DNA from: Roseburia hominis | GTDB lineage: Bacteria; Bacillota; Clostridia; Lachnospirales; Lachnospiraceae | Direction of reading: 5' to 3' | Length of the DNA stretch: 64,000 bases | Assembly: GCA_021771815.1 (NCBI GenBank) | Contig: JAETOE010000009.1 | Location: 29,121-93,120, forward strand | Shown: positions 1 to 64,000 of the stretch, one piece after another | Numbering within the stretch: the stretch's first letter is position 1 | How the letters are laid out: each line of letters starts with the position of its first letter | Position numbers and translations under genes: made by a program | Notes under the pieces: model-generated | What the model was told of the DNA's origin: nothing | Seen by the model: the letters and a program-made list of their open reading frames with translations, nothing else | Database searches by the model: none

Positions 1-2
1 AC

Positions 3-647
3 CGTGAACTGTCGAGGCTGCTTGGGGAAGAGATTGTTGTAAGCGGTGCGAGCCGAACGGATTCCGGGGTGCATTCGCTTGGAAATGTGGCGGTCTTTGA
101 TACAGAGACGCGAATGCCTGCGGAGAAGATTTCCTTTGCTCTAAATCAACGGCTGCCGGAGGATATCGTCGTGCAGGACTCGTGCGAGGTGGAAGCGGAC
201 TGGCACCCGCGGTTCGTACCCAGCAGAAAGACCTACGAGTATCGTATTCTAAACCGCACGTTTCGTATGCCGACAAGACGGCTTGATACTTATTTCTATC
301 ACTATCCGTTGGATGTGACGAAGATGCAGGAGGCGGCTTCTTATCTGGTGGGTGAGCACGATTTTAAGAGCTTCTGCGCGGTCGGTGCGCAGGTGAAGAC
401 GACCGTGCGCACGATTTATGCCTGTGATGTATTTCGTGAAGGGGATATTATCACAATCCGCGTAACGGGAAACGGTTTTTTATATAATATGGTGCGCATT
501 ATTGCCGGAACGCTGATTAAAATCGGCGGCGGGGAACTGCCGCCGGAAGAGATAAAGGAGATTCTTGCCGCCTGCGACAGAAGCGCTGCGGGACCGACAG
601 CTCCCGCACATGGGCTTACGATGATGGGAATAGGATTCGAGGAATAG
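3..647 (+). CDS. truA: tRNA pseudouridine(38-40) synthase TruA, 5' end outside window
   Basis: TruA converts uridines 38-40 of the tRNA anticodon arm to pseudouridine. The frame is open from the window edge, so the start lies upstream. Near the visible N-terminus is GASRTDSGVHSLGN, the catalytic motif with the nucleophilic Asp in RTD. Later come RTYEYRI and GNGFLYNMVRIIAGTL, both typical of the family. The stop is TAG at 645-647. The order truA-rplM-rpsI is the usual Firmicute ribosomal context. The next gene has its own promoter, so transcription of rplM need not depend on truA. Confidence 0.95.
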   Translation, partial: RELSRLLGEEIVVSGASRTDSGVHSLGNVAVFDTETRMPAEKISFALNQRLPEDIVVQDSCEVEADWHPRFVPSRKTYEYRILNRTFRMPTRRLDTYFYHYPLDVTKMQEAASYLVGEHDFKSFCAVGAQVKTTVRTIYACDVFREGDIITIRVTGNGFLYNMVRIIAGTLIKIGGGELPPEEIKEILAACDRSAAGPTAPAHGLTMMGIGFEE

Positions 648-724
648 TAACAGAGGAAAGAGAAATGACGGAAAGTGTATTTCCCGTCAGGATATGCATT
701 TTCAGGGGAAATAGAAAAAAATGA

Positions 725-753
725 TTGACACGCGAGGGGTCGTGTAATATAAT
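725..753 (+). promoter_or_regulatory. Sigma-A promoter of rplM-rpsI
   Basis: Perfect TTGACA at 725-730 and perfect TATAAT at 748-753 with a 17-bp spacer. Transcription should start near 760, leaving a leader of about 130 nt before rplM. Confidence 0.85.
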
Positions 754-759
754 ATCTAA

Positions 760-877
760 GTCTGTGATAGTGAATAAGTGCAGTTCCAAAGCCCCGGAAC
801 AGCATTTAACTATAAACAATGATATGGAGGACAGTGTGTCCGGACATTCACGCTGCCTGACATGAACAGTATTTTCT
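760..877 (+). promoter_or_regulatory. rplM 5' leader, possible ribosomal protein (L13-type) leader RNA
   Basis: The leader contains a clear stem-loop: positions 829-838 pair with 849-857 around a 10-nt loop, with one bulged A. Firmicute L13 operons are known to carry autoregulatory leaders (Rfam L13_leader). Position and structure fit that, but I cannot confirm the consensus by eye. Confidence 0.4.
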
Positions 878-890
878 AGGAGGAAGAACG

Positions 891-1319
891 ATGAAGACTT
901 TTATGGCTAGCCCAGCTACCATCGAGAGAAAATGGTATGTAGTTGACGCTACTGGTATGACATTAGGACGCCTGGCATCTGAAGTTGCCAAGGTATTAAG
1001 AGGAAAGAATAAGCCAATCTTTACACCGCACATCGATACCGGCGATTATGTAATCGTTGTAAACGCTGAGAAGATTAAGGTAACCGGTAAGAAGTTAGAT
1101 CAGAAGATTTATTACAATCACTCTGATTATGTAGGCGGTATGAAAGAGACCACATTAAAAGAGATGATGGCAAAGCACCCGGAGAGAGTGATCGAGCATG
1201 CAGTTAAGGGAATGCTTCCGAAGGGACCGTTAGGAAGAGAGATGTACACGAAGTTATTCGTATACGCAGGACCGGATCACAAGCACGCAGCTCAGAAGCC
1301 AGAAGCTTTAACATTTTAA
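891..1319 (+). CDS. rplM: 50S ribosomal protein L13
   Basis: L13 is a 23S rRNA-binding protein of the large subunit, here 142 residues, the usual bacterial length. Recognisable segments are [20 protein letters not shown] near the N-terminus and the [13 protein letters not shown] block near the C-terminus. AGGAGG at 878-883 lies 7 nt before the ATG. The gene is co-transcribed with rpsI from the promoter at 725-753. Confidence 0.98.
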
Positions 1320-1336
1320 TGAGGAGGTAAAAGACA

Positions 1337-1729
1337 TTGGCTAACGCAAAATATTACGGAACAGGAAGAAGAAAATCATCTGTTGCCAGAGTATACTTAG
1401 TACCAGGTACAGGCAAGGTTACCATCAATAAAAGAGATATGGACGAATATTTCGGATTAGATACTTTAAAGGTTATCGTTCGTCAGCCGCTTGCAGCTAC
1501 TGAGACTGCTGACAAGTTCGACGTTTTAGTAAACGTTCGCGGCGGTGGATATACAGGACAGGCAGGAGCTATCCGTCATGGTATCGCTCGTGCGTTACTG
1601 AATGTTGACGCTGATTACAGACCGATCTTAAAGTCCGCAGGATACTTAACAAGAGATCCGCGTATGAAAGAGCGTAAGAAGTATGGTCTTAAAGCAGCAC
1701 GTAGAGCGCCGCAGTTCTCCAAGAGATAA
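1337..1729 (+). CDS. rpsI: 30S ribosomal protein S9
   Basis: S9 is a small-subunit protein whose basic C-terminal tail reaches the P site. At 130 residues it has normal length. It opens with [14 protein letters not shown] and ends with the classic [17 protein letters not shown] tail. The start is TTG (1337-1339), fixed by GAGGAGGT at 1321-1328, 17 nt after the rplM stop. A strong terminator follows, so rplM-rpsI form a closed two-gene unit. Confidence 0.98.
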
Positions 1730-1769
1730 TCATACGTTTCAGAACATACAATTTCAAAAGACATTTTCA

Positions 1770-1803
1770 AACCTCTCAGAACTTCGGCTCTGGGAGGTTT
1801 TTA
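1770..1803 (+). terminator. Rho-independent terminator of rplM-rpsI
   Basis: A 13-bp stem with one mismatch around a TTCG tetraloop (AACCTCTCAGAAC...GCTCTGGGAGGTT) is followed by five T. Confidence 0.9.
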
Positions 1804-1867
1804 ATTGTGTATTTTTAAGAGCGGATATGATAGAATAACAATATCACTAGGTATTGGAGGAATAACC

Positions 1868-3112
1868 ATGGAACAGACTTTTTTAACAGATATTCATATA
1901 AAAAAAGTTCGTCATTTAGAGAACATTTCCATTCCTTTAGATAAAGAAAAAAGAAAGCATTTGATATTAACAGGTAAAAATGGAAGTGGAAAAACAAGTG
2001 TTTTGGAAGCTATGGTTAAATACGTTCAGAACTTTTTGGATGAAAATGGAACAACATTAGAACATGCAACAGATATGTATAATCGTTGCTTAGAAAGTAA
2101 CAGGCTAAGTTTACCGGAAGATTCGGAAGAGAATAGAAAACAAATTTATGAAGCAAAAAAGAATGTGGAATTCTGGGAAAGTAAACTAAAAAGATTAGAT
2201 TCAGGAATTTCCTTCGAAAGTACTTCCAATGTTTTATTAAAAGAAAAATATGATCAGGGGAATTTTGTTTTTGCGTATTATAAAGCTGAAAGAGAATTTC
2301 AGGTAGAAAAGTATAAAAATATTGAAAAAGTAGAATTACAGGACAAATATAATATCACTGAGAAGCCGGGTGCAAAACTTACAAAATATCTTGTTGACTT
2401 GAAAGCTACGCAGGCTTTTACAAAAAATGATGAAAAAATTGAAAAAATAGATAAATGGCTGCGTACATTTGAAAATATTTTGAAAACAATTTTTGAGGAT
2501 AATGATCTTGAGTTAAAATTTAATGATGAAACTTTTCAGTTTACTATCTGCGAATCAGGTAAAGAGCCCTTTGATTTTAATACGATGTCCAGCGGATATG
2601 CGGCAATATTTGATATTATTAATGATTTGATTATAAGAATGGAAGCCAGGTCAGGACTGCGGACAGAGTTTGATATGGAAGGTATTGTTTTGGTAGATGA
2701 AATAGAGACACATTTGCATATTGAGCTACAGAAAGTGATTCTGCCTATTTTAACCGGGCTTTTTCCAAACATACAGTTTGTAATTACTACTCATTCACCG
2801 TTTATTTTAAGTTGTTTAGATAATGCTGTTATTTATGATCTTGAAAATGAAACCCTTGTAAAAAACGGATTAAAAAATTTGCCATATGAAGGTATTGTAG
2901 AGGGTTATTTTAAGGCGGACACATTGTCAGAGGAATTAAGAGAGAAATTTGAAAGATATAAGGCGCTGGTTTCTAAAGGTGAATTAACTGATGAAGAATA
3001 TGGAGAAATCGATCAGTTGGAATACTATTTAGATGAAATACCCGATTATCTTGCGAAGGAATTGACGGCAGAGTATAGTAGGTTAAAATTAGAATTTTCC
3101 AATAGGGGGTAA
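1868..3112 (+). CDS. ptuA: AAA ATPase of a Septu-type defence system (PtuA-like)
   Basis: A 414-residue ABC/SMC-like AAA ATPase. It has an N-terminal LTGKNGSGKTS Walker A, a charged middle region, a DFNTMSSGY signature-like segment, the Walker B run GIVLVDEIETHLH, and a terminal TTHSPFI histidine switch. This OLD/AAA_21-like layout followed directly by a small HNH nuclease is the definition of Septu (PtuA + PtuB), an anti-phage system whose nuclease is controlled by the ATPase. The ATG at 1868 is chosen over the upstream in-frame GTG because TGGAGG at 1855-1860 is correctly spaced. The gene is much richer in A+T than the ribosomal genes before it, suggesting transfer. No retron-like reverse transcriptase accompanies it. 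Confidence 0.8.
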   Translation: MEQTFLTDIHIKKVRHLENISIPLDKEKRKHLILTGKNGSGKTSVLEAMVKYVQNFLDENGTTLEHATDMYNRCLESNRLSLPEDSEENRKQIYEAKKNVEFWESKLKRLDSGISFESTSNVLLKEKYDQGNFVFAYYKAEREFQVEKYKNIEKVELQDKYNITEKPGAKLTKYLVDLKATQAFTKNDEKIEKIDKWLRTFENILKTIFEDNDLELKFNDETFQFTICESGKEPFDFNTMSSGYAAIFDIINDLIIRMEARSGLRTEFDMEGIVLVDEIETHLHIELQKVILPILTGLFPNIQFVITTHSPFILSCLDNAVIYDLENETLVKNGLKNLPYEGIVEGYFKADTLSEELREKFERYKALVSKGELTDEEYGEIDQLEYYLDEIPDYLAKELTAEYSRLKLEFSNRG

Positions 3113-3117
3113 GGAAT

Positions 3118-3774
3118 ATGGTGAAAATAGATAGGAATCCTGTTCCTCCTCCATCGCTGGAGGTTGAAAAGCAAAAATCTAATGGGCTTTACAATAAAGC
3201 AGACGTAATACAGCAGTTGAAAGAAGACTCCCATGATAAGTGCTATATTTGTGAACTGGGAGGATTGTCAGATCCGGAGGTAGAACATTTAAGGCCGCAT
3301 CATGGAAGGAAAATAGCGGAAAGAGTTTTTGATTGGAATAATTTATTCTATGTGTGTCCGCATTGCAATAATTTGAAAAAGGAAGCAAAATATGATGATA
3401 AAATTATAGACTGCTGTGTTGATGATCCAGAAGAAATGTTGGAACAATGTTATGAAAATGGGCATGTGAAGGTACATAATATAGTAAATGAAGAATGTGC
3501 TATTATGACTGCAGAACTGATTCAGGAGAGTTTTGAAAAATGCAATACAGGGATTCGAGAAGCGGCTTGTCAATATAGAATAGATCGTTTAGCAGAGTCA
3601 ATGAGTATTTTATACAAAATATTGGAAAATCATAAAAAGAATCCAGATTCAAAACGCTATATGAAAAGTTTAAGATTTGCATTAAGCAGGCAGAGTGCTT
3701 TTGCAGCATTTAAGAGAGGCTATATAAGAAAGCACATTGTTGATTATCCGGATTTAGAAGAATTTTTGGCATAG
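3118..3774 (+). CDS. ptuB: HNH endonuclease of a Septu-type system (PtuB-like)
   Basis: A 218-residue HNH nuclease placed 5 nt after the ATPase gene, with GGGGG just before its start, so probably translationally coupled. Zinc ligands are visible as CYIC near residue 42 and CPHCNN near residue 80. Between them is EVEHLRPHH, with the catalytic HNH histidine and acid, and then WNNLF. PtuB supplies the DNA-cutting activity in Septu. The C-terminal half is mostly helical and I do not recognise further motifs. Confidence 0.8.
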   Translation: MVKIDRNPVPPPSLEVEKQKSNGLYNKADVIQQLKEDSHDKCYICELGGLSDPEVEHLRPHHGRKIAERVFDWNNLFYVCPHCNNLKKEAKYDDKIIDCCVDDPEEMLEQCYENGHVKVHNIVNEECAIMTAELIQESFEKCNTGIREAACQYRIDRLAESMSILYKILENHKKNPDSKRYMKSLRFALSRQSAFAAFKRGYIRKHIVDYPDLEEFLA

Positions 3775-3846
3775 CAGAGGTGTGGTGAAGATTAAAGAAG
3801 GGTGATGCGTTTGTAACGTGTTTGCAACATCACCAAGAATATGGAA

Positions 3847-3880
3847 GGGCTGTCGCATTAAGTGCGGCAGCCCCGTTGTT
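3847..3880 (+). terminator. Probable terminator of the Septu operon
   Basis: An 11-bp stem GGGCTGTCGCA / TGCGGCAGCCC with a short loop is followed by a modest T-rich tail (GTTGTTT). The tail is weak, so termination may be partial. Confidence 0.5.
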
Positions 3881-3920
3881 TACTTGGAACTCATGGATAC
3901 ACCCGTATTTTCCATTGAAA

Positions 3921-4772
3921 TTACCTCCGCTTACGGTACTGCAGCGGAGACAACCCGTATGTCCGCCCAAAACTCCGAATAAAATAACTTACGTTCGTAA
4001 AACCACAGGCGAGCGCTATATCGGTGACAGAAAGATTTGCGGATTCCAACAGATGCTTCGCGTGGGACAGGCGCAGGTAACTGATATACTGGGTCACAGT
4101 CAGGTGAAACTGTTCTTTAAAGAAACGTGACACGTACTTTTCGGACAGATGGAAATGAGACGCCAGGTCCTTTAAACTGATGTGATTACAGTAATTTTGC
4201 TGAAGATAAAAGAGCATCTCCTTTTGGATTCCGGCAGGATTCCCCGGACTATCATGGCGCAGCCCGTTATGCTCCGCCAGCAATTCCAGAAATTTCAGCA
4301 GAACAATCCGGACGCCGAGATGCTTTTGGTAGGAAGTTTTGCGATTCGCCTCAATCAGTTCTTCCATTAAGGATACAAGCTCTGCCAGAAGTTCGGCGTC
4401 CGTGATTTCAGGGATAAAGCGCATACTGTGGCTGCGAAGAGGAAAGAGAAGTTCGTTCTCCAGCCAGTCCTTCGATTGGAAGGACACAAATTCCAGCGGG
4501 AATAAAAGCGTAAAATAATCAACAGGTTCTTCGGAAGCGCTCATAAGGTGCAGCTCGCCGGGGCTGACAAGGTGTATGGAGTGGTCTGCGCCGATGTATT
4601 CCTGTCCGTCAATGACGAGAGACAGAGGGCCCTTTCGCACATAAATGATTTCTGCTTCGTCGTGCCAATGTACCGGAATTTGAAAGGCATGTGGATGGGG
4701 GTTCATATGGTATTCGCTGAAGGGATAATCCTTTGTTCCATGTGGGTGATTTTCTTTTAATTCTAAGTACAT
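3921..4772 (-). CDS. AraC-family transcriptional regulator with cupin sensor domain
   Basis: A 283-residue regulator. The N-terminal half (about residues 15-110) is a cupin-like ligand fold beginning HAFQIPVHWHDEAEIIYV. The C-terminal 100 residues carry two helix-turn-helix motifs, including ISLKDLASHFHLSEKYVSRFFKE and the AraC hallmark DIALACGFTNVSYFIRSF. The gene is transcribed away from the MATE exporter at 4931, and the shared intergenic region holds a perfect inverted repeat. It is therefore a good candidate to control the exporter. The ligand is unknown. Confidence 0.9.
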   Translation of the reverse strand: MYLELKENHPHGTKDYPFSEYHMNPHPHAFQIPVHWHDEAEIIYVRKGPLSLVIDGQEYIGADHSIHLVSPGELHLMSASEEPVDYFTLLFPLEFVSFQSKDWLENELLFPLRSHSMRFIPEITDAELLAELVSLMEELIEANRKTSYQKHLGVRIVLLKFLELLAEHNGLRHDSPGNPAGIQKEMLFYLQQNYCNHISLKDLASHFHLSEKYVSRFFKEQFHLTVTQYISYLRLSHAKHLLESANLSVTDIALACGFTNVSYFIRSFGRTYGLSPLQYRKRR

Positions 4773-4887
4773 CCAAAACTCCTTTGAAATCTAAAATTGT
4801 TTTTCTGCCATGATTATACCGGGAAAGTAGAAAAAGTGCAATTATTTGCGGAAAATGTGCAAGAGTTTTTCGAAATTAAGGGGTAAA

Positions 4888-4914
4888 ATGTAAAATACAA
4901 AAGATATTTTACAT
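4888..4914 (+). promoter_or_regulatory. Perfect 10-bp inverted repeat before the MATE gene
   Basis: ATGTAAAATA (4888-4897) and TATTTTACAT (4905-4914) are exact reverse complements separated by 7 nt, ending at the AGGAGG ribosome site (4915-4920). It may be an operator or an mRNA hairpin that masks translation start. Confidence 0.6.
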
Positions 4915-4930
4915 AGGAGGATACAGGTCG

Positions 4931-6247
4931 ATGGAAGAACAGAGAAAAACATTATCCCAGCTTTTTATTCCGATTTGCTTTGAAACTTTATTTTATATGC
5001 TGTCGGGCATGGTAGATACACTGATGCTCTCCTCCGTGGGTGATTATGCGGTAGGAGCTGTAGGTACGGCAAATACTTATATTGGAATTTTTATTATTAT
5101 GTTTTCGATTATTTCATCCGGCATGATGGCGGTCATGACACAGAATATCGGTGCGGGAAGACCGGGGATTGCTTATCAGGCGAGACAGCTCGGGCTGCTT
5201 TTTAATGCTGTGGTGGGCTTTTGTATGGCGTTTTTTCTGTTTACATGTTCCGGTACGATTCTTGATATGGTAGGGATTGCAAAAACGCTGCGCGATCCGG
5301 CGGTTACTTACCTTAAGATAGTGGGAGGCGGTTGTATTTTAAATGCACTGATTCCTATTTTCTCGGGCTATCTGCGTGCGTTCGGATATACAAAACAGCC
5401 GCTGTTTGCTACGTTTATTGCAAATGTAATGAATCTTATTTTAAACGCGGTGTTTCTTTTTGTACTTCATACGGGTGTGCAGGGAGTTGCGATGGCAACG
5501 GTGATTTCCAGAGTGATAAATTTACTGATTGTAGTGATATTCAGTCATTTGCTGGTTCACGCAAAACAGAGTCCGGAGAGAAGCGAAAACAGGAAGGTAT
5601 TGGGGCAGATTGTCAGTGTGGGCTTGCCGTCCGCCTGTGAGACTGCACTGTATAATGTGGCAATGACGCTGGTGATCCGCTTTCTGAATCAGATGGATGC
5701 GGAGGGGCTTAATGTAACAGCGCGGTCTTATGCAATGCAGATTACCGATTTTTCCTATTGCATTGGGGCGGCGCTGGCGCAGGCGAATGCGATTATGACA
5801 GGCTGGTATGTGGGTGCTGGTGAGTATGACGCCTGTGATAAGGGAACGAAAAAGGCTGCTGTGACGGGGGTTGCGGTTGCAGCTTGTCTGTCTGTGCTGT
5901 TTGCAGTCTGTGCGGGATGGATCATGAAGCTCTTTACGGATGATCCGGTCATGATCGCATTGGTGACAAAGCTGCTTATGATAGATATTGTGCTGGAGAT
6001 GGGGCGCGTGACGAACCTTGTGTTTGGTCAGGCGCTAAAAAGCAGCGGCGACGCCGTATTTCCGGCAGTACTTGCGGCAGTTTTTGTGTTCGTGTGCGCA
6101 GCCGGCGGTACATATTTCTTTGGGATTCATCTGGGACTTATGGCTGTGGGAGCTTATATTGGACTGGCAGGCGACGAATGTGTCAGAGCGGTGGGAATGG
6201 TGCTGCGCTGGAAAACCGGGAAGTGGAGGGGCAAAAGACTGGTATGA
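4931..6247 (+). CDS. MATE-family multidrug/cation antiporter
   Basis: A 438-residue polytopic inner-membrane protein with about twelve hydrophobic segments. The first block reads TLSQLFIPICFETLFYMLSG followed by VDTLMLSSVG, typical of MATE exporters, which use Na+ or H+ gradients to expel cationic drugs. The second half repeats the fold from about residue 235 (GLPSACETALYNVAMTLVIR). AGGAGG at 4915-4920 lies 10 nt before the ATG. It is divergent from the AraC gene, which may respond to the exported compound. Substrate unknown. Confidence 0.92.
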   Translation: MEEQRKTLSQLFIPICFETLFYMLSGMVDTLMLSSVGDYAVGAVGTANTYIGIFIIMFSIISSGMMAVMTQNIGAGRPGIAYQARQLGLLFNAVVGFCMAFFLFTCSGTILDMVGIAKTLRDPAVTYLKIVGGGCILNALIPIFSGYLRAFGYTKQPLFATFIANVMNLILNAVFLFVLHTGVQGVAMATVISRVINLLIVVIFSHLLVHAKQSPERSENRKVLGQIVSVGLPSACETALYNVAMTLVIRFLNQMDAEGLNVTARSYAMQITDFSYCIGAALAQANAIMTGWYVGAGEYDACDKGTKKAAVTGVAVAACLSVLFAVCAGWIMKLFTDDPVMIALVTKLLMIDIVLEMGRVTNLVFGQALKSSGDAVFPAVLAAVFVFVCAAGGTYFFGIHLGLMAVGAYIGLAGDECVRAVGMVLRWKTGKWRGKRLV

Positions 6248-6363
6248 GTGCGATTTGGAGGAATCCGTATCACAGGTGATACATTGGGAGAGGTTCCTAT
6301 TAATTCTGAAATGTATTTTGTGAATATAACTGTGTCAAACTAGAATATAAATCTAAATAAGAT

Positions 6364-6430
6364 AAAAACTATTATAGTACAAAAAGCATATATATTATAA
6401 TAGTTTTTGTATTGCTATACAAAAACTATT
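6364..6430 (+). promoter_or_regulatory. Nested inverted repeats upstream of the DUF4143 ATPase gene
   Basis: Three copies of AAAAACTATT occur. Copy A (6364-6376) is the exact complement of 6396-6408. The same middle strand extended (6399-6411) is the exact complement of copy C (6418-6430). Each stem is 13 bp and they exclude each other. A TATAAT (6396-6401) lies in the middle copy. Confidence 0.6.
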
Positions 6431-6476
6431 GAATTTTATGAAGTTTTTGCGTAAAATATAGGCATGAGGTGATGGC

Positions 6477-7688
6477 ATGGAGATTATAAGGAAAGAATAC
6501 TTTGAACGATTAATCGGATATAAAGATAAGAAAATTATTAAGGTAGTTACCGGAGTGAGACGTTGCGGCAAGTCGACGTTGTTAAAAATGTTTCAGGATT
6601 ATCTGTTGGCGCACGAAGCGGAGCAGGAGCAGATTATCAGTATAAATTTTGAAGATTTTGAATACGAATCGCTCTGGGATGCGAAAGCGTTGTATGAATA
6701 TCTGAAGGGGAAGATTCTTCCGAACCGCATGATGTATCTGATTTTGGATGAGATACAAAACGTGAAAGACTTTCAAAGAGTGGTGGATAGTTTCTTTATA
6801 AAAGAAAATGTAGATATTTATATAACGGGTTCCAATTCATATATGTTGTCGGGAGAACTGGCAACACTGTTGTCCGGCAGATATGTGAGGATTGAGATGT
6901 TACCGTTTTCATTCTCCGAATTTGTTCGGGCGCATCAGTTGGAACATAATCTGGAGCGGGCGTACCAGAGTTATATAGAAACAAGTTCTTTTCCGTATGC
7001 AATACATCTGGAGGCGGCGCAAAATCAGATTCAGGATTATCTGCACAGCATTTATGATACAATCATATTAAAAGACGTGGTCAGCCGAAAGAAAATCACG
7101 GATACGATGATGCTGGAAAGTGTGGTGCGTTTTCTGGCGGACAACATAGGAAATCCGCTTTCTACAAAGAAAATCAGTGATACGATGACTTCAAATGGAA
7201 GGGGCATTAATGTCAGAACCGTAGAATCGTATATTTCTTCTTTTATGGAATCGTATATTGTGTACCAGGCAAAGCGATACGATATAAAAGGAAAACAATA
7301 TTTGAAAACAATGGAGAAATATTACTTTGTGGATATGGGGCTTCGCAGTGTGATGCTTGGAAACAGAGGGAATACGGATGTAGGTCATGTTTTGGAGAAT
7401 GTCATATATCTGGAATTGATTCGCAGAGGATATGAGGTGTACATTGGAAAAATGGAAAGTATGGAAGTGGATTTTGTCGCAAAGGATATGCAGGGTATCA
7501 AATACATTCAAGTAGCAGCAAGCGTGCGCGAGAAAAGCACGTTGGAGCGGGAACTAAGACCGCTGCAGAAAATAGCCGATAATTATCCTAAATGTATTAT
7601 GACTTTGGACATAGACCCGGCGGCAGATTATGAAGGAATCAGAAGGATCAACGCATTGGATTATCTTATGAGCAGTGTAGACATATAA
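6477..7688 (+). CDS. ATP-binding protein, AAA_14 + DUF4143
   Basis: A 403-residue protein of a common but poorly understood ATPase family. The N-terminus has the Walker A GVRRCGKSTLL (residue 25 onward), Walker B YLILDEIQ, and the arginine-finger-like GSNSYMLSGELATLLSGRY. The C-terminal DUF4143 domain (about residues 200-400) contains a PD-(D/E)XK-like core, with GHVLENVIYLELIRRGYEV and EVDFVAKD. GAGGTGAT lies just before the ATG. Members occur in many copies in gut Firmicutes and Bacteroidetes. A role as nuclease-linked switch or regulator is inference. It stands alone, with complex inverted repeats upstream. Confidence 0.88.
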   Translation: MEIIRKEYFERLIGYKDKKIIKVVTGVRRCGKSTLLKMFQDYLLAHEAEQEQIISINFEDFEYESLWDAKALYEYLKGKILPNRMMYLILDEIQNVKDFQRVVDSFFIKENVDIYITGSNSYMLSGELATLLSGRYVRIEMLPFSFSEFVRAHQLEHNLERAYQSYIETSSFPYAIHLEAAQNQIQDYLHSIYDTIILKDVVSRKKITDTMMLESVVRFLADNIGNPLSTKKISDTMTSNGRGINVRTVESYISSFMESYIVYQAKRYDIKGKQYLKTMEKYYFVDMGLRSVMLGNRGNTDVGHVLENVIYLELIRRGYEVYIGKMESMEVDFVAKDMQGIKYIQVAASVREKSTLERELRPLQKIADNYPKCIMTLDIDPAADYEGIRRINALDYLMSSVDI

Positions 7689-7709
7689 GAAAGAAACCGG
7701 AGGTAACCT

Positions 7710-8657
7710 ATGATTCTTAGCGTCAGCAGACGAACCGATATTCCAAATTACTATTCCGACTGGTTCTACGAACGTATCAGCGAAGGCTTTCTATATGTGC
7801 GCAATCCGATGAATCCACATCAGGTCAGCCGAATCACGCTGTCGCCGGAGGTAATTGACTGCATCGTGTTCTGGACGAAGAATCCCAGGCCGATGATGGC
7901 GCGGCTCTCGGAGCTTTCCGCCTATCCGTACTACTTTCAGTTCACGCTTACGGGGTATGGCACGGACATAGAGCCGGGAGTGCCGCATAAGCGGAAAGAA
8001 ATGATTCCTGTTTTCAGAGAACTTGCGGAGAAAATCGGAGCAGACCGCATAATCTGGCGGTACGACCCTATCTTTTTTAATGAGACATATACGGGTGAGT
8101 ATCACGAGCGGGCGTTTCGTGAAATTGCGGAATCGCTGCGCGGGTATACAAAAAAATGCGTGATAAGCTTTGTGGATATTTACGCGAAGAACCGGAAGAA
8201 CATGAATGCGCTCGGCATGGAGGAATGTGGGGAAGAAGAATTACGGAAATTTGCACGGAGGCTTGCACAGATTGCAAATGCGAATCAGATGGAGGTCGCG
8301 TCCTGTGCGGAAATGATCGACCTCTCGGCGAGCGGGATTGTTCCGAATAGCTGTATTGACAAGGGTCTGATTGAAGACATGTTGGGATGCCGCATCACAG
8401 CAGGGAAGGACGCCGGGCAGAGAGCAGAGTGCGGCTGCATTGAGAGTGTGGAGGTGGGAAGCTACCATACTTGCAGGAACGGCTGTAAATATTGCTATGC
8501 CAATGTCAGTGAGGAGTGCATACGGCAGAATGCGCTGCGTTACGACTCGTCATCGCCGCTGCTGTGCGGGGAACTTACCGATGCGGATAAGATCACGGAA
8601 CGCCGGATGAAATCGCTGCGTGATCCGCAGATTTCCTGCAAGGATTTTGGAAATTAG
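7710..8657 (+). CDS. DUF1848 family protein
   Basis: A 315-residue protein starting ILSVSRRTDIPNYYSDWF, the signature of DUF1848, and containing CIVFWTKNPRPM and FTLTGYG. The C-terminal third has a cysteine-rich stretch CGCIESVEVGSYHTC then GCKYCYAN, resembling an iron-sulfur or radical-SAM-like cluster site (CxxCxYC). Biochemical role is not established. An SD-like CGGAGGT precedes the ATG. It follows the DUF4143 ATPase by 21 nt and may share its transcript. Confidence 0.85.
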   Translation: MILSVSRRTDIPNYYSDWFYERISEGFLYVRNPMNPHQVSRITLSPEVIDCIVFWTKNPRPMMARLSELSAYPYYFQFTLTGYGTDIEPGVPHKRKEMIPVFRELAEKIGADRIIWRYDPIFFNETYTGEYHERAFREIAESLRGYTKKCVISFVDIYAKNRKNMNALGMEECGEEELRKFARRLAQIANANQMEVASCAEMIDLSASGIVPNSCIDKGLIEDMLGCRITAGKDAGQRAECGCIESVEVGSYHTCRNGCKYCYANVSEECIRQNALRYDSSSPLLCGELTDADKITERRMKSLRDPQISCKDFGN

Positions 8658-8687
8658 CATAAAAACGGCGATTTATGAAAGAAAAGG

Positions 8688-8715
8688 TAGACAATACACG
8701 TTAATGTGCTATACT
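8688..8715 (+). promoter_or_regulatory. Promoter of the small membrane protein pair
   Basis: TAGACA at 8688-8693 and TATACT at 8710-8715 with a 16-bp spacer, ahead of the genes at 8755 and 9096. Confidence 0.65.
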
Positions 8716-8754
8716 GAGAAAGTGAATTTATAAATGTGCAAAAGGAGAATAGTT

Positions 8755-9096
8755 ATGATTCAAAACAGAAACATTGCAGTATGTATTATCCTGTCGATCG
8801 TGACATGCGGTATCTATGGAATTTACTGGTTTATCTGTCTTGCAAACGATACGAACATGATATCAGGAAGAACCGGTGATACCTCGGGCGGTATGGCATT
8901 TCTTTTAACGATCGTGACCTGTGGTATTTATGGCTTTTATTGGGCATTCAAGCAGGGCGAGAAGATTGACGAGGCAAAGATAAGCCGCGGCATTCCGTCC
9001 AGCAACAGCGGTATTTTATACCTTCTGCTGAGCATTTTCGGTCTGAGCATTGTAGCGTGGGCGCTGATGCAGAACGAGCTGAATAAAATGGCATAA
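8755..9096 (+). CDS. DUF4234-type small membrane protein
   Basis: A 113-residue protein with three hydrophobic segments. The repeated motif VTCGIYGIYWF / VTCGIYGFYWAF marks the DUF4234 family, and the last segment is YLLLSIFGLSIVAWALMQ. The ATG at 8755 is preferred over 8734 because AAAGGAG at 8741-8747 is well placed. Its stop overlaps the next start (TAATG), implying coupling with the DUF2752 gene. Function unknown. Confidence 0.75.
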   Translation: MIQNRNIAVCIILSIVTCGIYGIYWFICLANDTNMISGRTGDTSGGMAFLLTIVTCGIYGFYWAFKQGEKIDEAKISRGIPSSNSGILYLLLSIFGLSIVAWALMQNELNKMA

Positions 9097-9482
9097 TGAT
9101 GAAGAGAAAGCGTTTGGTACGAATTGTTATTTATGCGCTTATCGTAGTGATGGCGGGGCTTGTGTACGGCATATTTGTAAAGTATACGGGACTCGCCATT
9201 CCGTGTTTCTTCCGCAGGGTGACGGGGTTAAAATGTCCGGGCTGCGGTATTACCGGAATGTGCGTTGCGCTTATGCAGTTTGATTTTAAAGAGGCGTTCC
9301 GGTGTCACCCGATGCTTTTCGTATTGCTTACGCCGCTTGGAATTGTTTTTGCGAGAAGCGCGGCGACTTATGTGCAGGAGGGAACATGGAGAACGAAGCG
9401 CTGGCAGGATGTGATACTTTATATCTGTATCGCATTGCTTGTGGGATTTGGCGTGGTGCGGAATATCATTGAGAGAATATAA
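9096..9482 (+). CDS. DUF2752 membrane protein
   Basis: A 128-residue protein with three predicted membrane spans. The family signature GLKCPGCGITGMCVALM follows the first span, and FRCHP lies in the loop after it. DUF2752 proteins are small inner-membrane proteins often paired with DUF4234 or CD225-like partners, as here. The start overlaps the previous stop by one base. No enzymatic function is known. Confidence 0.8.
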   Translation: MMKRKRLVRIVIYALIVVMAGLVYGIFVKYTGLAIPCFFRRVTGLKCPGCGITGMCVALMQFDFKEAFRCHPMLFVLLTPLGIVFARSAATYVQEGTWRTKRWQDVILYICIALLVGFGVVRNIIERI

Positions 9483-9585
9483 CGGCGGCAATATGAGAAT
9501 GGAGCAAAGAACATCCAATTTGTCGTGCGATATAATTCCGGCGTTACGAATAGCGGCAGATCATACATTTATGGAGGGAAATAAA

Positions 9586-9918
9586 GTGCCTGTTACAGTG
9601 AATATTTATTATAGCGGCGTGAATGGAAACGCCAAAAAATTTGCAGAAGAAATGATTTCAAGCGGCATTGTCAATGATATCCGTGCAGAAGACGGAAATA
9701 TCAGATATGAGTATTTTTTCCCAATGGAAGATGCGGAAACAGTGCTTTTGATTGATAGCTGGAAAGACCAACAATCAATAGACGTACACCATGCTTCGCC
9801 CATGATGAAAAGGATTATGGAACTTCGTGAGAAATATGATCTGCATATGAAAGTGGAACGGTATATATCTGATGAAGCTGGAATTCCTGCAACAGACAAA
9901 GCGTTTATAAAAGAGTGA
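9586..9918 (+). CDS. Antibiotic biosynthesis monooxygenase (ABM)-like protein
   Basis: A 110-residue ferredoxin-like protein of the ABM / quinol monooxygenase type. The VTVNIYYSG strand opens the fold, GNIRYEYFFPMEDAETVLLIDSW forms the core, and DVHHASPMMKRIMELREKY matches the usual His-containing C-terminal helix. The GTG at 9586 is chosen because GGAGGG at 9573-9578 sits 7 nt before it. The in-frame extension back to 9439 overlaps the preceding gene and looks non-coding. Substrate unknown. Confidence 0.75.
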   Translation: MPVTVNIYYSGVNGNAKKFAEEMISSGIVNDIRAEDGNIRYEYFFPMEDAETVLLIDSWKDQQSIDVHHASPMMKRIMELREKYDLHMKVERYISDEAGIPATDKAFIKE

Positions 9919-9943
9919 CCTTAATGCGGAATATGGTTAAACG

Positions 9944-9978
9944 GCGATAAATCTATCACAGTTTTATCGCTATTTTTT
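9944..9978 (+). terminator. Rho-independent terminator after the ABM gene
   Basis: Stem GCGATAAA (9944-9951) / TTTATCGC (9963-9970) with a tail ending in six T. Confidence 0.8.
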
Positions 9979-10055
9979 ACCCTAAAAAGGGAAAGACCAT
10001 ATGCAGAAAACAGGCAGTGCTACCATCAGCATACAGCCTTTTCGCGAGATTTATT

Positions 10056-10340
10056 TTAGAAGCCGGATTTATGCAGTAATTTTTCTATATCAGCGGGCTT
10101 TAATACTTTACCCATAGATACTGTTTTTTCATTTACAACAAGCGCAGGCATACTCATAACGCCATATTCCATAATTTTCTGTAAATCAGTTATATATTCC
10201 ACTTCCACGGAAAGCCCCATATTTTGAACAGATTTCTTTGTGTTTTCATATAATGCATGGCAGGACGCACAACCTGAGCCTAAAACTTTAATGCAGTAAA
10301 TGTCGTTTTCTTTTTCCTTTTTCTTTCCCGATAATGTCAT
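10056..10340 (-). CDS. Thioredoxin-like redox protein (CASC active site)
   Basis: A 94-residue minimal thioredoxin-fold protein of the redox-active disulfide protein 2 type. IKVLGSGCASCHALYENT carries the CxxC motif after the first strand, and MSMPALVVN holds the cis-Pro loop. Such proteins are often encoded beside ArsP/DUF318 permeases, where they probably handle thiol-reactive metalloids. It is the last gene of the ArsR-controlled operon, 31 nt after the CGAxxGCC gene. Confidence 0.88.
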   Translation of the reverse strand: MTLSGKKKEKENDIYCIKVLGSGCASCHALYENTKKSVQNMGLSVEVEYITDLQKIMEYGVMSMPALVVNEKTVSMGKVLKPADIEKLLHKSGF

Positions 10341-10371
10341 AATAGGTTACCTCCCAGTATTGTCTGTTAAA

Positions 10372-10815
10372 TTATTCGTATTCATTTAGTAATTTCTCTG
10401 CTATTTCGGTTGCAGAGGCTACCATTTTAGGACAGAATTCCGTAAACAAATGATGTTCTTTGGCATACATCTTGCCATCATTTGTTGCTAAATCACAGCC
10501 TAACAATTCTCGGCACAAATATGAGCCGTTTTTATTCTTAAATGCTTCGAGGAATTTTACTGTTATATCATTGGTTTTTGATTTCCTGTCCACATCGCCA
10601 ACTTCACATTGACCGAATTTCAAACCTAATGCCATCAATGCACCTGTGCAGGCGCCGCAAACTTCGCCTTTACACATACCGCCGCCAAAACAAGCTCCTA
10701 ATTTAAGCGCCTGCTTTTCAGTTAAGCCAAGTTCCTCTGCAAATGCTGCCAAAACAGCCTGTGAGCAGTGAAATTTTTGACCGAATAACTCCTGTGATTT
10801 TTCAATGTGCGTCAT
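10372..10815 (-). CDS. C_GCAxxG_C_C family protein
   Basis: A 147-residue cysteine-rich protein. HCSQAVLAAFAEELGL, GACFGGGMCKGEVCGACTGALMALG and the later CRELLGCD and FCPKM segments match the C_GCAxxG_C_C family by pattern of cysteines. It is thought to be a redox or metal-binding protein, often encoded with permeases and thioredoxins. It is the third gene of the ArsR operon, 17 nt after the permease. Precise role unknown. Confidence 0.88.
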   Translation of the reverse strand: MTHIEKSQELFGQKFHCSQAVLAAFAEELGLTEKQALKLGACFGGGMCKGEVCGACTGALMALGLKFGQCEVGDVDRKSKTNDITVKFLEAFKNKNGSYLCRELLGCDLATNDGKMYAKEHHLFTEFCPKMVASATEIAEKLLNEYE

Positions 10816-10832
10816 GTTTTCTACCTCTCTTT

Positions 10833-11846
10833 CTAAATAATAAAGGGTTGTATTACATTAAAGAAATATCCAACAAAGATAATTCCAAGTGTACAGATTG
10901 TAATAAAAATAGTAAGCAATTTAGGTTTAACAGCTTTCCGCAGCATAATCATAGACGGCAGGGACAATGTTGTTACTCCCATCATAAAGGCTAAGACGAC
11001 TCCAAGCCGTGCACCTTTTGTCAACAGAGCTTCGGCAATCGGGATTGTGCCAAAAATATCCGCGTACATAGGAACACCCGCAACTGTAGCAATAATGACA
11101 CCGAAGGGATTGCCCGTTCCGAGAACACGCACGATAAAATCTTCGGGTATCCAGTTATGGATAAATGCACCGATAGCGACACCGATTAAAACGTACGGTA
11201 CAACCTTTTGGGCTGTAGATACGACCTGCTCCCATGCGTATTTCATACGGTCTTTGAAGTGCAGTTCCTCCCCGGCAACATCAGCGGAATGTCCCTTGCG
11301 TATAAATTCCTCCACATAATTGTCAAGGTGTAACTTCTCGATTATCGTACCGCCTGCGACAGCGATAACAAGCCCAAGAACAACGTAGGTTATCGCGACT
11401 TTCCAACCAAATATGCTCATTAACAGAACAAGCGAGCCAAGATCGACCATGGGGGAAGAAATCAGAAATGAAAACGTCACGCCTAATGGCAGTCCTGCGC
11501 TCGTAAAGCCCATAAATAACGGAATAGACGAACAGGAGCAGAATGGCGTTACCGTACCAAGCAAAGCCGCTAATACGTTGGCACCGATACCATGAAAGCT
11601 TCCGAGAATTTTCTTTGTTCTTTCTGGCGGGAAATAACTTTGAATATACGAAATAAGCAATATCAGAACGCCTAAAAGCACCATGATTTTGATTGTATCG
11701 TAGAGAAAAAACTGGACGCTTCCGCCTAGTTTGCCAGCGGTATCTAACCCACAGGCATCAAGCAGACTGCCAATGAAACGGTTTAACCACTTCATACCAA
11801 GAATCTCATCTTGAAAAAAAATCCAACCTGATTTTAATGTTTCCAT
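10833..11846 (-). CDS. ArsP/DUF318-type permease
   Basis: A 337-residue membrane protein with about eight spans. GTVTPFCSCSSIPLFMGFTSAGLPLG is the CSCS motif diagnostic of PF03773 permeases, some of which export organoarsenicals. A second conserved block is VAGVPMYADIFGTIPIAEALL. The ATG at complement 11846 is chosen over the longer frame because GGGGG lies 6 nt upstream. A dyad resembling the arsR operator lies just upstream (11869-11886). Substrate (arsenical, other metalloid or thiol compound) cannot be read from sequence. Confidence 0.88.
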   Translation of the reverse strand: METLKSGWIFFQDEILGMKWLNRFIGSLLDACGLDTAGKLGGSVQFFLYDTIKIMVLLGVLILLISYIQSYFPPERTKKILGSFHGIGANVLAALLGTVTPFCSCSSIPLFMGFTSAGLPLGVTFSFLISSPMVDLGSLVLLMSIFGWKVAITYVVLGLVIAVAGGTIIEKLHLDNYVEEFIRKGHSADVAGEELHFKDRMKYAWEQVVSTAQKVVPYVLIGVAIGAFIHNWIPEDFIVRVLGTGNPFGVIIATVAGVPMYADIFGTIPIAEALLTKGARLGVVLAFMMGVTTLSLPSMIMLRKAVKPKLLTIFITICTLGIIFVGYFFNVIQPFII

Positions 11847-11868
11847 AATAAACCCCCATTCATAGAAA

Positions 11869-11886
11869 TATTGAAATGTATCAATA
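11869..11886. promoter_or_regulatory. Second ArsR-type operator, between arsR and the permease
   Basis: TATTGA-N6-TCAATA is a perfect dyad with the same half-site and spacing as the operator before arsR at 12285-12306. Confidence 0.6.
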
Positions 11887-11926
11887 CATATTTGCAACAA
11901 AAAGCCATGAAGGAATGCAAATACTT

Positions 11927-12247
11927 TTACTTATCACAACATGACTTATGGTTGCCGGAATTATTTATTGATGTGAGGAATTGCAGACATTCAGACGCAT
12001 ATGCAACCCCCTCCGGCGAAATGGAATAATGCGCCCATTTTCCTTCTTTACGCATAACCACAATACCTGAATCACAAAGAATTTTCATGTGATGCGATAG
12101 TGTCGGCTGTGAAATGTGCAGGTTATCCAACAACACACAAGCGCACTTCTCTCCTGTTAATAACTGTTTTAAAATTTGAATGCGGTTCTCATCACAAAAT
12201 GCCTTGAAAACCGTTGGTATCTTTTTTTCGTCAATCAGTTTCAACAC
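11927..12247 (-). CDS. arsR: ArsR-family metalloregulator
   Basis: A ~106-residue winged-helix repressor. The DNA-binding region reads LHISQPTLSHHMKILCDSGIV. The preceding GEKCACVLLDNL places Cys-x-Cys where ArsR's ELCVCDL metal site lies, and two more cysteines end the protein (KSCCDK). It should release DNA on binding a thiophilic metalloid. The first in-frame GTG overlaps its own SD (GGGAGG at 12252-12247 read on the minus strand), so initiation is probably at a slightly later non-ATG codon, for example CTG at 12238-12236. Confidence 0.9.
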   Translation of the reverse strand: MLKLIDEKKIPTVFKAFCDENRIQILKQLLTGEKCACVLLDNLHISQPTLSHHMKILCDSGIVVMRKEGKWAHYSISPEGVAYASECLQFLTSINNSGNHKSCCDK

Positions 12248-12274
12248 CTCCCGATGAACTCTGCTTATAACACA

Positions 12275-12306
12275 ATTATATTCATATATTGAAATTTGTC
12301 AATATA
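12275..12306 (-). promoter_or_regulatory. arsR promoter with operator
   Basis: On the minus strand TTGACA (12302-12297) and TATAAT (12280-12275) are 16 bp apart. The perfect dyad TATATTGA-N6-TCAATATA (12285-12306) covers the -35 and spacer, so bound ArsR would block RNA polymerase. Confidence 0.8.
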
Positions 12307-12405
12307 AAGTAGAAAATTTTGATAAATTACAGAAGAGACGTGAGGAACACGAGAACAAGATGTTATAATAGAAAGAAAATGAGAAGAGAGAGGGAAAATG
12401 GCATT

Positions 12406-13176
12406 ATGGTAGAAGCGGAAAAACTGATCGAGATTGTAAAGGGGACAAAGACTTTTTTTGAAAACCGTGCGGCGGCGGGGAATATCCGGGTAAAAGGCAG
12501 GGCAGATTACGCGACGCAGGTGGATGACTCGGTGCAGAAATATTTGTATCGTAAATTTCAAAATCTATACCCGGAAATTAAATTTATCGGGGAGGAGACA
12601 TATTCCGGGGAGAAGGTCGAAGGAAGCATGTGGATTGTCGACCCGGTTGACGGAACGACAAATCTCATTCATGATTACAGACAGAGCGCGGTATCGGTGG
12701 CGCTCGCAGAAGATGGAAAAATTGTGCTTGGAATCATTTATCATCCCTATACGGACGAGCTGTATCTCGCCGAGGCAGGGAAAGGCGCATACAAAAACGG
12801 TCAAAAAATCAGTGTAAGTGCGGTAAGCGATATGGAACACAGCCTGATTTCGGTTGGAACGAGCCCTTATCACCGCGAGCATGCGGAAAAGAATTTTGAA
12901 ATGTTTAAGAGGGTATTTTTACAGTGCGAAGACATTCGAAGAAGTGGATCGGCGGCACTCGATCTGGCGCATGTGGCAGAGGGAAGCATTGAGGCGTATT
13001 TTGAGAGAAACTTAAAGATATGGGACTATGCGGCGGGGATGCTTCTGGTTGAGGAGGCAGGCGGATATGTCACGGATTATGAGGGAGCGCGCATAGGAAC
13101 GGAGGTGGCGGCAAGCGATGTCGCGGCGGTCAATTCAAAATTGCAGAATGCATTATTAAAAATACTGGTCGAATAG
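12406..13176 (+). CDS. Inositol monophosphatase-family phosphatase
   Basis: A 256-residue Mg2+-dependent phosphatase of the IMPase/SuhB family. Motifs are FIGEET (metal-binding Glu), WIVDPVDGTTNLIHDY (the DPxDGT core near residue 80), and IWDYAAGMLLVEEAGG near the C-terminus. Substrates in the family include inositol phosphates, fructose bisphosphate and PAP, and cannot be told apart here. The ATG at 12406 is chosen because the family N-terminus begins there. Upstream in-frame ATG codons would add a basic extension. A TATAAT at 12364-12369 is the likely -10. Confidence 0.9.
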   Translation: MVEAEKLIEIVKGTKTFFENRAAAGNIRVKGRADYATQVDDSVQKYLYRKFQNLYPEIKFIGEETYSGEKVEGSMWIVDPVDGTTNLIHDYRQSAVSVALAEDGKIVLGIIYHPYTDELYLAEAGKGAYKNGQKISVSAVSDMEHSLISVGTSPYHREHAEKNFEMFKRVFLQCEDIRRSGSAALDLAHVAEGSIEAYFERNLKIWDYAAGMLLVEEAGGYVTDYEGARIGTEVAASDVAAVNSKLQNALLKILVE

Positions 13177-13254
13177 ATTCAGAATAAATTAACGGGAAAA
13201 ACACACAGCTATCACATTCTCTTTTTATACTCTCCTTGTCAGACAAAAGAAGGA

Positions 13255-13269
13255 ACCGTTTCAAACGGT
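13255..13269. promoter_or_regulatory. Palindrome ACCGTTT-C-AAACGGT upstream of the beta-helix lipoprotein gene
   Basis: A perfect 7-bp dyad with a 1-nt centre, 40 bp before the lipoprotein start. It is a possible operator; no partner regulator is evident. Confidence 0.45.
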
Positions 13270-13309
13270 ACATAATAGCAGAAAATGATTCAGGAGAGGA
13301 AGGATGCAT

Positions 13310-15178
13310 ATGAAGTGGAAAAAGGTTGCGGTATTTGGATGTGTGGCTATGATGACAATGTACACAGTGGCGGGCTGCGGCAATGATGCGGGAACGGCAG
13401 ATGCAGCGCAGGGTGTGGCTGTGGCGGAGACAACGGAGACGGCAGAGGCGGAGAGCGGGACGGTAACCGTCCGGGTCACGGCGGTCGAGGGCGATACGGT
13501 CACGGGAGAAATCGGGACGTTGAGCTTACAGGGAGCACCGGACGGAGAGGTGCCGGAAGAAAAACCGGAAGGAGAAGCATCAAGCGGAGAGAGACCGGAG
13601 GGAGAAGCGCCAAGCAAAGAGATGCCGGACGGAGAAGCGCCGGAGGGAGTGCCAAGCGGACAGAAGCCAGACGGGGAAGCACCGGGAGAGAAGCCGGACG
13701 GAGTGTCGGGTGAGAAAACGGAAGGGATAGCAGGAGAAAAGCCAGGCGAGGAAGCACCAAGCGGAGAGATACCGGATGGAGCGCCGGGTGGTATGCCGGG
13801 CGGCAGCAGTTTTGAGAGTTCTGGCGAGACGCTCACCTTCTTGCTGACAGACGCGACAGAGATTACGGTGGAATATCTTCAGGGAAGCGGCGAAGGAACC
13901 ACAGGGGATATTGCGGTCGGCAGCGTGCTTGAAGTGGCGCTTGATGATGAGAATCAGGCGGTATCGGTTGTCGTGCGGAACCTGAATGCAGGCGGCGGTT
14001 TCGGGGGAAGCGCTGAAGTCACAAACGGAACAACCGCCAATACCGTCGATGCGGATGCCGCGGGCGAGACATATACCTCATCCGGTGATGATGAAAATGC
14101 ACTGCGTGTGGACGGCGCGACGGTGACACTTAGCGATATCACTGTCGAGAAGACGGGCGGCGCATCGTCGAACACGGAGAACGGTGATTTCTACGGTCAG
14201 AACGCGGGCTTGCTTGCATTAAACGGCGCGCAGGTGACGATCACGGGCGCGACGGTGAGCACGAGCGCCGTAAACGGAAACGGGGTGTTCAGCTACGGCG
14301 AGGGCACAGTCGTGAATATTTCGGATTCCACGATCCGTACGACGGAACGTAATTCCGGCGGCATCCAGACGACCGGAGGCGGCACGACGAACGCGACAAA
14401 TCTGGACGTTGAGACGCAGGGGAATTCCTCCGCGGCGATCCGCAGCGACCGTGGGGGCGGCACGGTAAACGTGGAGGGCGGCACGTATGTGACGAACGGA
14501 ACCGGAAGCCCGGCAGTCTACTGCACAGCGGATATTGCCGTGACCGGGGCTGTGCTCACGGCAAATGCCAGCGAGGGCGTAGTTGTAGAAGGAAAAAATT
14601 CTGTCACGCTGACAGACTGTGTTGTGACCGGAGCTATGGACAATACTTATAACGGAGATTCCGACGAAAATATCCACTGTATCATGATCTATCAGAGTAT
14701 GTCCGGCGACGCGGCAGCAGGCGAGGCATATTTTGCGGCGGAGGGTGGAAGTATTACTTCCCTGTCCGGCGATATGTTCTATGTGACGAATACGGACTGT
14801 GAAATCTGGCTTAAGGACGTGGCGTTTACGCTGGCAAACGATGTGTTCCTGCGTGTGGAAGGAAACTCCTCTTCGAGAGGCTGGGGAACGGAAGGTGCGA
14901 ACGGCGGCGGTGTGACGCTGACGGCAGATGCACAGCAGATCGAGGGAAATATGCTCGTGGACGAGATTTCGTCGCTCAATTTTACCATGAAAAACGGCAC
15001 GGACTTTATCGGGGCAATCAACCCGGACGGCGAGGGCGGAACCGTCGATGTGACGCTGGATGCGGACTCTGCCTGGACGCTGACAGGAGATTCCTACATT
15101 ACAAGCTTTGACGGTGCTGTGGAAAATATTACGGCAAACGACTATCACCTCTATGTGAACGGCGAACAGATCGTATGA
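13310..15178 (+). CDS. Large beta-helix lipoprotein with acidic Pro/Gly repeat
   Basis: About 622 residues. The N-terminus is a lipoprotein signal ending TVAGC, so it is probably anchored outside the membrane. Residues 80-165 are a low-complexity run of variants of PDGEAP / GEKPDG. From about residue 230 the protein becomes repetitive Gly/Thr/Asn-rich strands (SDITVEK, ITGATVSTS, VNISDSTIRT) that look like a right-handed parallel beta-helix, as in surface carbohydrate-binding or adhesin-like proteins. No catalytic motif is visible. AGGAGAGG at 13292-13299 serves either ATG 13304 or 13310. A MerR/TipAS regulator follows closely. Confidence 0.8.
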   Translation: MKWKKVAVFGCVAMMTMYTVAGCGNDAGTADAAQGVAVAETTETAEAESGTVTVRVTAVEGDTVTGEIGTLSLQGAPDGEVPEEKPEGEASSGERPEGEAPSKEMPDGEAPEGVPSGQKPDGEAPGEKPDGVSGEKTEGIAGEKPGEEAPSGEIPDGAPGGMPGGSSFESSGETLTFLLTDATEITVEYLQGSGEGTTGDIAVGSVLEVALDDENQAVSVVVRNLNAGGGFGGSAEVTNGTTANTVDADAAGETYTSSGDDENALRVDGATVTLSDITVEKTGGASSNTENGDFYGQNAGLLALNGAQVTITGATVSTSAVNGNGVFSYGEGTVVNISDSTIRTTERNSGGIQTTGGGTTNATNLDVETQGNSSAAIRSDRGGGTVNVEGGTYVTNGTGSPAVYCTADIAVTGAVLTANASEGVVVEGKNSVTLTDCVVTGAMDNTYNGDSDENIHCIMIYQSMSGDAAAGEAYFAAEGGSITSLSGDMFYVTNTDCEIWLKDVAFTLANDVFLRVEGNSSSRGWGTEGANGGGVTLTADAQQIEGNMLVDEISSLNFTMKNGTDFIGAINPDGEGGTVDVTLDADSAWTLTGDSYITSFDGAVENITANDYHLYVNGEQIV

Positions 15179-15187
15179 AAAAATCTC

Positions 15188-15218
15188 TTGACTTTGACGC
15201 TGCGGAAAGAAGTATGCT
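15188..15218 (+). promoter_or_regulatory. MerR-type promoter (19-bp spacer)
   Basis: TTGACT at 15188-15193 and TATGCT at 15213-15218 are 19 bp apart. Over-long spacers are the hallmark of promoters that MerR proteins activate by DNA untwisting, so the downstream MerR gene is probably autoregulated. Confidence 0.65.
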
Positions 15219-15252
15219 AAGTACACAGAAGGAAAACAGATGGAGGTCGCGT

Positions 15253-16014
15253 ATGGAATACAGTATCAGAGAATTGTCAGAACTGGCGGGTGTCAGTGCA
15301 CGGACGCTGCGCTATTATGATGAAATCGGATTGTTGAAGCCATCACGCACAAGCGATGCCGGATATCGTTTTTACGGAGAAAAGGAAGTGGAGCTTATGC
15401 AGCAGATTCTCTTTTACCGGGAGAGAGGATTGGAGTTAGAGCAGATCGCGCAGATTTTTCGTAATCCAGACTTCGATATCCGAAGCGCACTGGAGGAACA
15501 CCTTCTGGAACTGGAGCAGCGCAAACGCGAGACGGAGCGGCTGATCCAAAATATCAGACAGACGATTGCGTCAATGGAAGGAGAATATGAAATGAGCGAT
15601 AAAGAAAGATTTGAGGCGTTTAAGAAGAATCAGGTGGAGGAGAACGAGAGGCTGTACGGTGAGGAACTGCGGAAAAAATATGGTGAGGAAGCGGTGGAGG
15701 CATCCAACCGTAAGCGGCTTGGAATGACGGAAGAGGAGTATCAGCGTTATACAAAGCTGGAGCAGGAAATCCTAGACCGTCTCACGCAGGCGGCGCAGAA
15801 AGGCGCCGCGCCCGACAGTGAGGAAATGCAGGCAGTTGCCGCGCTCCACAAGGAATGGCTTTTGATGGTATGGAGCAAATATACAGAGGAAGCGCATGCC
15901 GGAGTCGGCAAAATGTATGCCTGCGACGAGCGGTTCAGAGCGTATTATGACAGGAACGCGGAAGGATGTGCAGACTTACTTTGCGCTGCGATCCAGCATT
16001 ACTGCCAGGCATAA
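15253..16014 (+). CDS. MerR-family regulator with TipAS-like effector domain
   Basis: A 253-residue regulator. It has an N-terminal MerR winged helix (YSIRELSELAGVSARTLRYYDEIGLLKPSRTSDAGYRFY), a dimerising coiled coil (about residues 80-115), and a C-terminal antibiotic-binding TipAS-like domain (RLGMTEEEYQRYTKLEQEIL, ending YYDRNAEGCADLLCAAIQHY). GGAGGT at 15242-15247 fixes the ATG at 15253 instead of the in-frame start at 15175. TipAS domains bind hydrophobic peptide antibiotics. The target beyond itself is unknown. Confidence 0.9.
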   Translation: MEYSIRELSELAGVSARTLRYYDEIGLLKPSRTSDAGYRFYGEKEVELMQQILFYRERGLELEQIAQIFRNPDFDIRSALEEHLLELEQRKRETERLIQNIRQTIASMEGEYEMSDKERFEAFKKNQVEENERLYGEELRKKYGEEAVEASNRKRLGMTEEEYQRYTKLEQEILDRLTQAAQKGAAPDSEEMQAVAALHKEWLLMVWSKYTEEAHAGVGKMYACDERFRAYYDRNAEGCADLLCAAIQHYCQA

Positions 16015-16025
16015 AAATGGCGCAT

Positions 16026-16054
16026 TTGACAGTCCTGCCGGAATGCATTAATAT
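16026..16054 (+). promoter_or_regulatory. Promoter of the dus gene
   Basis: TTGACA at 16026-16031 and TAATAT at 16049-16054 with a 17-bp spacer. Confidence 0.7.
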
Positions 16055-16133
16055 AACAATGCGAACGAGCAGATACGTGGCGGAAGAGTCGGTATGATGG
16101 ACAGAAGATACGCGCGTGCGCATGGAGGTAAGG

Positions 16134-17150
16134 ATGCAGTTTTACATGGCGCCTATGGAGGGGCTTACGGGATATATTTTTCGAAATGCATATCAGAAGC
16201 ATTACGGCGGAATCGACCGGTATTTTACACCGTTTATCACAAACAGAAAGTTAAATCACAGGGAGCTGCAGGACGTCCTGCCGGAGCACAATGCCGGGAT
16301 GGACGTCGTGCCGCAGATTCTTACGAATCGTGCAAAGGATTTTCTTTGCATTGCAGAGGAATTGGAGAAGCTTGGATACCGCACGGTGAACTTAAATCTC
16401 GGCTGCCCGTCCGGGACTGTCGTGGCGAAGAACCGCGGCGCCGGATTTCTTGCGCTGCCGGATGAGCTGGACGCTTTTTTGGAGGAGATTTTTCGGGAAT
16501 GTCCGCTGGGGATTTCGATTAAGACGAGGATCGGAAAAGACAGCGGGGAGGAGTGGGAACGCCTGCTTGCTATTTATGAGAAATATCCTCTGGAGGAGCT
16601 GATTATCCATCCGCGCGTGCAGAAGGATTTCTATAAAAATACGGTCCGGTTGGAGGCGTATGGGATGGCGGTGGATCGAAGCCGCCATTCACTCTGCTAC
16701 AATGGAGATATCTGTGCGAAAGACGACTACGGACGTCTCGTCTCGCGTTTTCCGGGGACAGAGAAAATTATGATTGGGCGCGGGCTGTTAAAGCGCCCGT
16801 GGCTGATCGGGGAACTGCGGGGAAGACTGCCGGAAAGTACTGGAAGCTGTGAAGAATTCCGCGGCGCGGATAAAGGAATGGCGGACGCGCGGGTTGCGCA
16901 GCAGGCAAAAACGCATGAGACGGCACAAAAGGAGCGGTTCCTTGCGTTCCATGATGACATTCTGCACGGTTATCTGGCTGTCATGTCGGGCGATAAGAAC
17001 ACGCTGTTTAAGATGAAGGAGCTGTGGGTCTATTTTGCGGAAAGCTTTACGGACTCTGGGAAGTACATGAAAAAAATCCGCAAATCCGAACGGATTGCGG
17101 AATATGAAGCCCATGTTGCCGCCCTGTTTCGGGAACAGGAACTGAAATGA
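16134..17150 (+). CDS. dus: tRNA-dihydrouridine synthase
   Basis: A 338-residue FMN enzyme that reduces uridines in tRNA D-loops. The TIM barrel opens with FYMAPMEGLTGYIFRN. VNLNLGCPSGTVVAKNRGAGFL contains the catalytic Cys, and IKTRIG and LIIHPRVQKDFY follow. MIGRGLLKRPWL is the phosphate-binding end. GGAGGT at 16124-16129 supports the ATG at 16134. It is convergent with the phosphoesterase gene on the other strand. Confidence 0.93.
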   Translation: MQFYMAPMEGLTGYIFRNAYQKHYGGIDRYFTPFITNRKLNHRELQDVLPEHNAGMDVVPQILTNRAKDFLCIAEELEKLGYRTVNLNLGCPSGTVVAKNRGAGFLALPDELDAFLEEIFRECPLGISIKTRIGKDSGEEWERLLAIYEKYPLEELIIHPRVQKDFYKNTVRLEAYGMAVDRSRHSLCYNGDICAKDDYGRLVSRFPGTEKIMIGRGLLKRPWLIGELRGRLPESTGSCEEFRGADKGMADARVAQQAKTHETAQKERFLAFHDDILHGYLAVMSGDKNTLFKMKELWVYFAESFTDSGKYMKKIRKSERIAEYEAHVAALFREQELK

Positions 17151-17217
17151 GGGCGAAATGCCGGATGAATACGGCAGGAGACTGCATAAACAGTGTAGCG
17201 TCGAATGTTATCCGCCG

Positions 17218-17664
17218 CTACAGCGGAATGCGCCGAATGGAGTAAGTGTCTTCTCCTAATTCGAGGATTGCCATGCTGCGTCCATCGCCGCGCGGCTGCC
17301 CGGCGCTTCCGGGATTGATGAATACCTTGCCGAAACGGTCGTACTCGGTGTAGCAGTGCGTATGTCCGAAGATCACGAAATCCGCGTCGGTCAGATCGAA
17401 CGGAAGGTCGTTCTTGTTATGTATAATATAAAAGATTTTCCCGCCGATGGGAACGGTCAGAAATTCCGGCAGGAATCTCGCCCATTCACCGTGGTCGCAA
17501 TTCCCGCGCACGAAATAGCAGGGAATGCCAAGCACTTTGATTCTGTCATAGCATGTTTTCGTATCGATGTCTCCCGCGTGGATCAGATAGTCGCATCCGG
17601 TCAGAGTAGATACCCAGTCCTCACGAAAAACACCATGCGTATCGGATAATATGCCAATTTTCAT
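17218..17664 (-). CDS. YfcE/MJ0936-type metallophosphoesterase
   Basis: A 148-residue calcineurin-like phosphodiesterase. The metal ligands appear as GILSDTHG, HAGDID, RGNCD and FGHTHC, with NPGSAGQPRG near the end, all typical of YfcE. Family members hydrolyse phosphodiesters, but the natural substrate is unclear. It is a single-gene unit on the minus strand, back-to-back with the riboswitch-pfl region. Confidence 0.92.
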   Translation of the reverse strand: MKIGILSDTHGVFREDWVSTLTGCDYLIHAGDIDTKTCYDRIKVLGIPCYFVRGNCDHGEWARFLPEFLTVPIGGKIFYIIHNKNDLPFDLTDADFVIFGHTHCYTEYDRFGKVFINPGSAGQPRGDGRSMAILELGEDTYSIRRIPL

Positions 17665-17811
17665 TCTGATTCCTCCGTGTTTTTGTATATTATAATGCTT
17701 TATCTGCCCTAAGTCTACAAAAAAAGCAGGGAATATCTACGAAAATGCTTTCCGGCGTGGACGGATTTCAGGAACGAAAATCTGCGTGAAAGTTTTCGTA
17801 AAAATTACCTA

Positions 17812-17840
17812 TTGCAAAAAGAGAAAATTCGTTGTAATAT
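17812..17840 (+). promoter_or_regulatory. Promoter of the pfl riboswitch leader
   Basis: TTGCAA at 17812-17817 and TAATAT at 17835-17840 with a 17-bp spacer. The RNA would start just before the aptamer. Confidence 0.65.
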
Positions 17841-17851
17841 CAGGATGTTAT

Positions 17852-17945
17852 ATGACTGACGGAACAAGTGGAAGAACCACGTGGAGTATAACGTATCGAA
17901 TGCCGACCGTCTGGGCGATTTACCCGGGCTGTCGGCTTATTTTTA
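17852..17945 (+). ncRNA. ZTP (pfl-motif) riboswitch with overlapping terminator
   Basis: The region contains the conserved ZTP-riboswitch features as I recall them: a 5' part with a GTGGAAGAACCAC hairpin and a 3' conserved loop ACCGTCTGGGC. The bases 17902-17915 that form the 3' aptamer half also pair with 17923-17936 as a 14-bp stem (one mismatch) followed by a T-rich run, giving a terminator. Ligand binding (ZTP/ZMP, signals of low 10-formyl-THF) would prevent that stem. The motif was first named after pfl genes, and the next gene is pflB. Confidence 0.82.
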
Positions 17946-18052
17946 TTCAACTCTTTCCTTGAAGTGCAAATCATAGCTTTCCGATATCTGGAAACAGAGG
18001 AAATCCATAGAAAATAAGCCAAAACTAACAATTCGGGTCAGCAAAATTGATG

Positions 18053-18104
18053 TTGACAGACAAATATCCTGTATGATATAGTCTCATGGATTAGTTAAAA
18101 CTAA
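18053..18104 (+). promoter_or_regulatory. Second pflB promoter with downstream dyad
   Basis: TTGACA (18053-18058) and TATAGT (18077-18082) are 18 bp apart. Directly after lies the perfect dyad TTAGTT-AA-AACTAA (18091-18104), positioned to block initiation. A related AAAACTAAC occurs at 18021. Transcripts from here bypass the riboswitch. Confidence 0.65.
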
Positions 18105-18192
18105 CTAGAGCACAGCATCTATTTTGCGGAAATCCTGTGCCGAAAGGACAGGCAAACATATCAAAACAGTCAGAAAGCAGGAGGAAGAAGAC

Positions 18193-20421
18193 ATGCAGAA
18201 AGAGTGGAGAGACTTTAAGGGCGGAAGCTGGGAGAGGGAAATCAACGTCCGGGATTTCATTCAGAAGAATTACACCCCGTACGACGGAGACGCCGGATTT
18301 CTTGCGGGGCCGACACAGGAGACGACGGAGTTATGGGATCAGGTGTTGGAACTGTCAAAGCAGGAGCGCGAGGCAGGCGGTGTCCTGGATATGGACACGA
18401 AGATTATTTCGACGATCACATCCCACGGACCGGGATATCTTGATAAGGATAAGGAGAAGATTGTCGGTTTTCAGACCGATAAGCCGTTCAAGCGTGCGCT
18501 GCAGCCTTACGGCGGAATCCGCATGGCGGTAAAGGCGTGTGAGGACAATGGCTATCATGTAGACCCGGAGGTCGTAGAGTATTTTACAACGCACAGAAAG
18601 ACGCACAATGCAGGCGTATTTGACGCGTACACGCCCCAGATGCGCGCGTGCCGCTCCGCACATATCATCACGGGACTGCCGGATGCGTACGGTAGAGGAC
18701 GTATCATCGGCGATTACAGAAGACCGGCGCTTTACGGTGTGGATCGTCTGATCGAGGATAAGGAAGAGCAGCTTGCGACGACCCGCACCATCATGTATTC
18801 CGATGTCATTCGTGAGCGCGAAGAGTTATCCGAGCAGATTCGTGCGCTTAAGATGTTAAAGGAGCTTGCAAAGATTTACGGCTGTGATATTTCCAAGCCG
18901 GCAAATAACGTGCAGGAGGCGGCGCAGGCGGTGTATTTTGCATATCTTGCAGCAGTCAAGGAGCAGAACGGTGCGGCGATGAGTCTCGGACGCACCTCCA
19001 CCTTCTTAGATATCTACGCGGAGCGTGACTTAAAGGAGGGTACGTTTACCGAGCAGGAGATTCAGGAGATTGTCGACCAGTTCGTCATGAAGCTTCGCCT
19101 TATAAAATTTGCCCGCACGCCGGAGTACAACACCATTTTCGCAGGAGATCCGACGTGGGTAACGGAATCCATTGGAGGCGTAGGTGTAGACGGCAGACAT
19201 ATGGTAACAAAGATGTCTTACCGCTACTTAAATACCCTAAATAATATCGGAGCGGCGCCGGAGCCAAATATGACCGTGCTCTGGTCGGTACAGCTCCCGG
19301 AGAACTTTAAGCGTTTCTGCACGGAGACTTCCATTAAGCATTCTGCAATTCAGTATGAAAATGATGACATTATGCGTGTAGTACACGGCGACGACTATGG
19401 TATCGCCTGCTGTGTATCGTCCATGCGCATCGGAAAGGAAATGCAGTTCTTCGGTGCGCGTGCAAATCTTGCGAAGTGCCTGCTCTATGCGATCAACGGC
19501 GGTGTTGACGAGATGAGCGGCAAACAGGTCGGACCGAAGTATCGTCCGATTACGTCCGAATATCTGGATTACGATGAAGTGTGGGATAAATATAAGGATA
19601 TGATGAAATGGCTTGCGGGCGTATACGTCAACGCGCTCAACATCATCCATTATATGCACGACAAGTATTGCTATGAGAAGCTCGAGATGGCGCTTCACGA
19701 TAAGAAGGTGCGCCGCTGGTTCGCGACCGGAATCGCGGGCTTTTCCGTGGTGGCGGATTCCCTGTCGGCAATCAGGTATGCGAAGGTAAAGCCGATCCGC
19801 GACGAGAATGGCATCGCGGTTGACTTTGAAATCGAGGGAGATTTCCCGAAATACGGAAATGACGACGACCGTGTGGATGAGATTGCAAGAGAGGTGCTTC
19901 ATACCTTCATCGGTTACATCAAGGGCAACCATACCTACCGCGGCGGCGTTCCGACGACGTCGATCTTAACGATCACCTCCAACGTGTCCTACGGCAAGAA
20001 TACCGGAGCAACGCCGGACGGAAGAAAGCGCGGCGTCGCCTTCGCACCGGGCGCGAACCCGATGCACGGACGCGATACCCACGGTGCGGTCGCAGCTTTG
20101 GCGTCCGTGGCGAAGCTTCCGTTCATGGATTCACAGGACGGTATCTCGAACACCTTCACGATCGTGCCGGATGCGCTTGGAAAGGATATAGAGAGCGAGA
20201 AGAACAATCTCGTGGCAATGCTCGACGCATATGTGGAGCAGGGAGGACATCATCTGAATGTTAACGTCTTAAACCGTGACACGCTCTTAGATGCGCAGAA
20301 GCACCCGGAGCAGTACCCGCAGCTTACCATCCGCGTATCGGGCTATGCAGTCAATTTCATTAAGCTGACAAAGGAGCAGCAGGATGAGGTAATTGCGCGG
20401 ACCTTCCATGAGCGCATGTGA
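18193..20421 (+). CDS. pflB: Formate acetyltransferase (pyruvate formate-lyase)
   Basis: A 742-residue glycyl radical enzyme that splits pyruvate into acetyl-CoA and formate under anoxia. The catalytic pair of adjacent cysteines is in [10 protein letters not shown], and the radical-bearing glycine is in RVSGYAVNF close to the C-terminus, as expected for true PFL rather than a diol or glycerol dehydratase. AGGAGG at 18179-18184 supports ATG 18193 over the longer frame. Formate made here feeds 10-formyl-THF, which matches control by a ZTP riboswitch. pflA follows. Confidence 0.97.
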
Positions 20422-20456
20422 CAGAGAGGTTTGCAGAAAGGCTCATACAAATCATG

Positions 20457-20496
20457 GGGCTGCCGCTTCACGAATTTTCCGTGAAAGCGGCAGCCC
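20457..20496 (+). other. Intercistronic hairpin between pflB and pflA
   Basis: A very stable stem of about 16 bp with one bulged A (GGGCTGCCGCTTCACG / CGTGAAAGCGGCAGCCC) and a 7-nt loop. It lacks a clean T-run, so it more likely stabilises pflB mRNA or reduces read-through into pflA than ends transcription. Confidence 0.7.
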
Positions 20497-20519
20497 GGTT
20501 TATAACAGGGAGAAACGAT

Positions 20520-21293
20520 ATGGGAAAGATTCATTCAATCGAGACGTTCGGAACGGTGGACGGACCGGGCGTGCGGTTTGTCGTATTTTTTCAGGGCTGT
20601 CCGATGCGGTGTCAGTACTGTCATAACCCCGACACATGGCTGCCGGAGGACGGAACGGACGTTACGGCGGATGAGATTCTTGCGAAGATGGAGCGGAACC
20701 GTGCCTTTTACAAAACGGGCGGAATCACCGCAACGGGCGGAGAACCGATGCTGCAGATGGAATTTTTGACAGAGCTTTTTGCGAGGGCAAAGTCGCTTGG
20801 TATTCATACCTGTCTGGACACCTCCGGAATTATGTTCCCGGGGGAGGATGGCTGTCCCAAGGAAGGGGCAGCGCCTGATAATAAAGCGGGGCGCATGGAG
20901 CAGATTGACGCGTTGCTTTCGGTGACCGATCTTGTCATGCTTGACATTAAGCACATGAGGCCGGAGGCGCACAGGAAGCTGACCGGGCATTCCAATGAAA
21001 ATATTCTTGACTTCGCGCGATATCTCGACGCGATGCGTAAGCCCGTCTGGATCCGCCATGTGGTCGTGCCGGACATCACCTACGACAGCAAGGAACTGAC
21101 GGAGCTTGGACATTTTCTTGGAACGCTTTCCAATGTAGAGAAGCTTGAGGTACTTCCGTACCATGCGCTCGGGAAGGTGAAATACGACAATCTTGGCATC
21201 GATTATGTGCTGAAAGATACGCCGCAGCTTACAAAGGAGCAGGCGAAAGAGGCGGAACGGATCATCCGGGCGGAAATGGAAAAAATTTCCTGA
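20520..21293 (+). CDS. pflA: Pyruvate formate-lyase activating enzyme
   Basis: A 257-residue radical SAM enzyme that installs the glycyl radical on PflB. GCPMRCQYCHNPDTW contains the CxxxCxxC [4Fe-4S] site, and GGITATGGEPMLQ the SAM-binding GGE motif. VMLDIKHMRPEAHRKLTG is conserved in activases. AGGGAGA at 20507-20513 fixes the ATG at 20520. A short insertion (about residues 101-120) relative to E. coli PflA is present before LLSVTDLVMLD. Confidence 0.95.
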   Translation: MGKIHSIETFGTVDGPGVRFVVFFQGCPMRCQYCHNPDTWLPEDGTDVTADEILAKMERNRAFYKTGGITATGGEPMLQMEFLTELFARAKSLGIHTCLDTSGIMFPGEDGCPKEGAAPDNKAGRMEQIDALLSVTDLVMLDIKHMRPEAHRKLTGHSNENILDFARYLDAMRKPVWIRHVVVPDITYDSKELTELGHFLGTLSNVEKLEVLPYHALGKVKYDNLGIDYVLKDTPQLTKEQAKEAERIIRAEMEKIS

Positions 21294-21381
21294 TGTTTTG
21301 ATTTAAGAACTTGAAGTTATGGGACATTCGTATTATAGTGTAGAGGCGAAAAGAGAATAGGGTGAGAAAGGAGAATGTCTT

Positions 21382-21618
21382 ATGAAGATCAAGAATATTA
21401 CGGACATTGACGGATTTTTTAATGTAATCGATTCCTGTGACGGAAAAGTGGAGTTGATTACCGGAGAGGGCGACAGACTGAACTTAAAGTCAAAGCTGTG
21501 CCAGTATGTTTCCCTTGCGAGCATTTTAAAGGTTGGTTCCGAGATACCGGAACTGGAGCTGGTCGCTTATGAGGCGGAAGATACGCAGAAGATCATTAAT
21601 TTCCTGATGAAGGGTTAA
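21382..21618 (+). CDS. Conserved small protein of unknown function
   Basis: A 78-residue protein, acidic overall, with no signal peptide or membrane span. It begins KIKNITDIDGFFNVIDSC and ends KIINFLMKG. An AAAGGAG lies upstream of the ATG and a terminator directly follows, so it is a genuine single-gene unit. I do not recognise a characterised family. The pattern suggests a small alpha/beta domain. Confidence 0.7.
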   Translation: MKIKNITDIDGFFNVIDSCDGKVELITGEGDRLNLKSKLCQYVSLASILKVGSEIPELELVAYEAEDTQKIINFLMKG

Positions 21619-21621
21619 ACG

Positions 21622-21655
21622 ACGGGCCGTCAGCTATAGTTGGCGGTCTGTTTTT
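21622..21655 (+). terminator. Rho-independent terminator
   Basis: A 12-bp stem with several G-U pairs (ACGGGCCGTCAG / TTGGCGGTCTGT) and a T5 tail, 3 nt after the small gene. Confidence 0.8.
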
Positions 21656-21812
21656 GCATGTGCGCCTGGTGTCCTGCCTGATTATCAATCAGACAAGACA
21701 CTGGCGGCGCACGTTTTTAACGGATTTGGAATAAAATAAATGAACTGGCAGAGAATATGTGAGAATAGAGGAATTGTCCATATTGCTGTACAGATTGGGG
21801 AATAAAAGAACT

Positions 21813-23567
21813 ATGGCAACAATAACGGAAGTAAAGTTTCATGATATAACGATCGAAGACAAGGCATGGATGGACGTGCGTTTCGCGGAGGACGGCAGGA
21901 ATGCCTGCGAGTACACGTTTGCCAACAATTTTATCTGGAGGAAGGTCTATCAGGTAGAGGTGGCGGAACTACACGGCTGCCTGGTAATCCGGTTCATAGA
22001 GAATGGGAGCTATTGCTATTCTTACCCGGTGGGAGCCGGGGATAAGAAAGCAGCGGTCGAGGAGCTGCTTTTTCAATGCAAAAAGGACGGAATACCGCTT
22101 GTGATGTCGCCCCTGTCGGAGGAGGACCGCACCTGTCTGCTCCGCTGGTTCCCGGGGAAATTTCTCATCGAGGGAGACAGGGACGACTACGATTATATTT
22201 ATTCGAGAGAGAAGCTTGCGACGCTTGCGGGCAAGAAGCTGCATGGAAAGCGCAATCATATCGCGCGTTTCATGGATGCGGGGGACTGGGAATACGAGCC
22301 GATGACGGATGAGAACATGGAAGAGTGCCGCACGATGACCTACACATGGATGCGGATGCGCTCCGAGAAGTGGAATGAGGAGATGGAGGATGAGATCATG
22401 GTACTCCACGAGGCGTTCGACCATAGGAAGGAGCTTGGGCTGGTCGGAGGCGTCTTGAGGAAAGCCGGGGAGATTGTCGCATTCTGCATGGGTGAACCGC
22501 TAAATGACACGACGTTTGTGGTACATTTTGAAAAGGCGTACCCGATGATGCAGGGCGCGTATCCCATGATCAACCAGCAGTTCGTGCAGCACGAGTGCGG
22601 GGAATACGAGTATGTCAACCGCGAGGAGGACACGGGAGATCCGGGGCTGCGCAAGGCAAAGCTTTCTTACTATCCTGAAATCCTTCTCACGAAATATGTG
22701 GCGACGGAGAGCGACGTCGTCTATGCAGACCGCAAGACGGACGGCGAGGCGATACAGGAGATCTGGCAGACTTGTTTTGGCGACGAGGAGGAATATATCG
22801 AGTTCTATCTGGGGCATCGGATGACAAAGGAGAATATGCTTGTGATTTATGCGGACGGAAGACCTGTATCTATGGCGAGCTTTCTTCCGGTGGAGTATCT
22901 GTGCGAAGGAGAATATTTGGATGCACGCTATGTGTATGCGGTTGCAACGTTGCCGGAGTACAGAGGGCGGGGATTTGCGTCGAAGATTCTGAATTTTGCG
23001 AAGGAAAAGTACGGCGAGCCACTGATTCTCTCCCCTGCCGATGAATCACTGATGCAGTATTACGAGAAGCTTGGATTCAAACGGGCATTCCCGGACACCC
23101 GGAGCACGATGGACTGTGCCGCCGATATACAGGCTCTGGAGATAAAAGATTCTGAACCGTTTCCATGTATGGAGCCGATTACCGCCGGAGAATATCTGGC
23201 AGTGCGCGATGAAAAATGCGCGAAGGAGGGCTACGTGCGTTGGGATGAGGATGCGATCGCCTATGCGATGGAGCTGGGCGAAAGCTGCGGCGGAAATACT
23301 GTCGCAGTGACCTGCGAGGACGACCGCAAGCCGGACAAACAGGAGAAGCGGGACATCCTGATGTATGACAAAGAGGACGATACGCTTACGATTCTGGAAA
23401 CAACGCTGTCTAAGGAATGCCTTACGGAAATTATGCCGCAGTTATTGGCGCAGACAGGAGCAAAGCAGGCGGTATATGGACAGGCGCCGGGCATGATCTG
23501 GCTGCCGGAGTCGGTACACGGGGAGCGCATCAGCACAGACGGCTATCTTGCACTGACGCTCGGCTGA
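21813..23567 (+). CDS. Two-domain protein: DUF2156 (LPG-synthase-C-like) + GNAT acetyltransferase
   Basis: A 584-residue fusion. Residues about 1-290 resemble DUF2156 / aminoacyl-lipid synthase C-terminal domains (ACEYTFANNFIWR, GKKLHGKRNHIARF, WMRMRSEKW, GAYPMINQQF). Residues about 300-450 are a GNAT domain with the acetyl-CoA loop VATLPEYRGRGFASKIL and YYEKLGFKRAF. The last part is less recognisable. Both halves use acyl-CoA- or aminoacyl-type donors in known families, and the substrate here is unknown. The ATG at 21813 is taken as start; upstream in-frame GTG 21759 lacks a convincing SD. Confidence 0.82.
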   Translation: MATITEVKFHDITIEDKAWMDVRFAEDGRNACEYTFANNFIWRKVYQVEVAELHGCLVIRFIENGSYCYSYPVGAGDKKAAVEELLFQCKKDGIPLVMSPLSEEDRTCLLRWFPGKFLIEGDRDDYDYIYSREKLATLAGKKLHGKRNHIARFMDAGDWEYEPMTDENMEECRTMTYTWMRMRSEKWNEEMEDEIMVLHEAFDHRKELGLVGGVLRKAGEIVAFCMGEPLNDTTFVVHFEKAYPMMQGAYPMINQQFVQHECGEYEYVNREEDTGDPGLRKAKLSYYPEILLTKYVATESDVVYADRKTDGEAIQEIWQTCFGDEEEYIEFYLGHRMTKENMLVIYADGRPVSMASFLPVEYLCEGEYLDARYVYAVATLPEYRGRGFASKILNFAKEKYGEPLILSPADESLMQYYEKLGFKRAFPDTRSTMDCAADIQALEIKDSEPFPCMEPITAGEYLAVRDEKCAKEGYVRWDEDAIAYAMELGESCGGNTVAVTCEDDRKPDKQEKRDILMYDKEDDTLTILETTLSKECLTEIMPQLLAQTGAKQAVYGQAPGMIWLPESVHGERISTDGYLALTLG

Positions 23568-23625
23568 GTCCGGTCGTAAAAAGAAATGAATTTTCTGAAA
23601 AGTTTATGAATTCAGACAAATTTTC

Positions 23626-23653
23626 TTGCTATAAAAGTAAAATATGATATAAT
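23626..23653 (+). promoter_or_regulatory. Promoter of hpf
   Basis: TTGCTA at 23626-23631 and TATAAT at 23648-23653, 16-bp spacer. Confidence 0.7.
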
Positions 23654-23702
23654 ATACCTATGATATATCCGTATCAAATAAACGACAAAGGGGTTGGGCA
23701 TC

Positions 23703-24233
23703 ATGAGAATTAAGATCACAGGAAGAAACATTGAGTTGACTGAGGGCCTGAAAGCGGCGGTGGAGGATAAGTTGAACAAGCTTGAGAAGTACTTCACGCC
23801 GGATACTGATGTATATGTGACACTGAGTGTGGAGAAGGAGAGACAGAAGGTAGAGGTAACCATTCCCATGAAGGGGAATTATATTCGTTCTGAACAGGTC
23901 AGCAACGATATGTATGTGTCGATCGATCTGGTGGAGGAAGTGATTGAGCGTCAGCTTAAGAAGTACAGGACGAAGCTGGTAACGAAGCAGCAGAACGCTT
24001 CGGCGGTATTCAAGAAGGAATTCCTCGATGCAGTTTCAGACGAGGATGAGGAGATTAAGATTATCCGCAGCAAGAAGATTTCAATGAAGCCGATGTATCC
24101 CGAGGATGCATGTGTGCAGATGGAGTTGTTGGGACATGACTTCTTCGTATTTATCAATGCGGAGACAGAGGATGTCAATGTCGTATATAAGAGAAAGGGC
24201 AACACCTACGGTCTGATCGAGCCGGAAAACTAG
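23703..24233 (+). CDS. hpf: Ribosome hibernation promoting factor, long form
   Basis: A 176-residue long HPF. The N-terminal S30AE domain (about residues 1-100) begins MRIKITGRNIELTEGLKAAVEDKLNKLEKYF and binds the 30S decoding region. The C-terminal dimerisation domain reads IIRSKKISMKPMYPEDACVQMELLGHDFFVFIN and lets Firmicutes form 100S ribosome dimers in stationary phase. AAAGGGG at 23687-23693 supports ATG 23703. It has its own promoter and a strong terminator. Confidence 0.96.
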   Translation: MRIKITGRNIELTEGLKAAVEDKLNKLEKYFTPDTDVYVTLSVEKERQKVEVTIPMKGNYIRSEQVSNDMYVSIDLVEEVIERQLKKYRTKLVTKQQNASAVFKKEFLDAVSDEDEEIKIIRSKKISMKPMYPEDACVQMELLGHDFFVFINAETEDVNVVYKRKGNTYGLIEPEN

Positions 24234-24276
24234 AAGCGAAGAGATGTGCTGTCTCATAGTGGATATATAGGACATG

Positions 24277-24323
24277 AAACCGGGAGCGGTGAGGAGAGAA
24301 TCCTTACCGCTCCCGGTTTTTTT
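24277..24323 (+). terminator. Terminator of hpf
   Basis: A stem of about 15 bp (ACCGGGAGCGGTGAGG / CCTTACCGCTCCCGGT) with a T7 tail. Confidence 0.92.
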
Positions 24324-24498
24324 GCTCTAGGCGCGGAGAATCTGGCAGAGCCGGATTCTATTTGTGTAAACATGCCGAGTTAAAGTGTGAAATCTGTGCA
24401 AAACGGGCAGGGGCTGCACGAAGTGCGTGTTCATCGAGACAGAATGTATAATATAATTGTAGTTGTCGTAGTTGTACGAGGAAAGGAAAAGGGGAAAG

Positions 24499-24804
24499 AT
24501 GGAAAGAGAAATGGAACAAAAGAAAAAGGGAAAAGAGGAGAAGCGGGAACACACGGGCGCATGGATGGATATGATACAGAAAAGCCCTGGTTTTTTGGAC
24601 TATATCGCGCGAAATTGTTTGATTGACGAAACAAGAATGTGCTTGTTGCAGAAGATTCTTCTGTCAGAGGAGTACCAGGAGAAGGAAGAAGAGATTTATT
24701 TGTATGGGAGTCTGCTCCGTGGGAAAGATCTGATGGGACGGCAGATTTTTTTATGGCTGCTTGGTATGACGGAAGAGATGAAACGGAACAGGGGAGAAGA
24801 ATGA
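24499..24804 (+). CDS. Small hypothetical protein
   Basis: About 101 residues. The first 25 are almost all Lys, Glu and Arg. The rest contains WMDMIQKSPGFLDYIARN and FLWLLGMTEEMKR, suggesting short helices. A TATAAT at 24447-24452 and a GGGG-containing weak SD precede it. I do not recognise the family. The protein could instead start further downstream, because the Lys/Glu-rich N-terminus may be spurious. It ends 77 nt before ddl. Confidence 0.5.
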   Translation: MEREMEQKKKGKEEKREHTGAWMDMIQKSPGFLDYIARNCLIDETRMCLLQKILLSEEYQEKEEEIYLYGSLLRGKDLMGRQIFLWLLGMTEEMKRNRGEE

Positions 24805-24881
24805 ATGTAATATCTTGCCACGAAACGGAAAAAGGTATACTATAAAGCGAGAAAAGTTTTGAAAAAGGAGAAATAGATACC

Positions 24882-25931
24882 ATGAAAATTATTGTTCTGA
24901 CGGGCGGTCTCAGCACAGAAAGAGATGTTTCTTTTAAGACGGGCGAGATGGTAGCAAAGGCACTGAGAGAAAACGGACATCAGGTAATCTTACTGGATGT
25001 TTTTATGGGATATAGCGATAAGAAGGAGGATCTTACCGGAATCTTTGACAGGGCCAAGGAAGTCAGCGTCAAGGTAGAGGGGATTCCTGAAGTGGCGCCG
25101 GATCTGGCGAAGGTGAAGGCACAGAGAAAAGATCAGTCGGAAAATTTCTTCGGACCAAACGTCATTGAACTCTGTCAGATGGCGGATATCGTGTTCATGG
25201 CACTGCACGGAGAAAACGGGGAGAACGGCAAGCTTCAGGCGGCGTTCGATCTACTTGGCATCCGTTATACGGGAAGCGGATATTTAAGCAGTGCGCTTGC
25301 GATGGATAAGGGAATGTCAAAGCAGCTTTTCGCGGACAACGGCATCCCGACTCCGGTGGGGGTTTCCTTAAAACGTGGAGAGAAGAAAGACCTTGCGGCG
25401 CTTGGCATAGACCTTCCGTGCGTGGTGAAGCCGTGTTGCGGCGGCTCAAGTATCGGCGTGTCCATCGTGCGCACGCAGGAGGAATATGAGGCGGCGCTTC
25501 TGGAGGCGTTCCGCTGGGAGGATGAACTTGTCATCGAGAAGTATGTTGAGGGCAGAGAGTTTTCCGTCGGCGTTATTGATTATAAAGCGCTTCCGGTCAT
25601 TGAGATCGCTCCGGTAGAGGGCTTTTATGATTACAAGAATAAATATAAGGCGGGAAGCGCCGTCGAGACTTGTCCGGCGGATCTGCCGGAGACGGTGGCA
25701 GGGCAGATGCAGCGCTATGCGGAGCAGGTCGCAAGAGTGCTCGGTCTGGACACATATTCGCGCTCGGATTTTCTGCTGGATAAAGATAACCGTATCTTCT
25801 GCCTTGAGGCGAATACGCTTCCGGGCATGACGCCGACGAGCCTGCTTCCGCAGGAAGCAAAGGCGGTGGGTATGGACTTTAACCAGCTCTGCGAGAAGCT
25901 GATTGAGATTTCCCTTCAGAAATATTCTTAG
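24882..25931 (+). CDS. ddl: D-alanine--D-alanine ligase
   Basis: A 349-residue ATP-grasp ligase that makes the D-Ala-D-Ala terminus of peptidoglycan precursors. Motifs in order are ALHGENGENGKLQAAFDLLG (substrate-binding Glu/Gly loop), YTGSGYLSSALAMDKGMSK, CVVKPCCGGSSIGVS (ATP-binding loop), EKYVEGREFSVGV, and CLEANTLPGMTPTSLLP with the metal-binding Asn. An acidic insert of about 30 residues follows the first strand. A GGAG-containing SD precedes the ATG. It forms an operon with murF, the enzyme that uses its product. Confidence 0.95.
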   Translation: MKIIVLTGGLSTERDVSFKTGEMVAKALRENGHQVILLDVFMGYSDKKEDLTGIFDRAKEVSVKVEGIPEVAPDLAKVKAQRKDQSENFFGPNVIELCQMADIVFMALHGENGENGKLQAAFDLLGIRYTGSGYLSSALAMDKGMSKQLFADNGIPTPVGVSLKRGEKKDLAALGIDLPCVVKPCCGGSSIGVSIVRTQEEYEAALLEAFRWEDELVIEKYVEGREFSVGVIDYKALPVIEIAPVEGFYDYKNKYKAGSAVETCPADLPETVAGQMQRYAEQVARVLGLDTYSRSDFLLDKDNRIFCLEANTLPGMTPTSLLPQEAKAVGMDFNQLCEKLIEISLQKYS

Positions 25932-25948
25932 ATGTCATGGAGATTAGA

Positions 25949-27361
25949 ATGAAAAATTTGACGTTAAAAAATATCGCCGCAGTATGCGGCGGGGCATATA
26001 TCGGCGCCAAAGAAGACAGCGGGCGCGAGATTACCGGAGCAGTGATCGACAGCCGGCTGGTGAAGCCGGGAAATCTCTTTATTCCTATCAAGGGAGCGAA
26101 GGTGGACGGACACGATTTCATCCCGGCAGTCTTTGAGAAGGGCGCGCTTGCGGTGCTCTCCGAGCACGAATTGGATAATCCGGCGGGAGCGTACATTCTT
26201 GTGGCGTCCGCAGAGGACGCGATGAAGAAACTTGCAGCATATTATCGCCGCTCGCTCGATATCAAAGTGGTAGGTATTACCGGAAGTGTCGGCAAGACCA
26301 GCACGAAAGAGATGATTGCCTCCGTTCTGGAGCAGAAATACAGCGTGCTCAAAACGGAGGGAAATCTCAACAACGAGATCGGACTTCCGCTCACGATTTT
26401 CAAAATAAGGGAGGAGCACGAGGTTGCCGTGCTTGAGATGGGAATTTCCGAGTTCGGGGAAATGCATCGTCTTGCACAGATGGCGCAGCCCGATGTCTGT
26501 GTGATAACGAATATCGGGTTATGCCACCTTGAGAATCTCATTACGAGAGACGGCATCCTAAAGGCAAAGACGGAGAGCTTCGAGCATCTTGCGCCGGAAG
26601 GAATCGCTGTGTTGAACGGCGATGACGATAAGCTTTGCGACAGGAGGATGGTAAACGGCAGACCGGCGGTGTTCTACGGCATCGGCAGGGAAGCGAAGTC
26701 TTTGGAGACGGAAAACGGCAGAAAGCAGCTTGCCGCAAAAGAGGTCTATGCGACGGACATTGCAGCAGACGGACTTACCGGAACGAAAGCGGTCATTCAT
26801 ATCGGAGATGAGAGCTTTGCAGTGCATATTCCGATTGCCGGGGAGCACAATGTCTACAATGCACTTGCGGCAGCGGCGGTGGCAAGGCAGCTTGGTCTTA
26901 GTGCAGAAGAGATGAAGCGGGGAATTGAAGCGGTGCAGACCATCGGAGGCAGGAGCAACCTGATTGAGAAAAACGGCATTACCGTGATCGACGACTGCTA
27001 CAATGCGAATCCCGTCTCCATGCAGGCGTCCATCGACGTTCTGTCCGGCGCATCCGGCAGACGGATTGCGGTGCTCGGAGATATGGGCGAGCTTGGCGCG
27101 GACGAAAGAGAACTGCATGCCATGGTTGGCAGACATTTTGCGGGGAAGGAGATCGATGCGCTGTTTGTCACGGGAACGCTTGCGGCGGAGATCGCAAAAA
27201 GTGTGCGTGAGGTAAGTCCCGCGACCGAGGTCTGGGAGGCAGAGTCAAAAGAGGAGTTGATTTCCAGGCTGCAGCAGTATCAGAGACGCGGAGATACGAT
27301 TCTGGTGAAAGCGTCTCATTTCATGGGGTTTGCCGAGATCGTAAAAGCACTCACGGCGTAG
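25949..27361 (+). CDS. murF: UDP-N-acetylmuramoyl-tripeptide--D-alanyl-D-alanine ligase
   Basis: MurF, 470 residues, adds D-Ala-D-Ala to the UDP-MurNAc-tripeptide in the cytoplasm. ITGSVGKTSTKEMI is the Mur-ligase P-loop. LNNEIGLPLTIF, VLEMGISEFGEM and ITNIGLCHLEN are MurF-type core motifs, and GVNxY appears here as VIDDCYNANPVSM. GGAG at 25939-25942 lies 6 nt before ATG 25949, favouring it over the ATG at 25937. It starts 18 nt after ddl. Confidence 0.95.
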   Translation: MKNLTLKNIAAVCGGAYIGAKEDSGREITGAVIDSRLVKPGNLFIPIKGAKVDGHDFIPAVFEKGALAVLSEHELDNPAGAYILVASAEDAMKKLAAYYRRSLDIKVVGITGSVGKTSTKEMIASVLEQKYSVLKTEGNLNNEIGLPLTIFKIREEHEVAVLEMGISEFGEMHRLAQMAQPDVCVITNIGLCHLENLITRDGILKAKTESFEHLAPEGIAVLNGDDDKLCDRRMVNGRPAVFYGIGREAKSLETENGRKQLAAKEVYATDIAADGLTGTKAVIHIGDESFAVHIPIAGEHNVYNALAAAAVARQLGLSAEEMKRGIEAVQTIGGRSNLIEKNGITVIDDCYNANPVSMQASIDVLSGASGRRIAVLGDMGELGADERELHAMVGRHFAGKEIDALFVTGTLAAEIAKSVREVSPATEVWEAESKEELISRLQQYQRRGDTILVKASHFMGFAEIVKALTA

Positions 27362-27393
27362 ACAATTATGGAAGAGTATAAGTCTTTTAATAG

Positions 27394-27427
27394 AAAAGAA
27401 GGAACACGAAGTGTGTTCCTTCTTTTT
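27394..27427. terminator. Bidirectional terminator between murF and plsC
   Basis: Stem AAAAGAAGGAACAC / GTGTTCCTTCTTTTT with A-run and T-run at either side. It can end transcription from both convergent genes. Confidence 0.85.
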
Positions 27428-27435
27428 GACATTTT

Positions 27436-28170
27436 TTATACCAAAGGTGCATTTTTCGCTAACATCTCTGCAATGATTTCCCGGCAGTGTGCGCCGAGTC
27501 TGCGTTTTGTCTCTTTGTCCAGTTCGTTCGGATAGATAGGTTTGCCATATTCTAAGACGACGTGCGTCCGCTTTACCTTCGGGAAATGGTTCTCGAGGAT
27601 CTCGGCAGAGTTATTGATTGCCATCGGAATGATCGCGCAGCCCGTTTTCTCAGCCATCTTAAAGCTGCCCTCTTTAAACGGAAGCATCAACTCGTCGGTC
27701 TTGTTGCGCGTACCTTCCGGAAAGATGCACATGGAAATGCCGTTCTTGATATTGTCGATTCCGGTAAGAATCGTCTTTAATGCTTCCTTGACGTCTTCGC
27801 GGTTGATGAACAGACAGTGAAGGCGCTTCATCCAGGCGGAGAGGAGCGGTACCTTCTCCATGTTATTCTTAGCGACATATCCGGTCAGCCGCGGACAGCG
27901 GGCGTAAGTGATAATGATATCAAAATAACTTTTGTGATTGCCGATGTAGAGTACGGGTTCATCTTTCGGTACGTTTTCTTCGCCGATGACCGTAAGCTTT
28001 GTCCCGCAGATAAAAAGGATGACGCGGAATGCCCACTGTACCATGCGAAGCTGGCTTAAGTCGGCAGCATGCGGGTTGAACTTTCCGATAATCCATTCGA
28101 CGCCCAGAATGGGAATGCCGAAAATTAAGAAAAGAACTGCGAATAGCAAAGCGAGGAAGATTCGTATCAT
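27436..28170 (-). CDS. plsC: 1-acyl-sn-glycerol-3-phosphate acyltransferase
   Basis: A 244-residue membrane-associated acyltransferase of phospholipid synthesis (lysophosphatidate to phosphatidate). The N-terminal hydrophobic segment IRIFLALLFAVLFLIFGIPIL anchors it. The catalytic HX4D box is IGNHKSYFD, and the glycerol-phosphate site is IFPEGTRNK. The ATG at complement 28170 (AAAGGA upstream) fits the family length better than the long frame beginning at 28296. Confidence 0.9.
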   Translation of the reverse strand: MIRIFLALLFAVLFLIFGIPILGVEWIIGKFNPHAADLSQLRMVQWAFRVILFICGTKLTVIGEENVPKDEPVLYIGNHKSYFDIIITYARCPRLTGYVAKNNMEKVPLLSAWMKRLHCLFINREDVKEALKTILTGIDNIKNGISMCIFPEGTRNKTDELMLPFKEGSFKMAEKTGCAIIPMAINNSAEILENHFPKVKRTHVVLEYGKPIYPNELDKETKRRLGAHCREIIAEMLAKNAPLV

Positions 28171-28414
28171 GAGATATCCTTTCCGGGCATATGCCCCGTA
28201 AGATTGCACAGGGAGATGGAAACAAATCCCATGCAACCTAATTATAAGGGCAATCAGGAAGGATGACAAGAGAAGACGCAGGAAAATAAGCCACATTTTT
28301 ACTTAAAACGCGAAAGCGGAAAAGCAAAGCGTATTTATTCTGGAAAAATATGCATAATTTTCGGTATGGGTGCATAAAATTCAGATAGAAGTCTATAATG
28401 GGGGAAGCGGGCAC

Positions 28415-28885
28415 ATGTTCCTTGGAAAAAGAAAAGACAGGCAACAAAAAAGGGTGTTTGGAGCAGACGGCTATGAGCTATGGGGGCTTGGAGCGCTGTT
28501 CTTACTTGCTGCGTGCTGCGGAATTCTTGGCGGCTGCAGCGTCGAGACGACAAACGGAACGAAAGTGGCGGATCTTGAGTACGAGATTGTCGAGGAGACG
28601 GACGTTCCGGAGGAAATTTTGACAGAGATCGAAACAAAGAAAGCGGCAGACTTTAAGACGTCGTATGAGTTGGACGGGAAACTGTATATAGTGCGCGGTT
28701 ATGGAGAACAGGAGACAGGCGGATACAGCATCTGCATCCGGGACTGTTATCTGACCTCGAATGCCATTTTGTTCGATACGGAGCTGGTAGGGCCGAGGAA
28801 GGGCGAGAAGGTGAGCGCCAGTCCAAGTTATCCATACATTGTAATAAAAATGGAAAACCGTGACGAAAGTATTATTTTTGAGTGA
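28415..28885 (+). CDS. Putative lipoprotein with PrcB-like C-terminal domain
   Basis: About 156 residues. A basic N-terminus is followed by the hydrophobic stretch WGLGALFLLAACCGILGGC, where LGGC resembles a lipobox. The C-terminal half, from KKAADFKTSYELDGKLYIVRGYGEQ to SYPYIVIKME, matches the small beta domain of PrcB, a subunit associated with a spirochaete protease complex. An extracytoplasmic location is inferred. The GTG at 28370 is an alternative start. A Veg-type gene with its own promoter follows. Confidence 0.68.
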   Translation: MFLGKRKDRQQKRVFGADGYELWGLGALFLLAACCGILGGCSVETTNGTKVADLEYEIVEETDVPEEILTEIETKKAADFKTSYELDGKLYIVRGYGEQETGGYSICIRDCYLTSNAILFDTELVGPRKGEKVSASPSYPYIVIKMENRDESIIFE

Positions 28886-28921
28886 ATTTTCTTAATATTT
28901 TCGAAAATTTTCTAACTTCAT

Positions 28922-28950
28922 TTGACAAAATTTTAACGCAGTGCTAAACT
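28922..28950 (+). promoter_or_regulatory. Promoter of veg
   Basis: TTGACA at 28922-28927 and TAAACT at 28945-28950 with a 17-bp spacer. Confidence 0.8.
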
Positions 28951-29007
28951 AAAGCGGAATGGTATTCGGTAATAAACGATAAGAAGCCGGTACAAGGAGG
29001 TAGACGA

Positions 29008-29250
29008 ATGCAACAGGCAGACATCAGTAAAGTGCGCGCTTCCGTATATCAGCAGTGTGGTCGGAAAGTGTTGATTCAGCTTGACAGAGGACGCAACAAG
29101 GTCGACATCCAGGAAGGTGTCATCCAGAATGCATATCCGAGTGTATTTACGATATTGGTGAATGATGACCAGGAACAGAATCCACCTCAGTTATTATCAT
29201 TCAGCTATTCAGATATTATTACACGTGACATCCGCATGAAGCTGTGCTGA
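29008..29250 (+). CDS. veg: Veg family protein
   Basis: An 80-residue small cytoplasmic protein matching the Firmicute Veg family (DISKVRASVYQQCGRKVLIQLDRGRNKVDIQEGVI and YPSVFTILV). In Bacillus, Veg is highly expressed and affects biofilm genes and spore outgrowth. AAGGAGG lies before the ATG, under a strong promoter. A terminator follows whose 3' arm runs into the next gene. Confidence 0.93.
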   Translation: MQQADISKVRASVYQQCGRKVLIQLDRGRNKVDIQEGVIQNAYPSVFTILVNDDQEQNPPQLLSFSYSDIITRDIRMKLC

Positions 29251-29297
29251 CAATCAGATAAAACGTCGGAAAAACCGACAGATAACAGGTATAAAAG

Positions 29298-29352
29298 CCC
29301 CCGTATCCGAATAAGATGTTTAGACAGATTTGGATATGGGGGTATTTTTTTT
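29298..29352 (+). terminator. Terminator of veg, overlapping the sipL ribosome site
   Basis: CCCCCGTATCC (29298-29308) pairs with GGATATGGGGG (29332-29342), followed by TATTTTTTTT. The GGGGG of the 3' arm is also the only SD for the next gene, which starts at TTG 29351. Confidence 0.8.
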
Positions 29353-30910
29353 GGAACTGCAAAAAGTAAAGATACATAGAAAACAGGAAAACGGTTCGGC
29401 GGTCAGCCAGATCACGCTGGACGACGATTATAACGTACCGGACTATCGCCCGGATATCATGAAGGTCTTAAAGGAAAAGGGAGAGCTTCGTTTTGATGAG
29501 GTCAAAGCAGGGAGCGGTGCGGTATGGGTCAAGGGAAGTCTGCTCTTTTCCGTGCTCTACCGGAGTGAGGGGGGCAGCGGGAAGATTAGCTGCTTAAAGG
29601 GGGAAATTCCGTTTCAGGAGAAGCTTAATCTGGACGGACTGCAGGAATTTGGAAAGGTGAGGGCAGCCGGGGAGATTGAGGATATTACGATCGGCGTCAT
29701 CAATTCCAGAAAGCTCAACGTGCGTGCGCTCGTTGTACTTCGGGCGACCGCCGAGGAGGAGATCGACGAAGAATTTACAACAAAGCTGGAAGAACCGGGA
29801 GAATACGAGCAGCAAATCGGGAATCTCGAGGCGCTGCATCTGGTGCTGTCAAGCCGGGATATATGCCGCCAGAAAAGTGAGGTGGTGCTTCCGTCGAGCA
29901 AGCCGAATGTGAGGGAAATCCTCTGGAGAAGCGTGGAACTGCGCAATGTGGAGGGAACGGTGCGCGAGGGCAGGGCACTTGTCACGGGCGAGGTGCTTGT
30001 GGCAGTCCTTTACAGCGAGGAGGAGGAAAGCGAGCGTCTGCAATGGTACGAGACGACGGTTCCGCTCGAGTGCGGCGCGGATTGTGAGGTGGATGAGGAG
30101 AACTGCATTTGTCGGATCGCAGCGTCGCCGCTTGCTGCAGAGCTTGAGATAAAGCCGGATTATGACGGGGAGGAGCGCATTCTTGTACTGGAATTGTCGC
30201 TGTCTGTGGATATCCGCGTGTGGAGAGAGGAACAGATTGAGCAGCTTACAGATATTTATTCTTTAAAGCAGAAGGTCGTTCCGGTCCGCAGGGAGCGGAC
30301 GGCGGAGAAGCTGCTTGTGAAAAATTATGCAAAGTGCCGCCTTGCGGAGCAGATGGAGCTTCCTGAGAGTCAGGAGAAGATATTGCAGATCTGTGCCTGC
30401 GAAGGGCAGGTCAATGTGGAGAAAAGGGAGCCGGTCGAAAATGGCATCCGGGTGGAAGGAACGATGACGGTGGAACTTTTGTATATCACGACGGATGACA
30501 ACATGCCGGTAGGATCGATGCGTGAAATATATCCTTTTTCACAGGTGATAGAGATTCCGCAGATGGGCAATGGGCTGCGTGTGGAACTGGATTCCGGAAT
30601 CGAGCAGTTGTCGGCGGTCATGATCGATCAGGAACACATTGAGGTCAAGGCGACGATTCATCTGGACCTGCTTGCATTTTTGGAACAGCAGATTTCCAAT
30701 ATTGAGGAGCTGACAGAGGAGCCGCTCGATATGGAAGAGCTGATCAACAGCCCGGGGCTTGTGGGCTATATTGCGAAGCCGGGAGACGACCTGTGGACGA
30801 TCGCGAAGGAAAATCATACGACAATCCGCGATATTATGGAAACAAACGGGTGGAAGGAGAAGGAACTTGTGCCTGGGGATACGATTCTGATCGTCAAACA
30901 AGTGGGATAA
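29351..30910 (+). CDS. sipL: SipL-type spore coat morphogenesis protein (DUF3794 + LysM)
   Basis: A 519-residue protein with three DUF3794/SipL repeats. Typical pieces are DDDYNVPDYRPDIMKVLKEKG, SSKPNVREILW and the second half from about residue 320. The C-terminus is a LysM domain (YIAKPGDDLWTIAKENHTT...GWKEKELVPGDTILIV). In Clostridioides difficile SipL binds SpoIVA through its LysM domain to localise the coat, so this marks a spore former. The start is taken as TTG 29351 because GGGGGT at 29338-29343 is 7 nt away. Confidence 0.9.
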   Translation: MELQKVKIHRKQENGSAVSQITLDDDYNVPDYRPDIMKVLKEKGELRFDEVKAGSGAVWVKGSLLFSVLYRSEGGSGKISCLKGEIPFQEKLNLDGLQEFGKVRAAGEIEDITIGVINSRKLNVRALVVLRATAEEEIDEEFTTKLEEPGEYEQQIGNLEALHLVLSSRDICRQKSEVVLPSSKPNVREILWRSVELRNVEGTVREGRALVTGEVLVAVLYSEEEESERLQWYETTVPLECGADCEVDEENCICRIAASPLAAELEIKPDYDGEERILVLELSLSVDIRVWREEQIEQLTDIYSLKQKVVPVRRERTAEKLLVKNYAKCRLAEQMELPESQEKILQICACEGQVNVEKREPVENGIRVEGTMTVELLYITTDDNMPVGSMREIYPFSQVIEIPQMGNGLRVELDSGIEQLSAVMIDQEHIEVKATIHLDLLAFLEQQISNIEELTEEPLDMEELINSPGLVGYIAKPGDDLWTIAKENHTTIRDIMETNGWKEKELVPGDTILIVKQVG

Positions 30911-30956
30911 AAGTACCGTTTTACGGCATTGCCGGGCATTTTCGGAAAAGAAAGGC

Positions 30957-30985
30957 TTGTGGTGAAACCAATACTCTGTTATACT
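30957..30985 (+). promoter_or_regulatory. Promoter of the CD225-like repeat protein gene
   Basis: TTGTGG at 30957-30962 and TATACT at 30980-30985, 17-bp spacer. Confidence 0.65.
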
Positions 30986-31042
30986 AAAGTGGCATTATGA
31001 AGGTGCTTATGAAGGAAATTATTAGAATTAGGGAGACGAAAG

Positions 31043-32575
31043 ATGGACGAAAACAAGAGCTACGGTTTTGGCACAGAAAACCAGCAGGGAACGGCACAGC
31101 CGGATACGTTCGGAACACCGGCGGGAGAGCAGAGCTTTGGGACACCGTCAGAAGAACAGGGCTATGGGGCACAGCCGGATGCGTCCGGAACACCGGCGGG
31201 CGGGCAAAGCTTTGGAACGCCGGCAGACGGTCAGGCGTACGGAGCGCCGGCGGGAGAGCAGGGTTACGGGGCACAGCCGGACGGTCAGACATACGGACAG
31301 CCGAATGGTCAGTTCGGGGGTCAGACATACGGACAGCCTGCGGATCAGTTCGGAGGTCAGGCATACGGACAGCCGAACGGACAATTCGGAGGTCAGGCAT
31401 ATGGACAGCCGAATGATCAGTTCGGTGGTCAGGCATACGGACAGCCGAATGGACAGTTCGGAGGTCAGACATATGGACAGCCGAATGACCAGTTCGGAGG
31501 TCAGACATACGGACAGCCTGCGGATCAGTTCGGAGGTCAGGCATATGGGCAGACGAATTACGGTATGGGTGCAATGCCGATGGATGCCAACGGACAGCCG
31601 CTTAAGAACACCTTTGGAATGAAGATGACTTTCTCCATTCTTGAGATTATCTGCTGTTGCTGCTGCAACATTGTCACAATGGTGTTAGGTATTATTGCAT
31701 GCGTATTCACGACCAAGGCAAACAACGCTTATAAGTCGGGAAATGCGCAGGAGTATAAGTCGAATTCCAAAACAGCAAGCATCTGCCTGTGGATCGGACT
31801 TGGATTTGCAGTGATCTGGCTCATCATCTGTATCGCAGTTGGAAACAGCGATTATGGCAAGGAAATAGAGGATGCATTCTGGGCAGGCTATTATGGTGTT
31901 GACGATTATGACACTGATACGGATGATTTTAGTGATGACGATGATTACGATTACGACTACGATTATGACTACGACGATGATTCTGAGGACAGCGAAGACG
32001 TTGCAGACAGCGGGGATACTGCAGACAGCGAGGATGCGGATGATGCAGAGCCGCTTGATATAACGCCTGGTGAAGGTTTTGATGATCCTGCGGTCACGGT
32101 TAATGGCGTAGAAGTAGCGTTTCCGCTGGACTATAGTGAGTTCAAGGCACTTGGTTTTTATATCGAGGAAGAGGATGAAAATTACGTTGCAAACGGAAGC
32201 GAATATTATTATCCCGATTTCTATGATGCATCGGGCAATGAGCTTGGCTATGTATATATCGGCAATGTGACAGATTCTCCGATCGCCCTTAAGGACGGTG
32301 TGGTATTTGGGTTCTGGTTCACTTCGATTGAGTACAATGATGAACTGACCTTAGAGTTCTCAAACGGACTGACATTGGATGCAACCCGTGAGGATTTCCT
32401 GAAGGCATACGGTGATCCGGATTATTCCTATGAGAGTGACTCCAATGACTACCAGAGCTATCAGTGGTACAATCACAGCGATATATGGGAGGATATGGAG
32501 GAGAACTCTCTCTCGGTAGATTTCTGGGACGGAGAAGTAGATGAAATCGATCTGATGTACATTGGATGGGATTAA
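31043..32575 (+). CDS. Membrane protein: Gln/Gly/Tyr-rich repeats, CD225-like core, acidic tract, soluble C-domain
   Basis: A 510-residue modular protein. Residues 1-80 are irregular TFGTPAGEQ-type repeats. About 81-176 is eight tandem 12-residue units of GQTYGQPNGQFG type. About 190-270 has two membrane spans with CCCCC and ACVFTTKANNAYKSGN, resembling CD225/dispanin proteins. About 290-335 is a run of Asp/Tyr/Glu. The last 160 residues form a soluble domain (AVTVNGVEVAFPLDYSEFKALG) of a type seen at the C-terminus of Firmicute lipoproteins. The Gln/Tyr-rich repeats may be phase-separating or surface-spacing. Function unknown. Confidence 0.8.
   Translation: MDENKSYGFGTENQQGTAQPDTFGTPAGEQSFGTPSEEQGYGAQPDASGTPAGGQSFGTPADGQAYGAPAGEQGYGAQPDGQTYGQPNGQFGGQTYGQPADQFGGQAYGQPNGQFGGQAYGQPNDQFGGQAYGQPNGQFGGQTYGQPNDQFGGQTYGQPADQFGGQAYGQTNYGMGAMPMDANGQPLKNTFGMKMTFSILEIICCCCCNIVTMVLGIIACVFTTKANNAYKSGNAQEYKSNSKTASICLWIGLGFAVIWLIICIAVGNSDYGKEIEDAFWAGYYGVDDYDTDTDDFSDDDDYDYDYDYDYDDDSEDSEDVADSGDTADSEDADDAEPLDITPGEGFDDPAVTVNGVEVAFPLDYSEFKALGFYIEEEDENYVANGSEYYYPDFYDASGNELGYVYIGNVTDSPIALKDGVVFGFWFTSIEYNDELTLEFSNGLTLDATREDFLKAYGDPDYSYESDSNDYQSYQWYNHSDIWEDMEENSLSVDFWDGEVDEIDLMYIGWD
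31283..31570 (+). repeat. Eight tandem 36-bp coding repeats
   Basis: Each unit encodes GQ(T/A)YGQP(N/A)(G/D)QFG; the last is degenerate. Unit identity is high enough for slipped-strand changes in copy number. Confidence 0.9.
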
Positions 32576-32626
32576 TCTAAAGTATTTGTAAATTTCCGGA
32601 AAATATGACAATTTTATAGACAGGTA

Positions 32627-32743
32627 TGGTATAATGTCGTCAGACATTATACGCGCCTTGTGCGCATTGGTCGCCCACGGCGAATGCCATTGAACATACC
32701 TGTCCTCTTAAGAGCAGGTATGTTATAATACCTGCTTTTTTTT
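32627..32743 (+). promoter_or_regulatory. Structured leader with terminator/antiterminator (putative riboswitch or attenuator)
   Basis: An extended -10 TGGTATAAT (32627-32635) would start an RNA of about 100 nt. It has a hairpin TCGCC-CAC-GGCGA (32671-32683) closed by GCAT/ATGC, then a three-strand switch. CAGGTATGTT (32715-32724) is the exact complement of AACATACCTG (32693-32702), while GCAGGTAT (32714-32721) is the exact complement of ATACCTGC (32728-32735), which is followed by eight T. I do not recognise a known aptamer class. Confidence 0.6.
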
Positions 32744-32815
32744 CGGAAGCAGACCAATTTTACGATTTGACTATGCTTGATAGTAAGTGAAATACACACG
32801 GATGAGGAGGACAAT

Positions 32816-34123
32816 ATGGGTTTTAAAGCAGCATGGAAGAAACGCTATGTGAGAAAACGGATTCTTGCGGCGCTGTTGGCCGGAACGCTCGGCATATCCT
32901 GTTATGAGTCGGTTGAGGCTTCGGCGCTTGACGATGCACAGAAGAAGAAAAGCGAGGCGCAGGAGGAATTAGACGAAGTCAATGAACAAATCCAAAGTAT
33001 TCAGACCGCGCAGAACAGTCTTCAAGCGGAGATGAATCAGTACGACAGCCAGCTCATGAAGCTGCTTACGGATATGGAGATTCTCGCGGGAGATATGGAA
33101 CTGCAGGAACAGGAGATCGCGCAGGCGAACGCGGATCTGGAAACGGCGAAGCTGGAGGAACAGCAGCAGTATGACGCGATGAAGCTGCGGATTCAGTATA
33201 TGTATGAAAATGGAAATCAGTCAGTCTGGACGACGCTTGTGGAAGCCGAAAGCATAACGGATTTTCTGAATCGTGTAGAATATGTATCGGACGTGTATGA
33301 CTATGACCGGGATATGCTCGAAAACTATCAGGCGGTGGTGCAGGAGGTGGAAGACCTGACAGTGCAGCTTGAAACTGAAATGGCGGAGATGGAGGAGCTT
33401 GAGATAAGCTACGAGGAGCAGCAGAGCTCTCTGGAACAGGTCATTGCGAGCAAGCGTTCCCAGATGGCGAACTTTGACAGTCAGCTTGCCAATGCACAGA
33501 GTCTTGCAAACCAGTATGCGCAGACGATCAAGCAGCAGAATCAGATCATTGCAAATGAGAAGGCGAAGCAGGCAGCGGCAGCAGCGGCGGCAGCCAAGGC
33601 GAACGCAGCGAATAACGCAGGAACGAATGCGGCAGGTACGGCGGGGACAACTGTTGCGGGGAATAATACCGCCGCGGGAAATACGACGGCGGGCACGGAT
33701 CAGACGGCGACCGGAAACACCGGCGGCAGTTCCGTGACCGGGCTGACGGACGGAGGACTCAATCCTTCGTATACTACGGGTGTGAGCGGCAATGACGTGG
33801 TAGCGTATGCGAGCCAGTTCCTCGGGGCACCCTATGTGTTGGGCGGAAACAGCCTTACGGAAGGAACGGATTGCTCTTACTATGTTATGGCAGTCTATCA
33901 GCATTTCGGAATCTCTTTGCCACGTTCTTCCTATGAGCAGAGCAGCCGTGGACAAGCGGTGAGCTATGAGAATGCGCAGCCCGGCGACATTATTTGTTAT
34001 CCGGGGCATGTCGCAATTTATATCGGGGGCGGACGTATCATTCACGCGTCCAATCCGCGGACAGGCGTCTGCTACGGCAATGCGACTTACCGCACGATTA
34101 CATCGGTGCGGCGTGTGTTGTAG
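32816..34123 (+). CDS. Secreted coiled-coil NlpC/P60 peptidoglycan hydrolase
   Basis: A 435-residue exported cell-wall hydrolase. A signal peptide covers residues about 1-36 (RILAALLAGTLGISC...VEASA). A long coiled coil follows (about 40-265, DDAQKKKSEAQEELDEVNEQIQ), then an Ala/Thr/Gly linker, and a C-terminal NlpC/P60 domain with catalytic Cys in GTDCSYYVMAVY, His in PGHVAIYIGGG and IIHASNP. The layout matches CwlO/RipA-type D,L-endopeptidases whose coiled coil keeps them inactive until engaged by FtsEX. GAGGAGG at 32804-32810 fixes ATG 32816. It lies behind the attenuator-like leader. Confidence 0.92.
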   Translation: MGFKAAWKKRYVRKRILAALLAGTLGISCYESVEASALDDAQKKKSEAQEELDEVNEQIQSIQTAQNSLQAEMNQYDSQLMKLLTDMEILAGDMELQEQEIAQANADLETAKLEEQQQYDAMKLRIQYMYENGNQSVWTTLVEAESITDFLNRVEYVSDVYDYDRDMLENYQAVVQEVEDLTVQLETEMAEMEELEISYEEQQSSLEQVIASKRSQMANFDSQLANAQSLANQYAQTIKQQNQIIANEKAKQAAAAAAAAKANAANNAGTNAAGTAGTTVAGNNTAAGNTTAGTDQTATGNTGGSSVTGLTDGGLNPSYTTGVSGNDVVAYASQFLGAPYVLGGNSLTEGTDCSYYVMAVYQHFGISLPRSSYEQSSRGQAVSYENAQPGDIICYPGHVAIYIGGGRIIHASNPRTGVCYGNATYRTITSVRRVL

Positions 34124-34201
34124 AGATATAATTTCAGTGCAGCACTACATACGAAATATGGTATAATAGAAGAATGAATGAAGAGAAAGAAGGAAAACAA
34201 A

Positions 34202-34642
34202 ATGCAGTTTAAACAGTTACAGGATGATATGATCGCAGCAATGAAGGCGAGGGACAAGGTGCGCAAGGATGCGCTTTCAACGTTGGTATCTGCTGCGAAG
34301 AAGGTTGCAATCGACGAGGGATGCCGTGACGACATCAAGGAAGAATTGGTAGACCGTGTAATCTTAAAAGAGATTAAGTCGGTGAGAGAGCAGCTTGATA
34401 CCTGCCCGGATACAAGAGAGGATCTGCGTGCGGAATATCAGGCGCGCTATGATATTTTCATGGAGTATGCGCCGCAGATGATGTCTGCTGAGGAAGTGGA
34501 GGCATTTATCACGGAGAATTTTGCCGAGGTCGTGGCAGGCAAGAACAAGGGGCTTATCATGAAAACAGTAATGCCGGAGCTTAAGGGCAAGGCGGAGGGC
34601 GGCGTGATTAATCAAGTAGTCGCGAAGCTTTGCCAGTCATGA
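34202..34642 (+). CDS. yqeY: GatB/YqeY domain protein
   Basis: A 146-residue protein of the YqeY family, related to the tRNA-binding tail of GatB. It contains FKQLQDDMIAAMKARDKVRKDALSTL and ends GKAEGGVINQVVAKL. Members are linked to tRNA-dependent amidotransferase function, but the exact role is unsettled. An extended -10 TGGTATAAT at 34159-34167 supplies its promoter. ATG 34202 is chosen as the family start, after AAGGA. Its stop overlaps the next start (ATGA). Confidence 0.9.
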   Translation: MQFKQLQDDMIAAMKARDKVRKDALSTLVSAAKKVAIDEGCRDDIKEELVDRVILKEIKSVREQLDTCPDTREDLRAEYQARYDIFMEYAPQMMSAEEVEAFITENFAEVVAGKNKGLIMKTVMPELKGKAEGGVINQVVAKLCQS

Positions 34643-35292
34643 GACAGAAGCTTACACTGACGGCCATTCTGGTCGTTCTGGTTTTGGTCACGGGCCTTAC
34701 GGCATACAGGCAACAGGAGAGAAGGCAGAAGCTTTCTTTTCCCGATTCCCTTGAGGTGACGGTGGCGGTTGTTGACGGAAGGGAACTTACGCTTCGTGAT
34801 ATGGCGTTTTACATTGCTTATGAAGAGACACAGATAGAGGAGACGGCCAGAATTTATAACCCCAAGGATACCAACGAATTCTGGCGGCTGCGTGCGGATC
34901 ATGCATATTTCCGAAGCGAGGGGAAGCAGACGGCGCTTGATATGGCGGTGCATGATGCGATTTTCTATCAGCTTGCCATGGAAGAAGAACTGGAGCTGAC
35001 GGAGGAGGAACAGCGTTATCTTGCGAACGACCAGTATGATTTCTGGAGTGATCTTGAGGAGGAGCAGAGGGAACGGCTTGGCGCGAGCGAGGACGATGTG
35101 AAAGAGACGATGCGGCAGATGGCGCTGGCGGAGAAGTATCAGTATCTGCTGGCGGCAATCGAGAACAGGGAGTTTGACGATTATTCGATTACCGGAGCTG
35201 CTTATCAGAGCCTTATGGAGGAGCACGAGATAGAGTTAGACGAAACTATCTGGGAGAGAGTTCCATTTGGGAGCGTTACGGTAGATCACTAG
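34639..35292 (+). CDS. Membrane-anchored SurA/trigger-factor-like protein, function unknown
   Basis: A 217-residue protein with one N-terminal membrane anchor (LTLTAILVVLVLVTGLTAY) followed by an acidic helical domain. The layout VVDGRELTLRDMAFYIAYEETQIEE, then long helices ELTEEEQRYLAND and a conserved KETMRQMALAEKYQYL, resembles SurA_N / PrsA-type chaperone N-terminal domains, but no rotamase domain is present. The start overlaps the yqeY stop by four bases, so it is translationally coupled. The chaperone role is inference. Confidence 0.65.
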   Translation: MRQKLTLTAILVVLVLVTGLTAYRQQERRQKLSFPDSLEVTVAVVDGRELTLRDMAFYIAYEETQIEETARIYNPKDTNEFWRLRADHAYFRSEGKQTALDMAVHDAIFYQLAMEEELELTEEEQRYLANDQYDFWSDLEEEQRERLGASEDDVKETMRQMALAEKYQYLLAAIENREFDDYSITGAAYQSLMEEHEIELDETIWERVPFGSVTVDH

Positions 35293-35377
35293 AATATCCC
35301 TGTATGGCAGTGGGAATGCTGTGCAGTGGACGCATATATTATAAAAGTAAATAAAATAGTAAAGAAGAGTAGAGAAT

Positions 35378-36253
35378 ATGTCAGTTAAAATTGGAAGAAA
35401 TGATCCCTGCTGGTGTAAAAGCGGCAGGAAATATAAAGCATGCCATCAGGCATTTGACGAAAGGATTGCGTTGATTGCGTCTCAGGGACACATCGTTCCC
35501 CCGCACGATATCATCAAGAATGCGGATCAGATTGCGGGAATTAAGGAGAGCTGCAAAATCAACATCGCAGTACTTGATTATATTGAGGAGCATATTCACG
35601 CGGGAATGAATACGGCGGAGATTGATAAGATCGTGTATGACATGACGACTCGCATGGGAGGAATTCCAGCGCCCCTGCATTATCAGGGTTATCCGTACAG
35701 CGTGTGTACCTCGGTCAATGAGCAGGTATGCCACGGATTTCCGTCAGAGGATGTCGTTTTAAAGGATGGCGATATCATCAACGTGGATGTGTCCACGATT
35801 TTGAATGGATATTTTTCGGATTCTTCGCGGATGTTCTGTATCGGCGAGGTAAGCCCGGAGAAGAAGCGGCTTGTGGAAGTGACAAAGGAGTGTGTCGAGA
35901 AGGGCTTGGAGCAGGTCAAGCCGTGGGGATTTCTCGGTGATATGGGTCAGGCAGTACATGACCATGCGTTTGCAAACGGCTATACGGTTGTGCGTGAGAT
36001 TGGCGGACACGGAGTCGGACTGGAATTTCACGAGGAGCCGTGGGTCGGCTATAACAGTAAGCGCGGCGAGGAAATGCTCATGGTTCCCGGAATGATTTTT
36101 ACGATTGAACCGATGGTAAATATGGGCGGCGTGGAGATTTATGTGGACAACGAGAATGACTGGGAGGTCTACACGGAGGATGGGCTTCCGTCCGCACAGT
36201 GGGAGATCATGGTGCTCGTCACGGAGGATGGACACGAGGTTCTTTGCTGGTAG
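35378..36253 (+). CDS. map: Methionine aminopeptidase with N-terminal SEC-C motif
   Basis: A 291-residue type I methionine aminopeptidase that removes initiator Met. Residues 5-25 (KIGRNDPCWCKSGRKYKACH) are a SEC-C zinc motif, a known extension in some clostridial MAPs that may dock it at the ribosome or SecA-like partners. Catalytic ligands appear in VDVSTILNGYFSDSSRMF (two Asp), GGHGVGLEFHE (His), FTIEPMV (Glu) and the C-terminal SAQWEIMVLVTEDG (Glu). It is a separate transcription unit after a short intergenic gap. Confidence 0.95.
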   Translation: MSVKIGRNDPCWCKSGRKYKACHQAFDERIALIASQGHIVPPHDIIKNADQIAGIKESCKINIAVLDYIEEHIHAGMNTAEIDKIVYDMTTRMGGIPAPLHYQGYPYSVCTSVNEQVCHGFPSEDVVLKDGDIINVDVSTILNGYFSDSSRMFCIGEVSPEKKRLVEVTKECVEKGLEQVKPWGFLGDMGQAVHDHAFANGYTVVREIGGHGVGLEFHEEPWVGYNSKRGEEMLMVPGMIFTIEPMVNMGGVEIYVDNENDWEVYTEDGLPSAQWEIMVLVTEDGHEVLCW

Positions 36254-36265
36254 CAGGGAGGCATT

Positions 36266-36730
36266 ATGAAGCGGACAGTGCAGTTGGAACAGAGAAAAAA
36301 GGGGAAGAAAACAGCACGGACAGGATGGCAGGAGAAGAAGGTGAAGCAGACAGGACGGGAAGGGAAAGCAACGAAAATGCAGACTGTTCCGGGCGAATGG
36401 CTGTATCTGGCGCCGCAGGGAGTTGATGCGGGGCGGATTGCGGAGGCACTTGCGGGAACGTATGAGACAGAGCTGTGGGAAGACGCAGGCGTAGTAGAAG
36501 TCGTGTTTGGGGAGAAGCAGTCTGTGGATATAGAACATACAAAGGTTCATCCAAAGGATGAGGTTACGGGAGCTTATGTCAGTGAGAACGGCTGCAAGGA
36601 AGTCTTTCTTGTCACATTTGCCGCGGAGAACTTTGGATGTGTGGAGCCGGTCATGAGGTTGATTCTGGCGCAGTGCGGCGGGCTTTTCTGTGGGGACACG
36701 GAGGATTTTTCACCTGTTGTGCGGCTATAG
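36266..36730 (+). CDS. Hypothetical protein
   Basis: A 154-residue protein. Residues 1-38 are strongly basic and may be a disordered tail or a wrong start; M38 (MQTVPGEWLYLAPQGVDAGRIAEAL) is an alternative. The remainder is a compact alpha/beta domain ending GGLFCGDTEDFSPVVRL, with no known catalytic motif. GGGAGG precedes the first ATG. It follows map by 12 nt and probably shares its transcript. Confidence 0.6.
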   Translation: MKRTVQLEQRKKGKKTARTGWQEKKVKQTGREGKATKMQTVPGEWLYLAPQGVDAGRIAEALAGTYETELWEDAGVVEVVFGEKQSVDIEHTKVHPKDEVTGAYVSENGCKEVFLVTFAAENFGCVEPVMRLILAQCGGLFCGDTEDFSPVVRL

Positions 36731-36868
36731 GAACGGCAGATGTGAGACGCAGGAGGACGGCGGATAAAGCGTCGGGGGGAATGTCCTGGCGGCTCGGATG
36801 CGGCGGAAGTTCGCAGTGGATGGGGAATGCCAAAATGATAGGTTAGATAGCAGGAAAGGAACAGGCAG

Positions 36869-37717
36869 ATGGAAAGCAGGATTTCTGGACATACAGGTTT
36901 GCTGGCGCTAATTGGTTCGCCGGTCGGACATTCCGGTTCACCGGCGATGTACAATTACAGTTTTGCGCGGCTCGGACTGGATTATGCGTATGTGGCATTT
37001 GATATCAGGGAGGACGAAGTAAAGGACGCGATTGCGGCGATGAAAACGTTTAAGCTGCGCGGCTGTAATGTGACGATGCCGTGCAAGACGGAGACGGCAA
37101 AGTATATGGATGAATTGTCTCCCGCAGCACGGATTATCGGCGCAGTGAATACCATCGTCAACGACAACGGCAGGCTTACCGGACATATCACGGACGGAGT
37201 GGGCTTTGTGGATAATCTGCGGGATCACGGTGTGGATGTGCGAGGAAAAAAGATCACGGTAGCGGGCGGCGGCGGAGCGGCGACTGCGATTCAGGTGCAG
37301 TGTGCGCTGGACGGCGCGCGTGAAATCTCGATTTTCAGGCGCAGCAGGGATGCGGCGGAGCGAATTCGCGCAGAAGTGCCGGAGTGTGTTATTAATGTCT
37401 ATGATATTGCGGACACGGCGAAAATGACGGCTGAGATTGCAGCGAGCGATATTTTTGTAAATGCAACGAGCGTTGGCATGAAGCCGCATGAGGAGGAGAG
37501 CGTGGTGAAGGACGTCTCTGCGTTCCGCCCGGGGCTTGTTGTGGTGGATGCTGTGTATAATCCGAAGGAGACAAGACTCCTTCGTGAAGCGGGGGCGGTG
37601 GGAGCGACCTGCATCGGCGGCGAGGGGATGCTGCTCTGGCAGGGGGCGGCTGCATTCAAGCTCTATACAGGGCTTGAAATGCCGGTTTTGGAGGTAAAGG
37701 AAAAGTTCTTTCGCTAG
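36869..37717 (+). CDS. aroE: Shikimate dehydrogenase
   Basis: A 282-residue NADP-dependent enzyme reducing 3-dehydroshikimate. IGSPVGHSGSPAMYN binds shikimate. GCNVTMPCKTE contains the catalytic Lys, with Cys where most enzymes have His (NVTIPHK). NTIV, TDGVGF and the nucleotide-binding AGGGGAATAI follow, then NATSVGM and the C-terminal GGEGMLLWQGAAAF. It lies 17 nt before aroK, the next enzyme in the pathway. Confidence 0.95.
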   Translation: MESRISGHTGLLALIGSPVGHSGSPAMYNYSFARLGLDYAYVAFDIREDEVKDAIAAMKTFKLRGCNVTMPCKTETAKYMDELSPAARIIGAVNTIVNDNGRLTGHITDGVGFVDNLRDHGVDVRGKKITVAGGGGAATAIQVQCALDGAREISIFRRSRDAAERIRAEVPECVINVYDIADTAKMTAEIAASDIFVNATSVGMKPHEEESVVKDVSAFRPGLVVVDAVYNPKETRLLREAGAVGATCIGGEGMLLWQGAAAFKLYTGLEMPVLEVKEKFFR

Positions 37718-37734
37718 GCAAAGGAGTATCGGAC

Positions 37735-38247
37735 GTGAGAAATATATATCTGATCGGTTTCATGGGAGCAGGGAAAAGCATGATTGCGCGGGAGCTGGAG
37801 AGGAAGACAGGCGGGGAGCGCGTAGAGATGGACGAGCGGATCGAGACGGAGCAGGGAATGGCGATTACGGAGATTTTCGAGAAATACGGTGAGCCGTATT
37901 TCAGGGATCTGGAGACGGAACTGCTGCGGGCGCTTACCGATAAGACGGATCTGCTCGTTTCCTGCGGCGGTGGCAGCGTCCTTCGGGATGAGAATGCCGC
38001 GCTTATGAAGGAGAATGGCTGTATCGTCCTTCTGACAGCAACGCCGGAGACGATTTATGCGCGTGTGAAGGAAAGTAAGAATCGTCCGGTCTTAAACGGC
38101 AATATGAATGTGGAGTATATCAGAGGATTGATGGAGAAGCGCCGCGCGCGTTATGAGGCGGTGGCGGATGTGAGTATTGCGACGGACGGTAAGAATGCGG
38201 AGGATATTTGCGCAGAAATACTTGCACAGCCCTGCTGCGGCAGATAG
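37735..38247 (+). CDS. aroK: Shikimate kinase
   Basis: A 170-residue kinase phosphorylating shikimate. IYLIGFMGAGKSMIAREL is the P-loop. EMDERIE is the Asp-containing site, FRDLETELL binds shikimate, and VSCGGGSVLRDEN is the GGG motif. RPVL and YIRGLMEKRRARYEAVAD form the lid. The start is GTG at 37735 with AAAGGAG upstream. It forms an aroE-aroK pair and is followed by an unknown gene. Confidence 0.95.
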   Translation: MRNIYLIGFMGAGKSMIARELERKTGGERVEMDERIETEQGMAITEIFEKYGEPYFRDLETELLRALTDKTDLLVSCGGGSVLRDENAALMKENGCIVLLTATPETIYARVKESKNRPVLNGNMNVEYIRGLMEKRRARYEAVADVSIATDGKNAEDICAEILAQPCCGR

Positions 38248-38264
38248 ATGGGGAGGCGGCAGAA

Positions 38265-38855
38265 ATGAATTTTGAATTTCTAAAAGAATGCAGGCTTGAA
38301 TCGCCGGAGGTTCAAACGATGTATGAAGTTCTTTCCCGGAATTTGGAAAAGGCGGAATGGTGCTATTGGGAGAAGCCCAGAGAGTGCGGAATGCTCTTAA
38401 GAGAGAGCGCGGAGCAGATCTGCCGGATCTATAATACCTATTATGATGCCGGATTCCCCGGGGAAACCGCATTGGAGGAGTTCTTGTGCTACACGGACGA
38501 CGATGCACACAATGTGATGGTGAGCAGGTTCTTAAGCGTGGTGCGAAAGGAGCAGCGCGATCGTTTGACAAAGCTCCGGGTACTTGGAGATGACTGCATT
38601 TTGGGCGAGGCGGGACCGGATCAGGGGATGTCGTTCGAGGACCGTATGTCGCAGAATGCGAAGCGCATGATGGAAACAATGATGGACGTCACGAAGGATA
38701 TGTGCGAGAAAATCAATAAGCGGGACGATGTGTCTGACGAATTCTTTTATGAGGAAGCATTGCCCGTTTTGCGGGAACAAGCGAAACAAACAGAAACGCC
38801 TGCCGTGGAGAAGCGTTCGCATAAAGGAATTTTGGGGTGGTTCAAGAAGAGGTAA
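38265..38855 (+). CDS. Hypothetical protein
   Basis: A 196-residue, largely helical, charged protein beginning MNFEFLKECRLESPEVQTMYEVL and containing WEKPRECGMLLRESAEQICRIYN, which resembles DUF4145-like helical proteins. It ends with a basic tail KGILGWFKKR. GGGGAGG upstream supports ATG 38265. It starts 17 nt after aroK, so it is probably in that operon. A terminator overlaps its last codons. Confidence 0.6.
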   Translation: MNFEFLKECRLESPEVQTMYEVLSRNLEKAEWCYWEKPRECGMLLRESAEQICRIYNTYYDAGFPGETALEEFLCYTDDDAHNVMVSRFLSVVRKEQRDRLTKLRVLGDDCILGEAGPDQGMSFEDRMSQNAKRMMETMMDVTKDMCEKINKRDDVSDEFFYEEALPVLREQAKQTETPAVEKRSHKGILGWFKKR

Positions 38856-38866
38856 CCACCCCTTTT
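38834..38866 (+). terminator. Terminator of the aroE-aroK operon
   Basis: GGGGTGGTT (38834-38842) / AACCACCCC and TTTT. The 5' arm lies inside the end of the hypothetical gene. Confidence 0.85.
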
Positions 38867-38881
38867 CTAGCGGTCTGTCGG

Positions 38882-39223
38882 CTAGAAGTTATTTCCGTTC
38901 CAACCCCATTCATTTGTCGGAAAATATGCGACATAAATGCGGCTTGCCGGAATCGAAAGCTCGCGTTCGAGAAGAGCGCAGATTTTGGCGGTCATTCGGC
39001 TGGTGCCGTCAGAGGAAGGTGTTCCATATGTCTTGACCTCTACATAGGCTATATCTGCGGCGCTTCCCTGAAAGAAAAGGCTTGCATTGTCCTCATAGCC
39101 TGTCATGATCCAGTTCTCGCCTTTTCCGAGGCACTCGCTTGTAATCCGTCCGATTTCTGCGGTCAGAGTTTCCTTTTTGGCATCGCTTAAAGCGACGGTT
39201 GTCCTGGTATTGATAAATGGCAT
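38882..39223 (-). CDS. MIF / phenylpyruvate tautomerase-like protein
   Basis: A 113-residue tautomerase-fold protein. After Met removal the mature N-terminus would be Pro (MPFINTRTTVALSDAKKETL), the catalytic base of MIF and 4-oxalocrotonate tautomerases. KGENWIMTGYEDNASLFFQG and the C-terminal SRIYVAYFPTNEWGWNGNNF match macrophage migration inhibitory factor closely. The ATG at complement 39223 is fixed by the Pro-2 rule and a G-rich SD. Bacterial MIF homologues occur in gut species. The substrate or any host effect is unknown. Confidence 0.88.
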   Translation of the reverse strand: MPFINTRTTVALSDAKKETLTAEIGRITSECLGKGENWIMTGYEDNASLFFQGSAADIAYVEVKTYGTPSSDGTSRMTAKICALLERELSIPASRIYVAYFPTNEWGWNGNNF

Positions 39224-39256
39224 GATAAATTCCCCCCTTTGGTTCTGATAAAAATA

Positions 39257-39285
39257 GTATATACGAAAAATAGCTTGCATACAAT
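39257..39285 (+). promoter_or_regulatory. Sigma-E-like sporulation promoter of spoIIID
   Basis: GTATATA (39257-39263), 14-bp spacer, CATACAAT (39278-39285), close to the mother-cell sigma-E consensus (ATA-type -35, CATACAAT -10). spoIIID is a sigma-E gene in Bacillus. Confidence 0.75.
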
Positions 39286-39314
39286 GTAAAAACAAGTAGC
39301 GCAGGGGATTTCGT

Positions 39315-39443
39315 TTGAAAAGTTATATTGAGGAAAGAGCCATGGAAATCGCCAGATATATTATCGATAACAACACCACCGTGCGGCAGGCGGCGAAGCA
39401 TTTTGGAATTAGTAAGAGCACGGTGCATATAGAAGTAACATAA
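39315..39443 (+). pseudogene. spoIIID: spoIIID, 5' half, interrupted by an integrated element
   Basis: From TTG 39315 (AGGGG SD) the frame encodes LKSYIEERAMEIARYIIDNN, then TTVRQAAKHFGISKSTVH, the N-terminus and helix-turn-helix of SpoIIID. It then runs into element sequence (IEVT, stop at 39441). The missing remainder, KDVTERLAQVNPTLAAET onward, lies at 45855-45996. Host coding sequence ends at about 39427. Joining the two parts at the shared CA gives exactly 255 nt (84 residues plus stop), normal SpoIIID length. The break lies in the recognition-helix region, so the integrated form cannot make an active regulator. It is probably restored by excision. Confidence 0.92.
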
Positions 39444-39450
39444 TGGAACG
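39403..39450. other. attL of the spoIIID element
   Basis: Host arm 39403-39425, core CA 39426-39427, element arm 39428-39450 ending TGGAACG. The element arm matches the complement of the right-end arm at 15 of 23 positions. Confidence 0.75.
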
Positions 39451-39477
39451 GTTAAGAATATTAATATGATGCAGAGA

Positions 39478-39511
39478 AAAGCGGTATATCACAACGAGGA
39501 TATACCGCTTT
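39478..39511 (-). terminator. Terminator of the first XRE gene
   Basis: A perfect 13-bp stem AAAGCGGTATATC / GATATACCGCTTT with an 8-nt loop. On the minus strand it is followed by TTTTCTC and overlaps the gene's last codons. Confidence 0.75.
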
Positions 39512-39758
39512 CGTTATCTGAAAATAGGTAATTGAAATCGCAGTCCAGAATCCTGGTTAAACAAATCAGAAGGCTGACTGTTGGATTTTGCTTACCGTTT
39601 TCTATTTTTGAAAAGGAATAGACAGAAATATTAATTCCTTGTAGTTGCAATTTGGCAATCACATCTGTTTGCTTTAAACACCTTTCCTCACGAAGCTTTT
39701 TAATGTTCTGTCCAATATTGATATCATTTACTTGTATAATACGATTATCTTTTTTCAT
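39489..39758 (-). CDS. XRE-family HTH regulator (paralogue 1)
   Basis: An 89-residue Cro/CI-type DNA-binding protein. NIKKLREERCLKQTDVIAKL and SFSKIENGKQNPTVSLL form the helix-turn-helix. It is clearly paralogous to the next gene upstream (shared RIIQVNDI, IGxNIK, LQLxGINIS, KIExGxQNPTVSLL), and each has the same operator-like motif in its upstream region. It probably senses or sets the integrated/excised state, but the inducer is unknown. Confidence 0.85.
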   Translation of the reverse strand: MKKDNRIIQVNDINIGQNIKKLREERCLKQTDVIAKLQLQGINISVYSFSKIENGKQNPTVSLLICLTRILDCDFNYLFSDNESGISSL

Positions 39759-39801
39759 AAGTCCACCTCAAGCATAATTCTAAAGGGCAGATATTTCTTT
39801 G

Positions 39802-39819
39802 AGTTGCTCGAGAACGCAA
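39802..39819. promoter_or_regulatory. Shared operator upstream of XRE paralogue 1
   Basis: AGTTGCTCGAGAACGCAA. The same 18-mer with one change recurs at 40120-40137. Confidence 0.65.
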
Positions 39820-39828
39820 TAACAGGAA

Positions 39829-40074
39829 TTAGCATGAAAAGAGCGTGTTAAAATCACATTGGAATATTTGTGTAAGAGCAAATAAAAGACTGACAGTCGG
39901 ATTTTGCCGTCCGGCTTCGATTTTGGAATATGAGGAGATGGAAATATTGATTCCCAGTAATTGTAGTTTTGCCACTATATCTATTTGGCGTAACCCTTTG
40001 GATTGGCGTATTGTCTTGATGTTTAAACCTATAGAAATATCATTTACTTGAATAATTCTGTTTTCGTTTTTCAT
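39829..40074 (-). CDS. XRE-family HTH regulator (paralogue 2)
   Basis: An 81-residue helix-turn-helix protein about two-thirds identical to its downstream neighbour (RIIQVNDISIGLNIKTIRQSKGLRQIDIVAKL). A tandem duplication of the regulator and its operator explains the arrangement. It is divergent from the small gene at 40201, so the operator at 40120-40137 could control both. Confidence 0.85.
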   Translation of the reverse strand: MKNENRIIQVNDISIGLNIKTIRQSKGLRQIDIVAKLQLLGINISISSYSKIEAGRQNPTVSLLFALTQIFQCDFNTLFSC

Positions 40075-40119
40075 GACTTTTCACCTCATGAAAATATTCT
40101 ATCGGTAGGAAAACATAAT

Positions 40120-40137
40120 AGTTGCGCGAGAACGCAA
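40120..40137. promoter_or_regulatory. Shared operator upstream of XRE paralogue 2
   Basis: AGTTGCGCGAGAACGCAA, containing the dyad TTGCG-N6-CGCAA. It lies in the divergent region between paralogue 2 and the 40201 gene. Confidence 0.65.
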
Positions 40138-40200
40138 GTAATATTATAATTAAGAATACATAGAGTTGCTATGGATGCAGAGAAAGAAGGAAAAGATAAA

Positions 40201-40554
40201 ATGGCAGATGAGTATAACGGGGAATACACGAACAATGTACATAACAATGACAAGTTTAGCCAATATGAACAAGTATTTGAGAGGGTAAATTTGCAGTCAA
40301 TTGGACATTTTCTTAAAGAAGGTGAAGAAATCTTAAAGATAGATAAAAAGACGCTTTCGGAGCGGGAGCAAGAGGCAGACAGCAAGCTTCGTGAGGAGCT
40401 TTCTGCCATATTTGACAAGGAGACCGTTGAAAAATTGCTTGAGATCATTAGTTGCTATACAATGATAAAAGAGGAAATCCAGTTTTCACTGGGAATGAAA
40501 ATTGGGGCAAGAATGTTACAGTTATTAACGGATGATATAGATAAAGATTTTTAG
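40201..40554 (+). CDS. Element-borne hypothetical protein
   Basis: A 117-residue acidic protein. The C-terminal half (LREELSAIFDKETVEKLLEIISCYTMIKEEIQFSLGMKIGARML) resembles small helical proteins common in Firmicute phages and ICEs. AAGGAAA upstream supports ATG 40201 over ATG 40171. It is divergent from the XRE gene and shares the operator at 40120. Function unknown. Confidence 0.6.
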   Translation: MADEYNGEYTNNVHNNDKFSQYEQVFERVNLQSIGHFLKEGEEILKIDKKTLSEREQEADSKLREELSAIFDKETVEKLLEIISCYTMIKEEIQFSLGMKIGARMLQLLTDDIDKDF

Positions 40555-40608
40555 GAGTTAAAGAATACGAGATACTCTGTGATAGGGTATCTCGTATTCT
40601 TTATGATA

Positions 40609-41316
40609 TTAAGAATCAAGGGGCTGTTTTAATCTGTCTATAATGGCAGGAAGAAATGCAGTCACGGAATTATATAGTGCAACAATATCTTCCTCACTCA
40701 AAGTAAATTTATCATCCCCTGTTCCAATGATGTAGGATTGCGGTGAAGCATTATTAGATTCAGAAGAGGGAACAGTTTCCACATTCCAGTAAAGTATTTT
40801 CAGAATTTTTACAATATAAACTTTTCCTGCGCGTTTTAGTAATTCATGATAATTTGTATTATCTTCAAAGATTCCATTTGTATGTGCTATGGATGGATAA
40901 TCAAGTATTGATATACCACATAAAACTTTTTTTGGAACAGAGTAGGTGGATGAAATTCTCTGAAGCTCATTTAAATTGGGTTTGCGATTGCCAGTTTCGA
41001 AAGAAATATAACGTCTTTCCGTAAGGTCGGCTTTTTCGGCGAATTCTTTTTCTGAAAGGTTTGTTGATTTACGGAGTATTTGCAAGTTTTCATGTAATTC
41101 GTTAAGTTCACTTACTTCTGCAACTGTTTCTCCGGTTGCGAGATAGTCTGTTGATACATTTAGATACTTTGCAATCTGATAAAGGCGGTCAGCCGGAAAT
41201 GTTCCTTTTTTTAATTGGCTGATATAGCCGTTGGCGTATCCTAAATCCTTTTCTAATTTTGAGAGAGGGAGACTCCTTTGCTTGCAGATTATTTTCACTC
41301 GTTCTACGCTATTCAT
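40609..41316 (-). CDS. Two-HTH XRE-family repressor of the element
   Basis: A 235-residue regulator. The first HTH (residues about 5-60) reads VKIICKQRSLPLSKLEKDLGYANGYISQLKKG. The second (about 75-130) reads LQILRKSTNLSEKEFAEKADLTERRYISFETGNRKPNLNELQ. The C-terminal part is probably for dimerisation or sensing. AAGGAG fixes ATG at complement 41316. Two identical 12-bp direct repeats flank its -10, pointing to autorepression. It may be the immunity-type repressor. Confidence 0.8.
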   Translation of the reverse strand: MNSVERVKIICKQRSLPLSKLEKDLGYANGYISQLKKGTFPADRLYQIAKYLNVSTDYLATGETVAEVSELNELHENLQILRKSTNLSEKEFAEKADLTERRYISFETGNRKPNLNELQRISSTYSVPKKVLCGISILDYPSIAHTNGIFEDNTNYHELLKRAGKVYIVKILKILYWNVETVPSSESNNASPQSYIIGTGDDKFTLSEEDIVALYNSVTAFLPAIIDRLKQPLDS

Positions 41317-41347
41317 AATTTTCTCCTTAAATGGTATTGACAATTTA

Positions 41348-41396
41348 GAGTATTGCCTATATTATATTTAGAGTAAAGACAAATGAGTATTGCCTA
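41348..41396. promoter_or_regulatory. Direct-repeat operators of the two-HTH repressor
   Basis: GAGTATTGCCTA occurs at 41348-41359 and 41385-41396. A minus-strand -10 (TATAAT, complement 41361-41366) lies between them. TTTAGAGTA also repeats at 41344 and 41368. Confidence 0.65.
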
Positions 41397-41490
41397 ATTG
41401 AATTTTAGGGGAAAGCATAACAAATGTCAATAGATATCTGACAGAGAATACATAAATTCAATAATGGCACAAATTGCGCGGCAGGCAATG

Positions 41491-41626
41491 CCTGCGTACG
41501 AAGTCCACGTATGAGGAAAACCTTGAAATGAGGGAGTACATAGATGAGCATGGTTTCGGCAATAACAAAGAGCCGGATGCGCTTAAGAACTTCTATGACA
41601 GGTTCATGATGGATGATGAAGAATAA
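41491..41626 (+). pseudogene. Short gene remnant in the element
   Basis: Open frame LRTKSTYEENLEMREYIDEHG...FYDRFMMDDEE ending at TAA 41624-41626. The composition looks like real coding sequence but it lacks a start and SD. Probably the 3' scrap of a lost gene; not assigned to a family. Confidence 0.35.
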
Positions 41627-41712
41627 CCATATAGGGCGCGGATTGTGCGGAATACGGCTATAAGTTCCGGCTTTTACCAATACCAGAAGCATGATCTTGC
41701 GCTTTGCGCAGG

Positions 41713-41736
41713 GTGTCATTTTGGGGGAAATGACAC
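41713..41736. repeat. 9-bp perfect inverted repeat
   Basis: GTGTCATTT (41713-41721) and AAATGACAC (41728-41736) around TGGGGG, in the non-coding stretch ahead of oriT. It may be a relaxosome or single-strand-origin structure. Confidence 0.45.
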
Positions 41737-41953
41737 ATACATACAGACCAGACAAGCAATTTCCGGTCATTCTGATTGGTCTGCGCTTTTATAACTTCCA
41801 TTCAATAGCGGAGGAAACGACCGGAAAAGCCAAGCCTGCTTTAAGTCTGACGGCGACAGCGGAGCACACGAGCCCGCCGCGCACGCGGACGGAGTGTAAG
41901 CAGTGCAGCGGCGGGGGAAGGGTGAGCCGCGAAGCCGTGAGACTTGGAGCGGA

Positions 41954-42001
41954 GCGCGGGCGAAGCCCGCGCGTTACCCCCGGTATTGTAACTACGGGGG
42001 T
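41954..42001. other. oriT / replication origin of the element's Rep_trans relaxase
   Basis: ACCCCCG (41976-41982) and CGGGGGT (41995-42001) flank GTATTGTAACTA. The known ICEBs1/Tn916 nick site has the same form (ACCCCC...TAAC...GGGGGT). A second perfect hairpin GCGCGGGC-GAA-GCCCGCGC (41954-41972) stands directly before it. The matching relaxase gene follows. Confidence 0.75.
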
Positions 42002-42603
42002 ATAAATGCAACAGGAAACAAGAAAGAATGCAGGAAGAAAGCGGGTTTAGGGCGGTTTTGGGGTGTGACATTTTACTTTCAAAAAGTCACACTTTTACGG
42101 AAAATGGCGAAAAATCAATGATTTCATGGTATTTTTGTAAAAAGAGCCAAAGACTGTGGTCGGAGCGCCGCGGCATTATGTAGGGAACATTCGTAAACCG
42201 TTATTCGGGTGCGAGACCCGAGCCGTTGCTTTTGCGGAATCGGCTGTGAAGCAAGCCAAACATTGGATTTCCCGGCGAAAAGGTGGAGCAGGACGGCAAT
42301 AAACGGCGGGTGCGTTGACTGCTAGTAGTAGGGATAACGCGAAAAATCAGAGCGAAGCGAACAAGGGAAGGACGGAGCGCATAACAAATGTTTCCTTGAA
42401 ATCTTTAAGATATTTGTAAATTTTCTTTGATAGAATCCAGTTTTTAAAAATGGAAGGGGAAAAAAGTGGAAGTTTGAAGAGGATGGGGAAAAACAAGGTC
42501 AGACAATTAGCCCCCCTGGAGTCGGGGAAGGGGGCGCCGCCCGCGAGCCTGCGACAGGGCGGCAGGGGTTAGGAATGGTATACGAGCGACAGGAAGGAAG
42601 GGA
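42002..42603. other. Non-coding origin-proximal region
   Basis: About 600 bp without a convincing gene. It holds hairpins such as CGGGTGCGAGACCCG near 42207 and several G-rich runs, as expected of leading-region or single-strand-origin DNA upstream of a Tn916-like replication gene. Confidence 0.45.
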
Positions 42604-43830
42604 ATCAACATAGAACAGATAGAAGAAAGCGTTGCGACATCGCAACAGATATCTGGCGACATTATTCGGGAACGAAGGGAAAAGACCGGATTCAGTCAAA
42701 GGAAATTTGCAGATATCTTAGGGATTTCAAGGGAGCATTTGAACAAAATAGAGACAGGAGAACGCGAACCATCGGAAAAGCTGTTTGACTGCATGAATTA
42801 CTTTTTGAGCTTCTACGACCCAACGTCAAAAGTAGACATTATGCTTGATTACGTCCGCGTAAGATTCAGAACGACTAACTACAAACATGTGATAGAGGAC
42901 ATATTGAAAATAAGGATGAAATATATGCTCCGCGATGCACATTCGTTTTATGGGTATGATGCACAATTTTATTTTGGCAATATAGTTGTCATGACATCGG
43001 ATGATGAAGCAAAAGGCTGTTTGCTCGAACTTAAGGGGCAAGGATGCAGAGAGTATGAACGCATTCTTATCTGCCAAAAAAGAACATGGACACAGTTCTT
43101 ACAGGAAGTAAAAAATGAAGATGCAGTGATAAAGCGTGTCGATCTGGCAGTAAATGACCGCGTTGGGATTCTTGACATACCGGAAATGGTGGAAAAACTG
43201 AAACGGGGAGAATACTCTTCCGTCTTCCATCAGTACAAGTTTTATGAAAGCGGAACGTTGATAGGAGAAGGGGAAGAAAATGCAGATGCGCGGGGAAACA
43301 CTTTGTATATAGGTTCGTTAAAGAGCGACGTGTATTTTTGCGCATATGAAAAAGATTATGAACAGTATGTCAAATATGGAAAAGACATGAAAGAAGCAGA
43401 AATCCGGAATCGGTTTGAAATCCGGTTAAAGGACGACAGAGCAGAAGCCGCCGTCAGCGACCTGTTAACGCATGGAGACGCGGGGCGGACGGCGTTCGGA
43501 ATCATCAATAGATATATCGTGTTCTTGAAACCGGATGCGAACAGGGGAAAACGTTCATGGGATATAGACCCAAGGTGGAAACGATTCATAGATTGGGAAA
43601 TTAAAGGACTGCGGCTTGCCATAGCACCCAAGAAACAGGATGTGCTTGGCGATAAACTGAACTGGATCGCGAAACAGTGCGCGCCGACATTAAAAGCAAT
43701 AAGGATGTTAGATGCAAGCATGGGCGAACCCGACCGGATAGATGCAATCATAGACGCGGCACACATAAGCCCGAACATGCAGAAACTTATAGAACAGGAA
43801 ATGAGGGAGATAGAAGAAATAGTCAGATAA
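42604..43830 (+). CDS. Rep_trans-family relaxase / replication initiator (MobT/NicK-like) with N-terminal HTH
   Basis: About 408 residues. Residues 15-60 are an XRE-type HTH (SGDIIRERREKTGFSQRKFADILGISREHLNKIETGER). The rest is a replication initiation factor domain (YGYDAQFYFGNIVVM, KRVDLAVNDRVGI, ENADARGNTLYIGS, EIRNRFEIRLK), as in ICEBs1 NicK and Tn916 Orf20, which nick oriT. No ATG or GTG precedes the HTH in frame. AGGAAGG at 42591-42597 points to ATC 42604, where ATG would be expected. TTG 42739 is the first standard start and would delete the HTH. This may be a mutation or a weak start. Confidence 0.82.
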   Translation: MNIEQIEESVATSQQISGDIIRERREKTGFSQRKFADILGISREHLNKIETGEREPSEKLFDCMNYFLSFYDPTSKVDIMLDYVRVRFRTTNYKHVIEDILKIRMKYMLRDAHSFYGYDAQFYFGNIVVMTSDDEAKGCLLELKGQGCREYERILICQKRTWTQFLQEVKNEDAVIKRVDLAVNDRVGILDIPEMVEKLKRGEYSSVFHQYKFYESGTLIGEGEENADARGNTLYIGSLKSDVYFCAYEKDYEQYVKYGKDMKEAEIRNRFEIRLKDDRAEAAVSDLLTHGDAGRTAFGIINRYIVFLKPDANRGKRSWDIDPRWKRFIDWEIKGLRLAIAPKKQDVLGDKLNWIAKQCAPTLKAIRMLDASMGEPDRIDAIIDAAHISPNMQKLIEQEMREIEEIVR

Positions 43831-43903
43831 AGACAAAAGCCCGATTAATAATTGTAATCTAAGATGGCAGGAAAAGACAGAAAGAAAATTATATGGGGAA
43901 GGA

Positions 43904-43946
43904 AAAATGTGTCTTTTGACATTGAGCATAATGTTAGACACTTTTT
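43904..43946 (+). terminator. Terminator after the relaxase gene
   Basis: An extended hairpin in which AATGTGTC pairs with GACACTTT and TTGACATT with AATGTTA, around GAGCAT, then TTTTT. Confidence 0.6.
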
Positions 43947-43989
43947 CATAGTATGGTAAAGGAGGTAAATTGAAGGGGGAGATTTCATA

Positions 43990-44172
43990 TTGAAAAAACG
44001 AAAATTAAATTATCGTTTTCATAATCCGAATACAGTGGAAGAAACTGCCGATATGTTATATAAAATATTTATGGAGGCTAATGCAGGGAAGGTAGAAAGA
44101 GCGATAAAAGAGGAGTTGGAAAAGGAAAAGTTATTTAAAGATAATGATTACATATCAGAGCATTCAGCATAA
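43990..44172 (+). CDS. Small conserved protein next to the serine recombinase
   Basis: A 60-residue basic/helical protein (LNYRFHNPNTVEETADMLYKIFMEAN). Small proteins of this kind are common immediately upstream of large serine recombinases in Firmicute ICEs, where one may act as recombination directionality factor; that role is inferred. The start is TTG 43990 with an AAGGGGGAG SD. It has no cysteines or membrane span. Confidence 0.65.
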   Translation: MKKRKLNYRFHNPNTVEETADMLYKIFMEANAGKVERAIKEELEKEKLFKDNDYISEHSA

Positions 44173-44196
44173 AAAGTGTTGGGTGTTCTTTTTTTG

Positions 44197-44224
44197 TTTA
44201 CATTTTGGGTATATTGGTTATAAT
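44197..44224 (+). promoter_or_regulatory. Promoter of the serine recombinase gene
   Basis: TTTACA at 44197-44202 and TATAAT at 44219-44224 with a 16-bp spacer. It looks vegetative rather than sigma-E dependent. Confidence 0.65.
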
Positions 44225-44274
44225 AGAGATGTAACAGAACGACGCGAAATTAATGGAAAGGTGAAATAGATACG

Positions 44275-45996
44275 ATGAACATAGCGGCTTATTGTCGAGT
44301 TTCGACAGACAAAGACGATCAATTAAATAGTTTAGAAGCTCAGAAAGAGTTTTTTACAGAATATACCAAACGTACGGGAGATTTTCTTGTGAAATTATAT
44401 GCGGACGAGGGTATTTCAGGAACTAAAATAAAAAATAGGAAAGAGTTTCTTCGTATGCTTGCTGACGCAGAACGCGGTCTATTTGATATGGTGGTAGTAA
44501 AGGATATTTCGCGTTTTGCAAGAAACACGGTTGACTTATTGCAGAGTGTCAGAAAGTTAAAAGCACTTGGTATTGAAACGCAATTTCTCACTGCAAATAT
44601 GACAAGCATGGGAAATAGTGAATTTGTACTAACTATTTTTGGAGCATTAGCGCAGGAAGAAAGTGCAAATACATCCAAGCGTGTCAAATTTGGAAAGAAA
44701 ATGAACGCAGAAAAGGGACGGGTCCCGAATATTGTATATGGGTATGATAAAACTATAGGCGATTATTTTAATCTAAAAATAAATGAAGAAGAAGCCAAGG
44801 TTATACGACAAATTTATAAATGGTATACGGAAGAAGGATATGGTGCGGCTAAAATTGCTAATATGCTAAATGAAAAAGGTGTTAGGACAAAACGTGGTTG
44901 TAATTGGAGTCAAAACGCTACTTGTCGTATTTTAACTAATGAGCTTTATACAGGAAAAATTATTAACGGGAAGCAGGAAGTGAGCGATTTTCTAACAGGG
45001 CAGAGACAAGATAAAGATGAAACTGAATGGATGGTGACGCTTCGTCCAGAACTTCGCATTATTGAGGATGAGACTTTTGATAAAGCGCAGGAAATTTTAA
45101 GAGGTCGTCACAACGCTTTTAACATTAAGCATGAGCGTCAAAGTAACAAGTATTTGTTCTCGACGTTGATTAAATGTAAAGACTGCGGCTGGTCTTTCCG
45201 TAGAACGGTACGTACATATAAAAATACATATGTGCGTTGGGTGTGTTCGGGGCATAATGGTAGAGGTGCAGACAGTTGTCCGAATGCGATAGCGGTTGAT
45301 GAAGAAGAATTGATTGAGATTTTACAAGAATATTTTAAAAATATTTTAGGGCAAAAGAAAAAGATTATTGAACGCGTTGTGAGGGATTTTCAGCGCGTTT
45401 ATAAGGCAAAAGATGAAAACTTAGAATATGAAAAGGAATTAACAACAGAACTTTCTAAACTCCGTAAATCGCGCGAAAAATATATGGATATGTATACAGA
45501 TGATTTGATTTCCCGTGAGGAATTAAACGAGAAAATCGGAGGTATGCGAAAAAAAATTGAACACATAGAAAATGAATTAAAAATGGTATCGTATAATTTA
45601 ACAAAGGGGGAACAATTAGAAGCATTACTTAATAAAACTTTTAAAGAGGTTGAAGATATTACAGACATTCACGAAATTACAAATGAACAGTTAAAACGTA
45701 TCATTAAAAAAATCGAAGTAGATAAGGACGGAAACGTAGATATTTATTTGCGTCTAATTGGTGACTTAGGGCTAGAAGAAAGTGTAATTATTGATGATAA
45801 TTCAGTTAATGAGAGTGTAACAGAAAAAGCGTTCCAAAAAGTCACGACCGTACACAAGGATGTGACAGAACGTCTGGCACAGGTCAATCCGACGCTTGCG
45901 GCGGAGACGAGAAAGGTTCTGGATGTAAACAAGTCGGAGCGCCATATCCGCGGGGGGATGGCGACAAAAGAAAAATATCTGCATCAGCATTTTTAA
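44275..45996 (+). CDS. Large serine recombinase, reading in frame into spoIIID
   Basis: A 573-residue reading frame. The N-terminal resolvase domain begins NIAAYCRVSTDKDDQLNSLEAQ with the catalytic Ser, and VVVKDISRFARN holds the Arg cluster. The recombinase domain follows, then a zinc ribbon (CKDCGWSFRRT...CSGHNGRGADSCPNA) and a coiled coil (about 385-445). The native protein ends near VTEKAFQKVT. From about 45844 the frame continues into host sequence TVHKDVTERLAQVN, the SpoIIID C-terminus. In an excised circle it would instead end TVHIEVT and stop. The fusion tail in the integrated state could affect stability or activity. Confidence 0.92.
   Translation: MNIAAYCRVSTDKDDQLNSLEAQKEFFTEYTKRTGDFLVKLYADEGISGTKIKNRKEFLRMLADAERGLFDMVVVKDISRFARNTVDLLQSVRKLKALGIETQFLTANMTSMGNSEFVLTIFGALAQEESANTSKRVKFGKKMNAEKGRVPNIVYGYDKTIGDYFNLKINEEEAKVIRQIYKWYTEEGYGAAKIANMLNEKGVRTKRGCNWSQNATCRILTNELYTGKIINGKQEVSDFLTGQRQDKDETEWMVTLRPELRIIEDETFDKAQEILRGRHNAFNIKHERQSNKYLFSTLIKCKDCGWSFRRTVRTYKNTYVRWVCSGHNGRGADSCPNAIAVDEEELIEILQEYFKNILGQKKKIIERVVRDFQRVYKAKDENLEYEKELTTELSKLRKSREKYMDMYTDDLISREELNEKIGGMRKKIEHIENELKMVSYNLTKGEQLEALLNKTFKEVEDITDIHEITNEQLKRIIKKIEVDKDGNVDIYLRLIGDLGLEESVIIDDNSVNESVTEKAFQKVTTVHKDVTERLAQVNPTLAAETRKVLDVNKSERHIRGGMATKEKYLHQHF
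45830..45877. other. attR of the spoIIID element
   Basis: Element arm 45830-45852 starting CGTTCCA, core CA 45853-45854, host arm 45855-45877. Confidence 0.75.
45855..45996 (+). pseudogene. spoIIID: spoIIID, 3' half
   Basis: Encodes KDVTERLAQVNPTLAAETRK, then VLDVNKSERHIRGGMATKEKYLHQHF, the SpoIIID C-terminus including the conserved RHIRGG block. It has no start of its own and is expressed only as a tail of the recombinase or after element excision with the 5' half at 39315. Confidence 0.92.
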
Positions 45997-46015
45997 TACA
46001 TACGTTACAGAGTAA

Positions 46016-46044
46016 TTGACGGAAGTGGATTCGCTATATATAAT
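46016..46044 (+). promoter_or_regulatory. Promoter of the HD-domain gene
   Basis: TTGACG at 46016-46021 and TATAAT at 46039-46044 with a 17-bp spacer. Confidence 0.7.
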
Positions 46045-46160
46045 ATAGAAAATATCTTCCGCCAAATTATTCATAAGAGTATATAGTGGCGGGGAACGGA
46101 TGAAGATTACAATGTCGGTGAATACAAGATCTATCATCTGCGGATCCGGAGGTAGAAGAA

Positions 46161-46928
46161 ATGCAGATTGACCGTGAACATGTGAAAGAGACGTTTCGAA
46201 ATTATACGGCTGCGTATGATTTATCGGATGAAAAAATTAAATTAAAGATCGACCATACCTACCGTGTCGCAGAATTGTGCGAACGTATCGCCCGCGCAGA
46301 GAAGCTTTCCGCGGCAGATGTTGACCTCGCATGGCTGCTCGGGATGCTGCATGACGTCGGCAGATTCGAACAGCTTCGTAGATACGGTACATTCATCGAT
46401 GCAGAGTCTGTCGATCACGCTGCCCTCGGAGCGGACATCCTCTTCGGGGAGGGGCATATGATTCGCACTTATATTTCCGGAGACACAGAGGATGCGGTCA
46501 TCGAGACAGCGATCCGCGTGCACAGTGCTTACCGCATCCCGGAGAGTATGACGGAGCGCACTGCGATGCTCTGCCATATCCTGCGGGACGCGGATAAGAT
46601 CGATATTTTGCGGGTTAATGTGGATGTGCCGCTCGAGGAGATTTACAATACGACGACGGAGGAGTTGCGGAATGCCTGTGTGACGCAGGCGGTGATGGAC
46701 AGCTTTTATGAGCATCATGCGACACTGCGGAGCATCAAACGGACGCCGGTAGATCATGTGGTCGGACATATTTCACTCATGTTCGAGCTGGTGTTTGACG
46801 AGAGCGTCCGAATTGTGAGAGAGCAGGGGTATTTGGATAAGTTGATGCATTTTGAGAGTGAAAATCCGGTAACGACGGCGCAGTTTTCGGAGCTTCGCGC
46901 GGAGATGGAGCGATATCTTACGCTATAG
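46161..46928 (+). CDS. HD-domain phosphohydrolase
   Basis: A 255-residue HD protein. Metal ligands are visible as KIDHTYRVAEL (His), LGMLHDVGRFEQ (His-Asp), VDHAALGADIL (His) and ILRDADKIDIL (Asp). Family members act on nucleotides or cyclic dinucleotides; the substrate cannot be inferred. CGGAGG upstream supports the ATG. It stands alone between spoIIID and the CmpB-like gene. Confidence 0.88.
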   Translation: MQIDREHVKETFRNYTAAYDLSDEKIKLKIDHTYRVAELCERIARAEKLSAADVDLAWLLGMLHDVGRFEQLRRYGTFIDAESVDHAALGADILFGEGHMIRTYISGDTEDAVIETAIRVHSAYRIPESMTERTAMLCHILRDADKIDILRVNVDVPLEEIYNTTTEELRNACVTQAVMDSFYEHHATLRSIKRTPVDHVVGHISLMFELVFDESVRIVREQGYLDKLMHFESENPVTTAQFSELRAEMERYLTL

Positions 46929-46976
46929 GGAAAGCAGCATCGGACATTTTGGGGCAGGATCGAAGCGTATTTTAGC

Positions 46977-47570
46977 CTAGGGAAACGTAATGCCCTGCCC
47001 GATATTGGGGAAAATCAGCGCGGCGGCGCAGTCGAGTGCAAAGAGCAGCACAAGGATTGTGTTCGCGCCAAGGCGGAAGTGGACGGGAAGCTTTTTCCAC
47101 AGCTTTGCAAACAAGCCGGAGAGCACGCAGACCCAGAGAACCCCGGCGATTCCAAAGCCAAGTGCGGAATAGAGGCAGATATATCCTTTATAATTGAGCG
47201 GATAGCTGCGATAGTCCCAGTAGCGCAGATCCCAGACAGAGTCAAGGAACCACCCGATCAGAAGTTCCAATCCGGTGCCGATGAGCAGCGAGAGGGCGAA
47301 CGCTCTGACAGGGTGCTTTTTTGCGATGCCGGAGAGCAGTATATAAAAAAGAACACCGCCGACGCCGTAGACCGGAAGCCACGGACCGTAGAGAAAGCCG
47401 CGGTTCGTAAAGCCGCCGTCCTTTACGAAGAAGATAGCGACTTCCCAGAGAAAGCCCGCGATAGAGCATAAAAAGAAAAAGAATATCTGCAGGGAGATAA
47501 ATTGGGCGGTATGATTCTGCTCCGGTGGGCAGAGTTCGGTGAAATCCGGTAATGTGTTTTGTCTTTTCAT
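46977..47570 (-). CDS. CmpB-type putative ABC-transporter permease (PF06541)
   Basis: A 197-residue membrane protein with five hydrophobic segments. FFLCSIAGFLWEVAIFFVKDGGFTNRGFLYGPWLPVYGVGGVL is the family signature, and WDYRSYPLNYKGYICLYSALGFGIAGVLWV the second. The family is named for ABC permeases but transport has not been shown. The ATG at complement 47570 is chosen because the longer frame would overlap the guaA promoter; the SD is weak. Confidence 0.8.
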   Translation of the reverse strand: MKRQNTLPDFTELCPPEQNHTAQFISLQIFFFFLCSIAGFLWEVAIFFVKDGGFTNRGFLYGPWLPVYGVGGVLFYILLSGIAKKHPVRAFALSLLIGTGLELLIGWFLDSVWDLRYWDYRSYPLNYKGYICLYSALGFGIAGVLWVCVLSGLFAKLWKKLPVHFRLGANTILVLLFALDCAAALIFPNIGQGITFP

Positions 47571-47668
47571 GGGAATAGTGTACCCTGGATGCAGAGAAAT
47601 ATAGATGGAATTTTGTTTTTGATGGTCGTTTGGGGTCATTTTACAGAATAAAATATTCCAACAAAATC

Positions 47669-47697
47669 TTGTAAACCATGGATTCATATTCTATAAT
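47669..47697 (+). promoter_or_regulatory. Promoter of guaA
   Basis: TTGTAA at 47669-47674 and TATAAT at 47692-47697 with a 17-bp spacer. Confidence 0.7.
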
Positions 47698-47770
47698 AAG
47701 GGTTAAATCGGGCGTTTCGCCGTGTGGCGGATGTACGGTTGGGAAAATAACCAGGAGGAAATGGGTCAAT

Positions 47771-49393
47771 ATGGAAAAGGTAATCGTCATTGACTTTGGC
47801 GGTCAGTACAATCAGTTGGTTGCCAGACGTGTCAGAGAATGTAATGTTTACTGTGAGATATATTCCTATCGGACAGACCTTGCGCAGATCAAGGCGATGA
47901 ATCCGAAGGGAATCATTCTTACCGGCGGACCGAATAGCTGCTACGAAGCGGACTCTCCTACTTACACGAGAGAATTGTTCGAGCTTGGGATTCCGGTATT
48001 AGGACTTTGCTATGGTGCACAGCTTATGATGCACGTATTGGGCGGAAAGGTGGAGAAGGCGCCTGTCCGTGAGTATGGTAAGATAGAGGTATTTGTGGAT
48101 AGAACTTCTCCGCTTTTTGCGGAAGTAGGGGAGAGAGCTCAAAAGGCGGACGGCGTCATCTGGGATGACCATAAGACAGACGACCATACGACCATCTGCT
48201 GGATGAGCCATAATGATTATATTTCGAAGCCTGCCCCTGGATTTTCTGTTGTGGCGCACACGGCGGATTGTCCGGTTGCTGCGGCGGAGAACCGCGAGGA
48301 AAATCTTTTTGCAATTCAGTTTCATCCGGAGGTGCTCCACACGGTAGAGGGAACGAAGATGCTCTACAACTTTGTGCGTGGCGTCTGCGGCTGTGCCGGA
48401 ACCTGGAGAATGGATTCTTTTGTCGAGAATACGATCAAGGAAATCAGAGAAAAGGTCGGGGACGGCAAGGTGCTCCTAGCTTTATCCGGCGGAGTGGATT
48501 CTTCCGTTGCCGCAGGACTCTTGTCAAGGGCAATTGGTAAGCAGCTCACTTGTGTGTTCGTAGATCACGGTCTGCTTCGGAAGGATGAAGGCGACGAGGT
48601 AGAAGCGGTATTTGGCGAGGGCGGTCAGTTCGATCTGAATTTTATCCGCGTGAATGCGCAGGAGCGTTATTATAGTAAATTAGCCGGGGTGACAGAGCCG
48701 GAGCAGAAGCGTAAAATCATCGGTGAAGAGTTCATCCGTGTGTTCGAGGAGGAGGCAAAGAAAATCGGAGCCGTTGATTTCCTGGCGCAGGGAACGATTT
48801 ACCCGGATGTGGTAGAGAGCGGGCTGGGCGGTGAATCGGCGGTCATCAAGTCGCATCACAATGTCGGCGGTCTGCCGGAGTATGTGGATTTCAAGGAAAT
48901 TATTGAGCCGCTGCGCAATCTTTTCAAAGATGAGGTGCGCAAAGCCGGATTAGAGCTCGGCATCTCGGAGAAGCTTGTTTTCCGTCAGCCGTTCCCGGGA
49001 CCGGGACTCGGTATCCGCATCATCGGCGAGGTCACTGCCGAGAAGGTGCGGATCGTGCAGGATGCTGATGCAATCTACCGTGAGGAAGTGGACAATGCGG
49101 CTGCGGCGTATGCCAAAGAGCATGGCGGGACGGCGCCCTGGAAACCGGATCAGTATTTCGCGGCGCTTACGAATATGCGTTCCGTCGGAGTCATGGGGGA
49201 TGAGAGAACCTATGACTATGCGGTGGCGCTTCGCGCAGTGAAAACGGTCGATTTCATGACGGCGGAGTCTGCGGAGATTCCGTTTGCGGTGCTGCAGATG
49301 GTGATGAGCAGGATTATTAATGAGGTGCGCGGGGTGAATCGGGTGTTCTATGATCTGACGAGTAAGCCGCCGGGGACGATTGAGTTCGAGTAA
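47771..49393 (+). CDS. guaA: GMP synthase (glutamine-hydrolysing)
   Basis: A 540-residue two-domain enzyme converting XMP to GMP. The N-terminal class I amidotransferase has GLCYGAQLM (nucleophilic Cys) and FHPEV (His/Glu). The synthetase domain has the PP-loop [16 protein letters not shown]. The dimerisation domain has [17 protein letters not shown], and the protein ends PPGTIEFE. An insertion after CWMSHNDYI is common in Firmicutes. AGGAGG at 47753-47758 is 12 nt before the ATG. The 3' end is the apparent integration site of the next element, and the stop codon is intact. Confidence 0.96.
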
Positions 49394-49400
49394 CGGATAA

Positions 49401-49439
49401 AATCCCGGAAACGTTGATAAAATGGGCATTTCCGGGATT
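49401..49439. terminator. Inverted repeat / terminator after guaA
   Basis: AATCCCGGAAA (49401-49411) and TTTCCGGGATT (49429-49439) are perfect complements. A weak T-rich tail follows. Confidence 0.6.
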
Positions 49440-49451
49440 GCTTTATGCTTG

Positions 49452-49472
49452 TTGGCTCTAAAATGGCTCTAA
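49452..49472. repeat. Left terminal repeat of the guaA element
   Basis: Two copies of TGGCTCTA in tandem within a 21-bp motif that matches 62397-62417 at 18 of 21 positions (AAA/TTT change in the middle). These are possible integrase arm-binding sites. Confidence 0.65.
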
Positions 49473-50347
49473 TTGTTTTCGGAAGCGTTATTCTCCGAGT
49501 AGTAACGGAACGCTTTTACGATATAATCAGAAGCCCCCTCTCCGTATTTGCTATCAGTCATGTTTTTGATATAATCGCTTGAATATGTGTCAATAAGAAC
49601 ATTGATATAGGGCTTATCGAGGGATACGCTGGTGCTATTTTCCTGTATAAGCTGCAATAGTTCGTGTACAATGGATTGTATTTTAGGGGAGGAAACATCT
49701 TCTGACAAATTGGTGGTTAGTCTGCCATACAGAATATCAGATTGTTTTCCAATTTCTTTCACTTCTTCCGTTAATTGTGTTTCCATGAGTTCAGAGAAAT
49801 GCTCTAAATTATGTTTCATGGCTTCGGTGTATTTTTCAATACTGCCGAATTGTTGAATAGCAAGTTTAGCTACCTCTGCTTCATCATCTTTAATTTTTTG
49901 AATAAACATATCAAAATTTTCAATACTTCCCCAGTGCTTGATAATATCATCAGTGCTGTTATTTTTAAAATCCTCTAATGCTGTGATGTAATCAGACAGG
50001 TCAAATTCCTTAAAACTCATACATTGTTCTCCTTTCTCTAAGCGGCTAAGAAGCTGTATAAGTCTGTCTGTACGATTGCGTTTCAGCAGAAGCAATTCTT
50101 TTTGCCTTTTGAAAGCCTTAATTCTATCAAAGCCTGGTTTTTGCAGAATTTCTTTAATCTCTTTCAGCTTAAATCCCAATTCCTTAAAAAACAGGATTTG
50201 TTGTAGCTTCTGCAAGGCGTCATCATCATACAGGCGATAGCCGGATTCGGTCAATTCGCTTGGCTTTAACAATCCAATCTCGTCATAGTATTGTAATGTT
50301 CGTGTGCTTATGCCTGTTAATTTTGCAACTTGGCTTATGGTTTGCAT
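49469..50347 (-). CDS. MerR-family regulator with TipAS-like domain
   Basis: A 292-residue regulator at the element's left edge. The N-terminal MerR domain reads QTISQVAKLTGISTRTLQYYDEIGLLKPSELTESGYRLY. A coiled coil follows, then an antibiotic-recognition-like domain (KHWGSIENFDMFIQKIKDD...). ATG at complement 50347 is the family start. Its promoter has the classic 19-bp MerR spacer with a CACGT-T-ACGTG dyad. Probably cargo responding to an antimicrobial compound. It is similar in layout, not sequence, to the chromosomal gene at 15253. Confidence 0.88.
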   Translation of the reverse strand: MQTISQVAKLTGISTRTLQYYDEIGLLKPSELTESGYRLYDDDALQKLQQILFFKELGFKLKEIKEILQKPGFDRIKAFKRQKELLLLKRNRTDRLIQLLSRLEKGEQCMSFKEFDLSDYITALEDFKNNSTDDIIKHWGSIENFDMFIQKIKDDEAEVAKLAIQQFGSIEKYTEAMKHNLEHFSELMETQLTEEVKEIGKQSDILYGRLTTNLSEDVSSPKIQSIVHELLQLIQENSTSVSLDKPYINVLIDTYSSDYIKNMTDSKYGEGASDYIVKAFRYYSENNASENN

Positions 50348-50423
50348 TCTTATCAGCTCCTTAAATTTGTGAAGAAGCAAGACAGAGATTGCCGGCTTAT
50401 ATCTATTCTGCTCCTATGAGAAA

Positions 50424-50454
50424 AGAATACAGTATCACGTTACGTGGAAGTCAA
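50424..50454 (-). promoter_or_regulatory. MerR-type promoter with 19-bp spacer and dyad
   Basis: On the minus strand TTGACT (50454-50449) and TATTCT (50429-50424) are 19 bp apart. The palindrome CACGTTACGTG (50436-50446) fills the spacer, the standard MerR operator position. Confidence 0.8.
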
Positions 50455-50475
50455 TACTTTTTGCTCAAAAATTTT

Positions 50476-51024
50476 TCATTCATTTTCGGGATATATTTTA
50501 ACGGATATACCTCTAACGCCTTTTTTAACAATCTTGCTGTCATCAAGAATACTCTGTTTAACAGCGTCTAAATCCTTTGATAATGCTTCAATCGCCCGTT
50601 GGTGTTCTTCCTCTGACGAGAAGCGTTCCGTATCATTCAAAAGGTTCTCCTGCAATTCCCTTGCTTTCATGTATACGCCTAATTTATGATTGAGCAGGGA
50701 GTTTTTAAAGGATATTTTGATTGTAGAGGGATTGAAACTTCCGTCCTCGTACCTCTCTGCTTCAAAGTTCATATCTAATTGTTCGTCCATTTTCAAAATC
50801 AAAGACAATACATCTGATACCGTTTCTATATCAAAATCCATGAAAACATTGATACTGATACCCAAAGCATTTGCAATTTTCATTAGTTGGTCGGGCTTGG
50901 GATTGCGAATGCCATACTCATATTTTTTAATTGTGGCGGAATTGATGCCAGAAAGCTGTCCGAGCGTTTCCTGTGATATGCCACGCAGATTACGAAAGTG
51001 TTTAATCTTTTCTCCGGTAGTCAT
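50476..51024 (-). CDS. XRE-family repressor of the guaA element
   Basis: A 182-residue regulator. HTH at residues 8-60 (IKHFRNLRGISQETLGQLSGINSATIKKYEYGIRNPKPDQLMKIANALGI), followed by a helical domain without protease motifs. It is divergent from xis-int. The intergenic region holds three matching CACA...TGTG operators, one exactly filling the xis promoter. It most likely keeps the element integrated. Confidence 0.85.
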   Translation of the reverse strand: MTTGEKIKHFRNLRGISQETLGQLSGINSATIKKYEYGIRNPKPDQLMKIANALGISINVFMDFDIETVSDVLSLILKMDEQLDMNFEAERYEDGSFNPSTIKISFKNSLLNHKLGVYMKARELQENLLNDTERFSSEEEHQRAIEALSKDLDAVKQSILDDSKIVKKGVRGISVKIYPENE

Positions 51025-51080
51025 GCCAATACCTCCGTTTTGTGATTTTCGTTAGTGCTTAGTTCAATTCTACCACATCA

Positions 51081-51173
51081 GGACACATTTGTGTATATAA
51101 ATTTAAAATAAATACTTGACGTTCACAAAAGTGTACCGTATAATAAAAACATAAAGGTCACATATGTGTACCG
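51081..51173 (+). promoter_or_regulatory. xis-int promoter with three repressor operators
   Basis: TTGACG (51116-51121), 17-bp spacer, TATAAT (51139-51144). Operators are GGACACATTTGTGTAT (51081-51096), GTTCACAAAAGTGTACCG (51121-51138, filling the spacer) and GGTCACATATGTGTACCG (51156-51173). Confidence 0.8.
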
Positions 51174-51200
51174 AAAATAAAAAAGAAAGGACAGGACTAT

Positions 51201-51395
51201 ATGGAGAATGGAAAGAAAATGTATGTAACGGCAGAGGAGGCGGCTGAAATGCTTGGCGTATCAACGGGTTATGCCTACAAGATTATCCGGGGGCTGAATG
51301 AGGAACTGAAAGCAAAGGGTTATAGGACAATCTGCGGCAAAGTCCCGACAAAATACTTTGAAGAAAAATTCTACGGTTTGACCGTAGCCATGTAG
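51201..51395 (+). CDS. xis: Excisionase-like small DNA-binding protein
   Basis: A 64-residue MerR-like / Xis-type protein: MYVTAEEAAEMLGVSTGYAYKIIRGLNEELKAKGY is a winged-HTH helix set. Such proteins before a tyrosine integrase act as recombination directionality factors, so the excisionase role is inferred from fold and position. It starts 27 nt after the last repressor operator and ends 15 nt before int. Confidence 0.8.
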   Translation: MENGKKMYVTAEEAAEMLGVSTGYAYKIIRGLNEELKAKGYRTICGKVPTKYFEEKFYGLTVAM

Positions 51396-51410
51396 GAAAG
51401 GAGAGATTTT

Positions 51411-52475
51411 ATGTCAGCGACAAGGGACGGAAAGATGTGGCGTTGCCAGTTCTATTACAAGGACTGGCAGGGCGTAAGCCACAAGAAGAACAAGAGGGGA
51501 TTTAAGACAAAAGCGGAAGCGGAACAGTGGGAGCGTGACTTCCTGCAACAGCAGCAGAGGAATTTAGACATCAATTTTGAAAACTTCGTACAAATCTATT
51601 ATGAGGATATGGAACACCGTCTGCGTGAAAATACCATGCGTACAAAGAAGTTCATTATTGACTTGAAAATCATTCCATATTTCAAGAAAAAGAATATGAA
51701 TGAGATTAAGGCTTCCGACATTCGGGCGTGGCAAAATGCACTGATGAAAAAGGGATATTCGGAGACATATCTGAAAACGGTCAATAATCAGTTGTCGGCA
51801 ATCTTCAATTATGCAGTTCGGTATTATGACTTGAAAGATAATCCTTGCCGGAAAGCCGGGAGTATCGGAAAAAGCCATGCCGGGGAAAAGGAGTTTTGGA
51901 CGAAACAGGAATTTAAGCAGTTTCTTGTAACTGTGGAGGATAAGCCGGAAACCAAAATGGCGTTCTTGCTCCTTTACTGGACAGGTATGAGGATTGGCGA
52001 ATTACTTGCCCTTACTTATAATGATATTGATTTAGAGAAGCGTACTATTTCCGTAAACAAATCTTATCAGCGGATAGAGGGCAGGGACATTATCACACCG
52101 CCTAAAACGCCAAAGAGCAAGCGTATCATAACGATACCGCCGTTTTTGGCAGAGGAATTAAAAGAGTATACTTCGCACTTATATGGAATTATGGCAGACG
52201 AAAGAATGTTCCGTTTTACAAAATCCTATATGGAGCATGAGATTATCAGAGGTATCAAGGCTTCGGGAGTGAAAAGAATACGCTTGCACGATATTCGCCA
52301 TAGCCATGCGAGCCTGCTTGTGGAAATGGGTTTCACGCCATTAGCGATTGCGGAACGGTTGGGGCATGAGAAAATCGAAACAACATTAAATACTTATTCA
52401 CATTTATATCCCAATAAGCAGGGGGAACTTGCAGATAAATTGGAGATGGAGAACAGCAGGGAGGAAGAAGAATGA
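51411..52475 (+). CDS. int: Tyrosine recombinase / integrase
   Basis: A 354-residue phage-type integrase. The N-terminal arm-binding domain has GKMWRCQFYYKDWQG, then a SAM-like core-binding domain. The catalytic residues are Arg in TGMRIGELLAL, His-x-x-Arg in RLHDIRHSHASLL, His in RLGHEKIETTL, and Tyr in NTYSHLYP. AAAGGAGAG precedes the ATG. The stop overlaps the mobC start (ATGA). It is the likely enzyme for guaA integration. Confidence 0.95.
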   Translation: MSATRDGKMWRCQFYYKDWQGVSHKKNKRGFKTKAEAEQWERDFLQQQQRNLDINFENFVQIYYEDMEHRLRENTMRTKKFIIDLKIIPYFKKKNMNEIKASDIRAWQNALMKKGYSETYLKTVNNQLSAIFNYAVRYYDLKDNPCRKAGSIGKSHAGEKEFWTKQEFKQFLVTVEDKPETKMAFLLLYWTGMRIGELLALTYNDIDLEKRTISVNKSYQRIEGRDIITPPKTPKSKRIITIPPFLAEELKEYTSHLYGIMADERMFRFTKSYMEHEIIRGIKASGVKRIRLHDIRHSHASLLVEMGFTPLAIAERLGHEKIETTLNTYSHLYPNKQGELADKLEMENSREEEE

Positions 52476-52861
52476 GTGGAATGCATAAATACCCGACAAT
52501 CAGCTTTCGCATTTCCCCTAGAGAGAGGGAAGAAATCGAAGCAAAGATTTTAGCAAGCGGACTTTCTAAGAAAGATTATTTTGTTCGTTCCTGTATTTAT
52601 AACCGGGTGTGCGTGGTCGGTAAAAAGGAACTGGTTTATCAGTTAGTAGAGGAACTAAAGATAATGCAGACAAATATCCGGGAAGTGACAGAACAATTTG
52701 AAAAGACAGAGATTGATTTAACGCCGGAGGGATTGGAAGATATGCGGAATGACTGTATTGATATGCTGAAAGCTATCCTGTGGGTATTGGACGGAGCAAA
52801 ATATCTGTGGCAGGGAAACACCAACGGAGAAGAAAAAAGCCCCGACAGCGGCAACTGTTAG
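52472..52861 (+). CDS. mobC: MobC-like relaxosome accessory protein
   Basis: A 129-residue protein. YPTISFRISPREREEIEAKILASGLSKKDYFVRSCIY is a ribbon-helix-helix-like region with the MobC pattern. The rest is helical. Such proteins bind oriT and help the relaxase open it. It is translationally coupled to int. Here the MobV relaxase lies 1.4 kb downstream. Confidence 0.72.
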   Translation: MSGMHKYPTISFRISPREREEIEAKILASGLSKKDYFVRSCIYNRVCVVGKKELVYQLVEELKIMQTNIREVTEQFEKTEIDLTPEGLEDMRNDCIDMLKAILWVLDGAKYLWQGNTNGEEKSPDSGNC

Positions 52862-52876
52862 GGCTGTGATAACTGG

Positions 52877-52924
52877 AAAACCTCTGTTATCAATTTCACA
52901 ATACAAGTATAGCAGAGGTTTTTT
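52877..52924 (+). terminator. Hairpin with T-run between mobC and the ATPase gene
   Basis: AAAACCTCTG (52877-52886) / CAGAGGTTTT (52913-52922) then TT. The T-run lies 36 nt before the next start, so it may attenuate rather than fully end the transcript. Confidence 0.65.
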
Positions 52925-52960
52925 CCAGTGGCAACGATTTTTCAGAAATGGAGGGCATTT

Positions 52961-53938
52961 ATGGAAGAAACAAAAACAGAATTACAGTTGATTAAGTTGT
53001 CAGAGATACAGTCGCAGGAAGTTTCTTGGCTGTGGTTTCCCTTTATCCCTTATGGCAAGCTGACTATTGTTCAAGGCGATCCGGGGGACGGAAAGACAAC
53101 ATTTATTCTGAATATAGCGGCGAAACTGTCTAAGAGAGAAAGTTTAGACAGTGGAATGAATTTTACAGAGCCTTTGAATGTAATCTATCAGAGTGCAGAG
53201 GACGGGCTTGCCGATACGGTAAAGCCCCGGTTGGAGCAGGCGGGGGCAGACTGTGAGAAAATCTCGGTCATTGATGAAAAGATAAAATCACTTTCCATGA
53301 TAGATGAACGCTTGGAAGAAGCTGTTATAAAGACAGGAGCAAAGCTGTTGATTTTAGACCCGATACAAGCCTATTTGGGCGGTGGCATGGATATGAACCG
53401 GGCGAATGAAGCAAGGGATATGACAAAGAAGTTGGCGGCACTGGCAGAGAAACATCAGTGTGCGATTGTCCTTGTCGGGCATATGAACAAGGCGGCAGGA
53501 AATAAGGCGGCATACCGGGGAATGGGTTCGATTGATTTCTTTGCAGTCGCTAGAAGTGTTCTCTTAGTCGGCAGGGTTAAGGGAGAAGAAAATATAAGGG
53601 CTGTGGTGCAGATTAAAAACAACCTTGCGGCGTTCGGACACCCGAAAGCGTTTGCATTGTCAGAGGACGGTTTTGAGTGGCTAGGGGATTATGAGATTAC
53701 CGCTGATGAAGTTTTAGGCGGTATTGCTCCCAAAGCAAATAAAATGGAACAGGCGAAGCGGTTACTCCGGGAACTGGCAGAAACAAACAATGCCATGCAG
53801 AGCAATGAGATTTTCAATCTAGCGGACGAGCAGGGCATATCAAAGCGGACACTGGAAAACGCAAAGAAAGAGTTAGGTATCCGGGCAAAACGGATAAACA
53901 ACACATGGTATTGGGAACTGGATAAAATCAGACAGTGA
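52961..53938 (+). CDS. RepA/RecA-like AAA ATPase of mobile elements
   Basis: A 325-residue ATPase of the AAA_25 / RepA helicase type. YGKLTIVQGDPGDGKTTFILNIAAKL is Walker A, KLLILDPIQAYLGGGMDMNRANE is Walker B, and CAIVLVGHMNKAAGNKAAYRGMGSIDFFAVARSVL is the sensor region. The C-terminal winged helix reads NDEIFNLADEQGISKRTLENAKKELGI-like. GGAGGG at 52950-52955 fixes ATG 52961. These proteins are frequent in integrative elements and probably support autonomous replication after excision. Confidence 0.85.
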   Translation: MEETKTELQLIKLSEIQSQEVSWLWFPFIPYGKLTIVQGDPGDGKTTFILNIAAKLSKRESLDSGMNFTEPLNVIYQSAEDGLADTVKPRLEQAGADCEKISVIDEKIKSLSMIDERLEEAVIKTGAKLLILDPIQAYLGGGMDMNRANEARDMTKKLAALAEKHQCAIVLVGHMNKAAGNKAAYRGMGSIDFFAVARSVLLVGRVKGEENIRAVVQIKNNLAAFGHPKAFALSEDGFEWLGDYEITADEVLGGIAPKANKMEQAKRLLRELAETNNAMQSNEIFNLADEQGISKRTLENAKKELGIRAKRINNTWYWELDKIRQ

Positions 53939-54084
53939 CGGACAGGCAAGGTAACAGCGCAACAATGCAGGGTATTAGAATTTTGCAGTCTTGGAATTGC
54001 GTTCTTGAAGATTGCAAGGTTGCAAAAATTATAGACATTGCAATGTTGCGGTGTTGGGAGAGAGCCGGAAAGCGGCGGTATCAA

Positions 54085-54227
54085 GGCGGCGAAAAGCCGC
54101 CCCGTCCGTAAGGACGGAAAAGCCCCCGGCAGGGCGCAAAGGCACTTTTGATAGAGCGTAGCCTGTCGAAAGTGCTTTTGCGTTACTTTCGCAGAAAGTA
54201 ACAAAGGCTATGCGCCGTATCCGGCGC
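54085..54227. other. oriT candidate: hairpin cluster upstream of the MobV gene
   Basis: Five stems lie in 143 bp: GGCGGC/GCCGCC (54085-54101), CCGTCC/GGACGG (54102-54117), AAAGGCACTTT/AAAGTGCTTTT (54138-54179), TTACTTTC/GAAAGTAA (54183-54201) and GCGCCG/CGGCGC (54212-54227). There is no gene between 53939 and 54258. MobV relaxases nick at such dyads directly upstream of their gene. Confidence 0.65.
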
Positions 54228-54258
54228 TTATTACCCAATAGGGAGAAAGGAAAATTTA

Positions 54259-55629
54259 TTGAAGCGGACAATCAGCGTTATGACAGGGAAAGGCTCTGTC
54301 AACCACAACAGCAGAAAATTCCACGCAAAGAACACTGACCCGGAGCGGAGTTGCCTGAATGTGGAATATTGCAATGAAAATATCAAGGACGTATACCATG
54401 AATTATTTGATGAAGCACTCGCCCGGTACAATGAGAAGCAGACCAGAAATGACCGCCGGATTGATGATTACTATGAGAAAATCTGTTCCGGCAAACAGGA
54501 AAAGCCATTCCATGAGATTATTTTGCAGATAGGCAACAAGGATGATATGGGAGCAAAGACAGAGGAAGGACAGCTTGCGGCAAAAATACTTGATGAATAT
54601 ATGCAGGACTTCCAACAGCGCAATCCTACACTAAGGGTATTTTCGGCACATCTCCACATGGACGAAGCCACGCCACATCTGCATATAGATTTTATACCTT
54701 ATACGACTGGAAGCAAGAGAGGGCTTGAAACAAGGGTGTCACTAAAAAAGGCACTTGTGGAACTTGGATTTAAGGGCGGCACAAGGAGCGAAACGGAACG
54801 CAACCAGTGGGTAGCGGCAGAGAAAGAACGGCTTGCGGAGATTATGTTACAGTATGGTATTGAGTGGGAGAAAAAGGGTACACATGAAAAGCACTTATCT
54901 GTTTTGGATTTTGAGAAGCAGGAGCGGCAGAAAGAAGTTGCGGAACTGGAACAGACAATCTCCGGCAGTAAAGAGGAATTATCCGATATTCTTCATCAGC
55001 AGATAACGGCAGGACAGGAAACGGAACAGATACGGAAAGAGGGCGAAGCGATCCGGCAGGAAGTATCAGAACTTTCCGCTACAAATCTTCTTTTGAAAGA
55101 ACAGACGGAAATATTGGCAGAGGATAAAGAAAAGCTGTTATCCGAAAATGAAAAATTGGAGAAACAGCAGAAAAAGTTGCAGCAGGACATTAACAAAATG
55201 GTGCAGTCAAAGGAAGTCATGGAGCGCAATATACACGCTTATGATGAAGATGTGAAATGGCAGCTAGCAGAGCCGGGCGCATTGATGAGCGCAAAGAATT
55301 ATCGGGATAAAAAGGCACTTCCGCTTGTGGAGAGGTTGAAAGAGGTAGTAAAAAATCTGACTATCAAATGCGTACAGCTTACGGAGCAGGGTAGGAAGCT
55401 GACCGCCAAAGTGGACGGGCAACAAAAGCAGATTAGCCGTTTGACGGATAAGGTCATGGAGCAGAACGATACCATAGACCGATTGCAGGAAAAAGCGTCT
55501 GATTTGGAGCGTTTGGAGCGTCATTTAGGAAGGGAACAGGTACAGTTGATAGTAGAGCGGTCAAAGGCATTAGAGCAGGCAGAACGAGCAAAGAAACGCC
55601 CGAAACGTGCCTTTGAAATGAGCCGATAA
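54259..55629 (+). CDS. mobV: MobV-family relaxase
   Basis: A 456-residue Pre/Mob relaxase. The N-terminal domain has NVEYCNENIKDVYHELF and the HxDExxPHxH signature in FSAHLHMDEATPHLHIDFIP, which coordinates the metal for nicking. From about residue 215 it is a long coiled coil to the end. The start is TTG 54259 with AAGGA. It gives the element self-nicking ability but no coupling or secretion genes are nearby. Confidence 0.93.
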   Translation: MKRTISVMTGKGSVNHNSRKFHAKNTDPERSCLNVEYCNENIKDVYHELFDEALARYNEKQTRNDRRIDDYYEKICSGKQEKPFHEIILQIGNKDDMGAKTEEGQLAAKILDEYMQDFQQRNPTLRVFSAHLHMDEATPHLHIDFIPYTTGSKRGLETRVSLKKALVELGFKGGTRSETERNQWVAAEKERLAEIMLQYGIEWEKKGTHEKHLSVLDFEKQERQKEVAELEQTISGSKEELSDILHQQITAGQETEQIRKEGEAIRQEVSELSATNLLLKEQTEILAEDKEKLLSENEKLEKQQKKLQQDINKMVQSKEVMERNIHAYDEDVKWQLAEPGALMSAKNYRDKKALPLVERLKEVVKNLTIKCVQLTEQGRKLTAKVDGQQKQISRLTDKVMEQNDTIDRLQEKASDLERLERHLGREQVQLIVERSKALEQAERAKKRPKRAFEMSR

Positions 55630-55648
55630 GAAAGGGGATTGATAGGAT

Positions 55649-55963
55649 ATGACGGATATGGAAAAGAAAGTTATGATACGGCTGTGTGCTAAAATCGTAG
55701 CAGATACAGACCTTTACGAAACGGACAAAGAGGTGCAAAATCTGATAGACTGGGTATGCCTTTCGGGGCAGATAAAGGAAAATAACAATACAATCCGCAA
55801 TCTGACCGGGGAATATAAAAAGATAGAGCCGGATTGCCGGGAGGGAGTGCGGGCGCAGTTGGAGCGCATGAAAGAATTGTGCAAAGAGCGGAATAATCTG
55901 TATGAGAAGCAGAATGACTTGAAAGGGCAGAAACAGAAGATTGAGAAGTCGTTAGAGCGATAA
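55649..55963 (+). CDS. Small helical protein downstream of mobV
   Basis: A 104-residue predicted helical protein (EVQNLIDWVCLSGQIKENNNTIRNLTGEYKKIEPDCREGVRAQLERMKELCKERN). It lies 19 nt after the relaxase with AAAGGGGATTG-type SD. It is probably part of the mobilisation operon. Family not recognised. Confidence 0.6.
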   Translation: MTDMEKKVMIRLCAKIVADTDLYETDKEVQNLIDWVCLSGQIKENNNTIRNLTGEYKKIEPDCREGVRAQLERMKELCKERNNLYEKQNDLKGQKQKIEKSLER

Positions 55964-56069
55964 AAGATGTGGGGCGTGGCGGTTGCTATGTCCCATATTT
56001 ATTGTGGCAGATGTCGGGAGAAAGTGCTATAATCGAAAGCATGATTTAAGATATGGGAGATGAAACGGT

Positions 56070-56519
56070 ATGGAAATAAATGTTGAGGACAATTTTACAC
56101 TGTTATTTGATAAAAATAATAATACGGCATATAAAGCATTACAGGCACTGCAAAAAGAATGTGAGAAATCGGACAGGGTATATTGTTATATGGATAAATT
56201 AGCCGATATGATTGACAGTGATAATTCCTACATTCGGACAAGAGGATTTACGCTGATTGCTTATAATGCTAAATGGGATAAGGGTAATAAAATTGATGAA
56301 ATCATAGACGAATATTTGAAACATATAGAAGATGTTAAGCCGATAACAGCAAGACAGTGTATAAAGTTACTACCTATGATTGCAAAGAATAAGCCGGAAT
56401 TAAAGTGTGATATTGTTTCTGCGCTGCAAAAAGCGGATGTATCTATTTATGCAAATAGTATGCAATCATTGGTTTATAAGGATATTCAAAATTCTTTGGC
56501 AGAGATAGGGAAGCTATAA
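56070..56519 (+). CDS. HEAT-repeat-like protein, unknown function
   Basis: A 149-residue alpha-helical protein. NNTAYKALQALQKECEKSDRVYCYMDKLADMIDSDNSYIRTRGFTLIAYNAKWD is the SufBD/HEAT-like pattern found in small Firmicute proteins. GGGAGATG-type SD upstream. First gene of the A+T-rich cargo part of the element. It has no obvious partner, as the following gene is decayed. Confidence 0.6.
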   Translation: MEINVEDNFTLLFDKNNNTAYKALQALQKECEKSDRVYCYMDKLADMIDSDNSYIRTRGFTLIAYNAKWDKGNKIDEIIDEYLKHIEDVKPITARQCIKLLPMIAKNKPELKCDIVSALQKADVSIYANSMQSLVYKDIQNSLAEIGKL

Positions 56520-56549
56520 ATTTATTGGGATTTTAAGGAGTGTGGAGTA

Positions 56550-57310
56550 ATGGATAACTGGTTTACAATAGATGAAATTGATGCAAATACATATAGTATC
56601 AGTGAATACCGCCATTGGGAGGAAACACATTGTTATCTGCTGAATGGAAATAACCGAAGTCTGCTTATTGATACGGGGCTTGGCATTTCCAATATCTATG
56701 AGGAAGTGCTGAAGCTTACTGATAAGCCAATTACGGCAGTAGCCACACATATTCACTGGGATCATATTGGTGGGCATAAGTATTTCCTGGATTTTTATGC
56801 TCATGCTGATGAATTGGATTGGCTGAATGGTAAATTCCCTTTATCAATCGAAACGATAAGAGAGATGGTCATAGACCGCTGTGATTTGCCCGAAGGGTTT
56901 TGCGTGAGCGATTATGAATTGTTTTAGGGTATGCCAACAAAAGTGCTGACAGACCATGACATCATTGATATTGGCGGCAGGCAAATTGAAGTGCTGCATA
57001 CTCCCGGACACTCTCCGGGGCATTTGTGCTTTTGGGAAAAAAGCAGGGGATATTTATTTACAGGTGATTTGGTATATAAAGATATTCTGTTTGCTTATTA
57101 TCCGTCTACTGACCCGGAAGCATACCTCGATTCTTTGAAAAAAGTTGCGGCATTGCCTGTAAAGGAAGTATTTCCTGCACACCATTCACTGGATATAAAG
57201 CGGAAATCTTAATCCGTATGCAGGAAGCGTTTAGAAATCTCAAGGTGGACGGAAAACTTCATCATGGAAGTGGGACATTTGATTATGGGGATTGGGGAGT
57301 ATGGTTATAG
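56550..57310 (+). pseudogene. Metallo-beta-lactamase-fold hydrolase, inactivated
   Basis: The MBL signature THIHWDHIGGH (HxHxDH) and later HTPGHSPGHLCFWEKSRGYLFTGD are both present. The gene is broken twice: an in-frame TAG at 56925-56927 (between DYELF and GMPTKVL, most simply CAG to TAG), and a one-base frameshift near 57197 after HHSLDIK, beyond which the other frame continues AEILIRMQEAFRNLKVDGKL to a stop at 57308-57310. An intact gene would encode about 253 residues. Recent decay in the cargo region. Confidence 0.85.
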
Positions 57311-57356
57311 GAAATAGGTTGTGACAAAGATAATGTTCCCATTGATGATAGTTATC

Positions 57357-57376
57357 ACATGGTGCTAGCACCATGT
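57357..57376. repeat. 20-bp perfect palindrome
   Basis: ACATGGTGCTAGCACCATGT, uninterrupted. It lies 240 bp upstream of yjdF and after the decayed gene. It may be an operator or a DNA cruciform. Confidence 0.7.
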
Positions 57377-57473
57377 AACTTAAATCAGATAAGGGAAATG
57401 GTAATATGGCAGTTTGCAGTTATATGTGGATTGCCATATTTTTGTGGAAAAATGGGCGTTTCTGTGGTAATAT

Positions 57474-57573
57474 ATAGGGGCAAAGATAAAAACACAACGC
57501 AAGACAATCTTGCAGAACTGGTAGGTAGTCCAGTCGCACCTATTTGGTGTAAGTAGCCCTCCCTCCTTAGGGT
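57474..57573 (+). ncRNA. yjdF-type riboswitch (leader of yjdF)
   Basis: Multibranched RNA: GGGGC (57477-57481) pairs with GCCCT (57556-57560), enclosing hairpins GCAAGA/TCTTGC (57499-57513), ACTGG/CCAGT (57517-57534) and CACC/GGTG (57537-57549). An extended -10 TGGTAATAT (57465-57473) precedes it. The yjdF RNA motif, which binds azaaromatic compounds, is known upstream of yjdF genes; I assign it by structure and context. Confidence 0.65.
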
Positions 57574-57617
57574 CGTCCATTCTTTGTTCATTACAATTAT
57601 TTTAAGGAGGAATTGTC

Positions 57618-58031
57618 ATGGACAAAGTATCGGGAAAGTTGACAGTATTTTTTGAAGAACCCTTTTGGGTGGGAGTGTTTGAACGTGTATCAGATGGAAA
57701 GCTATCTGTGTGTAAGGTTACGTTTGGGGCAGAACCAAAAGACTATGAGGTTTATGAGTTTGTTCTGAAAAATTACTATCGGTTACGATTTAGTCCGGCT
57801 GTGGCAACAGATGTAAAAGAAGCTGGCCGCAATCCTAAACGGGTACAACGTGAAGTGCGGAAACAGGTACAGAATACCGGGATTGGAACAAAATCGCAAC
57901 AGGCTTTGAAATTACAGCAGGAGCAGTTGAAAACTGAACGTAAGACTGTGAGCCGGGAACAGCGGGAAGCAGAGAAACAGCGGCAGTATGAATTGAAACA
58001 GCAGAAAAGGAAAGAAAAGCATAGGGGGTAG
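57618..58031 (+). CDS. yjdF: YjdF family protein (DUF2992)
   Basis: A 137-residue protein. KLTVFFEEPFWVGVFERVSDGKLSVCKVTFGAEPKDYEVYEFVL is the DUF2992 core. The second half is a Lys/Arg/Gln-rich helix (QQEQLKTERKTVSREQREAEKQRQYELKQQKRKEK). Function unknown, but its riboswitch senses azaaromatics, which suggests a role in detoxification. TAAGGAGGAAT at 57602-57612 gives strong translation. On this element it is cargo. Confidence 0.9.
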   Translation: MDKVSGKLTVFFEEPFWVGVFERVSDGKLSVCKVTFGAEPKDYEVYEFVLKNYYRLRFSPAVATDVKEAGRNPKRVQREVRKQVQNTGIGTKSQQALKLQQEQLKTERKTVSREQREAEKQRQYELKQQKRKEKHRG

Positions 58032-58125
58032 GTAATATGTTATATAGTTCAAACATAATTTTTGGGGATTATGGTCAATAAAATGAGGTATAATTGTTTA
58101 TATACTATAGAAAGTAGGAGTGATG

Positions 58126-59082
58126 ATGCAGAATAATGTTTATATTGATATTCCACGAGATTTGACTTCATATGAGTTTTATAATAATGTGATTTTCCAA
58201 AAAAACAAAGCAAAAATAAGAAATGAACAAAATATCATTTTGGATTTTTCCAGAACTCTTAGGGTCGAACCTGTGGTAATTCCGAATTTGTTATGTATGG
58301 GATATGAATTGAGAAAACAATATAATAGGGCGGCCTATGTTTATATTCCTGATGCGAGTTATTCAGGAGAATTAAAAAATTATTTATATGAGATAAATTT
58401 TACAAAATATGCACAAGAGTTTGGATTGTATGATTTTGTTTCATCGCCGTATGGTGGATTAGAAGGAAAGCATATTGATCCTATTTGTGGTACAATATAT
58501 TTCGATGTAGATGATACTGTAGATAATATTAGTCAAAAAGTAGAAGATTGCATTGTCCCTTTTGCAGATGAGTATTTATATAGATTTCAAAGTGTGCGGG
58601 AATGTAAACAAGGAATATATTATGTTAATGAAATAGCAGAGTTTTTAGAAGAAATGATCTTGAACTGTAAGCAACATGCTAAAAGCTTTTCATTTACAAC
58701 ATTACATGCCAAGTATTCAATGAAAAAAATATATATTTCGGTTTCAGATTTTGGATGCGGTTTTGGAAATACAATAAGAAGCAAAAATCCATATATGGAT
58801 GAAATTGATGCTATTTTATTGGGAGTTTATAAAAGAAAAGATAGTAAAGTATATGGTTTATACAATATAATAAGAAGAGTACTAAATTTTGGTGGGAAAG
58901 TGCGAATACATTCCAATAATGCACAAGTTATTTTTACACAGAGAGTTTTGAGGGAATTTGTTGACAATAAATTGTTTGAAGCGAATGGGTTTATTAAATA
59001 TAATTTGAAAAGAAATATACCTTTTGACGGTGTTCATATTGAAGTGGAGTTACCATTAGAACGGAGGGAATGTCGTGTATAG
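58126..59082 (+). CDS. GHKL/HATPase-type protein with N-terminal STAS-like region (operon gene 1)
   Basis: A 318-residue protein. Residues 1-75 look like an alpha/beta STAS-like domain (NIILDFSRTLRVEPVVIPNLLCMGYELR). Residues about 165-290 have the ATP-binding boxes of GHKL kinases/anti-sigma factors: N box EEMILNCKQHAKS, G1 box VSDFGCGFGN and G2-like VYGLYNIIRRVLNFGGKVRI. There is no phospho-acceptor His domain. It starts 5 nt after TAGGAG (58115-58120). It overlaps the next gene by 8 nt. As first gene of a coupled four-gene operon it is a possible sensor or switch for the downstream PRTase and HD proteins. Confidence 0.75.
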   Translation: MQNNVYIDIPRDLTSYEFYNNVIFQKNKAKIRNEQNIILDFSRTLRVEPVVIPNLLCMGYELRKQYNRAAYVYIPDASYSGELKNYLYEINFTKYAQEFGLYDFVSSPYGGLEGKHIDPICGTIYFDVDDTVDNISQKVEDCIVPFADEYLYRFQSVRECKQGIYYVNEIAEFLEEMILNCKQHAKSFSFTTLHAKYSMKKIYISVSDFGCGFGNTIRSKNPYMDEIDAILLGVYKRKDSKVYGLYNIIRRVLNFGGKVRIHSNNAQVIFTQRVLREFVDNKLFEANGFIKYNLKRNIPFDGVHIEVELPLERRECRV

Positions 59083-60049
59083 TTTTGAGAGCGATAATCT
59101 TAGTATTATACCCATGGATTTTAATGTATTTTTTTGTACGGCAAAGAAATATAAGAAGAATATCAGATATTCAAAAGAATGTGTTGTTTCTGAAATGTTT
59201 TTTGATGAACTTGAAATTTTTATTTCTGAAAGTAATAAGGAAAATATATCAATTGATATGAAAAATGTTGTTTCATGTCCAAAACATTTATTGCGTAGAC
59301 TTAATGTATATATTGAAAAATTGATTTTTTTTAATGTTAAATCAGAAAACATTAAGCAATTGTTGGTTGAAGAACTAGAGAAATTGACGTGGGTTAGCGA
59401 CACTGTTGCTTGCTATTGTGATAAAGATAATTATATGGTTGAGGGACTCGTTGATGTAGAGTGTAAAGATGCTAGAAAAAAAGAGGAATATAGAATAATT
59501 AAAAGTCTTGTAGATAATAAAGATGGGCATATTCAATTATTGGATTCATCAGGTTTGTATAGTAATTGCTATGTTGATGTGAAAAAATTGTTTATTAATG
59601 TAGAAAAATTTTATTTTATTATTTTTAGTTTAGCAGAGCAACTTTATAATTTTAGTGGTCATATTGATGCATTTATCTCATCTAGCAAAAATGGTGCTAT
59701 TTTAGCAAATATTTTAGGGGGATTATTAGATATAAAAGAAGTTCATCTAATAGGAGTAGGGCCAAAGTATTCAATGGAATTGGGAGACTCGGTTGAATGT
59801 ATAAAAGCAGGCAAAAGATATGTATATATTTTTGATTTTATGTGTACTGGAACTGAACTGAAGATTGTTAGTGCCTTGATTAATTCAAAAAAGGCGTATT
59901 TACCGTATGCGGCTGGAATTGCAAAATATAAGAAAGATGCTGATTTTCATCTTTTAAGCAAATTAGTAGTTTTAGCAGATACAAAAGATATGGAAATTGA
60001 TTATAAGATAGCAGGTGAAAGAGAAGATATTTTAATGCAAAAGAGGTAA
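59075..60049 (+). CDS. PRTase-like protein (operon gene 2)
   Basis: A 324-residue protein. The first 190 residues are A+T-rich unique sequence with no clear family. The C-terminal 130 residues look like a type I phosphoribosyltransferase: IDAFISSSKNGAILANILGGLLDIKEVHLIGVG supplies the first strand and loop, and KRYVYIFDFMCTGTELKIVSALI matches the PRPP-binding loop VxxVDDxxxTG, with FDFMCTGTE in place of the usual D-D/E pair. The start is GTG 59075 overlapping gene 1, with GGAGGG upstream. Enzymatic competence is uncertain. Confidence 0.68.
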   Translation: MYSFESDNLSIIPMDFNVFFCTAKKYKKNIRYSKECVVSEMFFDELEIFISESNKENISIDMKNVVSCPKHLLRRLNVYIEKLIFFNVKSENIKQLLVEELEKLTWVSDTVACYCDKDNYMVEGLVDVECKDARKKEEYRIIKSLVDNKDGHIQLLDSSGLYSNCYVDVKKLFINVEKFYFIIFSLAEQLYNFSGHIDAFISSSKNGAILANILGGLLDIKEVHLIGVGPKYSMELGDSVECIKAGKRYVYIFDFMCTGTELKIVSALINSKKAYLPYAAGIAKYKKDADFHLLSKLVVLADTKDMEIDYKIAGEREDILMQKR

Positions 60050-60054
60050 AATCT

Positions 60055-61782
60055 ATGAGCGAATATAAGAAAATACAATGTATTAAGAAAATGGATAAAG
60101 ATTATCTTGATAGATTTGAAAATATTGTTAATGAATATGCTCCTAAATTATCTGAAAGAGTAATTATGAATGGGAGTGCATTTACATTACATGATTTTGA
60201 GCACCATTGTTTTGACATTTATAAAATAATTAGTGAAGTATTGTTTGATGAAGAATTAATATATAAAACAGATTATGGTATTTCGCAGAGAGAATTATTT
60301 ATATTAAATCTTGCTGTATTATTTCATGATATAGGAATGTTTAACGTGTTAGGAGCAACCAGAGAAAACCATTCTATTAAATCCGCAGATTATGTTCAAA
60401 AGGAATATGATGATAGTAGAAGTGTATTTAAGAAAAAATCGGATTTGACTGTTAATGAATTAAAAGCTTTAAAGGTTATAATAATTGCCCATAGTGATGT
60501 CAAGGATAGATCTGTAGAAGATAAAAAAAATGGTATGAAATCTCCAGATTTGAAAGATTACAATGCAAAGGAAGGAAAAATAAGAGCAAAATTTTTGGCA
60601 GGAGTGTTGCGGCTGGCTGATGAGTTAGATGTTTCTTCTGACAGATTGGGATCTGGGGAAATAGAACAACAGATAGAGGAAGGGAAAAAACAGTATGAGG
60701 AATTGAAGAAATATGATGAATTAGAGACAAATCGAAAGGAATTAGAAAAATGGCAGGGATTTATGGTTTCGTTAGAACATTGGAAGAGGTTACATTTGAT
60801 ATCGTCAGTACAAAGAAATGAGGATGGGAAAACAATAGAATTACAAATTGATGATGACTATATAGGCATTTGCCTTGATGAGGGAAAAACAGAAAAATCC
60901 ATAGCAAGGGAATGCATAGACATATATAATGAAATAGAAAAAAAGTTAAACGAGGTAATAGATAGCGCATTTAATCAGAAGAAATTTAGTAATTATGTTC
61001 CTGTAAGTAAAATTATTCTCGTGACAACAAATGAAATGCTTGACAAGGAAATATCAGATGGATTAAGTGTAAGACGTTTAGTCTCGCAAAAAGATGCTGA
61101 GGTTTCAAGTACAGCAAAATCCGGCACAAAAAGTGGAAAATATCCAATGGTTTTGGATGAAACATTGGAAAAAGATATTTATGAGGAAATAACAAAAAGA
61201 AACTTAATTAAATTTGGGCATTTTTTGTTAAATAAAACCTATTGTGCTAGGGATTGGATAGATACAAAGGAAATAGTTGAAACAAAAAGAATACTTAATA
61301 AATTAGTAGATATAATTGTTAAGGACATAAATTCTAATACCCATAATGATTATGCAATTATTGGTATTGATTTAGTGGGCTCATTACTGGCATCACGTGT
61401 TGCGTTTGCTTTACAAAGACCCTTGTCTTACATAGTATCAGAAAAGGAGGAGTTAAATAATGCTAGTTCAGAAATTGAATTAAGTATCAAAAAAACAAAT
61501 GATATCATTTTGATAACAGATGTAATAGTAACATATGATACTATTTTGAAAGCGATAGATAAATATAGTTTTAAAACGAGGATGGACTCCATATATACTA
61601 TTTTCTATAGACCAAATTATAGAATTGGCGCAAATAGTGATTTGGTTTCTAAGACGTATAGTATTAATAATATGTTTAGCATAGAATTGTTTGAAAAAAA
61701 AGATTGCGTGTATAAAAAAAATAATTGTATTGCTCAAAATAAAAAAATTAATGAAGGAGAGAATGATAATGAAAATAATTAG
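60055..61782 (+). CDS. HD phosphohydrolase fused to a PRTase-like domain (operon gene 3)
   Basis: A 575-residue two-domain protein. The N-terminal HD-like domain (about 20-300) has TLHDFEHHC (His-Asp and His pair), LAVLFHDIGMFN (His-Asp), RENHSIKSADYV (His) and IIAHSDVKD (His). Its tail RLADELDVSSDRL resembles HD domains fused to Hsp90-like ATPases. The C-terminal domain (about 430-560) is PRTase-like: DYAIIGIDLVGSLLASRVAFAL then NDIILITDVIVTYDTILKAI, the PRPP loop. The gene follows gene 2 by 5 nt and overlaps thyX, indicating strict coupling. Confidence 0.75.
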   Translation: MSEYKKIQCIKKMDKDYLDRFENIVNEYAPKLSERVIMNGSAFTLHDFEHHCFDIYKIISEVLFDEELIYKTDYGISQRELFILNLAVLFHDIGMFNVLGATRENHSIKSADYVQKEYDDSRSVFKKKSDLTVNELKALKVIIIAHSDVKDRSVEDKKNGMKSPDLKDYNAKEGKIRAKFLAGVLRLADELDVSSDRLGSGEIEQQIEEGKKQYEELKKYDELETNRKELEKWQGFMVSLEHWKRLHLISSVQRNEDGKTIELQIDDDYIGICLDEGKTEKSIARECIDIYNEIEKKLNEVIDSAFNQKKFSNYVPVSKIILVTTNEMLDKEISDGLSVRRLVSQKDAEVSSTAKSGTKSGKYPMVLDETLEKDIYEEITKRNLIKFGHFLLNKTYCARDWIDTKEIVETKRILNKLVDIIVKDINSNTHNDYAIIGIDLVGSLLASRVAFALQRPLSYIVSEKEELNNASSEIELSIKKTNDIILITDVIVTYDTILKAIDKYSFKTRMDSIYTIFYRPNYRIGANSDLVSKTYSINNMFSIELFEKKDCVYKKNNCIAQNKKINEGENDNENN

Positions 61783-62395
61783 TCCGAGTTTTCAAATAAT
61801 GGATGAAATTAATGGAGCTGAAATTTTACGAAAGATAGAACTATGTGGGCGTGTATGCTATAAAAGTGAAAATGCTATTACAGAAGAATCTGCTCAAAAA
61901 TTTGTACAAAATATAATTAAAAGTGGGCATGAATCAGTATTAGAACATGAAAAAATTACTGTTCGAATAATTTGTGATCGTGGTGTTACGCACGAAATTG
62001 TAAGACATAGAATTGCAAGTTATAGTCAAGAGAGTACTAGATATTGTAATTATAGTAAAGAAAAGTTTGATGGCGAGCTATCCTTTATTAAACCTTGTTT
62101 TTGGAGAGAAGATGATATTAATTTTGTTACTTGGAAAAATATAATGCAAGAATGCGAGAAGTCTTATTTAAAAATGATAGCAGAAGGTGCTACTGCACAA
62201 GAAGCAAGAAGCATTTTGCCTAATAGCTTAAAAACTGAAATTATTGTAACGATGAACTTACGCGAATGGAGACATTTTTTCAAATTAAGGACGGCGAATA
62301 GAGCACATCCTCAAATGCGAGAAATATCTATTCCACTTTTGAAACAATTTCAGAATCAGATACCGGTTATTTTTGATGATATAGCAGTTGATTAA
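61769..62395 (+). CDS. thyX: FAD-dependent thymidylate synthase ThyX (operon gene 4)
   Basis: A 208-residue ThyX converting dUMP to dTMP with methylene-THF and FAD. The signature RHRIASYSQESTRY (RHRxxS...SxR) is intact. GHESVLEHEKITVRIICDRGVTHEIVRHR and LNLREWRHFFKLR-type segments bind FAD and dUMP. ATG 61769 (AAGGAG, 9 nt) lies inside the end of gene 3, so it is translated as part of the defence-like operon. Its position as the last cargo gene, immediately before the right terminal repeat, is unusual for a housekeeping enzyme. Confidence 0.93.
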   Translation: MKIISPSFQIMDEINGAEILRKIELCGRVCYKSENAITEESAQKFVQNIIKSGHESVLEHEKITVRIICDRGVTHEIVRHRIASYSQESTRYCNYSKEKFDGELSFIKPCFWREDDINFVTWKNIMQECEKSYLKMIAEGATAQEARSILPNSLKTEIIVTMNLREWRHFFKLRTANRAHPQMREISIPLLKQFQNQIPVIFDDIAVD

Positions 62396-62396
62396 A

Positions 62397-62417
62397 TTGG
62401 CTCTATTTTGGCTCTAA
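62397..62417. repeat. Right terminal repeat of the guaA element
   Basis: Tandem TGGCTCTA motifs, 18/21 identical to 49452-49472. Starts 1 nt after the thyX stop. Confidence 0.65.
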
Positions 62418-62518
62418 AAATTTTGACTGACACAAAAACGAGAGCGATTTTTGAATAATACGGATAATAAATGCTTGAAAAACGAGGAAAAAACAACCAG
62501 TTCAAGCTATCCGCCGAG

Positions 62519-62526
62519 GAGTTCGA
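62519..62526. other. Right boundary octamer GAGTTCGA
   Basis: Same octamer as the guaA 3' end at 49382-49389, again followed by a stop (ATAG here, GTAA there). It ends the short frame 62471-62530 (MLEKRGKNNQFKLSAEEFE). Confidence 0.55.
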
Positions 62527-62538
62527 ATAGTCGGAGCT

Positions 62539-62579
62539 AAGCCGCAAAGCCCGTAAACACTAGGGTTTGGCGGCTTTTT
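62539..62579 (+). terminator. Rho-independent terminator at the element junction
   Basis: A 14-bp stem with one mismatch (AAGCCGCAAAGCCC / GGGTTTGGCGGCTT) and a T5 tail. It could be the original guaA terminator displaced by the insertion. Confidence 0.75.
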
Positions 62580-62610
62580 CTCTTTCTCATTGCATTACGA
62601 TTGCATTTTT

Positions 62611-63787
62611 CTATTCAACCTCTCTGTGATAGATTGCGGTGTGCTGATTGCTTGTGTAATCTGCAATGCTGTGTGAAGCGGGTGTATATGTCAGTACGCC
62701 CGTTAATTTATTGGCAACTTCAAGATTGCTGTTTGGGTACAAATGCCCGTATGTTCCTAAAGTGGTCTGTATCTTCTCATGCCCTAAACGCTCTTTAATC
62801 AAAAGCGGGTTTTCTCCCATGCTGATTAAGAGGGAAGCGTGGGAATGTCTTAGTGCATGAATTTTGATACGGTGTACGCCTGCAAGCCCGGCAAGTTTTT
62901 CTAAGGCTCTTGGAAGCGTGTGCTTACTGGTTGGAATACCGTTGTAGCTTAACACCAGATCGCAGCCTTTCAGTACCTTTTGCTGAAACTCACGCCACGC
63001 CTGCAACTCCTTTATGGTGTCCGTGTCGATATAGATTGTGCGGACATTTGCCTGCGTCTTTGACTCAACAAATTTGTAATCGACCATTGATTTATAGTAC
63101 AGGGTTTTTGTTATGCTTATAAGCCCCGTTTCAAAATCAATATCAGACCATTGCAGGGCGGCGGCTTCGCCTATCCTCATGCCCGTCATAAATAGTACCC
63201 AAAAGGAAATGAAAAGGTAGTGTTCGTAATAATCGCCCTTGTAGAGTAGGGAAATCATTTTCTGAAATTCTTCCAACGTCCAGAAATCAACCTTTGTCTT
63301 TTGATGTTGCTTATCATGCGTGACGGGTTCTTTTTTGCAATCTCTAAAACGGTAGCCCGGTCAAATGTGATAGAAAGCATACCCTGTGCGATACGGGTAT
63401 AGTTTGGATTGGCTCTTTCGCAAGTTCCAGTTGCCAGTTCTGCACGTTGATAGGTTCTATCTCGTCCATTGCCATTTTGTAGAAGTATGTGAAATTCTTC
63501 TGAATGGTGGAACGGCGGTTTAAGCAGGTGCTTTCCTTTACCTGCGTTTTGTACCACGGCAGGTAGGTTTCTTCAATGAACGTCTGAAAAGAAACCGTGT
63601 CCTTTTTGGCGGTCAGTTCTTCGGTGGAAGTGAGGACAAGTTTTGAATATTCCTCCCTTGCTTCCTTTTTTGTCTTAAAGCCGCTTCGGTATTTTTGGAT
63701 TTGTTTACCTGTTATCGGATTGTAGCCTAAGTTTGCTCTAAAATAATAAGTTCCGTTATCTGCTTTCTTAATGGGGTCTTTTGCCAT
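62611..63787 (-). pseudogene. Tyrosine integrase of a third element, twice frameshifted
   Basis: The N-terminus starts MAKDPIKKADNGTYYFRANLG (ATG complement 63787, AAGGAG upstream). The first frameshift is near 63405-63415 (after WQLELAKE the sequence continues in another frame as ANPNYTRIAQGMLSITFDRA). The second is near 63297, where a run AAAA appears to have lost one A before VDFWT. The catalytic part is intact: TGMRIGEAAALQW, HALRHSHASLL, RLGHEKIQTT, TYGHLYP. An intact protein would have about 390 residues. It faces the same junction as the guaA element. Confidence 0.85.
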
Positions 63788-63798
63788 AATTTCACTCC

Positions 63799-64000
63799 TT
63801 ACATTGGTGTGCAAGAAGTACATTCAGCCTGCCCGTCTTGAAATTTGATACCCAATAATTCCTCCAAGGCTTCCCTCGGTACACGGTCTAATTTCCGGGA
63901 CTGGTAGTATGTATGTCCTTTGGAAATCATAAGTTTCTTCGCTTCCCTTATAATGTCAGCCGCAAAAGAAGTCCCATAACCCAGAGCAATTCTTATAAAC
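63799..64000 (-). CDS. DUF3173 family protein, 5' end outside window
   Basis: The frame (stop at complement 63801-63799) reads LGYGTSFAADIIREAKKLMISKG and SRKLDRVPREALEELLGIKFQDG, the DUF3173 pattern: a small HTH-like protein encoded just before integrases of this type and thought to act as excisionase. It ends 11 nt before the integrase start. It shows that a third integrative element continues to the right of the window. Confidence 0.8.
   Translation of the reverse strand, partial: FIRIALGYGTSFAADIIREAKKLMISKGHTYYQSRKLDRVPREALEELLGIKFQDGQAECTSCTPM

Follow-up and report, generated by a model that had tools for sequence, protein, structure and literature searches.

In Roseburia hominis, the only copy of spoIIID was cut in two by a 6,427-bp element from a widespread mobile family, and excision of this element in the mother cell is predicted to restore the gene (probability of this reading, about 0.68). 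The genome was 99.99 % complete, and a whole-genome profile search with PF12116 matched two places only, on the same contig. A second, intact spoIIID, which the initial annotation had named, together with asporogeny unaffected by recombinase loss, as an observation that would speak against its proposal, was looked for in this search and none was found. The gene and its promoter were laid out as follows in the window (the whole stretch of 64,000 nucleotides analysed).

39257..39285, + strand: putative sigma-E-type promoter of spoIIID, GTATA-N16-CATACAAT, read from the sequence; 16-base spacing as in 43 of 51 spoIIID/spoIVA sigma-E training sites
39315..39427, + strand: spoIIID 5' half, coding for residues 1-37 and the CA of His38, TTG start; PF12116 positions 1-41, E = 1.6e-17
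45855..45996, + strand: spoIIID 3' half; PF12116 positions 33-81, E = 2.0e-21

The coordinates of both halves, the insertion of some 6.43 kb and the promoter position agreed with the initial annotation, 6,427 bp being the distance between the CA cores. Its claim of in-frame restoration also held: joining the halves at the shared CA gave an open frame of 84 aa encoding an intact SpoIIID. As in sporulation gene-intervening (skin-like) elements, a sporulation gene was thus split and its frame restored by precise removal of an element that carried its own site-specific recombinase and was flanked by att sites with a common core. An assembly artefact was ruled out; the window halves lay on one contig, and in a single-contig genome (G293) this codon was likewise interrupted, by an insertion of 17.7 kb. 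The 3' half was at the same time the in-frame C-terminus of the recombinase ORF (44275-45996), a read-through overlooked in the initial annotation. A functional recombinase-SpoIIID fusion protein was rejected as a family feature because only one of 82 split loci, that of the window, reads through (four genomes were counted twice among the 82).

The att sites were delimited as follows.

39390..39455, + strand: attL, CA core at 39426-39427; element arm GTAAC-N6-GAACG
45825..45880, + strand: attR, CA core at 45853-45854; host-side arm GTGAC-N1-GAACG

CA was common to attL and attR in all 18 complete elements, and the joined spoIIID frames were open in 18 out of 18 (82-90 aa). In large serine recombinases, attP arms are longer than attB arms and the outer motif is shifted. 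This was found here: the consensus arms read GTAAC-N6-GAACG in attL (21 usable sites) versus GTAAC-N1-GAACG in attB (16 sites), which is a 5-bp shift of the outer motif. By their sequences, the att sites displayed large-serine-integrase geometry. Scanning viral contigs with the attP pattern returned three contigs only, all already known.

Between these sites, the following features were located.

39489..39758, - strand: HTH_3 regulator, 89 aa (Pfam)
39829..40074, - strand: HTH_3 regulator, 81 aa (Pfam), paralogue of the preceding one (68 % identity by comparison)
40171..40554, + strand: ORF of unknown function, 127 aa (ORF list, Pfam)
40609..41343, - strand: regulator with two HTH stretches, 244 aa (Pfam)
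42610..43830, + strand: relaxase which we take to be of the MobT type (HTH + Rol_Rep_N + Rep_trans), start codon uncertain; Rep_trans E = 2.1e-54, Rol_Rep_N E = 1.6e-29
43926..43954, + strand: predicted sigma-E-type promoter of the RDF candidate, GCATA-N16-CATAGTAT; score reached by 0 of 100 shuffles
43990..44172, + strand: 60-aa ORF, candidate recombination directionality factor (RDF) (tblastn homologues, alignment)
44197..44224, + strand: putative sigma-A-type promoter of the recombinase, TTTACA-N16-TATAAT, identified by eye; similar boxes in the leaders of relatives
44223..44241, + strand: half-site resembling attB in the leader of the recombinase gene, which may serve as an auto-operator; 18/19 match to the attB right-arm consensus (consensus set by eye)
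44275..45996, + strand: large serine recombinase ORF, continuous in frame with the spoIIID 3' half; Resolvase, Recombinase and Zn ribbon, DUF4368 below cut-off

Besides its three domains, the recombinase displayed the conserved N-terminal serine of large serine recombinases, S10 being invariant in the seven sequences aligned. With relaxase and integrase on one element, together with the candidate RDF and the regulators, the element looks like an integrative mobilizable element. Among the nine window ORFs scanned with Pfam, no conjugation genes besides the relaxase were found, nor any phage structural or lysis family, the matches being to relaxase and HTH families; prophage-like content has not been required of skin-like elements since gin. 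One CI-repressor HTH match below cut-off was seen among these ORFs.

In dozens of other bacteria, spoIIID was interrupted at this codon too, by elements whose recombinases were closely related. Cultured commensal strains are among the carriers: Schaedlerella arabinosiphila DSM 106076, Blautia massiliensis GD8 and Blautia schinkii MSK.6.26. The spoIIID 3' half lay directly downstream of the recombinase in 75 of 80 loci (the best 80 relatives kept from GTDB genomes, of which four belonged to the query set). Each of the 82 split 3' halves found, 77 of them distinct, was open. Among 241 genomes sampled from the same family that had SpoIIID over cut-off, 29 (12 %) displayed half-size best matches only. 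When 28 same-family half-gene genomes were searched again, one (G064) displayed stops in its half-type match and another (G176) a break elsewhere; six of the 19 3' halves fetched from this set lacked a close relative of the window recombinase. The recombinase was common to 17 out of 17 complete elements and to L175 as well, while cargo beyond the recombinase and the small ORF was variable. A relaxase homologue occurred in one of 91 loci, that of the window, and is therefore cargo of this member, not of the family; RepA_N-like genes occurred in 11 of the 91.

Comparison of sequences indicated that the family moves horizontally. Cargo was 99 % identical in hosts whose spoIIID genes were near synonymous saturation, and recombinases from Lachnospiraceae and Oscillospiraceae records were 96 % identical while their spoIIID halves were 49 % identical. 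A phage-like contig carried a related recombinase and a free attP-like site; phage and plasmid collections contained no relatives at 60 % identity or above. The use of the same codon in complete elements and the consistent in-frame restoration would suit a classical domesticated skin, in which a switch passed on vertically had been selected to serve as a checkpoint in sporulation. Such an origin is nevertheless highly improbable, and already disfavoured, given these cross-family identities, the differing cargo and the patchy distribution within one genus, where 42 of the 53 genomes with a SpoIIID match (relatives in which the initial annotation had suggested looking for an intact gene) had a full-length one. 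The elements look like mobile parasites that depart at the time SpoIIID is required, rather than a domesticated switch.

Retention of SpoIVA was considered next to the state of spoIIID. It was kept in all seven two-half genomes of the genus and was missing from G019, which has the spoIIID 5' half. Four genus genomes at least 90 % complete and without SpoIIID also lacked SpoIVA, which was present in four of five less complete ones without a SpoIIID match. The ratio pN/pS was 0.227 in split spoIIID, slightly above the 0.179 of 16 intact copies. Insertions are often recent, so that intact halves say little about selection, and decay of the split halves was discarded as an uninformative test of function. 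The same recency (99 % identical cargo in divergent hosts) would fit an element that simply disrupts conserved spoIIID DNA, undergoes no developmental excision and leaves its host sporulation-defective, as would the stops in G064. This explanation is unlikely: half-size genes are frequent for a loss-of-function lesion, SpoIVA was retained in the two-half genomes, and the small ORF displayed a conserved sigma-E-like promoter motif. Of the new sporulation checkpoint proposed in the initial annotation, the in-frame, site-specific insertion, the lack of an intact copy, the recombinase with its RDF-like partner and the retention of SpoIVA spoke in favour; a fixed skin-like checkpoint was contradicted by the MobT-type relaxase, the full-length genes of most congeners and movement between divergent hosts.

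The 60-aa ORF is a candidate directionality factor by virtue of its position and conservation. Homologues lay inside 18 out of 18 complete elements, window included, by tblastn (14 out of 17 by blastp clusters); it had no Pfam match over cut-off, and a search of solved structures with the RDF alignment gave nothing meaningful. The motif (A/C)TA-N16-CATA, picked after the sequences had been inspected, was present in 43 of 44 mutually related RDF upstream regions (shuffles: mean 0.6, maximum 3), with the N16 spacing of most sigma-E training sites. Only 13 of 45 upstream regions passed a strict sigma-E matrix at p<=0.05, and nine of the 45 had no scoring site; mother-cell excision is for this reason put forward as a prediction, drawn from promoter architecture and precedent.

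Two further observations concern these upstream regions. In 34 of 44, GACAA came after the CATA box, but that of the window lacked it; a SpoIIID box was seen in 15 of 44 with a provisional B. subtilis consensus. SpoIIID feedback on the RDF is on these grounds no more than a lead.

Ordinary excision of an integrative mobilizable element, integrative conjugative element or phage, at low frequency in growing cells and independently of sporulation, would let only excised cells sporulate. The MobT-type relaxase, the RepA_N-like genes and the phage-like contig are compatible with it, and yin, the element in yabG, leaves the chromosome in a fraction of the population (PMC10747680). It is likewise improbable, however, as the conserved CATA-type motif looks non-vegetative and an element leaving before sporulation would be lost from the resulting spores.

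Under the preferred reading, excision in the mother cell, the recombinase would be made from its sigma-A promoter and, on its own, would carry out integration only; the sigma-E-type promoter would turn on the small ORF in the mother cell, where it would act as directionality factor. Recombination of attL with attR at the CA core would then restore spoIIID; as this would take place in a cell that will die, the inherited forespore copy would keep the element. The sequence sigma-E, RDF, excision, SpoIIID would replace the direct step from sigma-E to SpoIIID, and the RDF could not depend on SpoIIID, unlike that of the C. difficile skin. The sequence establishes that spoIIID is split and has no intact copy, and likewise the family, its att sites, its horizontal movement and the conserved module of small ORF and recombinase. 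It is fairly probable that spoIIID is a main landing site of a recombinase-RDF module common to integrative mobilizable elements, defence-carrying islands and phages of Lachnospiraceae and Oscillospiraceae, read by sigma-E and self-deleting in the mother cell; in carriers, the second tier of the mother-cell cascade would then be switched on by genome rearrangement, SpoIIID being gated upstream of sigma-K.

If so, an early mother-cell regulator would join the few genes that are reassembled through programmed DNA excision, and the phenomenon would be common in anaerobes, given the share of same-family genomes with half genes only, and no rarity of Bacillus and C. difficile. Spores of such anaerobes are thought to spread between hosts. 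Annotation pipelines would be expected to score carriers as being without intact spoIIID. The family also offers integrase, att and candidate RDF parts as a well-defined set.

MobT-type integrative mobilizable elements carry a Rep_trans relaxase with HTH and an integrase, as does the window element, which differs by its sporulation-gene target. As the initial annotation had supposed, no precedent for spoIIID as an excision target was recognised in the literature, among the matches listed. Known interrupted targets are sigK, spsM, spoVFB, gerE and yabG (PMC5025042, PMC5595907, PMC4191935, PMC10747680). SPbeta in spsM, vfbin in spoVFB and yin in yabG are also mobile DNA in sporulation-associated genes and are removed by excision, which is predicted for the window element; they differ in being prophage-like and in occupying other genes (PMC4191935, PMC10747680), and no report of their spread across bacterial families was found in the literature examined. 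The gin element of Bacillus cereus ATCC10987 resembles the window element in being of non-phage type and in sitting within a mother-cell gene of very small size that encodes a transcription factor; a single recombinase and an additional factor (GirC/GirX) excise it, as is predicted for the window element. It differs by its length of 28.6 kb, its three recombinases, its target gerE and its occurrence in Bacillus (PMC5595907). The element skinCd of Clostridioides difficile has 19 genes and resides in sigK, and SpoIIID contributes to the control of its RDF (PMC5025042); in the window, SpoIIID could not be made before excision. Its recombinase CD1231 is expressed from a sigma-A promoter and its 72-aa RDF CD1234 is under sigma-E and SpoIIID (PMC5025042); a sigma-A-driven serine recombinase, a small sigma-E RDF and a split mother-cell regulator are thus shared with the window element, whose promoters are predicted.

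The genome carrying the window (3.74 Mb, 99.99 % complete; window on contig C53) displayed matches to the SpoIIID profile PF12116 at two places only, covering model positions 1-41 and 33-81. Both coincided with the spoIIID halves located by the initial annotation, and no intact copy was among the matches. At the sequence level the proposed restoration in frame was borne out: the left half through CA (39427) and the right half from 45855 together encoded an 84-aa SpoIIID. The spoIIID promoter, read from the window sequence, was GTATA-N16-CATACAAT at 39257-39285. The best sigma-K-type match of this genome was an uninterrupted frame of 222 aa, below the curated cut-off. The two cores (CA) were separated by 6,427 bp, with the following genes from left to right:

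Minus strand, leftmost in the element: two small paralogous HTH genes
Between the small HTH pair and the two-HTH regulator: ORF of 127 aa
Minus strand, right of the 127-aa ORF: regulator with two HTH stretches
Right of the two-HTH regulator: relaxase-like protein of 406 aa (domains HTH, Rol_Rep_N and Rep_trans), MobT type
Between the relaxase-like gene and the recombinase: ORF of 60 aa, the candidate recombination directionality factor (RDF)
Last gene before attR: large serine recombinase

The window recombinase had no stop ahead of attR, and its ORF thus extended across the spoIIID 3' half without a change of frame. Such read-through was found in only one of 82 split loci, the window itself, and therefore looks like an accident peculiar to this element.

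Intact spoIIID was looked for in close relatives. SpoIIID matches were present in 53 of 62 same-genus genomes, being full-length in 42 and present as both halves in seven. Two further genomes (G019 and G041) displayed a 5' half ending at an attL-like junction, one copy was cut by a contig edge (G024) and one was broken (G017). Besides the window, six two-half genomes harbored the recombinase at 79-86 % identity. Homologues of the RDF candidate were found in seven of 13 fetched loci, plus a fragment in an eighth, and the six other genes of the window element that were tested had no match. Full or near-full RDF-candidate matches were encountered in eight genus genomes, all with split or half spoIIID. 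With regard to spore formation, SpoIVA was present in all seven two-half genomes and absent from all four genomes at least 90 % complete and devoid of a SpoIIID match (G001, G008, G012, G037). It was kept in four of five less complete genomes without SpoIIID (G018, G040, G047, G058) and absent from G019, which argues against a clean rule.

GTDB genomes were scanned with seven recombinases, yielding 206 relatives; among the best 80, the spoIIID 3' half lay immediately downstream in 75. Four of the 80 (L033, L035, L036 and L041) were taken as query members G033, G014, G016 and G044. Locus L070 displayed an attR, its contig breaking off after the first codons of spoIIID, L108 stopped at the core, and L086 ran on downstream of the recombinase with no recognisable attR. 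In L053, L081 and L172 (890-960), an attR-like end passed at CA into non-spoIIID DNA, suggesting secondary integration sites; in L172 this DNA preceded a gene resembling, by eye, a Nudix hydrolase, and the corresponding genome (G045) retained an intact spoIIID elsewhere.

Of 397 same-family genomes drawn evenly, 247 had a SpoIIID match, 241 of them above the family's cut-off. According to the table count, 29 of these 241 (12 %, window included) displayed half-size best hits only (E 1e-15 to 1e-24). The remaining 28 genomes were re-searched and 19 spoIIID 3' halves fetched. This recombinase lay upstream of 13 at 71-86 % identity (one as an end only, at a contig edge), two were preceded by recombinases at 46-50 % and one by a 26 % match, and three lacked a recombinase in the upstream stretch examined; the 12 % is thus not entirely due to this recombinase family. 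The halves behind the 46-50 % or 26 % identical recombinases belonged to genomes G116 (L127), G330 (L131) and G232 (L145), and recombinases of other kinds may also target spoIIID. The half-type gene of G064 contained stops and that of G176 was broken at another place. Where both halves shared a contig, the smallest insertion measured about 3.5 kb (G116) and the largest about 75 kb (G167:C33:63511-138633); the latter may be an entire prophage or a conjugative element.

With positions numbered from the base following the His38 codon, attL and attR of all 18 complete elements shared AC (-9, -8), CA (-3, -2) and one G (+3). Between AC and CA, attL mostly displayed the bases of 16 intact genes (GGTA or CGTA) and attR mostly others, while past CA the host bases were in attR; the crossover is therefore placed, from sequence, at CA. 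Consensus arms (21 usable attL, 16 attB) read GTAAC-N6-GAACG on the attL element side versus GTAAC-N1-GAACG in attB, a shift of 5 bp. With this displaced outer motif, the predicted sites display the arrangement known for large serine integrases. Excision at CA would leave open joined frames in 18 of 18 complete elements (82-90 aa).

The recombinase was present in 17 of 17 complete elements, and in locus L175. For the RDF candidate, tblastn gave 18 of 18 and blastp clusters 14 of 17. Of 44 distinct sequences upstream of the candidate (a contig-edge sequence was dropped), 43 contained (A/C)TA-N16-CATA, a pattern chosen after viewing these mutually related sequences (shuffle mean 0.6, maximum 3). 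A strict sigma-E matrix was trained on 14 spoIVA promoters (20 regions fetched) and 37 spoIIID promoters, 43 of these 51 having 16-base spacing. At p<=0.05 it recognised 13 of 45 RDF upstreams versus none of 23 recombinase upstreams; nine of the 45 had no site, and the score of the RDF upstream in the window was reached by none of 100 shuffles. The putative promoter architecture is sigma-E-like, mostly off-consensus. Both RDF identity and sigma-E control are assigned from sequence; the predicted RDF would have to act before SpoIIID.

In many recombinase leaders, the right half-site of attB recurred in overlap with a TATAAT-type box, which suggests that the recombinase represses itself. Of 75 leaders, 52 contained GTAACAGA, versus 0.14 expected, and at least 15 of 19 half-site bases matched in 44 of 74 (mean 15.2 versus 10.4 shuffled). 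Control of the leader by SpoIIID is an alternative, because the half-site letters resemble the C. difficile SpoIIID box KRTAACARK (PMC5025042). In the recombinase leader of the window, an 18/19 match to the attB half-site (44223-44241) overlaps the -10 box and may serve autorepression or be a SpoIIID box.

Sequence comparison shows that the family moves between hosts. Recombinase identity between L075 (Lachnospiraceae) and L087 (Oscillospiraceae) was 96 %, versus 49 % for their spoIIID halves, and the recombinase was the more similar in 1957 of 2485 pairs. L089 and L094 shared cargo 99.0 % identical over 95 % of the compared stretch, while 22 of 31 synonymous sites differed in the spoIIID 3' half; likewise, cargo identity among L056, L057 and L073 was 99.3-99.5 %, and 24-30.5 of 30-32 synonymous sites differed. 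In viral contigs L111-L114 the recombinase was followed, by eye, by an attP-like site that was not interrupted, with the CA core of spoIIID elements in L114 and a similar site in L111-L113; in the phage-like L114, the recombinase (69 % identical) also adjoined an endolysin-type gene (4992-6578 and downstream). Halves were open in 82 of 82 split loci (77 distinct), which, the insertions being recent, cannot prove selection for restoration. Intact spoIIID adjoined partial RDF-candidate matches in L030 (G043) and L173 (G048), and in G043 the promoter and 5' end of spoIIID were also partly duplicated; these are perhaps scars of former insertions. The commonest cargo met was an AbiLi-like ATPase with an RloB/AbiLii-like partner (e.g. 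L018:12154-14122, L021, L034, L064), which suggests carriage of phage defence; of 91 loci, 25 had an AbiLi-like homologue, as did 10 of the 17 complete elements.

The initial annotation knew of no element targeting spoIIID, and no insertion in spoIIID was recognised among the papers listed by searches of open-licence PMC full text. This kind of element is already known; a 2023 paper lists sigK, spsM, spoVFB and gerE as interrupted genes, plus its own yabG (PMC10747680). Within the reach of these searches, what is new is the target (spoIIID), how common the insertions are, their horizontal passage between families and the predicted need for an RDF acting before SpoIIID.
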